In this document: positions 1-39,839 of the stretch, piece after piece
Numbering within the stretch: position 1 is the first letter of the stretch
Layout: each line of letters starts with the position of its first letter
Assembly: GCA_937863045.1 (NCBI GenBank)
Contig: CALMBU010000023.1
Span: 1-39,839 of the forward strand
DNA length: 39,839 nt
Source: an uncultured Polynucleobacter sp.
GTDB taxonomy: Bacteria > Pseudomonadota > Gammaproteobacteria > Burkholderiales > Burkholderiaceae
Direction of reading: 5' to 3'
Translations under genes and position numbers: made by a program
Notes under the pieces: generated by a model
What the model was told of the DNA's origin: nothing
Seen by the model: only the letters and a program-made list of their open reading frames with translations
Database searches by the model: none

Positions 1-116
1 ACACGGCCCAAGTCAGCATCACCGATGAAGTTGATATGGCCATGGCTTTTGTGGTCGTGATTTATGGTACCCCTGTGGTCACAGGCGTGACTGATCCAAA
101 AGATTTATTGGGTTAA
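1..116 (+). CDS. acpS: Holo-[acyl-carrier-protein] synthase, C-terminal end (partial)
   Basis: This is the last 37 codons of a gene cut by the window edge. The reading frame starts at base 3 and ends with TAA at 114-116. The peptide contains 'VSITDEVDMAMAFVVV', which matches the C-terminal strand region of AcpS, the enzyme that moves the 4'-phosphopantetheine group from CoA to the serine of acyl carrier protein in the cytoplasm. nagZ follows after 43 bases on the same strand. An acpS-nagZ pair, usually preceded by pdxJ, is a familiar order in betaproteobacteria and supports the call. The catalytic Asp/Glu residues lie outside the window, so activity cannot be judged. Confidence 0.8.
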   Translation, partial: TAQVSITDEVDMAMAFVVVIYGTPVVTGVTDPKDLLG

Positions 117-159
117 CTCATTTATTAAATAAATAAACAAATCATTCATCTAAAACTAT

Positions 160-1236
160 ATGAGCAAATTAAATTCATTCAATGCTGGCCCCATCGTTCT
201 TGATGTTCTTGGTAAAACTCTTGATAAAGAAGATATTCGCCGCATTGCGCATCCTAAAACGGGTGGCGTGATTTTATTTGGACGAAACTATCAAGACAGA
301 GCTCAGTTAACTGCTTTAACCAAAGCCATCAAGGCGATTCGCAGTGATGTGATGATCAGCATTGATCATGAGGGCGGTCGTGTGCAGCGCTGCAGATCAG
401 ATGGCTTTACACATTTGCCTGCCATGAAAAAGTTGGGTGATATTTGGGGCAACCTTGGTAAGAAGGCAACGGCTGAGCACGCATTAAAAGCCATGGAGGC
501 TGCAACAGCTGCTGGCTATGTATTGGCGTCTGAGTTGAGAGCGTGCGGCGTGGATTTTAGTTTCACACCTGTCTTGGATTTGGACTTTGGTCGCAGCGGT
601 GTGATTGGTGATCGGGCTTTTCATCGCGACCCTCAAATTGCAGCCACGCTTGCCAAGAGTCTCAATCATGGCTTGCAATTAGCGGGCATGGCCAACTGTG
701 GCAAACATTTCCCAGGACACGGTTTTGCAGAGGCAGATTCTCATGTGGCCATTCCGGTGGATGAGCGTTCTTTGAAGCAAATCATGAGTGATGACGCAAA
801 GCCTTATGAATACTTAGGCCTTGGTTTGGCATCGGTGATGCCAGCTCATGTGATTTATCCAAAGGTTGATAAAAATCCAGCGGGCTTTTCTAAGATTTGG
901 TTACAAGACATCTTAAGAAAACAGTTGAAGTTCACCGGCGTTATCTTTAGTGATGACCTATCGATGGAAGGTGCTTCAGTGGCTGGTAGTGTGGTCAAAG
1001 GCGCCAAGTTGGCACTGCAAGCGGGGTGTGATCAAGTCTTGATTTGCAATCGACCAGATTTGGCTGATCAGTTGCTCAATGAACTCACTTACGATGAGAA
1101 GGCTTATCAAGTGTCACGTGCCAGGGTTCAAAAACTGATGCCTACATCAGCAGCGCTGACTTGGACAGAACTTCAGACCAGCCCAGATTACCAAAGAGCC
1201 AAACAACTGCTCAAGCAGTTGAAATTGATTGCTTAA
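160..1236 (+). CDS. nagZ: Beta-N-acetylhexosaminidase NagZ (glycoside hydrolase family 3)
   Basis: NagZ is a cytoplasmic enzyme that removes N-acetylglucosamine from anhydro-muropeptides during peptidoglycan recycling. In many Gram-negative bacteria its products influence AmpC beta-lactamase induction. The 358-residue length is normal for the single-domain proteobacterial NagZ. Visible signatures are 'SIDHEGGRVQR' near residue 67, the GH3 motif 'KHFPGHG' at 182-188 followed by DSH at 193-195 (the mobile loop with the catalytic histidine), and 'FSDDLSMEGA' near 263, which holds the aspartate nucleophile. There is no signal peptide, as expected. The start at 160 is the first ATG after the acpS stop. 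The gene probably shares a transcript with acpS. The downstream gene is on the opposite strand, only 4 bases away. Confidence 0.95.
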   Translation: MSKLNSFNAGPIVLDVLGKTLDKEDIRRIAHPKTGGVILFGRNYQDRAQLTALTKAIKAIRSDVMISIDHEGGRVQRCRSDGFTHLPAMKKLGDIWGNLGKKATAEHALKAMEAATAAGYVLASELRACGVDFSFTPVLDLDFGRSGVIGDRAFHRDPQIAATLAKSLNHGLQLAGMANCGKHFPGHGFAEADSHVAIPVDERSLKQIMSDDAKPYEYLGLGLASVMPAHVIYPKVDKNPAGFSKIWLQDILRKQLKFTGVIFSDDLSMEGASVAGSVVKGAKLALQAGCDQVLICNRPDLADQLLNELTYDEKAYQVSRARVQKLMPTSAALTWTELQTSPDYQRAKQLLKQLKLIA

Positions 1237-1240
1237 AAAT

Positions 1241-1426
1241 TTAAGCTGGTCTGACTCTGGCAGTTAATGACTCTGCGCCGCCACGCTCTTCTAATTCGGA
1301 TAAGCGCAAAGCTTCATGTTCAAACTCAACAATGCCTGAGGTGAGGCGGTTGCGATCTAGAGAGATCACATAAGTCCAAACCAAGCTGCGGTCTTTTCTT
1401 TTAAATACGTCGACTATTTTCTTCAT
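1241..1426 (-). CDS. Small hypothetical protein, 61 aa
   Basis: I do not recognise this protein. It starts with ATG at 1426 and reads 61 residues with many charged residues (an N-terminal KK/KRKDR cluster, then an acidic stretch FEHEALRLSELEERGG). There is no membrane segment or signal peptide. It is convergent with nagZ, leaving only 4 bases between the stop codons. An AGGAG sequence lies upstream but about 18 bases from the ATG, too far for an ideal ribosome-binding site, so the start or even the gene is uncertain. The balanced amino-acid composition and the fit between neighbours favour a real gene. Confidence 0.45.
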   Translation of the reverse strand: MKKIVDVFKRKDRSLVWTYVISLDRNRLTSGIVEFEHEALRLSELEERGGAESLTARVRPA

Positions 1427-1634
1427 AACTAGGCTTAATCAAGCTCCTTTTAAACTTCCAATAAGTTACCACGAAGCACTAGATATAGTTATAAGTATTT
1501 GCCATAACCCTAGCTATTGTGAAACTTACAGAAATTATTCATTCTGCTTATTATTGATATATAAAAATATTAAGTGACTGACTAACTGTTTAAAAACAAA
1601 GGTAAATCTGCGCAAAAAAGTCTTGGCTTGGTAT

Positions 1635-1862
1635 TTAAGAGCTGGCTTTCTTCATTTTGATACTCACACCATCTGAGCAAAACCGCGCCTCATCACCATC
1701 TATATTCTTATAAATGGCTTCCCATTTCTTTTCATCTGAACTGATGACTTTGAGCAGGGTATATGCTGGAGTAGTGGGGAACAAAGGTTGATCGGTGTAA
1801 TGGAAGACAAAACCATACATGTACTCAACGTAGAGATGTTTGGGTGCACTCTTTTGGCTCAT
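1635..1862 (-). CDS. Small hypothetical protein, 75 aa
   Basis: I do not recognise this protein. An open frame runs back to a GTG at 1892, but the ATG at 1862 (peptide 'MSQKSAPKHLYVEYMYG') is preferred because a GAAGG-like ribosome-binding site lies about 10 bases upstream, while the GTG has none. The protein is rich in aromatic residues in its first half (YVEYMYGFVFHYTD) and ends with a lysine-rich tail. No transmembrane helix or catalytic motif is visible. A perfect DnaA-type 9-mer (TTATCCACA on the plus strand) lies 23 bases upstream of the ATG. The gene is downstream of and parallel to efp but separated from it by a terminator, so it is probably transcribed on its own. Confidence 0.5.
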   Translation of the reverse strand: MSQKSAPKHLYVEYMYGFVFHYTDQPLFPTTPAYTLLKVISSDEKKWEAIYKNIDGDEARFCSDGVSIKMKKASS

Positions 1863-1884
1863 AGAACCAACCCTTCTCAATGAG

Positions 1885-1893
1885 TTATCCACA
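1885..1893 (+). promoter_or_regulatory. Single perfect DnaA-box 9-mer upstream of a small gene
   Basis: TTATCCACA matches the strict DnaA-box consensus TTATNCACA. It is directly upstream of the start chosen for the 75-aa gene. Only one copy is seen nearby, so it may be chance or a single regulatory or titration site, not an origin. Confidence 0.35.
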
Positions 1894-1984
1894 GAAAATG
1901 TTGATAACTGCTATTGAATTCATCTTAAACCTTATTGATTCAAGATGCTAGGTTGTTTGCTCAAAAATTAATCAAAGTGCACCA

Positions 1985-2013
1985 AAGAAAAAACCACTCC
2001 GAAGAGTGGTTTT
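1985..2013 (-). terminator. Rho-independent terminator of efp
   Basis: A perfect 9-bp stem (AAACCACTC / GAGTGGTTT, 1991-1999 and 2004-2012) closes a CGAA loop. Read on the minus strand the stem is followed by a run of T residues. It begins about 20 bases after the efp stop codon, so it ends the earP-efp transcript. Confidence 0.85.
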
Positions 2014-2033
2014 AGTTTGATCTCAACATTTAA

Positions 2034-2594
2034 TTAGTTGGCGCGGCTGCGGTATTCGCCAGTGCGTGTATCGATCTCGATCTTGTCGCCTTCGCCACAG
2101 AACAATGGAACCTGTAGCTCAAAGCCTGTAGCAATTTTTGCGTTCTTCAATACACGGCCTGAGCTTGTATCGCCTTTAACGGCTGGCTCTGTGTAGGTGA
2201 TTTCACGAATCACGATGGTTGGCAATTCAACAGACAAAGCTTTGCCTTCGTAGAAAACAACTTCAACTGGCATGCCGTCTTCCAAGTAATTCAAAGCATC
2301 GCCCATGTTGTCTTTTTCAACTTCGTACTGGTTGAACTCTGTGTCCATGAATGCATACATTGGATCTGCGAAGTATGAGTAGGTGCACTCTTTGCGCTCT
2401 AAGATCACAACTTCAAATTTGTCATCAGCTTTAAAAATGCCTTCGTTAGGTGCTTCAGTGATCAAGTTCTTGAACTTCATCTTCACCACTGCAGCATTAC
2501 GACCTGAACGGCTGTATTCTGATTTCTGAATCACCAAAGGTTGGCCATTCAACATTACAACGTTACCTACGCGGAGTTCTTGAGCAATTTTCAT
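2034..2594 (-). CDS. efp: Translation elongation factor P
   Basis: EF-P binds the ribosome between the P and E sites and relieves stalling at consecutive prolines. The 186-residue protein has the usual KOW-like N-terminal domain and two OB domains, ending '[16 protein letters not shown]'. The loop that enters the peptidyl-transferase centre reads SRSGRNAA, with arginine at position 32. In the subfamily with Arg32 this residue is rhamnosylated by EarP, in contrast to the lysine-modified EF-P of E. coli. The earP gene lies immediately upstream and overlaps by ATGA (earP stop 2591-2593, efp start 2592-2594), which implies translational coupling. A CAGGAA ribosome-binding site precedes the ATG. 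A hairpin terminator follows the stop. Confidence 0.98.
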
Positions 2595-3730
2595 CGCGAT
2601 ATTTCCTGAGATTTCACAAAGTCTAGAATTTTACCCTCTAAATGCCCAAGACTCGCTAACTTGTGTCTCCAAGCCTCAGAATGACTGGTCCAGGCATTTA
2701 AATGAGGCCACCAATCAGAAGCGGGGCCCCATTTCATGGCCGCCAGGCCTGTAGACCTCAGTTCAGCAGATGAAGCCTCAAAATACCGTTCTAAAAAGGC
2801 ATTTAACTTCACTTCATGCGCTAAATCCGACTGCGGATAGATGTCCCAAATGAATGGTTTGCCTGCCCACTGGGCCCGCACAAAAGAATCTTCCCCGCGA
2901 ACCAGGTTAATGTCGCAAACAGACAGCAAATAATCGTAATCTTCTTGGGGAATGAAGGGCAGTTGAATTAACTTCACTGCTGAATCCGCCAAAGAGAATG
3001 CTTTTTGAGTTTCGGTAGACACATTTTGTTCGGCACACAAAAACACATCCACCATCTCGCCATGCGCCAAAGCAGTTTGATTCACTGAATCAAGCCAGGC
3101 ATCCAGAGGCGCTTGCTTGTAATTGAAAACAGATATTTTTTTAGAGGCGGGGCGACATGATTGGAGCACCAAAGATAAAGAGTTGGGCGGTGCTGTCTCT
3201 TTACTAGAAGTAACTTCGTACCAATCACCTAAGAGCACACCACCTGTTTTGGGTGTGAAGCCCGGGAAATAAAAATACTTGTTCAGACCATTGTTTTGCG
3301 GCGAGGGCATCAAATGCATCTCATCTGCCCAAGCCTCTGCCGTGAGGTATTCAAGATTAATCCAAATCGGCTGCCTGGAAGAAGCCTTCTGAGACGTTTT
3401 TTGAACCATTGCTTCAACATAGGGCGTTGGCAAATGACAGGCGAATGCCTCGATCACCACATCACCCACAGATGCCAAGACAGCGGGTGACTCTGCCCCA
3501 GACCATGGTAAGACCTCGATACCCAAGCTGGCACCATGGCGCACAGCGTCGCCATGGGCAATCACATTTAAAACATTTAAATCATCGCAAAATAAACGAA
3601 TACGACTATCATCACATTCAACATTATTAACAGATGAGGACGATAATCGTGACAAGGCCCTGGCCAGACGCCAGCAAACACCGGCATCACCATAGTTATC
3701 GACGATTTGACAAAAGATATCCCAACGCAT
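2591..3730 (-). CDS. earP: EF-P arginine-32 rhamnosyltransferase EarP (DUF2331)
   Basis: EarP transfers rhamnose from dTDP-rhamnose to Arg32 of EF-P, inverting the sugar linkage. The 379-residue protein starts '[17 protein letters not shown]'. The NYGD aspartate (residue 15) corresponds to the catalytic Asp of characterised EarP enzymes, and '[15 protein letters not shown]' near 278-292 holds the conserved Glu (280) of the nucleotide-sugar site. The open frame extends 38 residues upstream, but that part lies antisense inside uvrC and lacks family similarity, so I use the ATG at 3730. An AGGGG sequence sits about 11 bases before it. The start codon overlaps the divergent uvrC start in a shared CATG. 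The 3' end overlaps efp, its substrate protein, by 4 bases. Confidence 0.95.
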
Positions 3731-5603
3731 GTCGAATGAGACCCCTGAATCCCTCTTAAATGATGTTAAAAAATTACCTGGTTTGCCAGGTGTGTATCGC
3801 TTTTTCGATGAAGCAGGACAAATCTTATACGTTGGTAAGGCCAAAGACTTAAAAAAACGCGTTAATAGTTATTTTCAGCGCAATTTATCATCACCGCGCA
3901 TCGAGCGCATGGTCACTCGCATTCGTTCTTTAGAGACCACGGTCACTCGCACAGAAACCGAGGCTTTGATTCTAGAAAACAACCTCATCAAAGAACTATC
4001 GCCGCCATTCAACATCTTATTCAGAGATGATAAGTCTTACCCATATGTGATGCTCTCTGGTCATCAGTATCCACGTTTGGCCTACTACCGTGGCAGGGTG
4101 GATAAACGACATCAATACTACGGACCATTTCCGAATTCATGGGCAGTCAGAAACAGCATTCAAATTCTGCAAAAAGTGTTTCAGATAAGAACCTGTGAAG
4201 ACACCATTTTTAAAAATAGAAGCAGGCCTTGTTTATTGCATCAGATTCATCGTTGCAGTGCGCCTTGCGTGGGTAGAATCACCGAACAAAACTATGCACA
4301 AGATATCCATAAGGCAGTTCAGTTCTTAGAAGGTGATCACGCCAGCGTTATGGCTGAGTTCGAGCAGGCGATGCAGTCCTATAGTGACAACATGCAGTTT
4401 GAACAAGCTGCCATGATGCGTGACCGCATCGCGGATTTATCACAAGTGCTACAACAACAATCCATGGACACGGTTGCTGATGGTGAGGGTGATGTTGATA
4501 TCTTGGCCATTGCGATGAAGGGTGGATTGGCTTGTATTAATTTGGCCATGGTGCGCGGCGGCCGTCATCTGGGTGATCGAGCTTACTTCCCCAAGATGGG
4601 CCGCTTCAAAGAAGATGCCATGCCCAACAGCGATGAGGTGATGCAAGCATTCATCACCCAACACTATTTGAGTGATGATGCTGAATCTCTCAAGCTCATC
4701 CCGAAAGTCATGGTCATTCAAGACTTCAGTGACTCTCCAGAAAATGATGAGTTACAAGAACTCTTAAATGCCAAAGCCAATAAAAAGGTGCAAATCCTCA
4801 GGCAACCTCAAGGTCAACGCAAGCATTGGTTGATCATGGCGCAAAACAATGCCGAGCTGGCTCTGACCAAGCGCCTCACAGAGGCGGGCGGGCAAGAAGC
4901 CAGAACGCGATCATTGATCGAGGTACTCAATCTTGATCTTGAAAATGCAGAAGATCTGCGCATTGAATGCTTTGATATCAGTCACACCTCGGGTGAAGCC
5001 ACGCAAGCCAGTTGTGTGGTTTATCAAAAGCACGACATGCAAAGTGGTGAGTACCGCCGCTTCAATATCAACGACATCATTCCTGGTGATGACTACGCTG
5101 CCATGCGTCAAGTGCTTCACAGGCGTTATGCCAACTTCCAAGAAATCCCACCTGAGAAACAACCTCACATTGTTTTGGTCGATGGCGGTAAAGGCCAGGT
5201 CAGTATGGCCAAGGAAGTCTTTGATGAATTAGGTTTGGATATCCATATGATTGTGGGCATTGCCAAAGGCGAGGGCAGAAAAGTTGGTTTAGAGACCCTC
5301 ATATTCGCTGATCAGCGTGAGCCCATGACCCTTGGTTTAGAAAGTCCAGCACTCCTGCTCACAGCCCAAATCAGGGATGAGGCTCATCGCTTTGCCATCA
5401 CTGGCATGAGAGCCAAGAGGCAGAAAGCCAGAAACGTCTCGCGCCTCGAGGAAATCGAAGGCATCGGAGCCAAGAGGCGTCAGAAACTCTTGGCTCGATT
5501 TGGTGGTTTAAAGGGTGTCACCAGCGCCACCATTGAAGAGCTGCAGCAAGTGGAGGGTATTTCAAAAGCTTTGGCTGAGATCATTTATAAGCAATTGCAT
5601 TAA
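3729..5603 (+). CDS. uvrC: Excinuclease ABC subunit C
   Basis: UvrC makes both incisions flanking a DNA lesion in nucleotide excision repair after UvrA/UvrB damage recognition. At 624 residues it is full length. The order of domains is clear: N-terminal GIY-YIG nuclease ('[12 protein letters not shown]', '[11 protein letters not shown]'), a UVR motif for UvrB contact near 218-238 ('[14 protein letters not shown]'), an RNase H-like endonuclease domain ('[11 protein letters not shown]', 'LVDGGKGQ') and a C-terminal pair of helix-hairpin-helix motifs ('[13 protein letters not shown]', '[12 protein letters not shown]'). The in-frame stop at 3708-3710 limits the start to the ATG at 3729, which has only a weak upstream ribosome-binding site lying inside earP. 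pgsA follows after 66 bases; the uvrC-pgsA link is common in proteobacteria. Confidence 0.97.
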
Positions 5604-5669
5604 AAAATAACACCCATAAACAAGTCTTTAGAACTTCTATTATTTAGCAATACCCTTTATCCTTGCGGC

Positions 5670-6248
5670 ATGCCCTTTAATTTACCAATCTTCCTCACTT
5701 GGTTACGCGTTGCGACCATCCCTTTGGTGGTTGGTATTTTTTACTTGCCTGCATCTTTATTGGATATCGATGAGAAAAATCTTTGGGCCACGATTTTCTT
5801 CGTTGGTGCAGCCATCACAGATTGGTTAGATGGTTACTTGGCTCGTAAGTGGGGGCAGGTATCTGCTTTTGGTGCATTCTTAGACCCAGTCGCTGACAAA
5901 CTCATGGTGGCAGCTGCATTATTGGTGTTACTGAACTTTGATCGTGTCGAGGTTTGGGTTGCTTTGGTCATCATTGGTCGTGAGATCACAATCTCAGCTC
6001 TCAGAGAGTGGATGGCGCAAATTGGCGCATCAAAGAGTGTGGCTGTTCATTTTGTGGGTAAGCTCAAAACAGCCGCTCAACTGATCGCGATTCCATTTTT
6101 GCTTTACAACGACAGATTGTTCAATCTTTTCCACACCAAAACGATTGGTAAACCCCTCATTTGGATTGCGGCAGCACTCACAGTTTGGTCGATGTTCTAT
6201 TACCTCCAAAAAGCCTGGCCGATGATCAAGGCCAAAGCGAACCTCTGA
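5670..6248 (+). CDS. pgsA: CDP-diacylglycerol-glycerol-3-phosphate 3-phosphatidyltransferase
   Basis: PgsA makes phosphatidylglycerol phosphate from CDP-diacylglycerol and glycerol 3-phosphate in the inner membrane, the committed step to phosphatidylglycerol and cardiolipin. The 192-residue protein carries the complete CDP-alcohol phosphotransferase motif: D51, D54-G55, A58-R59, G68, D72 and D76, exactly spaced as D-x2-DG-x2-AR-x8-G-x3-D-x3-D. Several hydrophobic segments surround it, consistent with six membrane helices. The start 'MPFNLPIFLTWLRV' is typical of the family. The gene is followed by tRNA-Gly and tRNA-Cys, the same order as the E. coli pgsA-glyW-cysT cluster. Confidence 0.95.
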   Translation: MPFNLPIFLTWLRVATIPLVVGIFYLPASLLDIDEKNLWATIFFVGAAITDWLDGYLARKWGQVSAFGAFLDPVADKLMVAAALLVLLNFDRVEVWVALVIIGREITISALREWMAQIGASKSVAVHFVGKLKTAAQLIAIPFLLYNDRLFNLFHTKTIGKPLIWIAAALTVWSMFYYLQKAWPMIKAKANL

Positions 6249-6332
6249 CCCTTGAGTCATAAAAGTCAGTAAAAACAAAGACTTTCCCCACAGTAATACC
6301 TATTCGCCAAGACGGCTAAAAAGCCCATTTAT

Positions 6333-6360
6333 TTGACACAAGCTGAAATTATGGTAAAGT
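6333..6360 (+). promoter_or_regulatory. Probable sigma-70 promoter of tRNA-Gly
   Basis: A consensus -35 TTGACA (6333-6338) and a -10-like TAAAGT (6355-6360) are separated by 16 bases, followed by a GC-rich discriminator and then the tRNA 18 bases later. The arrangement suits a strong stable-RNA promoter. Confidence 0.6.
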
Positions 6361-6377
6361 GACGGTCTTGTTGTTAT

Positions 6378-6453
6378 GCGGGATTAGCTCAGTTGGTAGA
6401 GCGATACCTTGCCAAGGTATAGGTCGAGAGTTCGAGCCTCTTATCCCGCTCCA
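6378..6453 (+). tRNA. tRNA-Gly (anticodon GCC)
   Basis: A 76-base cloverleaf: acceptor GCGGGAT pairs with ATCCCGC, D-arm AGCTC-AGTTGGTA-GAGC, anticodon loop TTGCCAA giving GCC, T-arm GAGAGTTCGAGCCTC, discriminator T and an encoded CCA end. It lies after pgsA and before tRNA-Cys. Confidence 0.98.
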
Positions 6454-6460
6454 AATTACG

Positions 6461-6488
6461 AGGGAAGCTTAACCAGCTTCCCTTTTTA
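6461..6488 (+). terminator. Rho-independent terminator between tRNA-Gly and tRNA-Cys
   Basis: A 9-bp stem (AGGGAAGCT, 6461-6469; AGCTTCCCT, 6475-6483) with a TAACC loop is followed by TTTT. It lies 8 bases after the tRNA-Gly CCA, so tRNA-Cys probably depends on readthrough or its own promoter. Confidence 0.8.
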
Positions 6489-6506
6489 ATTAGCAGTTTC
6501 ATCCCC

Positions 6507-6580
6507 GGCGGGATGGCAGAGTGGTTATGCAGCGGCCTGCAAAGCCGTGTACCCCAGTTCGATTCTGGGTTCCGCCTCCA
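6507..6580 (+). tRNA. tRNA-Cys (anticodon GCA)
   Basis: A 74-base cloverleaf: acceptor GGCGGGA pairs with TTCCGCC (one G-U pair), anticodon loop CTGCAAA giving GCA, T-arm CCCAG-TTCGATT-CTGGG, discriminator T and an encoded CCA. An open frame that runs through it (from 6513) is not coding. Confidence 0.97.
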
Positions 6581-6677
6581 GTTATCTCAAATACACCCCT
6601 CAAAGCAGACTCAGGCTAAACTACGAATCCTAAAGATTTGCATTAGATCTATTCACTTACCATTTGATAGTACAAAA

Positions 6678-7061
6678 ATGAAACTAAAACAAATTAGCCA
6701 ATTACTCTTGATTGATTTGGTATTGCAGCTATTACCCATTGCTTACTTTGCTTATAGTTCACCATCATTTGCTGAAAATGTTCTTAGTGGCCCATTGATT
6801 CAGGCAGCTTTTTACTTATTTCTGATTTGGAAAATTTCTGGTGCAAGTAACCTGGCCAGATTTCTATTCTTGGCCTATGCGGCTGCTATCTTCTTGCCTT
6901 TGAGTGTGTTGTTCTTAATGCACAGCAGTAGTGTCGGCATGATGTTGCTTGTATTGATTCAAATAGCTATCAAAGCTTATTGCGTGTACCAATTATTTTT
7001 GACACCAACAAAGTTGGAATTCACCAAAGTTGAAGAGGAAAGTGAATTTCCTAAATTCTGA
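6678..7061 (+). CDS. Small integral membrane protein, 127 aa, unknown function
   Basis: I do not recognise a family. The open frame extends upstream into tRNA-Cys, so the ATG at 6678 ('MKLKQISQLLLIDLVLQLL') is chosen. From there the protein has about four hydrophobic segments (roughly residues 8-25, 40-55, 60-80 and 85-105) and ends in a charged tail rich in glutamate (KVEEESEFPKF). The N-terminus has positive residues before the first helix, as expected for an inner-membrane protein. No active-site motif is visible. It is convergent with the downstream oxidoreductase gene, which ends 8 bases away. Confidence 0.65.
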   Translation: MKLKQISQLLLIDLVLQLLPIAYFAYSSPSFAENVLSGPLIQAAFYLFLIWKISGASNLARFLFLAYAAAIFLPLSVLFLMHSSSVGMMLLVLIQIAIKAYCVYQLFLTPTKLEFTKVEEESEFPKF

Positions 7062-7068
7062 TGTGCAG

Positions 7069-7719
7069 TTACAAGATCAGTTGCTCAAAAGCACTGATCA
7101 GTGACTCAGGCTCTTGGGCGCCTTGAAGAAGATATTCTTCATTAAGAATCAAGGATGGTACTGACTTTATGCCCATGTTCTTATAAAACTCTTCTTCAGT
7201 TTTAACCTCTTTGGCGAACTCGTCGCTGATCAATATTTCGCGAGCCCTGACTTTATCTAATCCTGCTCGAACCACCGCATCTAAGATATTCTTCTCATCA
7301 TCAAGGCTCACAGCCAAACAGAAATAGGTATTGAGCAATTCTTTTTTAAGAGCCGCTTGCTTTTCAAGATCACCTTCATTCGCTGCCCAATACAACAAGC
7401 GATGACTGTTGAAGGTGTTGTAAACACGTTTACGACCATCAGGATGAAACTCAAACCCCGCCTCAAGAGCTCTGGCCCTAATTTGAGCTTGATTTGTTTT
7501 AACTTGTTCTAGGCTCAAACCATATTTTTGAGTCAAATGCTCCATGGCATCTTGGCCACCAAGAGGCATGTGAGGGTTGAGCTGAAAAGTACGGAAGTGA
7601 ACTTTAAAGTCCACCACCATCTCTAGCTGGCTCATCGCCTGGGATAAATTGCCAAAACCAACAGCGCACCAAGGGCAGGCAATGTCGGAAACAAAATCGA
7701 TGGTGATAATTGGTTTCAT
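7069..7719 (-). CDS. DsbA-family oxidoreductase (FrnE-like)
   Basis: This is a thioredoxin-fold protein of the DsbA/FrnE group (216 aa). It begins 'MKPIITIDFVSDIACPWCAVG', with the CPWC redox motif at residues 15-18 directly after the first beta strand. There is no signal peptide, so it acts in the cytoplasm, like FrnE and the related 2-hydroxychromene-2-carboxylate isomerases. The helical insertion ('LNPHMPLGG', 'YNTFNSHRLLYWA') and the cis-Pro loop 'GIKSVPSLILNEEYLLQGAQ' near the C-terminus fit the family. Members are linked to oxidative-stress disulfide chemistry, but the substrate is not predictable here. The gene stands alone, with a 104-base AT-rich divergent gap to the next gene. Confidence 0.88.
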   Translation of the reverse strand: MKPIITIDFVSDIACPWCAVGFGNLSQAMSQLEMVVDFKVHFRTFQLNPHMPLGGQDAMEHLTQKYGLSLEQVKTNQAQIRARALEAGFEFHPDGRKRVYNTFNSHRLLYWAANEGDLEKQAALKKELLNTYFCLAVSLDDEKNILDAVVRAGLDKVRAREILISDEFAKEVKTEEEFYKNMGIKSVPSLILNEEYLLQGAQEPESLISAFEQLIL

Positions 7720-7823
7720 GATTTTTTTTGGGATAAAGGGTAATTAAAGCATTAAAAAAATTATTTGAGCTTAAATTACAATCAAATTCTGTTTTAACTC
7801 ATCAGAAATCACGGCAAATAAAA

Positions 7824-9008
7824 GTGTCTGCAAACAATAGCTTTGAATGTCGGATTCTCAATAGCATTCACATGGTCTCAAAAGATGGCTGGAATCATCT
7901 TTTGGGGAAAGACGCCACTCCCTTTTTGCGCCATGAGTTTTTAAGTGCCTTAGAGGATTGCGCTTGCGTTGGCGGCAACACCGGTTGGCAAGTTGCGCAC
8001 CTGGCCATTTATGACTCTCGCGATAAAAATCCCATTGGCTTGATGCCACTGTATTTAAAAACCCATTCTTATGGTGAATATGTCTTTGACTGGTCTTGGG
8101 CTGAAGCCTATCAACAACATGGTCTGTCGTATTACCCCAAAGCACTTTGTGCCGTTCCCTTCACGCCAGTCAGAGGGGCACGTCTATTGGTGGGCGAGAG
8201 TGATGATGCGGATGCAATACGCATTCAGTTGATAGAGCAATTAAAGCAACTATTGATACAAAACGATATTTCATCTGCGCACATTCTGTTTGCTGAACAA
8301 GAGACCCAAGAGCTTTTGCTGAAACAAGGATTCATGACCAGAGACGCCGTTCAGTTTCATTGGAAAAACCATGCTTACCAAAACATGGACGACTTTTTAA
8401 GTCAGCTCAATATGAAGCGCCGTAAAAACATTCGACAAGAACGAGCTCAGGTACAAAGCGCAGGAATATCGTTCCGTCATATTGATGGCCCAAGTGCTAC
8501 CCAAGAGGATTGGACATTCTTTTACCGCTGTTATGCCAATACTTACTATGAACATCGCTCATCACCATACTTAAGTGAATCATTCTTTCAGATGCTCGGC
8601 CAAAGCATGCCAGAAAACCTTCATTTGATTTTGGCTCACAGAAATGAACAGGCAATCGCAGCATCCTTGCTCTTCGTCGATCGTTCGGGGGCCATTAAAA
8701 CTGCTTATGGTCGGTATTGGGGCGCTTTGGAGTATGTGCCTTGCCTGCATTTTGAAACAGCCTATTACCAAGCAATCGAATACTGCATCAGTCAGGGCAT
8801 TGATGTTTTTGAGGGTGGTGCTCAGGGCCAGCACAAAATGGCCAGAGGATTCATGCCGGTCAAAATGCAATCAGCCCATTGGCTTAAAGACCCTGAGTTC
8901 TCTAAGGCTGTTGAGCGTTTTTTAATCCGAGAGAGCCATGGCATTGAAAACTACATTGATGAACTGGCAGAGCACTCCCCACTGAAAGCAGGTGGCTTGA
9001 CTCTCTAA
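7824..9008 (+). CDS. GNAT/FemAB-like protein of the COG3146 (DUF482) family
   Basis: A 394-residue protein similar to the COG3146 family, often labelled 'peptidogalycan biosynthesis protein' or GNAT-type N-acyltransferase. Family signatures seen are 'PFLRHEFLSALEDCACVGG' near 33-51, 'WQVAHLAIYD', the 'MKRRKNIRQER' block and 'FEGGAQGQHKMARGFMP' near the C-terminus. The true biochemical activity of this family is not established. The start is GTG at 7824; the next ATG (7872, residue 17) would remove conserved N-terminal sequence. No signal peptide or membrane helix is seen. A small lipoprotein gene follows on the same strand after 48 bases. Confidence 0.85.
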   Translation: MSANNSFECRILNSIHMVSKDGWNHLLGKDATPFLRHEFLSALEDCACVGGNTGWQVAHLAIYDSRDKNPIGLMPLYLKTHSYGEYVFDWSWAEAYQQHGLSYYPKALCAVPFTPVRGARLLVGESDDADAIRIQLIEQLKQLLIQNDISSAHILFAEQETQELLLKQGFMTRDAVQFHWKNHAYQNMDDFLSQLNMKRRKNIRQERAQVQSAGISFRHIDGPSATQEDWTFFYRCYANTYYEHRSSPYLSESFFQMLGQSMPENLHLILAHRNEQAIAASLLFVDRSGAIKTAYGRYWGALEYVPCLHFETAYYQAIEYCISQGIDVFEGGAQGQHKMARGFMPVKMQSAHWLKDPEFSKAVERFLIRESHGIENYIDELAEHSPLKAGGLTL

Positions 9009-9056
9009 TCATTGATGAAACAATCAAATGATAAAAGGTTCAATATTTGCTAAAGT

Positions 9057-9404
9057 ATGAATATGGGCAAACAATTCTCAATCCACCGATTCGGTAAACA
9101 CTTTGTAGTGCTGGCATTGGCATTGCTCAGTGGCTGCGCCTCTTTGACCCCGCAACAAATCACCCAAAGAATTGACACCATGAGTGACTTTCAGATTTGT
9201 TTAGGAGCTCAAACCGGTTTAGATAATAGGGCTTTTGATTTAGATATTGCCGTTGTTGCCGCTGCCAAGGAGCGCATCACACAACGCAAACTTGATTGTT
9301 CTGCCAAGCACGATGAGATCGTGCGCTTCTTGGTCACATCCCTCAAGCAAGAGCAGAAATACCGCGAGCTTTATTTCCCTAGAACAGGTTTTTGGCGTTT
9401 TTAA
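9057..9404 (+). CDS. Small putative lipoprotein, 115 aa
   Basis: The N-terminus is a type II signal peptide: basic residues, a hydrophobic core (FVVLALALL) and a lipobox LLSGC with the acceptor cysteine at residue 27. The mature protein (about 89 residues) is mainly charged and polar with two further cysteines and no recognised domain. Serine and leucine after Cys rather than Asp at +2 suggest outer-membrane sorting by the Lol rule. Two in-frame ATGs (9057 and 9063) could both serve as start. It lies between the COG3146 gene and ppc, all on the plus strand, but no functional link is evident. Confidence 0.75.
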   Translation: MNMGKQFSIHRFGKHFVVLALALLSGCASLTPQQITQRIDTMSDFQICLGAQTGLDNRAFDLDIAVVAAAKERITQRKLDCSAKHDEIVRFLVTSLKQEQKYRELYFPRTGFWRF

Positions 9405-9458
9405 ATGACGAATTTTTGTCAATGTATCATCGCCATATGACTTTAAATAAAGGGGCGG

Positions 9459-12251
9459 GTGTTTAAGCGAGGTTTTTCTTGTAGCAATGCACCTGTTATT
9501 AATTTGGATAGTAAAGACCAGCCACTGATTGACGATATTCGACTATTGGGTCGAATTTTAGGTGATACGATTCGCCTGCAAGAAGGCCGAGACTCGTTTG
9601 AACGAGTTGAGTTTGTCCGTCGCCTCAGCGTTGCCTATCGCCGCGATGCCAATGAGGCTGCTGGTAAAAAATTAGAAAAATACCTAAAAAAACTTAAGTC
9701 TGATGACGCTGTTTCAGTTATCAGGGCGTTTAGCTACTTTTCACACCTATCAAACATTGCCGAAGACCTTCATCGCATGCGTCGTCGCAGACTTCGTGAG
9801 CAAGAAGGTTACATTGGCTTGAAAGGTCAAGACGGCTCTTTGGAAAAAAGTTTTGCCTTGCTTAAAAAGCAAGGTCTATCACTCAAAGAAATTGGTTTAG
9901 CAATACAGGACTTTCATATATCACCAGTTTTGACCGCCCATCCTACCGAGGTGCAGCGTGCAAGTCTGCTTGATGCTGAGCGAGATATTCTCGAATTATT
10001 GGCTCACAGAGAGGTCTTGAGTCATCCACGAGATTTATCTGGTAATGAAAAACTCTTGCGTGCCAAAGTCTCGCAATTGTGGCAAACAAGGTTGTTGCGC
10101 TTTTCAACCCTGACGGTACAAAACGAAATTGATAATGTGCTGTCATATTACCCACGTACTTTATTGACGGCTGTGCCACATTTGTATGAGGGCATTGAAG
10201 ATTTATTAAAAGCTGATCAAATCCCCCCTGTTTTACAAATGGGGCATTGGATCGGTGGTGATCGAGATGGCAATCCATTTGTGACCGATCAAACCATGGC
10301 GTATGCACTTCAAAGACAAAGCCAAGTTATTTTTAAATACTACTTGAATGAGCTTGAGTTACTGGGCAAAGAACTATCAATGTCGACTCGCTTGGTCAAT
10401 GTGAGTAAAGAGTTGACTAAATTGGCTGACGAATCAGGCGATCATCAGGAGCACCGAACAGATGAGCCCTATAGGCGTGCCTTGATTGGTATCTACCGCA
10501 GACTCATGGCGACCATGTCGAACTTATCCAATCACAGCAATGCCGAGTTCAGGTCTGCAACCAAGTTGGGACAAGGTGAGCCTTATAAAGATATCAAGAT
10601 GTTCATTGATGATTTATTGATCATCAAGCATTCTTTATTGGAAAACCATGGCGATCTTATCGTTCATTTACGTTTAAAAACATTGATACGCGTAGCAACG
10701 GTATTTGGCTTTCACTTGGCCACTTTAGACTTAAGACAAAGCTCAGATAAACATGAAAACGCCATTGCCGAGTTGCTTCAAAAGGCGGGCATTGAAAAGA
10801 ACTACAAAGAATTAACGGAATTAAGAAAGCGTGAATGTTTGCTGAAGGTTCTGGCAGACCCAAGACCTTTGAGAGTTCCCACTTTTAACTACAGTGCTTC
10901 AACTCAAACTGAATTAGATGTTTTTACTGCAGCAAAAAATATCATTGAATCCTACGGTCGTGATGCCATTCGCCAACACATCATCAGCCATACCGAATCA
11001 GTCAGTGATTTACTGGAGCTATTGGTATTGCAGAAAGAAGCCAGCTTATTAGAAGGCTCCATAGACAAAGGTCGCCTTGCATTGATACCTGTGCCTTTGT
11101 TTGAAACCATTCATGATTTACAGCAGGCCGCTCAAATCATGAAGGAATTTTATGCTTTGCCACATATTGCAGATTTGATCATGCGCAGCGGTCATACCCA
11201 AGAAATCATGCTTGGTTACTCAGACAGTAATAAAGATGGCGGTTACCTCACCAGCAACTGGTCGCTCTATCAGGCGACAGAAGAATTGGTGCGCTTATTC
11301 AAGCAATATCACGGCATCAAGTTGCGTTTGTTCCATGGCAGAGGCGGTACTGTGGGCCGTGGCGGTGGACCTAGTTATGAGGCCATTTTGTCTCAGGCGC
11401 CTGGCTCGGTCGATGGGCAAATTCGATTAACAGAACAAGGTGAGGTGATTGCAAGCAAATACTCTCATCAAGATATGGCCAGACGTAACTTAGAAACTTT
11501 GTTTTCGGCGACCTTGGAGGCAACTCTTATCAAGAGTAAGCAGAAAATTCCGGAGGAGTTTAAGTTGGTGGCGCAAAAGCTCTCAAGCTCCAGCAACCAA
11601 GCTTATAAAAAGCTTGTGTATGAAGATAAGTCGTTTGCAGATAATTTCTTTGCAATCACGCCTATCAGTGAGATTGCCCATTTAAATTTAGGTTCTCGTC
11701 CAGCCTCTAGAACTGGCAGTCGACGCATTGAGGATTTGCGTGCAATACCTTGGAGTTTTTCTTGGGGTCAAAGTCGAATCATGCTGCCAGCTTGGTATGG
11801 TTTTGGTAGCGCCATTGAAGATTTTTTATCAAGCAATAAAACTAAAAATCGTCAATTATTGAGAAAAATGTATGCTGAGTGGCCATTTTTCAAAGCCTTG
11901 CTATCAAATATGGATATGGTCATGGCCAAGGCAGATATGAGCATTGCTAAGCGTTATATGACTTTGAATCCAGATTGGCGTTCAGGTAAGAAAATTAGCG
12001 AAGCCATTGAGCAAGAGTGGGATCGGACCACGCAGGCCCTCGAAATCATCACCCAAGAGAAGCACCGCTTGAGTCAAAATCCAAGTTTGGCGCGTTCAAT
12101 CAAACACCGTTTCCCTTACATTGATCCTTTGAATCATTTGCAAATTGAATTGATTCGTCGCTGGAGAAGTGGGCAGCAGGATGATCGAACAAGATTGGGT
12201 ATTCATTTGAGTATCAACGGCATTTCCGCAGGATTAAGAAATACTGGATAA
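9459..12251 (+). CDS. ppc: Phosphoenolpyruvate carboxylase
   Basis: PEP carboxylase forms oxaloacetate from PEP and bicarbonate, refilling the TCA cycle when acetate or other small acids are used. The 930-residue length is full size. Active-site motifs are intact: 'LTAHPTEVQR' with catalytic His161, 'WIGGDRDGNP', 'LGYSDSNKDGGYLTSNW', the PEP-binding 'FHGRGGTVGRGGGPSYEAI', 'QGEVIASKY', and 'RPASRTGSRRIEDLRAIPW'. The C-terminus 'SINGISAGLRNTG' is the normal conserved end that contributes to allosteric and active-site structure. The assigned start is a GTG with AAGGGG only about 4 bases upstream, so spacing is tight. A nine-codon ATG frame (9437-9466) overlaps this start. The gene is convergent with an HNH gene 4 bases downstream. 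Confidence 0.97.
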   Translation: MFKRGFSCSNAPVINLDSKDQPLIDDIRLLGRILGDTIRLQEGRDSFERVEFVRRLSVAYRRDANEAAGKKLEKYLKKLKSDDAVSVIRAFSYFSHLSNIAEDLHRMRRRRLREQEGYIGLKGQDGSLEKSFALLKKQGLSLKEIGLAIQDFHISPVLTAHPTEVQRASLLDAERDILELLAHREVLSHPRDLSGNEKLLRAKVSQLWQTRLLRFSTLTVQNEIDNVLSYYPRTLLTAVPHLYEGIEDLLKADQIPPVLQMGHWIGGDRDGNPFVTDQTMAYALQRQSQVIFKYYLNELELLGKELSMSTRLVNVSKELTKLADESGDHQEHRTDEPYRRALIGIYRRLMATMSNLSNHSNAEFRSATKLGQGEPYKDIKMFIDDLLIIKHSLLENHGDLIVHLRLKTLIRVATVFGFHLATLDLRQSSDKHENAIAELLQKAGIEKNYKELTELRKRECLLKVLADPRPLRVPTFNYSASTQTELDVFTAAKNIIESYGRDAIRQHIISHTESVSDLLELLVLQKEASLLEGSIDKGRLALIPVPLFETIHDLQQAAQIMKEFYALPHIADLIMRSGHTQEIMLGYSDSNKDGGYLTSNWSLYQATEELVRLFKQYHGIKLRLFHGRGGTVGRGGGPSYEAILSQAPGSVDGQIRLTEQGEVIASKYSHQDMARRNLETLFSATLEATLIKSKQKIPEEFKLVAQKLSSSSNQAYKKLVYEDKSFADNFFAITPISEIAHLNLGSRPASRTGSRRIEDLRAIPWSFSWGQSRIMLPAWYGFGSAIEDFLSSNKTKNRQLLRKMYAEWPFFKALLSNMDMVMAKADMSIAKRYMTLNPDWRSGKKISEAIEQEWDRTTQALEIITQEKHRLSQNPSLARSIKHRFPYIDPLNHLQIELIRRWRSGQQDDRTRLGIHLSINGISAGLRNTG

Positions 12252-12255
12252 AAGA

Positions 12256-12615
12256 CTATTTTGCTGCGTTAGCATTTTTCAATTGATGGCTCTTTGAGCT
12301 TCGCTGGTAAAAATCATTGGGCTTGGATTGCACCCAGGCAATGAACTTTTGCATTTCAGCTTTTTCTTTGATGGCTTCGGCCGTGTTCAACTCCCTAGCC
12401 AATTGTGTTTCTGTGAATAAAGCATGGATTTGCCTGTGGCAAATCCGATGCAAATACTCCGTTGCTTTACCGCCCTTTGATTTTGGAACAAAGTGATGCG
12501 CATCTTTCTGGGCATTCGGAATGGGGCGGTCACAAATAGGGCAGACCAGTTCTGTTACCGAAACTTCTTTCGGGAAGGTATTGGCAAGTAGTTTTTGACG
12601 AATTTTCCCCAACAT
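12256..12615 (-). CDS. HNH endonuclease domain protein, 119 aa
   Basis: The protein has a zinc-type HNH core: C25-x2-C28, then 'KDAHHFVPKSKGGK' with His40/His41, and 'HRICHRQIHALF' with Cys59, His60 and His64. The tail 'LARELNTAEAI' and 'KFIAWVQSKP' is typical of a short HNH family common in proteobacteria; these are likely metal-dependent nucleases of unknown target. The frame extends to 12756, but that part overlaps the divergent umuD gene and its operator, so the ATG at 12615 is used. It lies 59 bases from the LexA-type palindrome shared with umuDC, so it may be damage-inducible. It has no adjacent methylase and is not evidently a restriction enzyme. Confidence 0.88.
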   Translation of the reverse strand: MLGKIRQKLLANTFPKEVSVTELVCPICDRPIPNAQKDAHHFVPKSKGGKATEYLHRICHRQIHALFTETQLARELNTAEAIKEKAEMQKFIAWVQSKPNDFYQRSSKSHQLKNANAAK

Positions 12616-12648
12616 GATGGCATCTATCTTAATGTTGGAATAACAAAT

Positions 12649-12678
12649 TTGCTGAATTCGACTTAATTCATATATACT
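12649..12678 (+). promoter_or_regulatory. Candidate promoter of umuDC
   Basis: TTGCTG (12649-12654) and TATACT (12673-12678) are spaced by 18 bases. The -10 overlaps the left half of the LexA palindrome, the classical geometry for LexA repression. Transcription would begin near 12685, leaving a leader of only about 15 bases before the umuD ATG. Confidence 0.5.
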
Positions 12679-12694
12679 GTATATATATACAGTA
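12675..12694. promoter_or_regulatory. LexA operator (SOS box), perfect 20-bp palindrome
   Basis: TACTGTATATATATACAGTA is a perfect palindrome and contains CTGT-N8-ACAG (12677-12692), the LexA consensus of gamma- and betaproteobacteria. It lies between the divergent HNH gene and umuD, with its right edge 5 bases from the umuD ATG. Location in front of umuDC, the textbook LexA target, makes chance very unlikely. Confidence 0.92.
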
Positions 12695-12699
12695 CTGCT

Positions 12700-13185
12700 A
12701 TGACTCAATCGACCAATCAACTTCTTCATCAAACCAGCTTGAGCCAAGTGCCTCAAGGCTTGTCTGGTGATTTATCGGTCAATGAGACGCCACTCATCAT
12801 GCACCCATTATCGGCAGGATTTCCGAGTCCTGCGGCTGATTATGCGGCTGATGGTTTGGATCTGAATAGCTATCTGATACAGAATAAGCCAGCCACTTTC
12901 ATGTTTACTGTGAGAGGTGAATCAATGATTGTGGCTGGCATCCATCATGGCGATAAGGTGGTCGTTGATCGAGCCTTAAAGCCTAAACACAAAGACATTG
13001 TGGTGGCAGTAGTCAATGGCGAATACACGATCAAGCGCTTGTACAAATACAAAGGGCTGGTTGAATTACGCCCAGAAAACCCCGACTACCCCAACATCAC
13101 ATTCAGCGAAGGACATGAGTTACAAATCTGGGGTGTGGTGATTGGAGTGGTCAGACGTTATTCAAGTCATTCGTCTCGGGTCTGA
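12700..13185 (+). CDS. umuD: DNA polymerase V accessory protein UmuD
   Basis: UmuD is a LexA-like S24 peptidase that, with RecA filaments, cleaves itself to UmuD', which joins UmuC as polymerase V. The core is intact: cleavage site Ala39-Gly40 within [11 protein letters not shown], nucleophile Ser75 in 'VRGESM' and general base Lys112 in 'EYTIKRL'. The Ser-Lys spacing of 37 is the same as in E. coli UmuD (60 and 97). The N-terminal arm before the cleavage site is 39 residues here versus 24 in E. coli, and no Shine-Dalgarno precedes the ATG at 12700, so the start could instead be a downstream GTG/TTG (residues 14-21). umuC follows after 2 bases. Confidence 0.95.
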
Positions 13186-13187
13186 TC

Positions 13188-14498
13188 ATGAGCTCCTCCA
13201 ATCAAAACTCCACCCATGCACCGCTGTTTGCTTTGGTGGATGTGAATAATTTTTATGTGTCTTGCGAAAGAGTCTTTGCCCCGCAGTTAGAAAAAACACC
13301 GATGGTGGTGCTGTCGAACAATGATGGCTGCGCGGTGGCGCGCAGCGCTGAAGTCAAAGCCTTGGGTGTCAAAATGGGGACTCCTTGGTTTCAGATGAAA
13401 GACTTGGCCAAGCAGCATGGCATCTTGGCGTGTTCATCTAATTACACCCTTTACCACGACATGAGTCAGCGCGTGGTCGAGATACTGCGACAGTTCACGC
13501 CCAAGCTAGAGGTCTACAGCGTTGACGAAAGCTTTCTACAAATCGAATCTGTTTTAAATGCACATGAGTCTCCCACGCATTTGGGTTCTGAGATCAAGCA
13601 GCGCATCAAGCAGTGGACGGGGCTGCCTGTTTGTGTGGGCATTGCACCCAGCAAAACTTTGGCCAAGTTTGCCAATCACTTGGCCAAAAAGAATCCATCA
13701 TTCAATGGCGTTTGTGATTTAAGCAATATGCCCAAACAAGATCTTTATCAATGGATGAGCGAAGTATCGGCTGCTGAAGTCTGGGGTATTGGTAGAAAAA
13801 TTGCCAAGCGTTTAGAAGGCATGGGCATGCACACAGTGCTTGATCTGGTGCAGGTATCTCCGCAAATGATGCGTTTGCAATTTGGGGTGGTGATCGAAAG
13901 ACTTTGTTACGAATTGCGTGGACTATCTTGTTTGGCTCTGGAAGAGGTGGCGCCACCCAAGCAACAAATCATTGCTTCTAGAAGTTTTGGCAAATTAGTA
14001 CTCAGCTTGGAAGAGCTGGCTGAATCAGTGGCCACACACACAGCCAGAGCCGCTGAAAAATTAAGAGAGCAGACATCATTGACCAGTTCAATCAGTGTGT
14101 TCATTCAAACCAATGTGTTCATGAGAAACGAAGCTCAGTACAGTCAAAGTATTCAAATACCTTTGGCGCACCCGACCGATGACACCTTGGTGTTGACTGA
14201 AATGGCCATCAAGGGGCTGAAAGAAATTTATCAAAAAGGCTTCAGGTACAAAAAAGCTGGGGTGATGCTGGGTTTGATGACTGATAAACCGCTGGTGCAA
14301 TCTTCATTATTTGAAGATCATTTGGCCAAAGGCAAGTCTGTGCGCCTCATGAAAACCCTCGATTCAATCAACACACGTTATGGAGCTCAAGCCTTGCGAG
14401 TCGCTGCGACAGGGACTGACCAAGCCTGGAAAATGAAGTCGGAGAATGTTTCACCTAAGTACACCAGTCATTGGGATCAATTACCTTTGGTGTCTTGA
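13188..14498 (+). CDS. umuC: Y-family translesion DNA polymerase V catalytic subunit UmuC
   Basis: UmuC is the catalytic subunit of polymerase V, which copies damaged DNA with low fidelity. The 436 residues start '[18 protein letters not shown]' with catalytic Asp18, and the palm motif 'YSVDESF' gives Asp113-Glu114. '[18 protein letters not shown]' is the UmuC-type finger sequence. The helix-hairpin-helix region '[18 protein letters not shown]' and the little-finger domain follow, ending in the UmuC-specific C-terminal domain. The gene begins 2 bases after the umuD stop, so the two are co-translated from the SOS-controlled promoter. A YkgJ-type gene follows 11 bases after its stop. Confidence 0.97.
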
Positions 14499-14509
14499 TA
14501 GAATGAATC

Positions 14510-14869
14510 ATGAGCACCGATACATCCAACCCTTGTTTTGAATGCGGTCAATGCTGCCAAAAATTGAGGGTCTCTTTTTATCATGGCGAAATTGCTTCAG
14601 AGCAAGAGAATGACTCAACGATCAAAGTACCTCCTGAACTCACGGTTCAGTTAACGCCTCACTTGGCTTGTATGCGGGGTACGGAAACTGGGAAGCAGGG
14701 TTGTGTGGCCTTGAGTCATGATGCAGAACAAGGTTACCGTTGCACCATTTACGATCAACGACCAAGCCCTTGTCGAGCATTCAACATCTTTGAAGAGGAT
14801 GGATCTTTGAACCCTTTGTGCGACAAGCTCAGAAAAGCAGCAGGCTTGAGCAGTGTGCCCACTGAATAG
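14510..14869 (+). CDS. YkgJ-family cysteine cluster protein
   Basis: A 119-residue protein with the Cys-rich YkgJ signature: C9-x2-C12-x2-C15-C16 at the N-terminus ('CFECGQCCQKLR') and 'CTIYDQRPSPCRAFN' further on. The cysteines probably bind zinc or an iron-sulfur cluster; function in this family is unknown. It starts 11 bases after umuC on the same strand, so it may be co-transcribed with umuDC and thus damage-induced. It is convergent with the next gene across a 20-bp tandem repeat. Confidence 0.88.
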   Translation: MSTDTSNPCFECGQCCQKLRVSFYHGEIASEQENDSTIKVPPELTVQLTPHLACMRGTETGKQGCVALSHDAEQGYRCTIYDQRPSPCRAFNIFEEDGSLNPLCDKLRKAAGLSSVPTE

Positions 14870-14893
14870 TTCAATGGGCAAGCAGTTGAGTCG

Positions 14894-14933
14894 TTAACCA
14901 AGCAATTAAGTGATTAACCAAGTAATCAAGTGA
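14894..14933. repeat. Two-copy 20-bp imperfect tandem repeat
   Basis: TTAACCAAGCAATTAAGTGA (14894-14913) is followed directly by a second copy (14914-14933) with two differences. A degraded partial copy (AAGCAGTTGAGTCG) precedes it. The repeat lies between convergent genes and covers the stop codon of the minus-strand gene, so it is probably replication slippage. Confidence 0.8.
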
Positions 14934-15303
14934 GCACAATCAACTCAGGCTTGACCACCCGAATTCTTTCATCAACGTAATAGCCACCATATTCGGTGTA
15001 ACGCAAATAAACGGTCGAACATTCAGGGCATTGATGCACTGTGCAACGATTGTATGGATGAAATTTGACCGCGATCGGGGCGTTATTGGACCAAATGGTG
15101 GTGCCATTGGGATGGTATTCATCCCAAATTTCTTCTGCATCAGGATCTTTAAGCGTTCCCACAGTCTTCAAGCCATCGCGATCAAAGGTGCTAAGAATTG
15201 TTTCCCAGCAAGAGAAATCATGAGAAGCGCAATGTGAACACTGCTGCTCATCTTGTTGTGAAGCCAGAGTTAATAACTCTTGATCATTTAAAACAGGAAT
15301 CAT
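14926..15303 (-). CDS. Conserved-looking hypothetical protein with CxxC pairs, 125 aa
   Basis: I do not recognise a named family. Two cysteine pairs, CSHC near 22-25 and CPEC near 92-95 ('CTVHQCPECSTVYLRYTEYGG'), resemble a split zinc ribbon. The C-terminal 'YYVDERIRVVKP' is rich in aromatic residues. There is no membrane helix, so it is probably cytoplasmic. The start ATG at 15303 has no strong ribosome-binding site. The LON-domain gene lies 44 bases upstream on the same strand, so the two may share a transcript. The stop codon lies within the 20-bp tandem repeat. Confidence 0.65.
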   Translation of the reverse strand: MIPVLNDQELLTLASQQDEQQCSHCASHDFSCWETILSTFDRDGLKTVGTLKDPDAEEIWDEYHPNGTTIWSNNAPIAVKFHPYNRCTVHQCPECSTVYLRYTEYGGYYVDERIRVVKPELIVLT

Positions 15304-15347
15304 CGGTCTTCGTTTCTTAATGAGGACAGCAAGTAAATATAGAAAAA

Positions 15348-15983
15348 CTAAGACTGACTTTGACCAGTCATCTCTTCGATCAACTCTTTGACCAAATCAA
15401 GACGAATTCGAGCGTTATCAATGCTCAATAGATGATGCTTTTGTGCTGGTGTTAGCGGTAGGATTTCGCACCAGCGATTGGCAACCCACCCACATTGCTC
15501 TAAATCATAGGGTTGACTAAAAGGCATTTGGTCTTCACGCACACCTTTTTTCTGCAGTGATGCAATGATGGCGCCGAGATTATCTGCTAACTTTTGGTGT
15601 TCATCTTGAATCGGGTGGTTGGTATCGTCTGATAAAAATTCAACATTGCCCACCCATAAACCATTTTTCTCTTTTTGACTCTGATGCACTTTAAAGCGTT
15701 TCGTGCCACGGCACTTGATGAAAAATAGGGAGGGTTGGGGAGCATCAAAATAGGTGATGTCTACCAAAGTGCCTGTTGGAAAAAATACACTGGGCTTGTC
15801 GGCGGGGTCCGCCACCTCTTTGCCCTCATCCAAGGTAACAATACCAAAAGTAGTTGAATTGGCAATACAGTCTTTGACCATGTCCAAATAGCGAACTTCA
15901 AAAATCTTTAAATCAAGTGCGCCAGAGGGGTAAAGTGTCTGGCCAAGAGGAAACAAAGGGATGGTGGTGAGTTTGGTTAACAT
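15348..15983 (-). CDS. Stand-alone LON substrate-binding domain protein (peptidase S16-like)
   Basis: A 211-residue protein made only of the N-terminal LON domain found in Lon protease ('TIPLFPLGQTLYPSGALDLK', 'FEVRYLDMVKDC', 'FGIVTLDEGKEV'). No ATPase or protease domain follows, so it cannot degrade proteins itself. Such single-domain homologues are widespread in betaproteobacteria and presumably bind peptides or unfolded proteins, but no activity is proven. It is divergent from the DUF3820 gene across a 63-base gap. The start ATG at 15983 gives the normal domain beginning. Confidence 0.9.
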   Translation of the reverse strand: MLTKLTTIPLFPLGQTLYPSGALDLKIFEVRYLDMVKDCIANSTTFGIVTLDEGKEVADPADKPSVFFPTGTLVDITYFDAPQPSLFFIKCRGTKRFKVHQSQKEKNGLWVGNVEFLSDDTNHPIQDEHQKLADNLGAIIASLQKKGVREDQMPFSQPYDLEQCGWVANRWCEILPLTPAQKHHLLSIDNARIRLDLVKELIEEMTGQSQS

Positions 15984-16046
15984 GAATCCATTGTATTCAA
16001 GACTGGAATAAATTGCTGATCACTATCCTGTTTTAATATCAGGGTT

Positions 16047-16256
16047 ATGACTCCCGAATCCTTGGAAAAATTGATCAGTATGAAAATGCCTTTTGGTAAG
16101 CATGCCGGACAATTGCTTTGTGATTTACCCGCCAATTATTTGTCATGGTTTGCAAGAGAAGGATTCCCACGAGGAGAGATAGGGGAGTTATTGCACTTGA
16201 TGCACGAGATTGATCACAATAACTTACGGCACCTGCTCACTCAATTAAAAAAGTAA
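16047..16256 (+). CDS. DUF3820 family protein, 69 aa
   Basis: The sequence 'MPFGKHAGQLLCDLPANYLSWFAREGFPRGE' (residues 14-44, shown by its parts 'MPFGKHAG' and 'LSWFAREGFPRGE') is the DUF3820 signature, a short family once named for a putative quorum-sensing-regulated virulence factor. Biochemical function is unknown; the fold is compact and lacks membrane helices. The length of 69 residues is normal. It is divergent from the LON-domain gene and 115 bases upstream of the small-gene cassette. Confidence 0.85.
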   Translation: MTPESLEKLISMKMPFGKHAGQLLCDLPANYLSWFAREGFPRGEIGELLHLMHEIDHNNLRHLLTQLKK

Positions 16257-16371
16257 GAATCTCTTCCATTGGTAAGAATTCTCTTTGAATAAATCAGCGA
16301 TTTCTGACGAATCATTTCCTCCAAATTTAGATTAACTGGATTCATCATGATTTCTTTAAGGAGAAAACACG

Positions 16372-16539
16372 ATGGAAATGATCATTAGGAACATTGCTAG
16401 AAAAGCATCGCCCAAGCGAAGTAAAAGAACCGCAACCAGAAGAAGCCCCGGTGTTTTATCTAAAAGCATCAAGCTGGCGAAAAGTGCGGGCTATGGCTTG
16501 GGGAAATTAGCCACTTTGGTTTTCATTGGCAGGCTATAA
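16372..16539 (+). CDS. Very basic small protein, 55 aa, unknown
   Basis: I do not recognise this protein. It has a strong ribosome-binding site (TAAGGAG, 8 bases before the ATG at 16372). The first 40 residues are rich in Lys/Arg ('RKASPKRSKRTATRRS' then 'SKSIKLAKSAG'), with no acidic residue except Glu2. The last 14 are hydrophobic ('GKLATLVFIGRL'). The pattern suits a nucleic-acid- or membrane-binding peptide. The next small gene starts 9 bases later with its own ribosome-binding site, so the two form a bicistronic unit. The gene is short enough to be missed by standard length cut-offs. Confidence 0.6.
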   Translation: MEMIIRNIARKASPKRSKRTATRRSPGVLSKSIKLAKSAGYGLGKLATLVFIGRL

Positions 16540-16548
16540 GGTGACGTC

Positions 16549-16767
16549 ATGAGCCAGGCGATGTGCGAGCTATTGGTTGATAAATTAATTAATTCTGATG
16601 AGTTAGGGGAAATCACAGAAACGATTCAGGTGGGCGTTGAGTCAGGGCAAGGTATTTGGCAACTATTGATGGATAACCCAATTGTCTTTGGGATGGTGAT
16701 GGGAGGTGGCGTTGCCACCTACATCAGGAAGTGGTTTTTCAAGCGCTACAGAAATGTCTCACGCTGA
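16549..16767 (+). CDS. Small probable membrane protein, 72 aa, unknown
   Basis: I do not recognise this protein. It follows the basic 55-aa gene by 9 bases, with AAGGTG 5-6 bases before the ATG. The N-terminal half is acidic ('DELGEITETIQ'), then comes a hydrophobic glycine-rich segment ('PIVFGMVMGGGVATYI', about 44-59) that could cross the membrane once, and a cationic tail ('RKWFFKRYRNVSR'). The charge pattern predicts the C-terminus in the cytoplasm. With its basic partner it might form a complex through opposite charges; this is inference only. It is convergent with the next gene, 18 bases away. Confidence 0.6.
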   Translation: MSQAMCELLVDKLINSDELGEITETIQVGVESGQGIWQLLMDNPIVFGMVMGGGVATYIRKWFFKRYRNVSR

Positions 16768-16785
16768 TTACTCGCCTGCCACTTT

Positions 16786-17217
16786 TCAGCGCTCCAAATA
16801 CACCTCTCCAGGTATGTAGCCCACAGTTGGACGCATGCAGACATGAATATCATAGCCAAACTGCGCAATGGCGTGAAGCAATCTAAAGGTATTGATCTTT
16901 TTGAGATCTCCTTTGTAGAGGGCCAGGGTATCTTTGATGGGGAATTGAATCTTTTCTGCCAACACTTTTGGATTGGTTAATTTATCAAGGGTGATTTTTC
17001 TATAAAGATCTTCGAACAATAAAGCCTTGAAGTCATCTTCCTTTTTGATCAGTTCAATCACGCGGATGTCAATGATCTTCACATTCTCTTTGGGTGTATC
17101 GCTCGGTTTGATGCTGGGCTCTTTAGTACTGCGTTTGCCATCATGATGACAGGTGAGGGTAAAAATATGAGACTGTGCTGATTCGGATGGGTTTTCATCC
17201 TGTAGATAAATAGTCAT
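16786..17217 (-). CDS. Possible HigA-like helix-turn-helix regulator, 143 aa
   Basis: The N-terminal half is polar and not recognised. The C-terminal part (about 80-130: 'LTNPKVLAEKIQFPIKD', 'KGDLKKINTFRLLHAIAQFG', 'YDIHVCMRP') follows the pattern of the HTH_37/HigA2-like fold, in which 'LA..L....V..l..G....f....L...l...GydV.i' is conserved. If so, it is a DNA-binding regulator. It is convergent with the two-gene small-protein cassette and transcribed away from the phosphatase gene. An inverted repeat GATTTGT-N17-ACAAATC (17285-17315) lies about 68 bases upstream of its ATG and could be an operator or promoter element. The assignment is from pattern only. Confidence 0.45.
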   Translation of the reverse strand: MTIYLQDENPSESAQSHIFTLTCHHDGKRSTKEPSIKPSDTPKENVKIIDIRVIELIKKEDDFKALLFEDLYRKITLDKLTNPKVLAEKIQFPIKDTLALYKGDLKKINTFRLLHAIAQFGYDIHVCMRPTVGYIPGEVYLER

Positions 17218-17323
17218 ATGAGCTCTCAGGGAAATTGAGCAAAGAGCTTGCCAGAAATGATCAATCTTTAAAATCAGAAAAAGTTGATTTGTTTGTAAGA
17301 GATTTCCTACAAATCCCGCCTGC

Positions 17324-17806
17324 TTAACGCAATAGTCTTTGTCTCACGTGATCAAGTAGACCATCACAGGCATCCTCGACCAAATCAAGCACTTCCTCAA
17401 AACCTTCGCTGCCTTTGTAATAGGGATCTGGAACAACGCTTGCCTGATTAACTTTGCAAAACTCGGTCAAGCGTCGGATCTTGTGTTTTTTATGCGGAGG
17501 GCAGCGCTGCTCCGTCAATGCAAAGTTTTCCCAATCCATCACCAGCAATAAATCATAGTGATCAAAATCTTGATCATCTAGTTGCCTAGCTGCCAGATCT
17601 GATAAATCATAGCCACGCTTGAGTGCATGTGTTTGAGAGCGAGCATCTGGCGCTTCACCGACGTGATAAGCATGTGTTCCTGCTGAATCAACCGTCACTT
17701 GATGGGATAAACCAGATTCCTCAATGTATTGGCGAAATACCCCGTGAGCGGTTGGGCTCCTACAAATATTGCCCATGCATACAAATAGAATGTTCATGGA
17801 ACTCAT
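17324..17806 (-). CDS. Low-molecular-weight protein-tyrosine phosphatase
   Basis: A 160-residue cytoplasmic phosphatase of the arsenate reductase-like LMW-PTP family. The P-loop 'VCMGNICRSPTA' gives the nucleophile Cys10 and Arg16 in C-x5-R, and the general acid Asp127 is in 'DPYYKG'. A second ATG (residue 4) could be the real start, which would place the P-loop cysteine at residue 7. The ATG at 17806 follows immediately after the stop codon of the MOSC gene, so the two are translationally linked. No tyrosine kinase or capsule genes are nearby, so a role in low-specificity phosphotyrosine removal is all that can be said. Confidence 0.94.
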   Translation of the reverse strand: MSSMNILFVCMGNICRSPTAHGVFRQYIEESGLSHQVTVDSAGTHAYHVGEAPDARSQTHALKRGYDLSDLAARQLDDQDFDHYDLLLVMDWENFALTEQRCPPHKKHKIRRLTEFCKVNQASVVPDPYYKGSEGFEEVLDLVEDACDGLLDHVRQRLLR

Positions 17807-18415
17807 TTAAAACAAATCCTTTTGCGACTCTTTGCGCAATAAAAAATGATTCTGTTGCGCAATACTCGTTTCTCTTCGACCCGCTTGAACGATGATGGCA
17901 TCACCAGCCTTGATGCTGCCACCTTTGTGGACTTTTAAATACCAACCCGAGCGCGTGGATTGAATCATGGCTTTTGACGCACCTTTATAGCCCATGCGCG
18001 CATTGAATTTAAAGCAGGGCTCTCTCAGTTTGACAACCTCGAGCTCAACGTCGCCAATCAGCCAGTTATCACCGACCCAAACAGCATCTTCAGAAAAACC
18101 TGCCACGCTGAGATTTTCTCCAACAAAACCAAAACTTATTGGGTTGACTCTTTTAACTTCTCTGCTGAGTAATTCATTCCAAAAGGGGTAGTGTTCACTT
18201 GGGTAAGCGTAGATTGCTTTTTCAAGTCCGCCATGCGCGCTGAAGTCGGCTTGTTCGTCACCATCCAAGCCAACTGTTCTGACTTTGATGCTGATGGGCT
18301 TATCTAAAGAGCTGACAACCTCTTTTTTAATACCTGAATTCACCACCCGATGATCAGGGTGGTCAATACCGAATAAAGGTGCAATCGTGCCTGTGGAAAT
18401 TGAAATGATGCGCAT
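17807..18415 (-). CDS. MOSC domain protein (YiiM-like)
   Basis: A 202-residue MOSC (molybdenum cofactor sulfurase C-terminal) domain protein. Signatures include 'VRTVGLDGDEQADFSAHGGLEKAIYAYP' (residues about 46-73, cited by its core 'GDEQADFSAHGG'), 'FVGENLSV' and the conserved cysteine in 'LREPCFKFNARM'. The E. coli relative YiiM binds molybdenum cofactor and reduces N-hydroxylated compounds, so a similar detoxifying role is possible. It is the first gene of a pair with the LMW phosphatase and is divergent from the isomerase gene, 38 bases away. Confidence 0.92.
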   Translation of the reverse strand: MRIISISTGTIAPLFGIDHPDHRVVNSGIKKEVVSSLDKPISIKVRTVGLDGDEQADFSAHGGLEKAIYAYPSEHYPFWNELLSREVKRVNPISFGFVGENLSVAGFSEDAVWVGDNWLIGDVELEVVKLREPCFKFNARMGYKGASKAMIQSTRSGWYLKVHKGGSIKAGDAIIVQAGRRETSIAQQNHFLLRKESQKDLF

Positions 18416-18453
18416 GCCATAATTAAATCACTGAATTGATAATTAGGTCATAT

Positions 18454-19221
18454 ATGCCTCGTTTTGCCGCCAACCTCTCCTTGCTCTATGCGCATCTGCC
18501 TTTTTTAGAGCGAATCAAGGCCGCAAAAGAAGATGGTTTCGAGGCGATTGAATGTCAATTCCCATACCAAGAGAATTCTGGGGCAGCCTTGAATGAAATT
18601 GCGCAACTGATGACGCAGCTTGAGTTACCCATGGTGCTGCATAACTTGCGTGGGGGTGATTGGGCCAAAGGTGATCGAGGCTTGGCTTGCGACCCAGCCA
18701 GAGTGGAAGAATTTAGAAAAGGCATTCCTGACGCCATCAGTCACGCCCAACATTTGGGCGTGAAGCAATTGAACTGTTTGGCTGGCATCTTGCCTGAAGG
18801 CGTAAGTCGCAATCAAGCGCAAAAAACATTGATTGAAAATTTAACGTTTGCAGCAGAAGAGTTAAAAAAATTCAATATCAAACTCTTGATTGAACCCATC
18901 AATACATTTGATATGCCAGGATTCTTTCTATCCAGTAGTCAACACGCTCTAGAAACCATCATGGCAGTTCCATCAAACAATCTTTATCTTCAATACGATG
19001 CCTATCATGCTCATCGCATGGGTGAAGATATTCTGAACATAGAAGAGCTGATGCCTTTCATTGAACACATTCAGGTTGCGGATCATCCGGGTCGTCATGA
19101 ACCTGGCACTGGAGAAATCAACTACCCTGATTTTTTCATGTTGCTTGATGATTTGGCTTATGAGGGTTGGGTTGGTTGCGAATACAAAGAACTGCATCAA
19201 GCTAATTTCTTAAAGACCTGA
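18454..19221 (+). CDS. Hydroxypyruvate isomerase-like TIM-barrel protein
   Basis: A 255-residue protein of the xylose isomerase-like TIM-barrel superfamily, closest by eye to hydroxypyruvate isomerase (Hyi) and 2-oxo-tetronate isomerase (OtnI). It starts 'MPRFAANLSLLYAHLPFLER', which is the typical Hyi beginning, and carries 'LLIEPINTFDMPGFFL', 'YLQYDAYHAHRMGED', 'HIQVADHPGRHEPGTGE' and 'VGCEYKE', which supply the metal-binding Glu, Asp, His and Glu. The upstream TTG at 18436 is less likely than the ATG at 18454. Hyi interconverts hydroxypyruvate and tartronate semialdehyde in glyoxylate metabolism, but no glyoxylate carboligase or tartronate semialdehyde reductase is in the window, so the substrate is not settled. 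Confidence 0.88.
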   Translation: MPRFAANLSLLYAHLPFLERIKAAKEDGFEAIECQFPYQENSGAALNEIAQLMTQLELPMVLHNLRGGDWAKGDRGLACDPARVEEFRKGIPDAISHAQHLGVKQLNCLAGILPEGVSRNQAQKTLIENLTFAAEELKKFNIKLLIEPINTFDMPGFFLSSSQHALETIMAVPSNNLYLQYDAYHAHRMGEDILNIEELMPFIEHIQVADHPGRHEPGTGEINYPDFFMLLDDLAYEGWVGCEYKELHQANFLKT

Positions 19222-19334
19222 TGGGTCCGCACTACAACTGAAGCATTGAGACACAAGGCTTTGCACTCAAGAAGGCTATTCAGAGGATAATCAAGCTTCA
19301 AGACATTATTTAGCCCTTCTTATCAATTTTTGAC

Positions 19335-20096
19335 ATGCTATTAGACCCACCACTAACATCTCTGGCCTCGGTGCCGAAAACTATTCAAGAGAATGGCTAT
19401 GTCGTTTTATCTCCTGAGCAATTTTTTGAGCTCTCGCAACACCATCTGACTGAGTGGCAGGGTTTATCACCCACTTGGAAAAATTTACCAGCTGATGCTT
19501 ATTTAAAAGATGGTGGTCGTTACCGTCAAAGAAGGCATGCCAGTTTTGTGATTAAAAGTAATTCAGTGACATTGGCACCACATCGTGCTCATTGGCAACC
19601 AATGTCTTATAACGCGCTACATGGTGGTATTGATCGTTGGTTTGAACCATGTGAAGAAGCTTTTGCAAACTCAGCGGCACTCAAAGATTTTTTATTGAAC
19701 TTGGCGCTTCAGTTTGATCAAACACAAAACAATCTTGATGAATCCAAACCTTGGTTCGTCGAGGTTCATCAATTCAGAATTGATACGACCGATGGTATTG
19801 GTCGACCAACACCTGAGGGTGCGCATCGTGATGGCGTTGAATACGTCGCTGTTTTGATGCTTGAGCGTCACGGCATCAAGGGTGGAGAAACCAGGGTATT
19901 TGAATCCAATGGACCGCAAGGCCAGCGCTTCACTTTGCAAAAACCCTTTAGCTTGTTATTGCTCGACGATGCTCGGGTGGTTCATGAAACAACACCCATT
20001 CAACCAATCGACCCTAAAGCTTCTGAACAGGGTTGGCGGGACACCTTGGTGGTGACCTACAGACGTGGCGGCTTTCAGGATAGTCCTAGCACTTAA
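19335..20096 (+). CDS. 2-oxoglutarate/Fe(II)-dependent dioxygenase family protein
   Basis: A 253-residue protein of the 2OG-Fe dioxygenase family (Pfam PF10014), which includes the amino-acid hydroxylase IDO of Bacillus. The facial triad is visible: H164-x-D166 in 'PEGAHRDGVEYV' and H217 in 'DDARVVHETTPI', with Arg235 or Arg243 ('GWRDTLVVTYRRG') as 2-oxoglutarate ligand. Family members hydroxylate free L-amino acids such as isoleucine or methionine, so a small-molecule substrate is likely but not predictable. It has no signal peptide. It follows the isomerase gene after 113 bases with no clear terminator between and is convergent with the phosphatase gene. Confidence 0.9.
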   Translation: MLLDPPLTSLASVPKTIQENGYVVLSPEQFFELSQHHLTEWQGLSPTWKNLPADAYLKDGGRYRQRRHASFVIKSNSVTLAPHRAHWQPMSYNALHGGIDRWFEPCEEAFANSAALKDFLLNLALQFDQTQNNLDESKPWFVEVHQFRIDTTDGIGRPTPEGAHRDGVEYVAVLMLERHGIKGGETRVFESNGPQGQRFTLQKPFSLLLLDDARVVHETTPIQPIDPKASEQGWRDTLVVTYRRGGFQDSPST

Positions 20097-20127
20097 AATC
20101 CAAGACCCAAGAATTAAGACAGCTACC

Positions 20128-20751
20128 TCAAGGATGAGGGTGATTGATCAATTGATGGGACATGTACTGACCCGATTGATTAACTTTCACCAGCACCATG
20201 CTGCCTGAACTCAAGGATTGACCTGTGAATGCTTGAACGTTCACTTGGTGGGTGACCATGATCACAGGTTTGCGTGGAGAAGTTTTAAGTAGCTGTGCAA
20301 TCTTGAGTTGAGTTAAACGAGTCTGCTCTTGGCGATTGCCGCGATTTTCAAAAAATGATCCAAGACCGGGCTCAACTGTCACAGCGCCTTTGTTCAAAAG
20401 AGTGCCCGTATCTTTGCAGCGGCACCAAGGACTGCTATAGACCTGCGCACTCGTGATGCCCTGACTGCTCAACCATTGCCCAATCATCCTGGCTTGAGTC
20501 TTGCCTGCTTCGCCGAGATTTCTTTGGGTACTGCAATCGCTCAAGTTGTAACCATCTGGATCGCTGTAGCCTGGCGCATCAGCATGACGCATCATCAGAA
20601 CATAAGAACCAGTTTCTAAATCTTCTTTTAAGCCAGCATGAGTCAATTGACTGGCAATCATCAAAAGGCAAGCGATCAAGAAGTGACTGATCAAATTTGA
20701 CGATCTGAGTGAGCTTAAATAACTTGGCGAAATACTTTTCATAGAAATCAC
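20128..20751 (-). CDS. Secreted histidine phosphatase superfamily protein
   Basis: A 207-residue protein of the phosphoglycerate-mutase-like branch. A signal peptide (hydrophobic core 'FLIACLLMIASQL', likely cleavage after THA) directs it to the periplasm. The catalytic motif is 'LMMRHADAPG', with RHA in place of the usual RHG, which is common in this subgroup; the second histidine is in 'PVIMVTHQVN'. Cysteines in 'SPWCRCKDTG' and 'LSDCSTQ' may form disulfides in the periplasm. Its ATG overlaps the stop of the upstream acylase gene by 4 bases (ATGA), indicating translational coupling. The substrate is unknown. Confidence 0.9.
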   Translation of the reverse strand: MISMKSISPSYLSSLRSSNLISHFLIACLLMIASQLTHAGLKEDLETGSYVLMMRHADAPGYSDPDGYNLSDCSTQRNLGEAGKTQARMIGQWLSSQGITSAQVYSSPWCRCKDTGTLLNKGAVTVEPGLGSFFENRGNRQEQTRLTQLKIAQLLKTSPRKPVIMVTHQVNVQAFTGQSLSSGSMVLVKVNQSGQYMSHQLINHPHP

Positions 20752-23321
20752 TTTCTTTTCATTTCTTTGGCTTCTTTTTCAAGACGTTTTTTATTCTCAG
20801 CGGCAATACTCAAGTCAGGTTTCAAAACTGAGGTGTGAACAATTTTGCTTGGGTTCATGGTCAGGGGCACATATTCTTGTTTGGACCAAGCATTTGCATA
20901 GCTTGAGTAATGACGACTATTGACCCAGCCTGACTGTCCGGTTTGATAAATAAACTGAGACTGATCTAAATTAGATAAGTCATAAATCGCACGCATGCTC
21001 GCCCCTTTGTTCACAGTGAAAGGATTGCTGGCATTACCTAAATTCATGAAGCCTAAATTGACAGTGAAAGCATCGCCAGGAGTGGGGCGCGTGATTTCAA
21101 ACTTATTTTTTAATAAAGGGACTTTGCTGAATGGGCGATGCTCTGAAACCGCCACATGCAGGTTACCCCATTTCCATGATTGAGGTGATCCAGTCATGCG
21201 CTTGCTCAGATCCTCTAGGGCTAGAGTCAAGGCTTCGTCCATCAGATTTTCACAAGTTTCAACTTCTTGAGTGCTGGGTTTATCACACCAAAATGCTGTT
21301 TGAGCATTACCCGCTTGATGCATCTTCATGATGTGATGAAGACCGGAGCGGAAATCTCGTTTGCCATATTCAAGGGCAAAACTTTTACCGAGTTTTTCGG
21401 CGAACATCAAACGCGTTAACTGATGAGCCCAGGCGTTATAAATCGTGGCTCCTGCGCTATCAAGGCTCATCTTGCCATCGAAATTAGCGATGATGCCTTT
21501 AGCTTCATTGGCATATTTATGAGTTGAATTGGCTGCTTGCAACAATGGAATTAAATCCACTGCTGATAATGAAAGAACATCTGCTTGGATGGCTTTCATA
21601 CTGGCCATATCGTGTTGCTCAGTCGCATTGATCAATTGTTCAATGCGCTGCTGACGATAGGGCATGTGCCAATCTGTTGTCAGAGGATGCGGGTCATTGG
21701 CGCTGTGCACACGTTGATTGGCAGTGGCAATGAATGCGCTTGAAGGATTTTTTTCTTTTGGCAATTCATCTTTACCAAAGTAGGGGCCCCAATCGTATTG
21801 AGTATCCCAAGCAAGACCAGGCGCAATCCCAAACAAGCCCTTACCTTTACTTCTTTTGGGCGCCACCCCAGCGGCGCGGTAAGCAATCTGACCATCTTTA
21901 TCCGCCATCACCACGTTTTGCATGGGAGCGTGGTAATTTTTGAGGGCGCTCTTGAACTCATCCAAGTTTTGCGCTTCATTCATTTGGAAGCCTGCTTTCA
22001 AAGTTTGATTACTCACTTCTAGTGCAGTCCAACGCAAAGAGATGGCAAATTTATCTGTGTTGATCAAATCTTGCGCACGTTGATAAGCATCAGAGATAAC
22101 GGGACCGTGCCTGGTTTCTCGGGTCAAAAATTTGAAAGGCTCTTTGCCTTTGATGGCAATCGTTTCTTCGCGAAGAACAAAGTTCTCGTAACCCTGGGGA
22201 GTTTTGTATCGTCCGGCATTGTTTGGATCGATGGCCTCAATGTACAAATCCTGCACATCAGGATCGGTGTTGGTGAAGCTCCATGCCACGTGGGTGTTGT
22301 GACCTAAAACCACGCCAGGAATGCCTGGCAAGGTGGCTCCGATGACATTCATCTTCGGTGCCTGAATATGTGCAAAGTACCAAATGGCCGGAGTGGTCAA
22401 GTTCAAATGAGGGTCGTTGGCCAACAGTGGTTTGCCACTCACAGTCTTACTGCCACCGACCACCCAATTATTGGACCCAATACCCTCTGAGCCACCTGGT
22501 AAAAACTGTAAAAATTCTTTTTGGTTTTGAGTTTGAGTTTGCTTTAGCTCAGCCTTGGCAGCAGAAGACTTTGTGCTTGGATTTTTCTTTTCTTTGAACA
22601 AGCCTAGGTCGCGATACATCTTGGCAAAATCAACTGAGCTCGCAGGAGCCTCTCCTGGGTAAGGTGGTAATACTTGCCAAATATGTTCGGTGCTCATAGA
22701 GGCTGACATCTCTAGGCGCAAAAACTCCTTGTGCCAATTGCCGCCCAAATCCAATGCCATCATCAAAGACCAAGCAACAGAATCAGCAGGCCCCCAGTTG
22801 CCAGGCTTGACTCCCAGAATCATGAATTCAGGTGGAAGCGCCCAGCCTAAGCGAGTAAATCCCTCGTTCACACCATCGATATAAGCTTGAATATGGCGCT
22901 TGTATTCAATCGGGTAGTTTTCATATTGTTTTTCAGCAGCGCGACGTATGCCCAAGGTGCGGATGAACTTATCAATCGCAACCGTATCTTGACCAAGAAT
23001 TTCAGAGAGTTTTCCAGAGGCCAAGCGACGATTGAATTCCATCTGCCAAGGGCGTTCTGTGGCGTGCAAGAAGCCCAGGGTGTGCCATGCATCTTCTCGG
23101 CTACTTGCCACGATATGAGGCAGGGCATATTCATCAAATTTGATGGTGACTGGGGCGCTGATACCGGGGGTGATCAGCTCTGCATCCAGTTGATCTTTGG
23201 TGGAGAAAAAGTACGCCACCAAGGCACTCAGCCCTGTAATCAGCAAAAGTACCAAAATTAACAATAGATTGCGCCAAAAAACTCTTCGGCGGGGTCTTTG
23301 ATTTGAAGCTCCAAGATACAT
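20748..23321 (-). CDS. Penicillin acylase family protein (Ntn hydrolase)
   Basis: An 857-residue S45-family protein. It has a basic N-terminus and a single hydrophobic segment (about 20-40, 'LLLILVLLLITGLSALVAYF') that acts as a signal anchor, then the A-chain region ('LHATERPWQMEFNRRLASG'), a Lys/Gln-rich linker and the autoprocessing site 'GSEGIGSNNWVVGG', where Ser283 becomes the N-terminal nucleophile of the B chain. 'NDPHLNLTTPAIWYFAHI' and 'LGHNTHVAWSFTNTDPD' are typical B-chain motifs. Family members hydrolyse amides such as penicillin G, acyl-homoserine lactones or cyclic imides, so quorum quenching is possible but unproven. The TTG at 23342 is less likely than the ATG at 23321. Confidence 0.93.
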   Translation of the reverse strand: MYLGASNQRPRRRVFWRNLLLILVLLLITGLSALVAYFFSTKDQLDAELITPGISAPVTIKFDEYALPHIVASSREDAWHTLGFLHATERPWQMEFNRRLASGKLSEILGQDTVAIDKFIRTLGIRRAAEKQYENYPIEYKRHIQAYIDGVNEGFTRLGWALPPEFMILGVKPGNWGPADSVAWSLMMALDLGGNWHKEFLRLEMSASMSTEHIWQVLPPYPGEAPASSVDFAKMYRDLGLFKEKKNPSTKSSAAKAELKQTQTQNQKEFLQFLPGGSEGIGSNNWVVGGSKTVSGKPLLANDPHLNLTTPAIWYFAHIQAPKMNVIGATLPGIPGVVLGHNTHVAWSFTNTDPDVQDLYIEAIDPNNAGRYKTPQGYENFVLREETIAIKGKEPFKFLTRETRHGPVISDAYQRAQDLINTDKFAISLRWTALEVSNQTLKAGFQMNEAQNLDEFKSALKNYHAPMQNVVMADKDGQIAYRAAGVAPKRSKGKGLFGIAPGLAWDTQYDWGPYFGKDELPKEKNPSSAFIATANQRVHSANDPHPLTTDWHMPYRQQRIEQLINATEQHDMASMKAIQADVLSLSAVDLIPLLQAANSTHKYANEAKGIIANFDGKMSLDSAGATIYNAWAHQLTRLMFAEKLGKSFALEYGKRDFRSGLHHIMKMHQAGNAQTAFWCDKPSTQEVETCENLMDEALTLALEDLSKRMTGSPQSWKWGNLHVAVSEHRPFSKVPLLKNKFEITRPTPGDAFTVNLGFMNLGNASNPFTVNKGASMRAIYDLSNLDQSQFIYQTGQSGWVNSRHYSSYANAWSKQEYVPLTMNPSKIVHTSVLKPDLSIAAENKKRLEKEAKEMKRK

Positions 23322-23451
23322 ATTAGGTAAAACCCCTAGCAAAAATAACGTTTATATAGGTGCGTATTTTTTCACAGAGTGCTAAATTAATCTCATCTTG
23401 CGAAATATATTCTCAAGGTTGGTAGATCTGTTCATAAAAGAGGAGACTTAA

Positions 23452-24585
23452 ATGTCAGAAAAGAAAGTTCAATCACGTCGTAAATTTATTGCCACGTCAA
23501 CAGCAGCGGCTGCTGGCGCAGGTACGCTTGGCTTCCCAATGATTGCAAAAGCGCAAACAGTTAACTTGCGCTTCCAGTCAACATGGCCAACAAAAGATAT
23601 TTTCCATGAGTACGCCACAGATTTCTGTGACAAGGTTAACAGGATGTCTTCAGGTCGCTTGAAGATTGATCTTTTGCCTGCAGGTTCAGTTGTGCCAGCT
23701 TTCGGTCTATTGGACGCAGTTAGCAAAGGTACATTGGACGGTGGTCACGGTGTGGTTGCTTACTGGTACGGTAAGAGCCCAGCTCTAGCGTTGTGGGGAT
23801 CAGGTCCAGCCTTCGGTATGGACGCCAACATGGTGCTTGCATGGCATGAGTACGGCGGTGGTAAGGCAATGTTGGACAGCATCTACAAATCATTGAATTT
23901 GGATGTTCAGTCTTTCCTATACGGCCCAATGCCTACACAGCCACTCGGTTGGTTCAAGAAGCCAGTGACCAAAGTTGCTGACATGAAGGGTCTTAAGTAC
24001 CGTACCGTTGGTCTTTCAATTGACATCTTCAAGAGCATGGACGTTTCAGTGAACGCTTTGCCAGGTGCTGAGATTGTTCCAGCCTTGGATCGCGGTCTAT
24101 TGGACGCTGCTGAATTCAACAACGCATCTTCTGACCGTCTATTGGGCTTCCCAGACGTTTCTAAAGTATGTATGTTGCAATCATTCCACCAAGCTTCAGA
24201 GCAGTTCGAGATTCTTTTCAACAAGAAGAAACTAGACTCTATGCCTGCAGAATTGCGTGCCATGATCGGCGTAGCTGTTCAAGCTTCTTCAGCAGAAATG
24301 AGCTGGAAAGCCATCGATCGTTACTCAAAAGACTACATTGAGATGCAACAGAAGCAAGGCGTTAAGTTCTACAAGACGCCTGACCCAATCTTGCGCGCTC
24401 AATTAGCTTCTTGGGACAAGATCATTGTTGACAAAGCTGCAGAAAATGCTGATTTCAAGCGCGTTCTTGAATCTATGCGTACTTTTGCTCAGCGTGCTTG
24501 CCGCTGGCAGAACGATACCAACGTTGATTACAAGATGGCTTACAACCATTACTTCGGACCTAAGAAGGCTCCAGCTAAGTCTTAA
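23452..24585 (+). CDS. TRAP transporter substrate-binding protein (DctP/TakP type)
   Basis: A 377-residue periplasmic binding protein. The N-terminus 'SRRKFIATSTAAAAGAG' is a Tat signal (RR motif at residues 9-10), with cleavage probably after AKA. The mature start 'VNLRFQSTWPTKDIFHEYA' resembles TakP of Rhodobacter, which binds pyruvate and other 2-oxo acids; 'VADMKGLKYRTVGLS' and the 'ALPGAEIVPALDRGLLDAAE' block are family hallmarks with the substrate-binding arginine. It is preceded by a strong AGAGGAG ribosome-binding site. A terminator hairpin follows before the permease genes, so this component should be made in excess. The substrate call is by similarity only. Confidence 0.93.
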   Translation: MSEKKVQSRRKFIATSTAAAAGAGTLGFPMIAKAQTVNLRFQSTWPTKDIFHEYATDFCDKVNRMSSGRLKIDLLPAGSVVPAFGLLDAVSKGTLDGGHGVVAYWYGKSPALALWGSGPAFGMDANMVLAWHEYGGGKAMLDSIYKSLNLDVQSFLYGPMPTQPLGWFKKPVTKVADMKGLKYRTVGLSIDIFKSMDVSVNALPGAEIVPALDRGLLDAAEFNNASSDRLLGFPDVSKVCMLQSFHQASEQFEILFNKKKLDSMPAELRAMIGVAVQASSAEMSWKAIDRYSKDYIEMQQKQGVKFYKTPDPILRAQLASWDKIIVDKAAENADFKRVLESMRTFAQRACRWQNDTNVDYKMAYNHYFGPKKAPAKS

Positions 24586-24607
24586 TCCCTTGTAATTGAT
24601 GTAAAAT

Positions 24608-24645
24608 AAACACCCACCTAGGTATACTAGGTGGGTGTTTGTAGT
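24608..24645 (+). terminator. Strong hairpin terminator/attenuator inside the TRAP operon
   Basis: A perfect 14-bp stem (AAACACCCACCTAG at 24608-24621 and its complement at 24627-24640) closes a 5-base loop and is followed by GTAGTTTTG. It begins 22 bases after the binding-protein stop and ends about 50 bases before the small permease. Partial readthrough would give more binding protein than permease. Confidence 0.85.
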
Positions 24646-24690
24646 TTTGTAGTTATGAAATTAGTACTATAAAAATAATACGAGAGACAT

Positions 24691-25278
24691 ATGCAAAAAA
24701 TCCTTTTAACGGTGGATAAGATTTCCACCAAGGCTGGCCAAATCTCAGCCATTTCTGTCGTGCTTTTGACTGCATTGATTTGCTGGGAAGTTTTCAATCG
24801 TTATGTCTTGAGCAATCCCCATGATTGGGTGTTTGACATTACCTACATGCTATACGGCGTGATGTTCATGATGGCGGGTGCCTATACCCTGTCTAAAAAT
24901 GGACATGTGAGAGGCGACGTTCTTTATGGTTTTTTTAAACCAAGAACACAGGCCTTATTCGACCTAATTCTTTACTTTGTGTTTTTTATTCCAGGCATCA
25001 TTGCTTTGGTTTACGCAGGTATTCATTTCGCTGGAGACTCATTCGCCATCAATGAGCACACAACCCAAACTGCCAATGGCCCGCCCATTTGGCCTTTCAA
25101 AATGATCATTCCAATTGCTGGTGGCCTATTGCTCATCCAGGGTTTTGCAGAAATCATTCGTTGCATCGTTTGCCTTAAAACAGGTGAATGGCCTAAGCGT
25201 GAACATGATGTGGAAGAAGTGGACGTTGATAAATTAAAAGCCATGGTTAGCCATGAAGATGAAAAGAAGGGTGCTTAA
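24691..25278 (+). CDS. TRAP transporter small permease subunit (DctQ)
   Basis: A 195-residue inner-membrane protein with about four transmembrane helices: residues about 17-37 ('ISAISVVLLTALICWEVFNR'), about 50-70, about 88-110 and about 130-150. 'EVFNRYVLSNPHDWVFD' after the first helix is a DctQ hallmark. The C-terminus is charged and cytoplasmic. With the large subunit it forms the sodium-driven TRAP permease. It has a GAGAGA ribosome-binding site and its stop lies 2 bases before the large-permease ATG, so the pair is co-translated. Confidence 0.92.
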   Translation: MQKILLTVDKISTKAGQISAISVVLLTALICWEVFNRYVLSNPHDWVFDITYMLYGVMFMMAGAYTLSKNGHVRGDVLYGFFKPRTQALFDLILYFVFFIPGIIALVYAGIHFAGDSFAINEHTTQTANGPPIWPFKMIIPIAGGLLLIQGFAEIIRCIVCLKTGEWPKREHDVEEVDVDKLKAMVSHEDEKKGA

Positions 25279-25280
25279 CC

Positions 25281-27203
25281 ATGCGTAAGGAACTTTATTT
25301 CGGTTTTAGCATCATGGCCGCGATCGTGGTCGGTACATTGATTGCAATGCCATCATTCTCAGACATGACCAATGGTCATTTGGGTTTATTGATGCTCAGC
25401 TTGGTGGTAGTTGCCATCATGTTGGGTTTCCCAACCGCCTTTACCTTAATGGGTATGGGCATGATCTTCGCTTTGTTTGCTTTCTTGAGCCAAGGTGAGG
25501 GAGCTACTCAAGCAGTTGATCGAACTCTGGCGCTGATGGTGCAAAGAGCATTCTCTGTGATGACCAATGATGTTTTGATCTCAATTCCTTTGTTTGTGTT
25601 CATGGGATATTTGGTTGAGCGTGCCAACTTGATTGAAAAGCTATTCAAGAGTTTACATTTGGCTTTGGCAAGACTTCCTGGCGCTTTAGCTGTTGCCACT
25701 TTGGTCACTTGCGCTATTTTCGCTACCGCGACTGGCATCGTTGGTGCCGTGGTGACTTTGATGGGCTTGTTAGCTTTGCCGTCAATGTTAAAGGCAGGTT
25801 ATAGCGTCAAACTATCAGCTGGCGTTATCACTGCGGGTGGTTGTTTGGGTATTTTGATTCCACCATCAGTGATGTTGATTGTGTACGGCGCAACTGCTGG
25901 CGTATCAGTGGTCAAGTTATACGCAGGCGCTTTTTTCCCAGGCCTCATGTTGGCAACTTTGTACATTGGTTATGTGATCATTGTGGCTAAGTTAAAACCT
26001 GAGCTTGCACCACCAATGCCTAACGTTGATCGTTTGGTAACGTTAACGCCTCCATCAGAAATATTGGCCAAGTACAGCCAGCGTGCATTACCTGGTTTAT
26101 TGGGTGTGATGAAGGGTCGTGCAGCCAGCAACATGAGCTTGGGTGAGTTGTTTAAGCAATTCTTGATCATCATCGGTCCTTTGGTTTTCTTCGCAGTTGT
26201 GATGACATCTATGTATGGCGTTGCAACCAAGCCGGTTGAAGTGAGCATTGTTTCTGAGATGGTGAGCGATGGCGGCATGATCAGTCTGGAATCAGCTGAG
26301 GAATCTGAACAATCTCAAGCGGAGGGTGTTTCTTTGCCTCCTGGTGCTGAGGAAGACGCTAAAGAAGGTCAGCCAGCTGCTGCTACAAATGTTGGTGCAA
26401 CGGGCATGTCAGAATTGCCTTCAGGTGATGGCGCCGCTGCAGAGCGCGCGCCTGTGCCGATGTGGTACTGGATCACTCTGGGTATTGGTTTGTTGATTGG
26501 CGCATTGTTCTACTACACCTTGACCCTCAAGCGTCTAGAGGTATTCAAAATGCTCTTGGGGTCATTCTTCCCGCTAGCAGCACTCATTTTGATCGTTCTA
26601 GGTGCGATTGTGTTTGGTTTGGCAACGCCAACGGAAGCGGCTGCCTTAGGTTCATTTGGTGGCTTTGTTTTGGCTTGGGCCTACAAACAGCTCAATATGG
26701 AAGTAGTCAAAGAGTCAGTATTCTTGACAGCTAAAACAAGCGCCATGGTCTGCTGGTTGTTCGTCGGATCATCTATCTTCTCAGCAGCTTTTGCTTTGCT
26801 GGGCGGTCAAGAGTTGATTGAAAAGTGGGTCTTGGGTCTTGGTTTGAGCAAGATTGAATTCTTGATTCTTTCACAGATCATCATCTTCTTGTTGGGTTGG
26901 CCATTAGAGTGGACAGAGATCATCGTTATTTTCATGCCGATCTTTATTCCTTTATTGGTTCACTTCCAAGTTGATCCATTGTTCTTTGGCTTATTGGTTG
27001 CTTTGAATCTACAAACAGCGTTCTTGTCACCACCTGTGGCGATGGCGGCTTTCTACCTCAAAGGTGTTGCCCCGCCACACGTGACCTTGAATCAAATCTT
27101 CGCCGGCATGATGCCTTTCATGGCCATCCAGGTGTTTGCTTTGGTCTTGTTGTACATGTTCCCAGCCATTGGCATGTGGTTGCCAAGCGTGCTGTATAAC
27201 TAA
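25281..27203 (+). CDS. TRAP transporter large permease subunit (DctM), with long acidic linker
   Basis: A 640-residue multi-helix permease. The N-terminal half has 'LMLGFPTAFTLMGMG'-type sequence, 'NDVLISIPLFVFMGYLVERA' and 'GGCLGILIPPSVMLIVYG', and the C-terminal half 'GLATPTEAAALGSFGGFVLA' and 'PLEWTEIIVIFMPIFIPLL', all DctM hallmarks. Typical DctM proteins are about 425-450 residues. Here a hydrophilic, acidic, Ala/Gly/Ser/Glu-rich stretch (about residues 317-392, bases 26229-26456) and an extra helix ('MWYWITLGIGLLIGALFYY') split the two halves. Longer DctM proteins exist in TakP-type systems, so the insertion may be a subfamily trait. The gene ends the operon, before a strong terminator. 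Confidence 0.93.
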   Translation: MRKELYFGFSIMAAIVVGTLIAMPSFSDMTNGHLGLLMLSLVVVAIMLGFPTAFTLMGMGMIFALFAFLSQGEGATQAVDRTLALMVQRAFSVMTNDVLISIPLFVFMGYLVERANLIEKLFKSLHLALARLPGALAVATLVTCAIFATATGIVGAVVTLMGLLALPSMLKAGYSVKLSAGVITAGGCLGILIPPSVMLIVYGATAGVSVVKLYAGAFFPGLMLATLYIGYVIIVAKLKPELAPPMPNVDRLVTLTPPSEILAKYSQRALPGLLGVMKGRAASNMSLGELFKQFLIIIGPLVFFAVVMTSMYGVATKPVEVSIVSEMVSDGGMISLESAEESEQSQAEGVSLPPGAEEDAKEGQPAAATNVGATGMSELPSGDGAAAERAPVPMWYWITLGIGLLIGALFYYTLTLKRLEVFKMLLGSFFPLAALILIVLGAIVFGLATPTEAAALGSFGGFVLAWAYKQLNMEVVKESVFLTAKTSAMVCWLFVGSSIFSAAFALLGGQELIEKWVLGLGLSKIEFLILSQIIIFLLGWPLEWTEIIVIFMPIFIPLLVHFQVDPLFFGLLVALNLQTAFLSPPVAMAAFYLKGVAPPHVTLNQIFAGMMPFMAIQVFALVLLYMFPAIGMWLPSVLYN

Positions 27204-27222
27204 AAAGCTGCTTCCTCCGGTT

Positions 27223-27253
27223 AACAAACCCCGCTTTTGCGGGGTTTGTTTTT
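27223..27253 (+). terminator. Rho-independent terminator of the TRAP operon
   Basis: A perfect 12-bp stem (AACAAACCCCGC at 27223-27234, complement at 27239-27250) with a TTTT loop and a T-run after it, 20 bases beyond the large-permease stop. Confidence 0.95.
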
Positions 27254-27273
27254 AATGTATGTAAAATGCTGAC

Positions 27274-27292
27274 TTCGTTACAAAATAACGAA
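27274..27292. repeat. Short inverted repeat upstream of tRNA-Leu
   Basis: TTCGTTA-CAAAA-TAACGAA is a perfect 7-bp inverted repeat without a T-run, 76 bases before tRNA-Leu. It could be a protein-binding site or a minor hairpin; no clear -35/-10 pair for the tRNA was found around it. Confidence 0.4.
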
Positions 27293-27367
27293 TCAGTTGA
27301 AGTGAGTTAGAAGTAAAGCAGATGTAAAAAATACAACTATTTACGTCTACAATGACAAAAGTACTAT

Positions 27368-27455
27368 GCCCGAGTGACGAAATAGGTAGACGTAAGGGAT
27401 TTAAAATCCCTCGGCTTAAACAGCCGTGCCGGTTCGATTCCGGCCTCGGGCACCA
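27368..27455 (+). tRNA. tRNA-Leu (anticodon TAA)
   Basis: An 88-base class II tRNA: acceptor GCCCGAG pairs with CTCGGGC, anticodon stem AGGGA/TCCCT with loop TTTAAAA giving TAA, a long variable arm (CGGCTTAAACAGCCG), T-arm GCCGG-TTCGATT-CCGGC, discriminator A and encoded CCA. It is the same isoacceptor as E. coli leuZ, which follows pgsA-glyW-cysT there. Confidence 0.97.
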
Positions 27456-27481
27456 GGCTTCTTAACAGCTAGGTGCTTTTG

Positions 27482-28090
27482 ATGACAACAGTAAAAAATT
27501 CTTTATCTCTTCCAAAAATGACCGCTAAAGCTCGGCAGAGGGTAGCGGTTTTTTTATGCTTAAGCGCATTGGCCACTGTGTCATGGTGGCAAAGCGTCCA
27601 AGCACAACCTCAACCCGCTGAAATCCTGGCGATTTATTTCACGCCTCCTGCTGGAGCGGCCTCTGGCTTGATCAAGCAAATCGACGGCGCTAAAAAATCA
27701 ATCAAAGTGATGGCTTATGGCTTTACTGCTACGAATCTCGCAGAGGCTCTTGTGAGAGCAAAACGCAGGGGTGTTGATGTCGGACTCATTCAGGACGAAA
27801 AAAGCGCTCAAAACAATCGCGAGACCCTACCAATCTTATTGGCAGCCGGTATTGAGGTGCGCAGCGATGGCAAACATGCCATACAACACAATAAACTGAT
27901 GTTGATTGATGACGACATCGTGATCACGGGCAGTTATAACTTCACTAATTCAGCAGAAAAGCGCAACGCTGAGAACATCATGATCGTTCGCTCAACTTAT
28001 GCTGCCAAAAGATACGCTGATAACTGGAAAATACATTGGGACCATTCTGAAAAAGTCACTGATTCACCGCCAGCCAAAGCAAAGCGTTAA
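27482..28090 (+). CDS. Secreted phospholipase D-type nuclease (Nuc-like)
   Basis: A 202-residue protein with one HKD motif: His136, Lys138 and Asp143 in 'IQHNKLMLIDDDIVITG', followed by 'SYNFTNSAEKRNAEN'. Single-HKD proteins of this size are related to the endonuclease Nuc and work as dimers. A signal peptide (hydrophobic 'VAVFLCLSALATVSW', cleavage after VQA) sends it to the periplasm, where it may degrade DNA. ATG at 27482 is chosen over the GTG at 27473 because AGGTG lies 6 bases upstream of it. It begins 26 bases after tRNA-Leu. Nuc is often plasmid-borne, but there are no plasmid genes here. Confidence 0.9.
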   Translation: MTTVKNSLSLPKMTAKARQRVAVFLCLSALATVSWWQSVQAQPQPAEILAIYFTPPAGAASGLIKQIDGAKKSIKVMAYGFTATNLAEALVRAKRRGVDVGLIQDEKSAQNNRETLPILLAAGIEVRSDGKHAIQHNKLMLIDDDIVITGSYNFTNSAEKRNAENIMIVRSTYAAKRYADNWKIHWDHSEKVTDSPPAKAKR

Positions 28091-28102
28091 GTTTGATCAA
28101 TC

Positions 28103-28240
28103 ATGAAGATGCGCAAAAAATCAGATTTACCCACCAAGATTTGCCTAACTTGTGGACTACCTTTTACCTGGCGTAAAAAGTGGGAAAAGGTTTGGGAAGA
28201 GGTGAAATACTGCTCAGACCGCTGCCGAGCAAAGAAGTGA
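28103..28240 (+). CDS. DUF2256 zinc-ribbon-like protein, 45 aa
   Basis: This short frame starts at ATG 28103. The sequence '[20 protein letters not shown]' followed by '[13 protein letters not shown]' is the complete DUF2256 pattern, with two CxxC/CxxxC pairs that probably bind one zinc. The family is about 40-60 residues and its role is unknown; it is often near cryptochrome/photolyase genes. It lies 12 bases after the nuclease gene and 22 bases before the TIGR03643 gene. Confidence 0.88.
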
Positions 28241-28262
28241 TTCTGTTAATACAATCACTCTC

Positions 28263-28523
28263 ATGAAGAAACCCATCATCGCCCCAGCAGATGTATCGCG
28301 CATCATTGAAATGGCTTGGGAAGACCGCACGCCATTTGATGCCATCATGCAAAGCTATGGCTTGAATGAGTCTCGTGTGATTGATTTGATGCGCCAAGAA
28401 ATGAAACCAAGTTCATTTAGGATGTGGCGCAAACGTGTGACCGGTCGCGGTACCAAGCACGCTGCCTTGCGAAGTGGGGAAGTGAAGCGCGCTTACTGCC
28501 CAACCCAATACAAACCCAAATAA
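28263..28523 (+). CDS. TIGR03643 (DUF2805) family protein, 86 aa
   Basis: The sequence 'IIEMAWEDRTPFDAIMQSYG', 'VIDLMRQEMKPSSFRMWRKR' and 'VTGRGTKHAALR' is characteristic of the TIGR03643 family. The first half looks like a helix-turn-helix fold, so nucleic-acid binding is possible, but no function is established. It follows DUF2256; the two families commonly co-occur, frequently with an iron-sulfur photolyase, which is absent from this window. It is convergent with exbD, about 39 bases away. Confidence 0.9.
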   Translation: MKKPIIAPADVSRIIEMAWEDRTPFDAIMQSYGLNESRVIDLMRQEMKPSSFRMWRKRVTGRGTKHAALRSGEVKRAYCPTQYKPK

Positions 28524-28562
28524 ACAAGCAGGCAAATCCGAAGCACTCATTTGAGTATGAGC

Positions 28563-28979
28563 TTAATTCGGCTCCGTCACAAATCCTATTTTTGTTAATC
28601 CTGAACGCTTGGCCGTAGATAAAACCTGGGCCACTGATTCATAGCGAACATTTTTATCGGCTTTGAGTTGAACCTCGGGTTGAGGAGATTTCTTCGCTGC
28701 TGTTTGAGCGTAAATCGACAAAGTATTCAAATCGATGGGAGAGTTATTCCAAAACACTTGACCGTTGGCAGCAATGCTCAGATTGATGGATTCGGGTTTA
28801 ACGTCATTGCGTTGACTGCTGGCTTGAGGTAGGTCTACTTTGACTGCGTGCTGCATCACTGGAATGGTGATCATGAAAACAATCAACAACACCAACATCA
28901 CATCCACCAAAGGCGTCATGTTGATTTCAGCCATCGGTGGGCTGTCATCATCTCCGATTGGTTCGTTACCAAAGGCCAT
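28563..28979 (-). CDS. exbD: Biopolymer transport protein ExbD/TolR
   Basis: A 138-residue inner-membrane protein with one N-terminal helix carrying the proton-path aspartate: 'MAEINMTPLVDVMLVLLIVF' (Asp about residue 27). The periplasmic part ends in the usual 'ADKNVRYESVAQVLSTAKRSG' fold. It works with ExbB to energise TonB. It starts 2 bases after exbB stops and is the last gene of the tonB-exbB-exbD run. Assignment to ExbD rather than TolR rests on the adjacent tonB and the absence of tolA, tolB or pal. Confidence 0.92.
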   Translation of the reverse strand: MAFGNEPIGDDDSPPMAEINMTPLVDVMLVLLIVFMITIPVMQHAVKVDLPQASSQRNDVKPESINLSIAANGQVFWNNSPIDLNTLSIYAQTAAKKSPQPEVQLKADKNVRYESVAQVLSTAKRSGLTKIGFVTEPN

Positions 28980-28981
28980 GA

Positions 28982-29713
28982 TTAATCCTGAGAGCTGATG
29001 CGAGTGTTACTAGAGCTACCAGAGCCACTAGATCCACCCACGGTGGCACCAGTGATGAAGTAGGCGTATAGATCATTGCCAAAGCGATTGAGCTCGGCGA
29101 TCAAGACCTTGTTGATGCGGCTAATCGCGTTATAGCCCAACACTGCTGGAATCGCTACTGCCAAGCCCAAGGCCGTCATGATCAAGGCTTCACCAATTGG
29201 ACCAGCCACCTGATCAATCGTGGCTGTGCCTGAAGTACCAATCCCTACCAAGGCGTGGTAAATGCCCCACACAGTGCCAAACAAGCCAATGAAGGGCGCT
29301 GTGGCACCCGTTGAAGCCAAGAAGGTTAAACCTTGTTGCAGGCCGCCGACTGATTTATCAATGCTGATCTTCAAGCAACGTGTGAGCCAATCTGATGCAT
29401 TGATGGTTTGATTCAGTTCGCTGCGGGTGCCTGATTGTTGATTGTGATGTTTCATCGCCTCTTGGGCGCTGTTAGCAAGATCACCATAAGGATTCTGATC
29501 GGCGGTCATTTGGCTAAGAGCCACATCAAAAGATGGCGCATGCCAAAAACATTCAACTTCTTTGGCCATTTTTTTAACTTTATAAAGTGCCAAGACTTTG
29601 GTCAAAATGATGACCCAAGACACAATCGACATCACCAATAAAATGATGGCAACGGTTCTGGTGACCGCATCGCCTTGTGCCCACATATTGGCAAGACCAA
29701 AAGTTTGATTCAT
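28982..29713 (-). CDS. exbB: Biopolymer transport protein ExbB (MotA/TolQ/ExbB family)
   Basis: A 243-residue membrane protein with three helices. Diagnostic are 'TGATAPFIGLFGTVWGIYHA' and 'VAGPIGEALIMTALGLAVAI', the helices that line the proton channel. The N-terminal helix 'TVAIILLVMSIVSWVIIL' precedes the cytoplasmic loop, and the C-terminal tail is Gly/Ser-rich ('GGSSGSGSSSNTR'), low complexity and probably disordered. It lies 4 bases after tonB and 2 before exbD, so all three are co-translated. ExbB pentamers with ExbD couple the proton gradient to TonB. Confidence 0.93.
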   Translation of the reverse strand: MNQTFGLANMWAQGDAVTRTVAIILLVMSIVSWVIILTKVLALYKVKKMAKEVECFWHAPSFDVALSQMTADQNPYGDLANSAQEAMKHHNQQSGTRSELNQTINASDWLTRCLKISIDKSVGGLQQGLTFLASTGATAPFIGLFGTVWGIYHALVGIGTSGTATIDQVAGPIGEALIMTALGLAVAIPAVLGYNAISRINKVLIAELNRFGNDLYAYFITGATVGGSSGSGSSSNTRISSQD

Positions 29714-29717
29714 TCAA

Positions 29718-30332
29718 TTACTCCAAACGGAAAATATAAGGTTGTATGGCTGTTACTTTAATCGCTTTACCAGATTCTATAAAGGGTTTACATCTGACGC
29801 GCATGCCAGCATCAAGTGCTGCTTGATCTAAACGGTGAATGCCGCTGCTTTGTGCCAGCGCTACTTTTTCGACCGTACCTGATTCATTGATGAATAAACG
29901 CACCATGGTTTTACCTTCTTCACCCATGCGTCTGGATAAATTCGGATAGAAAGGTTCTGGCACACTGCATTGAGCTTGACTGATGGAGACTGTTTTAGGG
30001 TCTCCAGCACTGCTACCACCCAGACTTGCCGCCGGTAACGATGGCTCTTGGGCTGGTGCTGTGAAGCTGCCCGTGGTTGTGGTGATCGGAGCAGGGGTGG
30101 ATTCAGACTTCTTTTTCTCAACAGGCTTGACTGGGGTTGGCCGCGCCACCGTTGATTTTTCTGTTTGAGGATTTGCATCCAGTAAGTTGGCAACCACTGT
30201 ATCGCCCATATTGGATGCTGACTTGGTGCGATCCATGCCAGACTGAAATCCAACGATCAGAAATAAATGCATCATCACCACAAATGCAGCAATCTTGTTT
30301 GTAAGAATCCAAGTTCTTATGTTTTGCATCAT
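29718..30332 (-). CDS. tonB: Energy transducer TonB
   Basis: A 204-residue protein with an N-terminal signal-anchor helix ('IAAFVVMMHLFLIVGF'), a periplasmic linker rich in Pro, Lys, Thr and Ser ('ARPTPVKPVEKKKSE', 'STPAPITTTTG') and a C-terminal TonB domain ('PEPFYPNLSRRMGEEGK', 'TMVRLFINESGTVEKVAL'). It spans the periplasm to drive TonB-dependent receptors. No receptor gene is in the window, and no convincing Fur box was seen in the 41-base gap upstream, so iron regulation cannot be asserted. Two cysteines in the C-terminal domain (in 'AQCSVP' and 'RVRCKP') could form a disulfide. murI lies directly upstream on the same strand. Confidence 0.9.
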   Translation of the reverse strand: MMQNIRTWILTNKIAAFVVMMHLFLIVGFQSGMDRTKSASNMGDTVVANLLDANPQTEKSTVARPTPVKPVEKKKSESTPAPITTTTGSFTAPAQEPSLPAASLGGSSAGDPKTVSISQAQCSVPEPFYPNLSRRMGEEGKTMVRLFINESGTVEKVALAQSSGIHRLDQAALDAGMRVRCKPFIESGKAIKVTAIQPYIFRLE

Positions 30333-30373
30333 GATTTCAAGAGATTCTTTATAGACTATCTATGAAAGGAGCA

Positions 30374-31186
30374 TTAAGAAATAAAGACCGTGGATGTTTG
30401 AACGCTGTGTTGTTCAAAGGCTGCAGGGATTAATTGTTTGGCATGAGCCAATAATGCTTCAGCATCCAAAGTGGAATACAAATGAATGATTCTTGGCGGA
30501 GCTGATTGAAGTAAATGATGTTCTTCTAATTTGCGACACAGTTGTTTGACAACTGCCTCACTGGTATCAATGATTTCAACATCGGGACCAATGATTTTTT
30601 TGATCAAGGGCGCTAAAAATGGGTAGTGGGTGCAGCCCAAAACCAAGGTATCGATTTCAGCCGCTTGCATGGGTGCCAAGTGCTCACGCAACAAGGCTTC
30701 AGCTTCAGGCGTATTCAAGGCTCCTGATTCAATCAATGGAACCAAACCCAAGCCTGCTTGAGTGATCAGTTCACAATTGTGATCAAGACCTTCTAAGCCA
30801 TCTAAGAGCGCTTTGAATTTGTCACTTTTCAAAGTGTTCTGAGTTGCGAGCACACCAATCTTGTGATTTTGACTTTTATGAACCGCTGGCTTAACGCCTG
30901 GCTCGATGCCAATGATGGGGATTGCAGGCATTTCATGTCTGATGTGCGCAATGGCTTCAGCGGTGGCTGTATTGCAAGCGATGATCAGAGCTTGGCAGCC
31001 TTCACGCACCAACCAGTGGCACAAGTCCAAGCTTCTGGCTGCAACCCATTCACTTGATTTTTCACCATAGGGTGCATTGGCTGAATCAGCCAAGTAAACA
31101 TAATGATGGGAGGGCGCTTGGCGCAGGGCTTCATTCAGGACGGTGAGACCACCGATGCCTGAATCGAAAACCCCGATCGTTGCCAA
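30374..31186 (-). CDS. murI: Glutamate racemase
   Basis: MurI makes D-glutamate from L-glutamate for peptidoglycan in the cytoplasm. The 270-residue protein has the substrate motif 'GVFDSGIGGLTVL' (Asp8-Ser9) and the two catalytic cysteines, Cys71 in 'IIACNTATAEA' and Cys185 in 'LVLGCTHYPFL', which act as the acid/base pair. 'LADSANAPYGEKS' is also typical. It starts 24 bases after fum ends, so it is probably on the same transcript, and tonB follows after 41 bases. The length is normal and both cysteines are present, so it should be active. Confidence 0.97.
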   Translation of the reverse strand: MATIGVFDSGIGGLTVLNEALRQAPSHHYVYLADSANAPYGEKSSEWVAARSLDLCHWLVREGCQALIIACNTATAEAIAHIRHEMPAIPIIGIEPGVKPAVHKSQNHKIGVLATQNTLKSDKFKALLDGLEGLDHNCELITQAGLGLVPLIESGALNTPEAEALLREHLAPMQAAEIDTLVLGCTHYPFLAPLIKKIIGPDVEIIDTSEAVVKQLCRKLEEHHLLQSAPPRIIHLYSTLDAEALLAHAKQLIPAAFEQHSVQTSTVFIS

Positions 31187-31210
31187 TTTCGCTGACCTAA
31201 ATGAGTGGGA

Positions 31211-32731
31211 TCAAGCTTGAGCGACTGGAATTTTTCCAATCTTGGCTTGCCACTCTTTAGGGCCTGTGTTGTGCACAGAAGTGCCGGTGGAATCCACCGC
31301 CACTGTCACAGGCATGTCTTGAATCGTGAATTCGTAAATGGCTTCCATGCCTAAATCAGCAAAGCCGACCACTTTCGATTCTTTGATTGCTTTTGATACC
31401 AAGTAAGCAGCGCCACCCACAGCCATTAAGTAAGCAGACTTGTGTTTCTTGATTGCTTCAATTGCTACGGGACCACGTTCAGCTTTGCCCACCATGGAGA
31501 TCAAGCCAGTCTCAGCCAGCATCATCTCGGTGAACTTGTCCATGCGTGTGGCCGTTGTCGGACCTGCAGGACCCACCACTTCATTACGAACTGGATCAAC
31601 TGGACCTACGTAATAGATCACACGATTCTTAAAGTCGACCGGTAATTTCTCACCTTTGGCCAGCATGTCGGCAATTCGCTTATGAGCCGCATCGCGACCT
31701 GTCAACATCTTGCCGTTTAACAACAGAGTTTGACCAGGTTTCCAGCTTGCCACTTCTTCAGGTGTGAGGGTGTCTAGATTCACGCGAGTTGATTTCTCTG
31801 TGTTCGGTGTCCAAGCAACATCAGGCCATTCTGAAATTGATGGAGGCGTCAATACGGCTGGACCATCACCGTGCAAATGGAAGTGCACGTGGCGTGTGGC
31901 CGCGCAGTTAGGAATCATAGCGACTGGTAATGAGGCTGCATGAGTTGGGTAATCCATGATCTTCACATCAAGCACAGTGGTCAAACCGCCCAAGCCTTGT
32001 GCGCCAATACCAAGGGCATTGACCTTGTCCATGATTTCCAAACGCAACTCTTCAATACGGGTCTTTGGGCCACGGGCAATCAATTCATGAATATCCACGG
32101 GAGCCATCAAAGACTCTTTGGCCAATAGCATGGCTTTTTCTGGTGTGCCACCAATGCCAATGCCTAGAATGCCAGGAGGGCACCAGCCAGCACCCATCAT
32201 TGGCACAGTTTTAACCACCCAATCAACGATGGAGTCAGAAGGATTCAACATGACCATCTTGCTCTTGTTTTCTGAACCACCACCTTTGGCTGCGCAAATC
32301 ACTTCAACGCCATCACCTTCCACGATTTCATAGTGAATCACGGCTGGGGTGTTGTCTTTTGAGTTGGTGCGTTTGCCGGCAGGATCTAATAGAACAGAAG
32401 CGCGTAATTTGTTATCGGGATGGTTATAGGCACGACGCACACCTTCATTGACCATGTCGGTGACGCTCATTTTGGCGTCCCATTTAACGTTCATGCCAAC
32501 CTTCAAAAACACCACAGCAATACCAGTGTCTTGGCACATCGGGCGCTTGCCTTCTGCGCACATGCGACTGTTGGTCAAAATTTGAGCAATCGCATCCTTG
32601 GCAGCAGGGCTTTCCTCACGTTCATAGGCTTTACCCAGGGCGGTGATGTAATCCAAGGGGTGGTAATAAGAAATGTACTGAAAACCATCAGCAATACTTT
32701 GAATAAAGTCGTCTTGGCGAATTGCACTCAT
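31211..32731 (-). CDS. Fumarate hydratase, class I (iron-sulfur)
   Basis: Class I fumarase hydrates fumarate to L-malate in the TCA cycle using an oxygen-sensitive [4Fe-4S] cluster. The 506-residue protein fuses the alpha and beta domains in one chain, like E. coli FumA/FumB. The cluster cysteines are Cys66 ('RPMCQDTG'), Cys184 ('GAGWCPPG') and Cys276 ('IPNCAATRH'). The C-terminal domain has 'YYVGPVDPVRNEVVGPAGPT', a conserved beta-subunit block, and ends near 'VDSTGTSVHNTGPKEWQ'. No good ribosome-binding site precedes the ATG at 32731. It is divergent from acs across 235 bases and upstream of murI. Confidence 0.95.
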   Translation of the reverse strand: MSAIRQDDFIQSIADGFQYISYYHPLDYITALGKAYEREESPAAKDAIAQILTNSRMCAEGKRPMCQDTGIAVVFLKVGMNVKWDAKMSVTDMVNEGVRRAYNHPDNKLRASVLLDPAGKRTNSKDNTPAVIHYEIVEGDGVEVICAAKGGGSENKSKMVMLNPSDSIVDWVVKTVPMMGAGWCPPGILGIGIGGTPEKAMLLAKESLMAPVDIHELIARGPKTRIEELRLEIMDKVNALGIGAQGLGGLTTVLDVKIMDYPTHAASLPVAMIPNCAATRHVHFHLHGDGPAVLTPPSISEWPDVAWTPNTEKSTRVNLDTLTPEEVASWKPGQTLLLNGKMLTGRDAAHKRIADMLAKGEKLPVDFKNRVIYYVGPVDPVRNEVVGPAGPTTATRMDKFTEMMLAETGLISMVGKAERGPVAIEAIKKHKSAYLMAVGGAAYLVSKAIKESKVVGFADLGMEAIYEFTIQDMPVTVAVDSTGTSVHNTGPKEWQAKIGKIPVAQA

Positions 32732-32845
32732 AATTTTTTTTATAAAGGTTTGAAAGACCTCTATTTTACCTAGGGAAAGTTGCCATTTACAGATATCATT
32801 TATGTGTTTATCTTAAGTGTTTGAGAAAACAAGGCTGATATCCCT

Positions 32846-32863
32846 GTAGCCCCTAGGGGTAAC
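32846..32863. promoter_or_regulatory. Near-perfect palindrome in the fum-acs divergent region
   Basis: GTAGCCCCTAGGGGTAAC has a perfect 10-bp core (CCCCTAGGGG, 32850-32859) and outer bases partly symmetric. It lies 104 bases upstream of the acs ATG, a suitable place for an activator or repressor of acs. No T-run follows, so it is not a terminator. The binding protein is unknown. Confidence 0.5.
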
Positions 32864-32890
32864 CCTGATGAGCGCTGAACTTTATTGAAA

Positions 32891-32909
32891 TTGTCAGTCA
32901 GTTGTCAGT
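32891..32909 (+). repeat. Direct repeat TTGTCAGT upstream of acs
   Basis: TTGTCAGT occurs at 32891-32898 and 32902-32909, an 11-base period or one helical turn, about 60-75 bases before the acs ATG. Same-face spacing suggests tandem protein binding sites; TTGTCA also resembles a -35 element, though no good -10 fits. Confidence 0.4.
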
Positions 32910-32966
32910 ACGCGAGCCTAATCTCGAACTTTGTCAAAAACGCTGCCTAGAAAGTAGGAGAAAAGT

Positions 32967-34949
32967 ATGTCCGGTATGGAACAGTTGTTAGTAGAAAATC
33001 GTGTGTTTAACCCACCAAAAGCATTTGCTAAGCAAGCAGCCATCACAAGCATGGATCAATACAATGCGATGTGCAAAGCTTTTGATAAAGATTTCAATGG
33101 TACTTGGGCACGCTTAGCAAAAGAAAACTTGTTTTGGAAGAAGCCATTCACCAAAGTTTTAGATGAATCTAAAGCTCCTTTTTACAAGTGGTTTGAAGAT
33201 GGTTTAACGAATGCTTCTTACAACTGTATCGATCGCAATATCAAAAATGGCATGGCTAAGAAAACTGCCATCATTTTTGAAGCCGACGGCGGTGAAGTTT
33301 CAAAAGTAACTTATCAAGAATTACATGACCGTGTAGCGGTATTTGCTAACGGTTTGAAAAAACTAGGCATCAAAAAAGGTGACCGCGTCGTTATTTACAT
33401 GTCGATGTCAATCGAAGGCGTTGTAGCGATGCAGGCATGTGCTCGTATCGGTGCTACTCACTCAGTGGTATTCGGCGGGTTCTCAGCCAAGTCTTTGCAA
33501 GAGCGTATTGTGGACGTGGGCGCCGTGGCTTTGATCACTGCTGACCAACAATTGCGTGGTGGTAAAGCATTGCCATTGAAGACCATCGCTGATGAGGCCT
33601 TGGATCTGGGCGGCTGCGAGAAGCTTAAGCACGTGATTGTTTATAAGCGCACTGGCGGCGATGTGCCGATGAAGGCAGGTCGTGACAAGTGGATGCACGA
33701 TGTGTCTGCTGGTCAAGCAAAAGTATGCGAGCCAGAGTGGGTGAGCGCAGAGCATCCTTTATTTGTTCTTTACACATCAGGTTCAACAGGTAAGCCAAAA
33801 GGCGTTCAGCACTCAACAGGTGGTTACTTGTTGTGGGCGATGTTGACGATGAAGTGGACCTTCGACTTGCGTGATAGCGATGTGTTCTGGTGTACAGCTG
33901 ACATTGGTTGGATCACAGGACATAGCTATGTTGCTTATGGTCCTTTGGCATGCGGTGGCACACAAATCGTTTTCGAAGGCGTGCCTACTTATCCAAACGC
34001 CGGTCGTTTCTGGGAAATGATTCAGCGTCACAAAGTATCTATTTTCTACACAGCACCAACAGCAATTCGTTCATTGATCAAAGCGTCTGACACAGATTCT
34101 TCAGTTCATCCGAAGAATTACAACTTGAAGAGTTTGCGTGTCTTAGGTTCTGTGGGTGAGCCAATCAATCCTGAAGCATGGATGTGGTACTACAAGAACG
34201 TTGGTGGCGAGAAGTGTCCGATTGTGGATACATTCTGGCAAACAGAAACAGGTGGTCACATGATCACGCCATTGCCAGGTGCAACACCATTGGTGCCAGG
34301 TTCATGCACATTGCCATTGCCAGGCATCATGGCGGCGATTGTGGATGAGGTTGGTGGTGATATGCCTAACGGCCAAGGTGGTATTTTGGTTGTGAAGCGT
34401 CCATGGCCTTCAATGATCCGTAACATTTGGGGAGACCCAGAGCGCTTTAAGAAGAGCTACTTCCCAGAAGAGTTGGGTGGCAAGCTTTACTTGGCAGGCG
34501 ATGGCGCGATTCGCAACAAAAAAACAGCTTACTTCACCATCACTGGTCGTATCGATGACGTTTTGAACGTTTCAGGTCACCGCATGGGCACGATGGAAAT
34601 CGAGTCAGCATTGGTGGCTAATCCATTGGTTGCGGAAGCAGCTGTGGTTGGTCGTCCAGACGACATGACAGGTGAAGCGATTGTGGCCTTTGTGGTGCTT
34701 AAAGGTAAGCGTCCAACCGGTGACGAAGCGAAGAAGATTGCAACAGACTTGCGTAACTGGGTTGGTAAAGAAATCGGTCCAATCGCCAAACCAAAAGAAA
34801 TTCGTTTTGGCGATAACTTACCTAAGACTCGTTCAGGCAAGATCATGCGTCGTTTGTTGCGTGTTTTGGCAAAAGGTGAAGAAATCACTCAAGACACATC
34901 AACACTTGAAAATCCAGCAATTTTGGAGCAACTCAAGCACGCGATTTAA
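32967..34949 (+). CDS. acs: Acetyl-coenzyme A synthetase
   Basis: Acs activates acetate to acetyl-CoA through acetyl-AMP. The 660-residue protein begins with the family N-terminal domain and has the AMP-binding motif '[19 protein letters not shown]' near 267-285, '[13 protein letters not shown]', the hinge and adenylate motif '[20 protein letters not shown]' region, '[16 protein letters not shown]', and '[15 protein letters not shown]', whose lysine is the acetylation site controlled by Pat/CobB-type enzymes in other bacteria. A GTAGGAG ribosome-binding site precedes the ATG. An acetate-permease-like symporter gene follows, so uptake and activation of acetate are encoded side by side. A hairpin lies between them. 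Confidence 0.98.
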
Positions 34950-34982
34950 GTTTCCTTGACTAGCGTCATCATGTAGTCATTC

Positions 34983-35013
34983 AGGCCGGTTACCTCACAG
35001 TACCGGCCTATTT
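34983..35013 (+). terminator. Terminator hairpin between acs and the symporter gene
   Basis: An 8-bp GC-rich stem (AGGCCGGT at 34983-34990, ACCGGCCT at 35002-35009) is followed by ATTTTC. It ends about 27 bases before the symporter ATG, so the symporter depends on readthrough or an unseen promoter. Confidence 0.65.
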
Positions 35014-35039
35014 TCTTGGGTCTGAGTCATAATCTGCAT

Positions 35040-37097
35040 ATGGAGATTCGGTCTGAATCAAAAAAGATAGGTTTTTACTACCTGCTGTTCACAGCAGGCT
35101 TTTTGCTGTTCGTTTACTTTTTAGGTTTGCTTGAGCAGACCAGTGGTTCAGGTATTTGGCTGGGCTATGTTTTCTTATTTGTCACAATCGCCATTTATGC
35201 GAGTATTGGACTGATCTGCCGGACGTCTGATATCAGCGATTACTATGTGGCGGGCCGCAAAATACCCGCCGTGTTTAATGGCATGGCCACCGCTGCTGAT
35301 TGGATGAGTGCTGCGACCTTCATTGGTTTGGTGGGCATTCTATTCAGCTCTGGCTATAAAGGCCTGGCATTCATTGTTGGCTGGACAGGCGGTTTTTGTC
35401 TGGTAGCGATGTTAATTGCTCCATACATTCGTAAATTTGGTTCTTACACCATCCCTGATTTCTTGGCCATCCGTTACAGCCAAGGAAAAGAGGGTGGCAG
35501 CAGAGCTGTCAGAGTTGTGGCGGTTGGCGCCACCATCATTTGTTCATTTGTTTATTTGGTTGCTCAAATTCAAGGCGTGGGTTTGATTGTTAATCGCTTC
35601 ATTGGCGTTGAGTTTGGAGTGGGCGTCTTCTTTGGTTTGGCAGGCATCTTGGTTTGTTCTTTTTTAGGTGGGATGCGTGCAGTGACATGGACTCAGGTGG
35701 CTCAGTACATCATTTTCATGATTGCCTTGCTATTGCCACTCACGATGATGTCATATAAAAAACATCAATCTATTTTTCCGCAAGCCACTTATGGTCAGAT
35801 TTTGCAAGAGATTGAATTTCATGAAAAAGATTTTGAAGTCACCGCTGAAGAAAAAAAGGTTCGTGATTACTATTTAAAGCAAGCCATACTTTTAGATAAA
35901 AAAATAAATGCATTGCCAAATTCTTTTTTTGAGGGAAAAAAAGAAGCTGAAAAGAAGTTACAAGAAGCTCGCTCCAGTCAAATTCCCCTGAAAGAATTGA
36001 AGGCCATTGAAAAGAGATTGAATGACTTTCCAAAAGATCCTGCCAGCGCTTACGAACTTTGGCAGATCCAGAAAAAAGAGGCGCAACTCAAAAGTCAAAC
36101 AGCCATCCCATCAATGGATCCAGCATCCAGTAAGGGCGTGGGGGTTTCTAATTTAGATAATCTTAACTTTGTGCTTTTGATTTTTTGCTTGATGTTTGGC
36201 ACAGCCAGCCTGCCACATATCTTGACACGTTACTACACTACCACCAGCGTATCAGCCACGCGCTATTCAGTCTTTTGGACTTTGCTGTTTGTTGTGCTGT
36301 TCTATATCAGTGTGCCCGCCTTGGCAGCCATGGTGAAGTTGGAGCTATTTAAAAATTTGGTAGGGATTTCCTATGCAGATTTACCTAATTGGGTTTTGAA
36401 TTGGCGAAAATTAGACCCCCCGGTTTTATCAATCGCTGATATCAATGGGGATGGCTTTGTGCAGTGGGCTGAATTATCAATTTCGCCTGACATGATCATC
36501 TTAGCCGCTCCTGAGATTGCCGGCTTGCCTTATGTGATTTCTGGTTTGGTGGCAGCTGGTGCGCTTGCAGCAGCCTTATCAACGGCCGATGGATTGTTGC
36601 TGACAATTGCGAATGCTATTTCACACGATGTTTACTATCACTTGGTCAATAAAAGCGCAACTCACCAACGGCGTGTCACGATTGCAAAAATCGTTTTATT
36701 GGCAGTGGCCTTGTTCGCTGCTTATGTGACCTCGCTGCGACCTGGAGACATTTTATTTTTAGTGGGCTCTGCATTCTCCTTGGCTGCCTCGAGCTTTTTT
36801 GCCGTGTTGATTTTGGCAGTATTCTCGAAAAGAATTAATCAATGGGGAGCCATTGCGGGTATGCTCACAGGGTTCTTTGTGAGCGGCACATACATTGCCT
36901 TGAATTACCCCTTTGTGTCTCGATTAACCGGTGTGTTTGGTGAGCGTTGGTTTGGCATTGACCCAATTGCATCAGGTGCATTTGGTATTCCTGCCAGTTT
37001 TGCGGCCGCATTTTTGGTCTCGTACATGACCAAAAAGAATCCGCCAGTCATCAGTCGTTTGGTGGATTATCTGCGCGAAGCCAGATCCTCTGTTTAA
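35040..37097 (+). CDS. Sodium:solute symporter, VC_2705/ActP-like
   Basis: A 685-residue SSS-family symporter. The N-terminal half carries 'SDYYVAGRKIPAVFNGMATAADWMSAATF' (cited by 'DYYVAGRKIPAVFNG' and 'AADWMSAATFIG'), the sodium-site region of this family, and the later helices carry 'FGTASLPHILTRYYTT' and 'AAALSTADGLLLTIANAISH'. The location behind acs and these motifs suggest acetate or another short-chain carboxylate as substrate. Residues about 239-372 form a long charged Lys/Glu-rich insertion likely to be helical, and residues 467-478 (DINGDGFVQWAE) match an EF-hand loop. The start is ATG 35040, preferred to the TTG at 35016. The preceding DUF4212-type small subunit seen with some relatives seems fused or absent: the first helix (11-30) could represent it. 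Confidence 0.88.
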   Translation: MEIRSESKKIGFYYLLFTAGFLLFVYFLGLLEQTSGSGIWLGYVFLFVTIAIYASIGLICRTSDISDYYVAGRKIPAVFNGMATAADWMSAATFIGLVGILFSSGYKGLAFIVGWTGGFCLVAMLIAPYIRKFGSYTIPDFLAIRYSQGKEGGSRAVRVVAVGATIICSFVYLVAQIQGVGLIVNRFIGVEFGVGVFFGLAGILVCSFLGGMRAVTWTQVAQYIIFMIALLLPLTMMSYKKHQSIFPQATYGQILQEIEFHEKDFEVTAEEKKVRDYYLKQAILLDKKINALPNSFFEGKKEAEKKLQEARSSQIPLKELKAIEKRLNDFPKDPASAYELWQIQKKEAQLKSQTAIPSMDPASSKGVGVSNLDNLNFVLLIFCLMFGTASLPHILTRYYTTTSVSATRYSVFWTLLFVVLFYISVPALAAMVKLELFKNLVGISYADLPNWVLNWRKLDPPVLSIADINGDGFVQWAELSISPDMIILAAPEIAGLPYVISGLVAAGALAAALSTADGLLLTIANAISHDVYYHLVNKSATHQRRVTIAKIVLLAVALFAAYVTSLRPGDILFLVGSAFSLAASSFFAVLILAVFSKRINQWGAIAGMLTGFFVSGTYIALNYPFVSRLTGVFGERWFGIDPIASGAFGIPASFAAAFLVSYMTKKNPPVISRLVDYLREARSSV

Positions 37098-37103
37098 GTG
37101 ATT

Positions 37104-37652
37104 TTATTTTTTTGGAAATAACTTAAGCCAGCCATCTGTGCCAAGCTTTTCCATGGTTTGCATATTGGTTTCAAAAATTGCTTCAGCTTCTGGAAATGCT
37201 TTGACTGCTTCATCGATGCTATCTTCACGCAGTAAATGCAGGGTTGGGTAAGGTGAGCGATTGGTGAAATTCGTCACATCATCAATCTCAGTTCCAGCAA
37301 ATTGATATTGCGGATGAAAGCTGGCTATCTGTAATTCACCATCCAAATCCAAGTCTTCTAATAGCTGATCTGCCAATTCTAAGAAGTCGTTGTAATCAAG
37401 GAAGTCATTCAACACATTTGGATGGATCAGCAAAGTCGTGTCTGTTTTTTCACGAGAAACTTCTGCTAAAAATTCCAATTCTTGAGCCAGGCTTTCAAGT
37501 AATTGCTCCACCGTTGTGGCCTCACTCACCACGTACTTGATTTGCTCTTTGACATGCACTGCTTTGGCAAAAGGGCAGAGGTTCAAACCAATCACGGCTT
37601 TGATCAGCCAATCTTGTGTTTCTTGAATGATATTGCTGGTATTTGAGGGCAT
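37104..37652 (-). CDS. DUF1415 family protein, 182 aa
   Basis: The sequence 'TQDWLIKAVIGLNLCPFAKAV' region (cited as 'VIGLNLCPFAKAV') and 'IASFHPQYQFAGTEIDD', 'NRSPYPTLHLLREDSIDEAV' are hallmarks of DUF1415, a cytoplasmic family of unknown function that is widespread in proteobacteria. The conserved Cys-Pro-Phe motif may be functional. The ATG at 37652 is preferred to the TTG at 37661. It is convergent with the symporter gene (6 bases) and divergent from the flavoprotein gene, whose start is 42 bases away. Confidence 0.92.
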   Translation of the reverse strand: MPSNTSNIIQETQDWLIKAVIGLNLCPFAKAVHVKEQIKYVVSEATTVEQLLESLAQELEFLAEVSREKTDTTLLIHPNVLNDFLDYNDFLELADQLLEDLDLDGELQIASFHPQYQFAGTEIDDVTNFTNRSPYPTLHLLREDSIDEAVKAFPEAEAIFETNMQTMEKLGTDGWLKLFPKK

Positions 37653-37693
37653 AGTTTCCAATTTCTTTGACAGATTGTGTATCGTATAGCCTT

Positions 37694-39325
37694 ATGATTC
37701 GTATTACAGAACTGCGTTTGCCCATTGAGCATGCTCCAGAGGAGCTTGAAGCCGCTATCTTAAAGCGTTTGGGCATTACTTCTAAAGATTTAATTGATTT
37801 TATAGTTTTCAAGCGCAGTTATGACGCCAGAAAAAACATTGCATTGGCCTTCATTTATACCTTAGATGTCTCTGTAAAAAATGAAGAGGCCATTTTGGCT
37901 AAATACGGACACGATCAACACGTGCGACCATCCCCTGATACCAGTTATCACTTCGTGGCTCAAGCAAATACTCAGTTGGGTCAGCCATTATCAGAACGAC
38001 CAGTGGTGATTGGTTTTGGACCCTGCGGTATTTTTGCTGCTTTGGTCCTTGCGCAAATGGGTTTTAAACCAATTGTTCTTGAGCGTGGCAAGCAAGTCAG
38101 AGAGCGCACTCAAGACACCTGGGGTTTGTGGCGCAAAAATGTTCTCAACCCTGAATCCAATGTGCAATTTGGTGAAGGTGGTGCGGGTACCTTCTCAGAT
38201 GGCAAGCTCTACAGCCAAATCAAAGACCCTAAGTTCTATGGTCGTAAAGTCATTCAAGAATTCATCAAAGCAGGAGCACCCGAAGAAATTGCCTATGTGG
38301 CCAAACCCCACATTGGCACATTCCGTTTGGTGGGCGTGGTTGAAAAGATGCGTCAAGAAATCATCAGTCTGGGCGGCGAGGTGCGTTTCCAGCAAAAAGT
38401 CACTGGCTTTGAAATCAAGGATGGCGAGATGGCAGGCGTACATCTTGAGAGTGGTGAAAAATTAGCCGCCCGTCATGTCATCATTGCCCTAGGCCATAGT
38501 GCCAGAGATACTTTCAAGGCCTTGCATGAAGCTGGTGTTTATATTGAACCAAAACCTTTCTCCGTTGGTTTTAGGATTGAGCACCCGCAATCATTGATTG
38601 ACCGAGCCAGGCTTGGGCCACATGCAGGCAACCCTTTGATTGGCGCAGCTGATTACAAGTTGGTGCACCATGCCAAAAATGGTCGTGCTGTTTATAGCTT
38701 TTGTATGTGCCCTGGCGGAACTGTCGTGGCAGCGACTTCAGAAGAGAACAGGGTGGTCACCAATGGCATGAGTCAGTACTCGCGCAATGAGCGCAATGCC
38801 AATGCAGGCATTGTGGTGAACGTTGATCCAAAAGATTATGGTGGCAGCGCTGAGAACCCTTTAGCAGGTATTGATTTTCAAAGAGCGCTTGAGTCCAAAG
38901 CTTTTGAATTGGGTGGCAGAAACTACGAAGCGCCTGGCCAACTCGTGGGCGACTTTATCGCCGGGCAAACTTCCACTGAATTTGGCAAAGTGATTCCATC
39001 GTATAAGCCAGGTGTGCACCTCACCGATTTAGCACAAGCATTGCCTGACTTTGTGATTGAAGCGATGAGAGAGGCTTTGCCTGAATTTGATAAAAAGATC
39101 AAAGGCTTTGCCATGCATGATGCTGTTTTAACTGGGGTAGAAACCAGAACATCATCCCCTTTGAGAATCACCAGAGGCAATAATTGCCAAAGCTTGAATA
39201 TCAAGGGCTTGTATCCTGCGGGTGAGGGCGCTGGTTATGCGGGCGGTATTCTATCCGCTGGCGTTGATGGTATCAAGGTGGCCGAAGCCCTGGCGCTTAG
39301 CATGATTCAGGCCAAACCAAACTAA
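37694..39325 (+). CDS. FAD-dependent dehydrogenase of the COG2509 family
   Basis: A 543-residue flavoprotein. It has a small N-terminal domain (1-95, 'MIRITELRLPIEHAPEEL'), then a Rossmann FAD-binding motif 'VVIGFGPCGIFAALVLAQMG' (107-112 GFGPCG) and 'IVLERGKQVRERT'. Further blocks 'FGEGGAGTFSDGKLY', 'HIGTFRLVGVV' and the C-terminal 'GLYPAGEGAGYAGGILSAG' fit the COG2509 family of uncharacterised dehydrogenases. The reaction is unknown. The ATG at 37694 is chosen over the TTG at 37667 because the shorter protein begins with the conserved domain. No membrane segments are seen. It is convergent with the DUF3422 gene. Confidence 0.92.
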   Translation: MIRITELRLPIEHAPEELEAAILKRLGITSKDLIDFIVFKRSYDARKNIALAFIYTLDVSVKNEEAILAKYGHDQHVRPSPDTSYHFVAQANTQLGQPLSERPVVIGFGPCGIFAALVLAQMGFKPIVLERGKQVRERTQDTWGLWRKNVLNPESNVQFGEGGAGTFSDGKLYSQIKDPKFYGRKVIQEFIKAGAPEEIAYVAKPHIGTFRLVGVVEKMRQEIISLGGEVRFQQKVTGFEIKDGEMAGVHLESGEKLAARHVIIALGHSARDTFKALHEAGVYIEPKPFSVGFRIEHPQSLIDRARLGPHAGNPLIGAADYKLVHHAKNGRAVYSFCMCPGGTVVAATSEENRVVTNGMSQYSRNERNANAGIVVNVDPKDYGGSAENPLAGIDFQRALESKAFELGGRNYEAPGQLVGDFIAGQTSTEFGKVIPSYKPGVHLTDLAQALPDFVIEAMREALPEFDKKIKGFAMHDAVLTGVETRTSSPLRITRGNNCQSLNIKGLYPAGEGAGYAGGILSAGVDGIKVAEALALSMIQAKPN

Positions 39326-39335
39326 GCCAAGTGAC

Positions 39336-39839
39336 TCAATTCGGATTAAACTTTTTTTTGCGAAGTTTATTCAGTGCATAGATGCCATAAGCAATGATAG
39401 GTGCGGATGCGCCACCAATGAGTTCTGCCGGAACCATCAAACCCAATTCTTTGACGCCTTTGGCCATGTAAATGATCAAACTCACGGCGTAGTAGGTTAA
39501 TACTAAAACTGATAAACCCTCTACAGTCTCTTGCAGGCGCAGCTGAATCTTCGCGCGACGATCCATACTTGCCAATAACTCTTGAGTTTGGCTTTCGTTC
39601 ACAAACTCTATGCGTGTTCGCAAAATTTGCGTGGTGCGTGAGATGCGATCTGATAATTCACGCAAGCGACGTTGAGTCCATGAGCAAGTGCTCATGGCTG
39701 GAGCAAAGCGACGCTCCATGAACTCAGATAAAGTTTGGACGCCAGGCAATGGGGACTCGCTTAATTCCTCAAGATTCTTAGCCGCTAACTGGCTGTAGGC
39801 TTCGGCCGCGGTAAAGCGAAGACCATGCTCAGAAATCCA
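39336..39839 (-). CDS. DUF3422 family membrane protein (C-terminal part, partial)
   Basis: The frame is open to the end of the window, so only the last 167 residues are seen. 'FMERRFAPAMSTCSWTQRRL' and 'SMDRRAKIQLRLQETVEGLS' are DUF3422 hallmarks. After a helical region of coiled-coil type come two hydrophobic segments ('LSVLVLTYYAVSLIIYMAKG' and 'LIGGASAPIIAYGIYAL'), giving a C-terminal membrane anchor, and a lysine-rich tail. Function is unknown. An internal ATG at 39749 is not a real start because the family sequence continues upstream ('EAYSQLAAKNLEELSESPL'). Confidence 0.9.
   Translation of the reverse strand, partial: WISEHGLRFTAAEAYSQLAAKNLEELSESPLPGVQTLSEFMERRFAPAMSTCSWTQRRLRELSDRISRTTQILRTRIEFVNESQTQELLASMDRRAKIQLRLQETVEGLSVLVLTYYAVSLIIYMAKGVKELGLMVPAELIGGASAPIIAYGIYALNKLRKKKFNPN

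Follow-up and report, generated by a model that had tools for sequence, protein, structure and literature searches.

A linked pair of small protein genes in Polynucleobacter and its possible role as a membrane tether

Comparison among relatives shows that two adjacent short frames in a Polynucleobacter genome, here named A and B, are real protein genes. The evidence for this comes from the comparison, in which the frames stay open and under selection, the layout alone being weak evidence. The pair adds two small protein families without a relative in the libraries searched, which together make up one conserved unit of clade-level reach. As to its role, the model tentatively favoured here, which is possible rather than probable, is that of an inner-membrane heterocomplex in which a cationic arm of A would bind a polyanion, in other words a small tether.

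The locus and the evidence for two genes

The window, that is, the whole stretch of 39,839 nucleotides that was analysed, corresponds to contig C23 in a draft genome of 1.45 Mb (95% complete) from this freshwater genus. On its forward strand the pair is flanked by an upstream QSregVF_b gene and a downstream convergent gene for a 143-residue protein:

16047..16256, + strand: QSregVF_b (PF12843) protein, upstream neighbour (Pfam E 9.6e-29)
16341..16351, + strand: conserved cis element TTCATCATGAT, just 5′ of the Shine-Dalgarno sequence of A
16358..16363, + strand: Shine-Dalgarno sequence of A, AAGGAG
16372..16539, + strand: gene A, 55 aa, cationic; AlphaFold helix 28-54 at low confidence
16538..16543, + strand: Shine-Dalgarno sequence of B, AAGGTG, which runs into the TAA stop of A
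16549..16767, + strand: gene B, 72 aa; low-confidence all-helical model
16786..17217, − strand: convergent 143-aa protein, distantly HTH_37-like, found in carriers of A-B only, not in all of them

A sequence-only reading of this DNA had placed two frames at 16372-16539 and 16549-16767, each with a Shine-Dalgarno sequence and with a 9-nt gap between them, and these coordinates are confirmed. Its view that such a layout is rare by chance does not hold, as 21% of 200 first-order Markov windows contain at least one such pair under a lenient rule (ORFs of 50-80 aa, a Shine-Dalgarno match of at least 4 bases, a gap of 0-30), and the actual window contains one, A-B itself. Broken frames in relatives had been set as the refutation; in none of the 14 carrier genomes is either frame interrupted. 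Over six close relatives (15 pairs) A has a pN/pS ratio of 0.249, and selection on B (0.052) is about as strong as on the known gene next to the pair, QSregVF_b (0.046). Variable sites at codon positions 1, 2 and 3 number 20, 13 and 33 in A and 8, 2 and 41 in B in the same relatives. With A directly upstream of B, in the same order, in 14 of 14 carriers, the paired conservation and purifying selection that had been proposed as a check are both borne out.

Strong relatives of B (E<1e-13), one per carrier genome, occur in 14 of the 186 genomes of the genus, a count that leaves out 8 genomes with weaker rows only (E 0.012-0.092); an apparent stop inside B of carrier G005, seen in one search row, is simply where this frame ends. 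Relatives of A at E<1e-10 were found in 13 of the 186, leaving out 11 genomes at E 0.002-0.084, and the fourteenth, in G102, was recognised by reading the sequence: it is 39 residues long, ends in YLATLVLVGRL and lies directly 5′ of B. The gap between the genes is 9 nt in six carriers, 8 in four, 5 in one and 2 in two, and in G102 they share a 4-nt ATGA overlap. In four Polynucleobacter loci, among them that of P. cosmopolitanus MWH-MoIso2, a carrier of the pair, B is 96-100% identical. The best match outside the genus in a family sample of 299 genomes (some of the same genus) was weak, at E 0.020, and two partial matches at E 0.006 in an order sample of 399 genomes (some again of the same genus), which sit within frames of 509 and 597 aa, were not counted; in both samples only part of the first-look candidates was scored in many genomes. 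As far as searched, A-B is thus restricted to part of the genus. In line with the sequence-only reading, by which neither protein fits a known family, no credible relative of A or B was found in Pfam, PHROGs, NCBIfam, PADLOC or PDB, and a narrow literature search returned no papers on the genes. The best PDB profile matches, lactate oxidase for B (E 0.026) and the actin-like ALP12 over 39 residues for A (E 0.011), were taken as chance.

The upstream gene is widespread, with QSregVF_b present in 169 of 186 genus genomes at E<=1e-5, and in the window it lies 5′ of the pair. Of the 13 other carrier loci, 12 share this arrangement and G102 does not. The gene is treated here as a positional marker rather than as a part of the A-B unit. 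At E<=1e-5 the convergent protein is confined to 10 of the 186 genomes, every one of them an A-B carrier; HTH_37 is matched by two of six members of its family (best E 0.0033), the copy in the window being without a match, and a T-C-H motif, FTLTCH in the window, is conserved in it. Farther out past this gene lie, among others, genes for a low-molecular-weight phosphatase and a MOSC protein. In one locus (L145 of G032, 5570-6900) a reverse-strand frame, MFS transporter-like by eye, replaces the convergent gene and the phosphatase. No tRNA or Rfam element was found within the A-B locus, and elsewhere in the window, at 12700-14498, there is a UmuD/UmuC-type pair (Peptidase_S24, then impB/mucB/samB).

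The neighbourhoods of the carriers are largely kept. On a tree of QSregVF_b (207 columns; 30 rows, 13 of them carriers, drawn from the best-matching loci of 169 genomes; G102 is without the gene) 2 changes suffice to explain the carrier state, where shuffling gives a mean of 10.0; the tree is weakly supported, with a carrier fork at 55/12 and four non-carriers inside it besides G078. The latter genome adjoins carriers G005 and G084, yet is without A-B: its locus L151 holds, at 5063-5152 between QSregVF_b and MOSC, neither A nor B, nor the convergent gene, nor the phosphatase. Since the carriers cluster on the tree and G078 lacks the pair, inheritance appears to be mainly vertical and is most simply explained by a single gain with one loss or more. 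The function of A-B is dispensable in G078, because the genes are missing there between the same neighbours.

The element TTCATCATGAT in front of A contains the palindrome ATCATGAT and, by eye, is exact in 9 of 14 carriers, has one mismatch in three and three mismatches in G084, and is not seen in G102. It is kept although distant carriers have diverged widely in the rest of the DNA upstream; among six relatives the divergence is 0.073 per site at positions -32..-1 of A versus 0.284 at -110..-32. Nine exact copies exist genome-wide and none of the reversed control. A role as a regulon motif was rejected, as most of the other 8 copies do not, by eye, precede a start codon. A promoter scan found 1 candidate versus 3.2 expected, that one on the other strand, and a terminator scan 1 versus 1.0.

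Protein architecture and a proposed membrane complex

The A protein consists of an N-terminal stub (residues 1-8), a variable basic linker (9-30) and a conserved C-terminal helix ending in KLATLVFIGRL. As had been read from the sequence, it is rich in Lys and Arg, with 14 such residues in 55 and a net charge of +13; the charge spans +6 to +17 over 14 sequences, and the length 39-83 aa over nine diverse ones. In the latter set, conservation is highest in the final residues before the stop, and L46, G53, R54 and L55 are invariant. Among the six relatives the pN/pS ratio is 0.025 for codons 1-8, 0.59 for 9-30, 0.12 for 31-55 and 0.060 for 41-55.

The B protein is built of an acidic helical N-part, an SGQGIW..LLMDNP hinge, a glycine-rich hydrophobic segment and a cationic tail. 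The acidic start, membrane-like segment and cationic tail described earlier are all recovered, with a charge of -7 through the D of DNP, one moderately hydrophobic segment (best 19-residue Kyte-Doolittle mean 1.27 in the window) and +6 beyond the D; across nine sequences the N-part carries -2 to -7 and the C-part +1 to +6. Residues C6, S32, G33, P44, G48, M49, G52, G53 and R60 are kept in the nine diverse sequences, and the pN/pS ratio in the six relatives is 0.023 for codons 1-34 and 0.047 for 35-66. AlphaFold models built from five close sequences each have low confidence, with pLDDT values of 57 and 65 for the two proteins; they predict that both are mostly helical and say no more. The usual hydropathy threshold for a membrane helix is 1.6. 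Membrane insertion would be marginal, because B at 1.27 and A, whose best 19-residue mean in the window is 1.05, both fall below it.

The membrane insertion, A-B contact, polyanion and physiological role that we infer would fit together as follows. The two proteins would be translationally coupled, and B would be held at the inner membrane by the glycine-rich hydrophobic helix that follows the DNP hinge. A would be drawn in by the acidic helical N-part of B and would pack against B with its conserved C-terminal helix, leaving the fast-evolving cationic arm of A outside the bilayer. This arm would bind a polyanion, be it the ribosome, a nucleic acid or acidic lipid, and the unit would thereby tether it to the membrane. 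Such a complex is favoured because of the linkage in 14 of 14 carriers, the selection in the segments that the model needs and the charge complementarity of A and B. In G102, K45 of A is replaced by Y together with a change of D42 in B to N, whereas the other 13 of 13 carriers combine K or R with D; this joint change goes in the direction that a salt bridge would predict, and it is a single event. The sequence-only reading had offered three guesses, of which a small membrane complex is in our judgement most likely, a DNA-compaction or anchor role is conceivable, and a toxin-like pair is disfavoured, A-B being syntenic in one clade, G078 being without it and no neighbour being kept as an antitoxin in all carriers.

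Alternative explanations

It is unlikely that A-B is a lineage-specific replacement of YqjD/YqjE/YqjK that acts in ribosome hibernation or envelope stress and whose B protein might be remotely YqjK-like. What speaks for it is that, among the 186 genomes of the genus, 121 of the 172 non-carriers and 0 of the 14 carriers have a match above the curated cut-off to DUF883, the domain of YqjD (Fisher p 1.5e-7, uncorrected for kinship; 6 of 127 matching genomes were dropped for lying under the cut-off, and one carrier, G143, has such a match at E 0.0099 inside a 1175-aa frame). However, 51 of 172 non-carriers are likewise without an above-cut-off match and the carriers cluster on the marker tree, which is why the pattern may reflect a single clade-level loss. 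The likeness of B to DUF883 itself is unsupported: PF05957 and PF19029 gave no match at E<=10 in nine B sequences, HMMER filters dropping most matches above 0.1, and a true Polynucleobacter DUF883 protein used as a positive control matches both. In hhalign, B reaches a probability of 1.8% and a score of 16.3, exceeded by 1 of 60 shuffles (16.5) and by the reversed profile (19.1), and A a probability of 1.2%, with a resemblance confined to 13 columns of the tail. The comparison of B with the YqjK profile, chosen after the likeness had been seen and hence a lead only, scored 21.1 over 21-22 columns, a value reached by 0 of 100 column shuffles and compared with 13.4-14.9 for the reversed profile, at an hhalign probability of 11%. 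The aligned stretch lies before and after DNP, the weak likeness being around the NP hinge. None of nine B sequences matches PF13997 (YqjK), which two Polynucleobacter YqjK proteins match at 9e-12 and 3.9e-11. No YqjD, YqjE or YqjK was found at E<=1 near A-B in the window and 24 loci covering the neighbourhoods of all 14 carriers, a search in which a control locus returned all three. A more specific reading, likewise unlikely, would make A-B a two-part ribosome (or nucleoid) tether of one Polynucleobacter clade that supersedes the YqjD system, with A as the cationic grip and B as the anchor; hibernation-type tethering would then have been re-invented from two new small proteins.

The pattern of conservation in A raises the question of whether it is chiefly a regulatory leader peptide, whose C-terminus would act within the exit tunnel of a ribosome that has reached the stop codon and would set the translation of B. 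Its conservation peaks at the last residues before the stop codon, while the preceding length and sequence vary, and the Shine-Dalgarno sequence of B overlaps this stop in the window. Against this, codons 1-8 of A are held in a way unexpected for a stalling peptide, and the conservation of this start suggests that A functions as a protein; the stop codons also vary between TAA and TGA, the genes are separated by up to 9 nt or overlap by 4 nt, and no common fold of the junction is seen by eye in six relatives, so that we consider a leader role rather unlikely; if A were a leader, it would be a new stalling sequence. A toxin-like pair or a toxin-antitoxin unit, perhaps under the control of the convergent HTH_37-like protein, would suit the small hydrophobic and cationic products and the presence of that neighbour in 10 of 14 carriers. 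It is made improbable by the persistence of A-B without this neighbour in the other 4 of 14, the largely kept neighbourhood, the single strong match per carrier, the lack of a PADLOC match for either protein and a pN/pS ratio of B near that of an ordinary neighbour; the variant in which A is the antitoxin to B is conceivable. Filamentous phage coat proteins have an acidic, hydrophobic and cationic charge pattern, which that of B recalls, and small virion or holin-like proteins left over from a phage or mobile element could be envisaged. This origin is highly improbable, given that B has no PHROGs family and A a best E of 0.1 there, that neither has a match in 50,697 phage records, 72,556 plasmids or viral contigs, and that the Pfam-named neighbours are chromosomal genes.

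Comparison with known systems

With leader peptides such as TnaC and ErmBL, A has in common that it is a short upstream frame with its conservation packed against the stop codon; unlike these, it carries a strong positive charge, and close relatives preserve its N-terminus too. YqjK (PF13997), the third gene of yqjDEK, shares with B a short stretch, the NP hinge and a hydrophobic segment, and differs from it in a longer charged N-terminal half and in its partner and locus. The operon PA3040-3042 is linked to envelope stress by the title of PMC11302039, whose text describes its first two genes as resembling yqjD and yqjE.

The YqjD group may be the closest functional analogues of A-B, taken as analogues rather than as relatives. 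YqjD, ElaB and YgaM (DUF883, PF05957/PF19029) are tail-anchored membrane proteins, and YqjD binds ribosomes. As in A-B, the proteins are small and have a C-terminal glycine-rich hydrophobic helix that comes after a P-containing turn and is followed by R/K. A membrane-tether role, reported for YqjD (PMC10502375), is here proposed for A-B. The sequence relationship is undetectable, and the proposed A-B complex differs from DUF883 proteins in that the cationic arm and the anchor would be split over two proteins. If the tether model is true, A-B would represent a further, independently built way of doing what has so far been tied to YqjD-type proteins.
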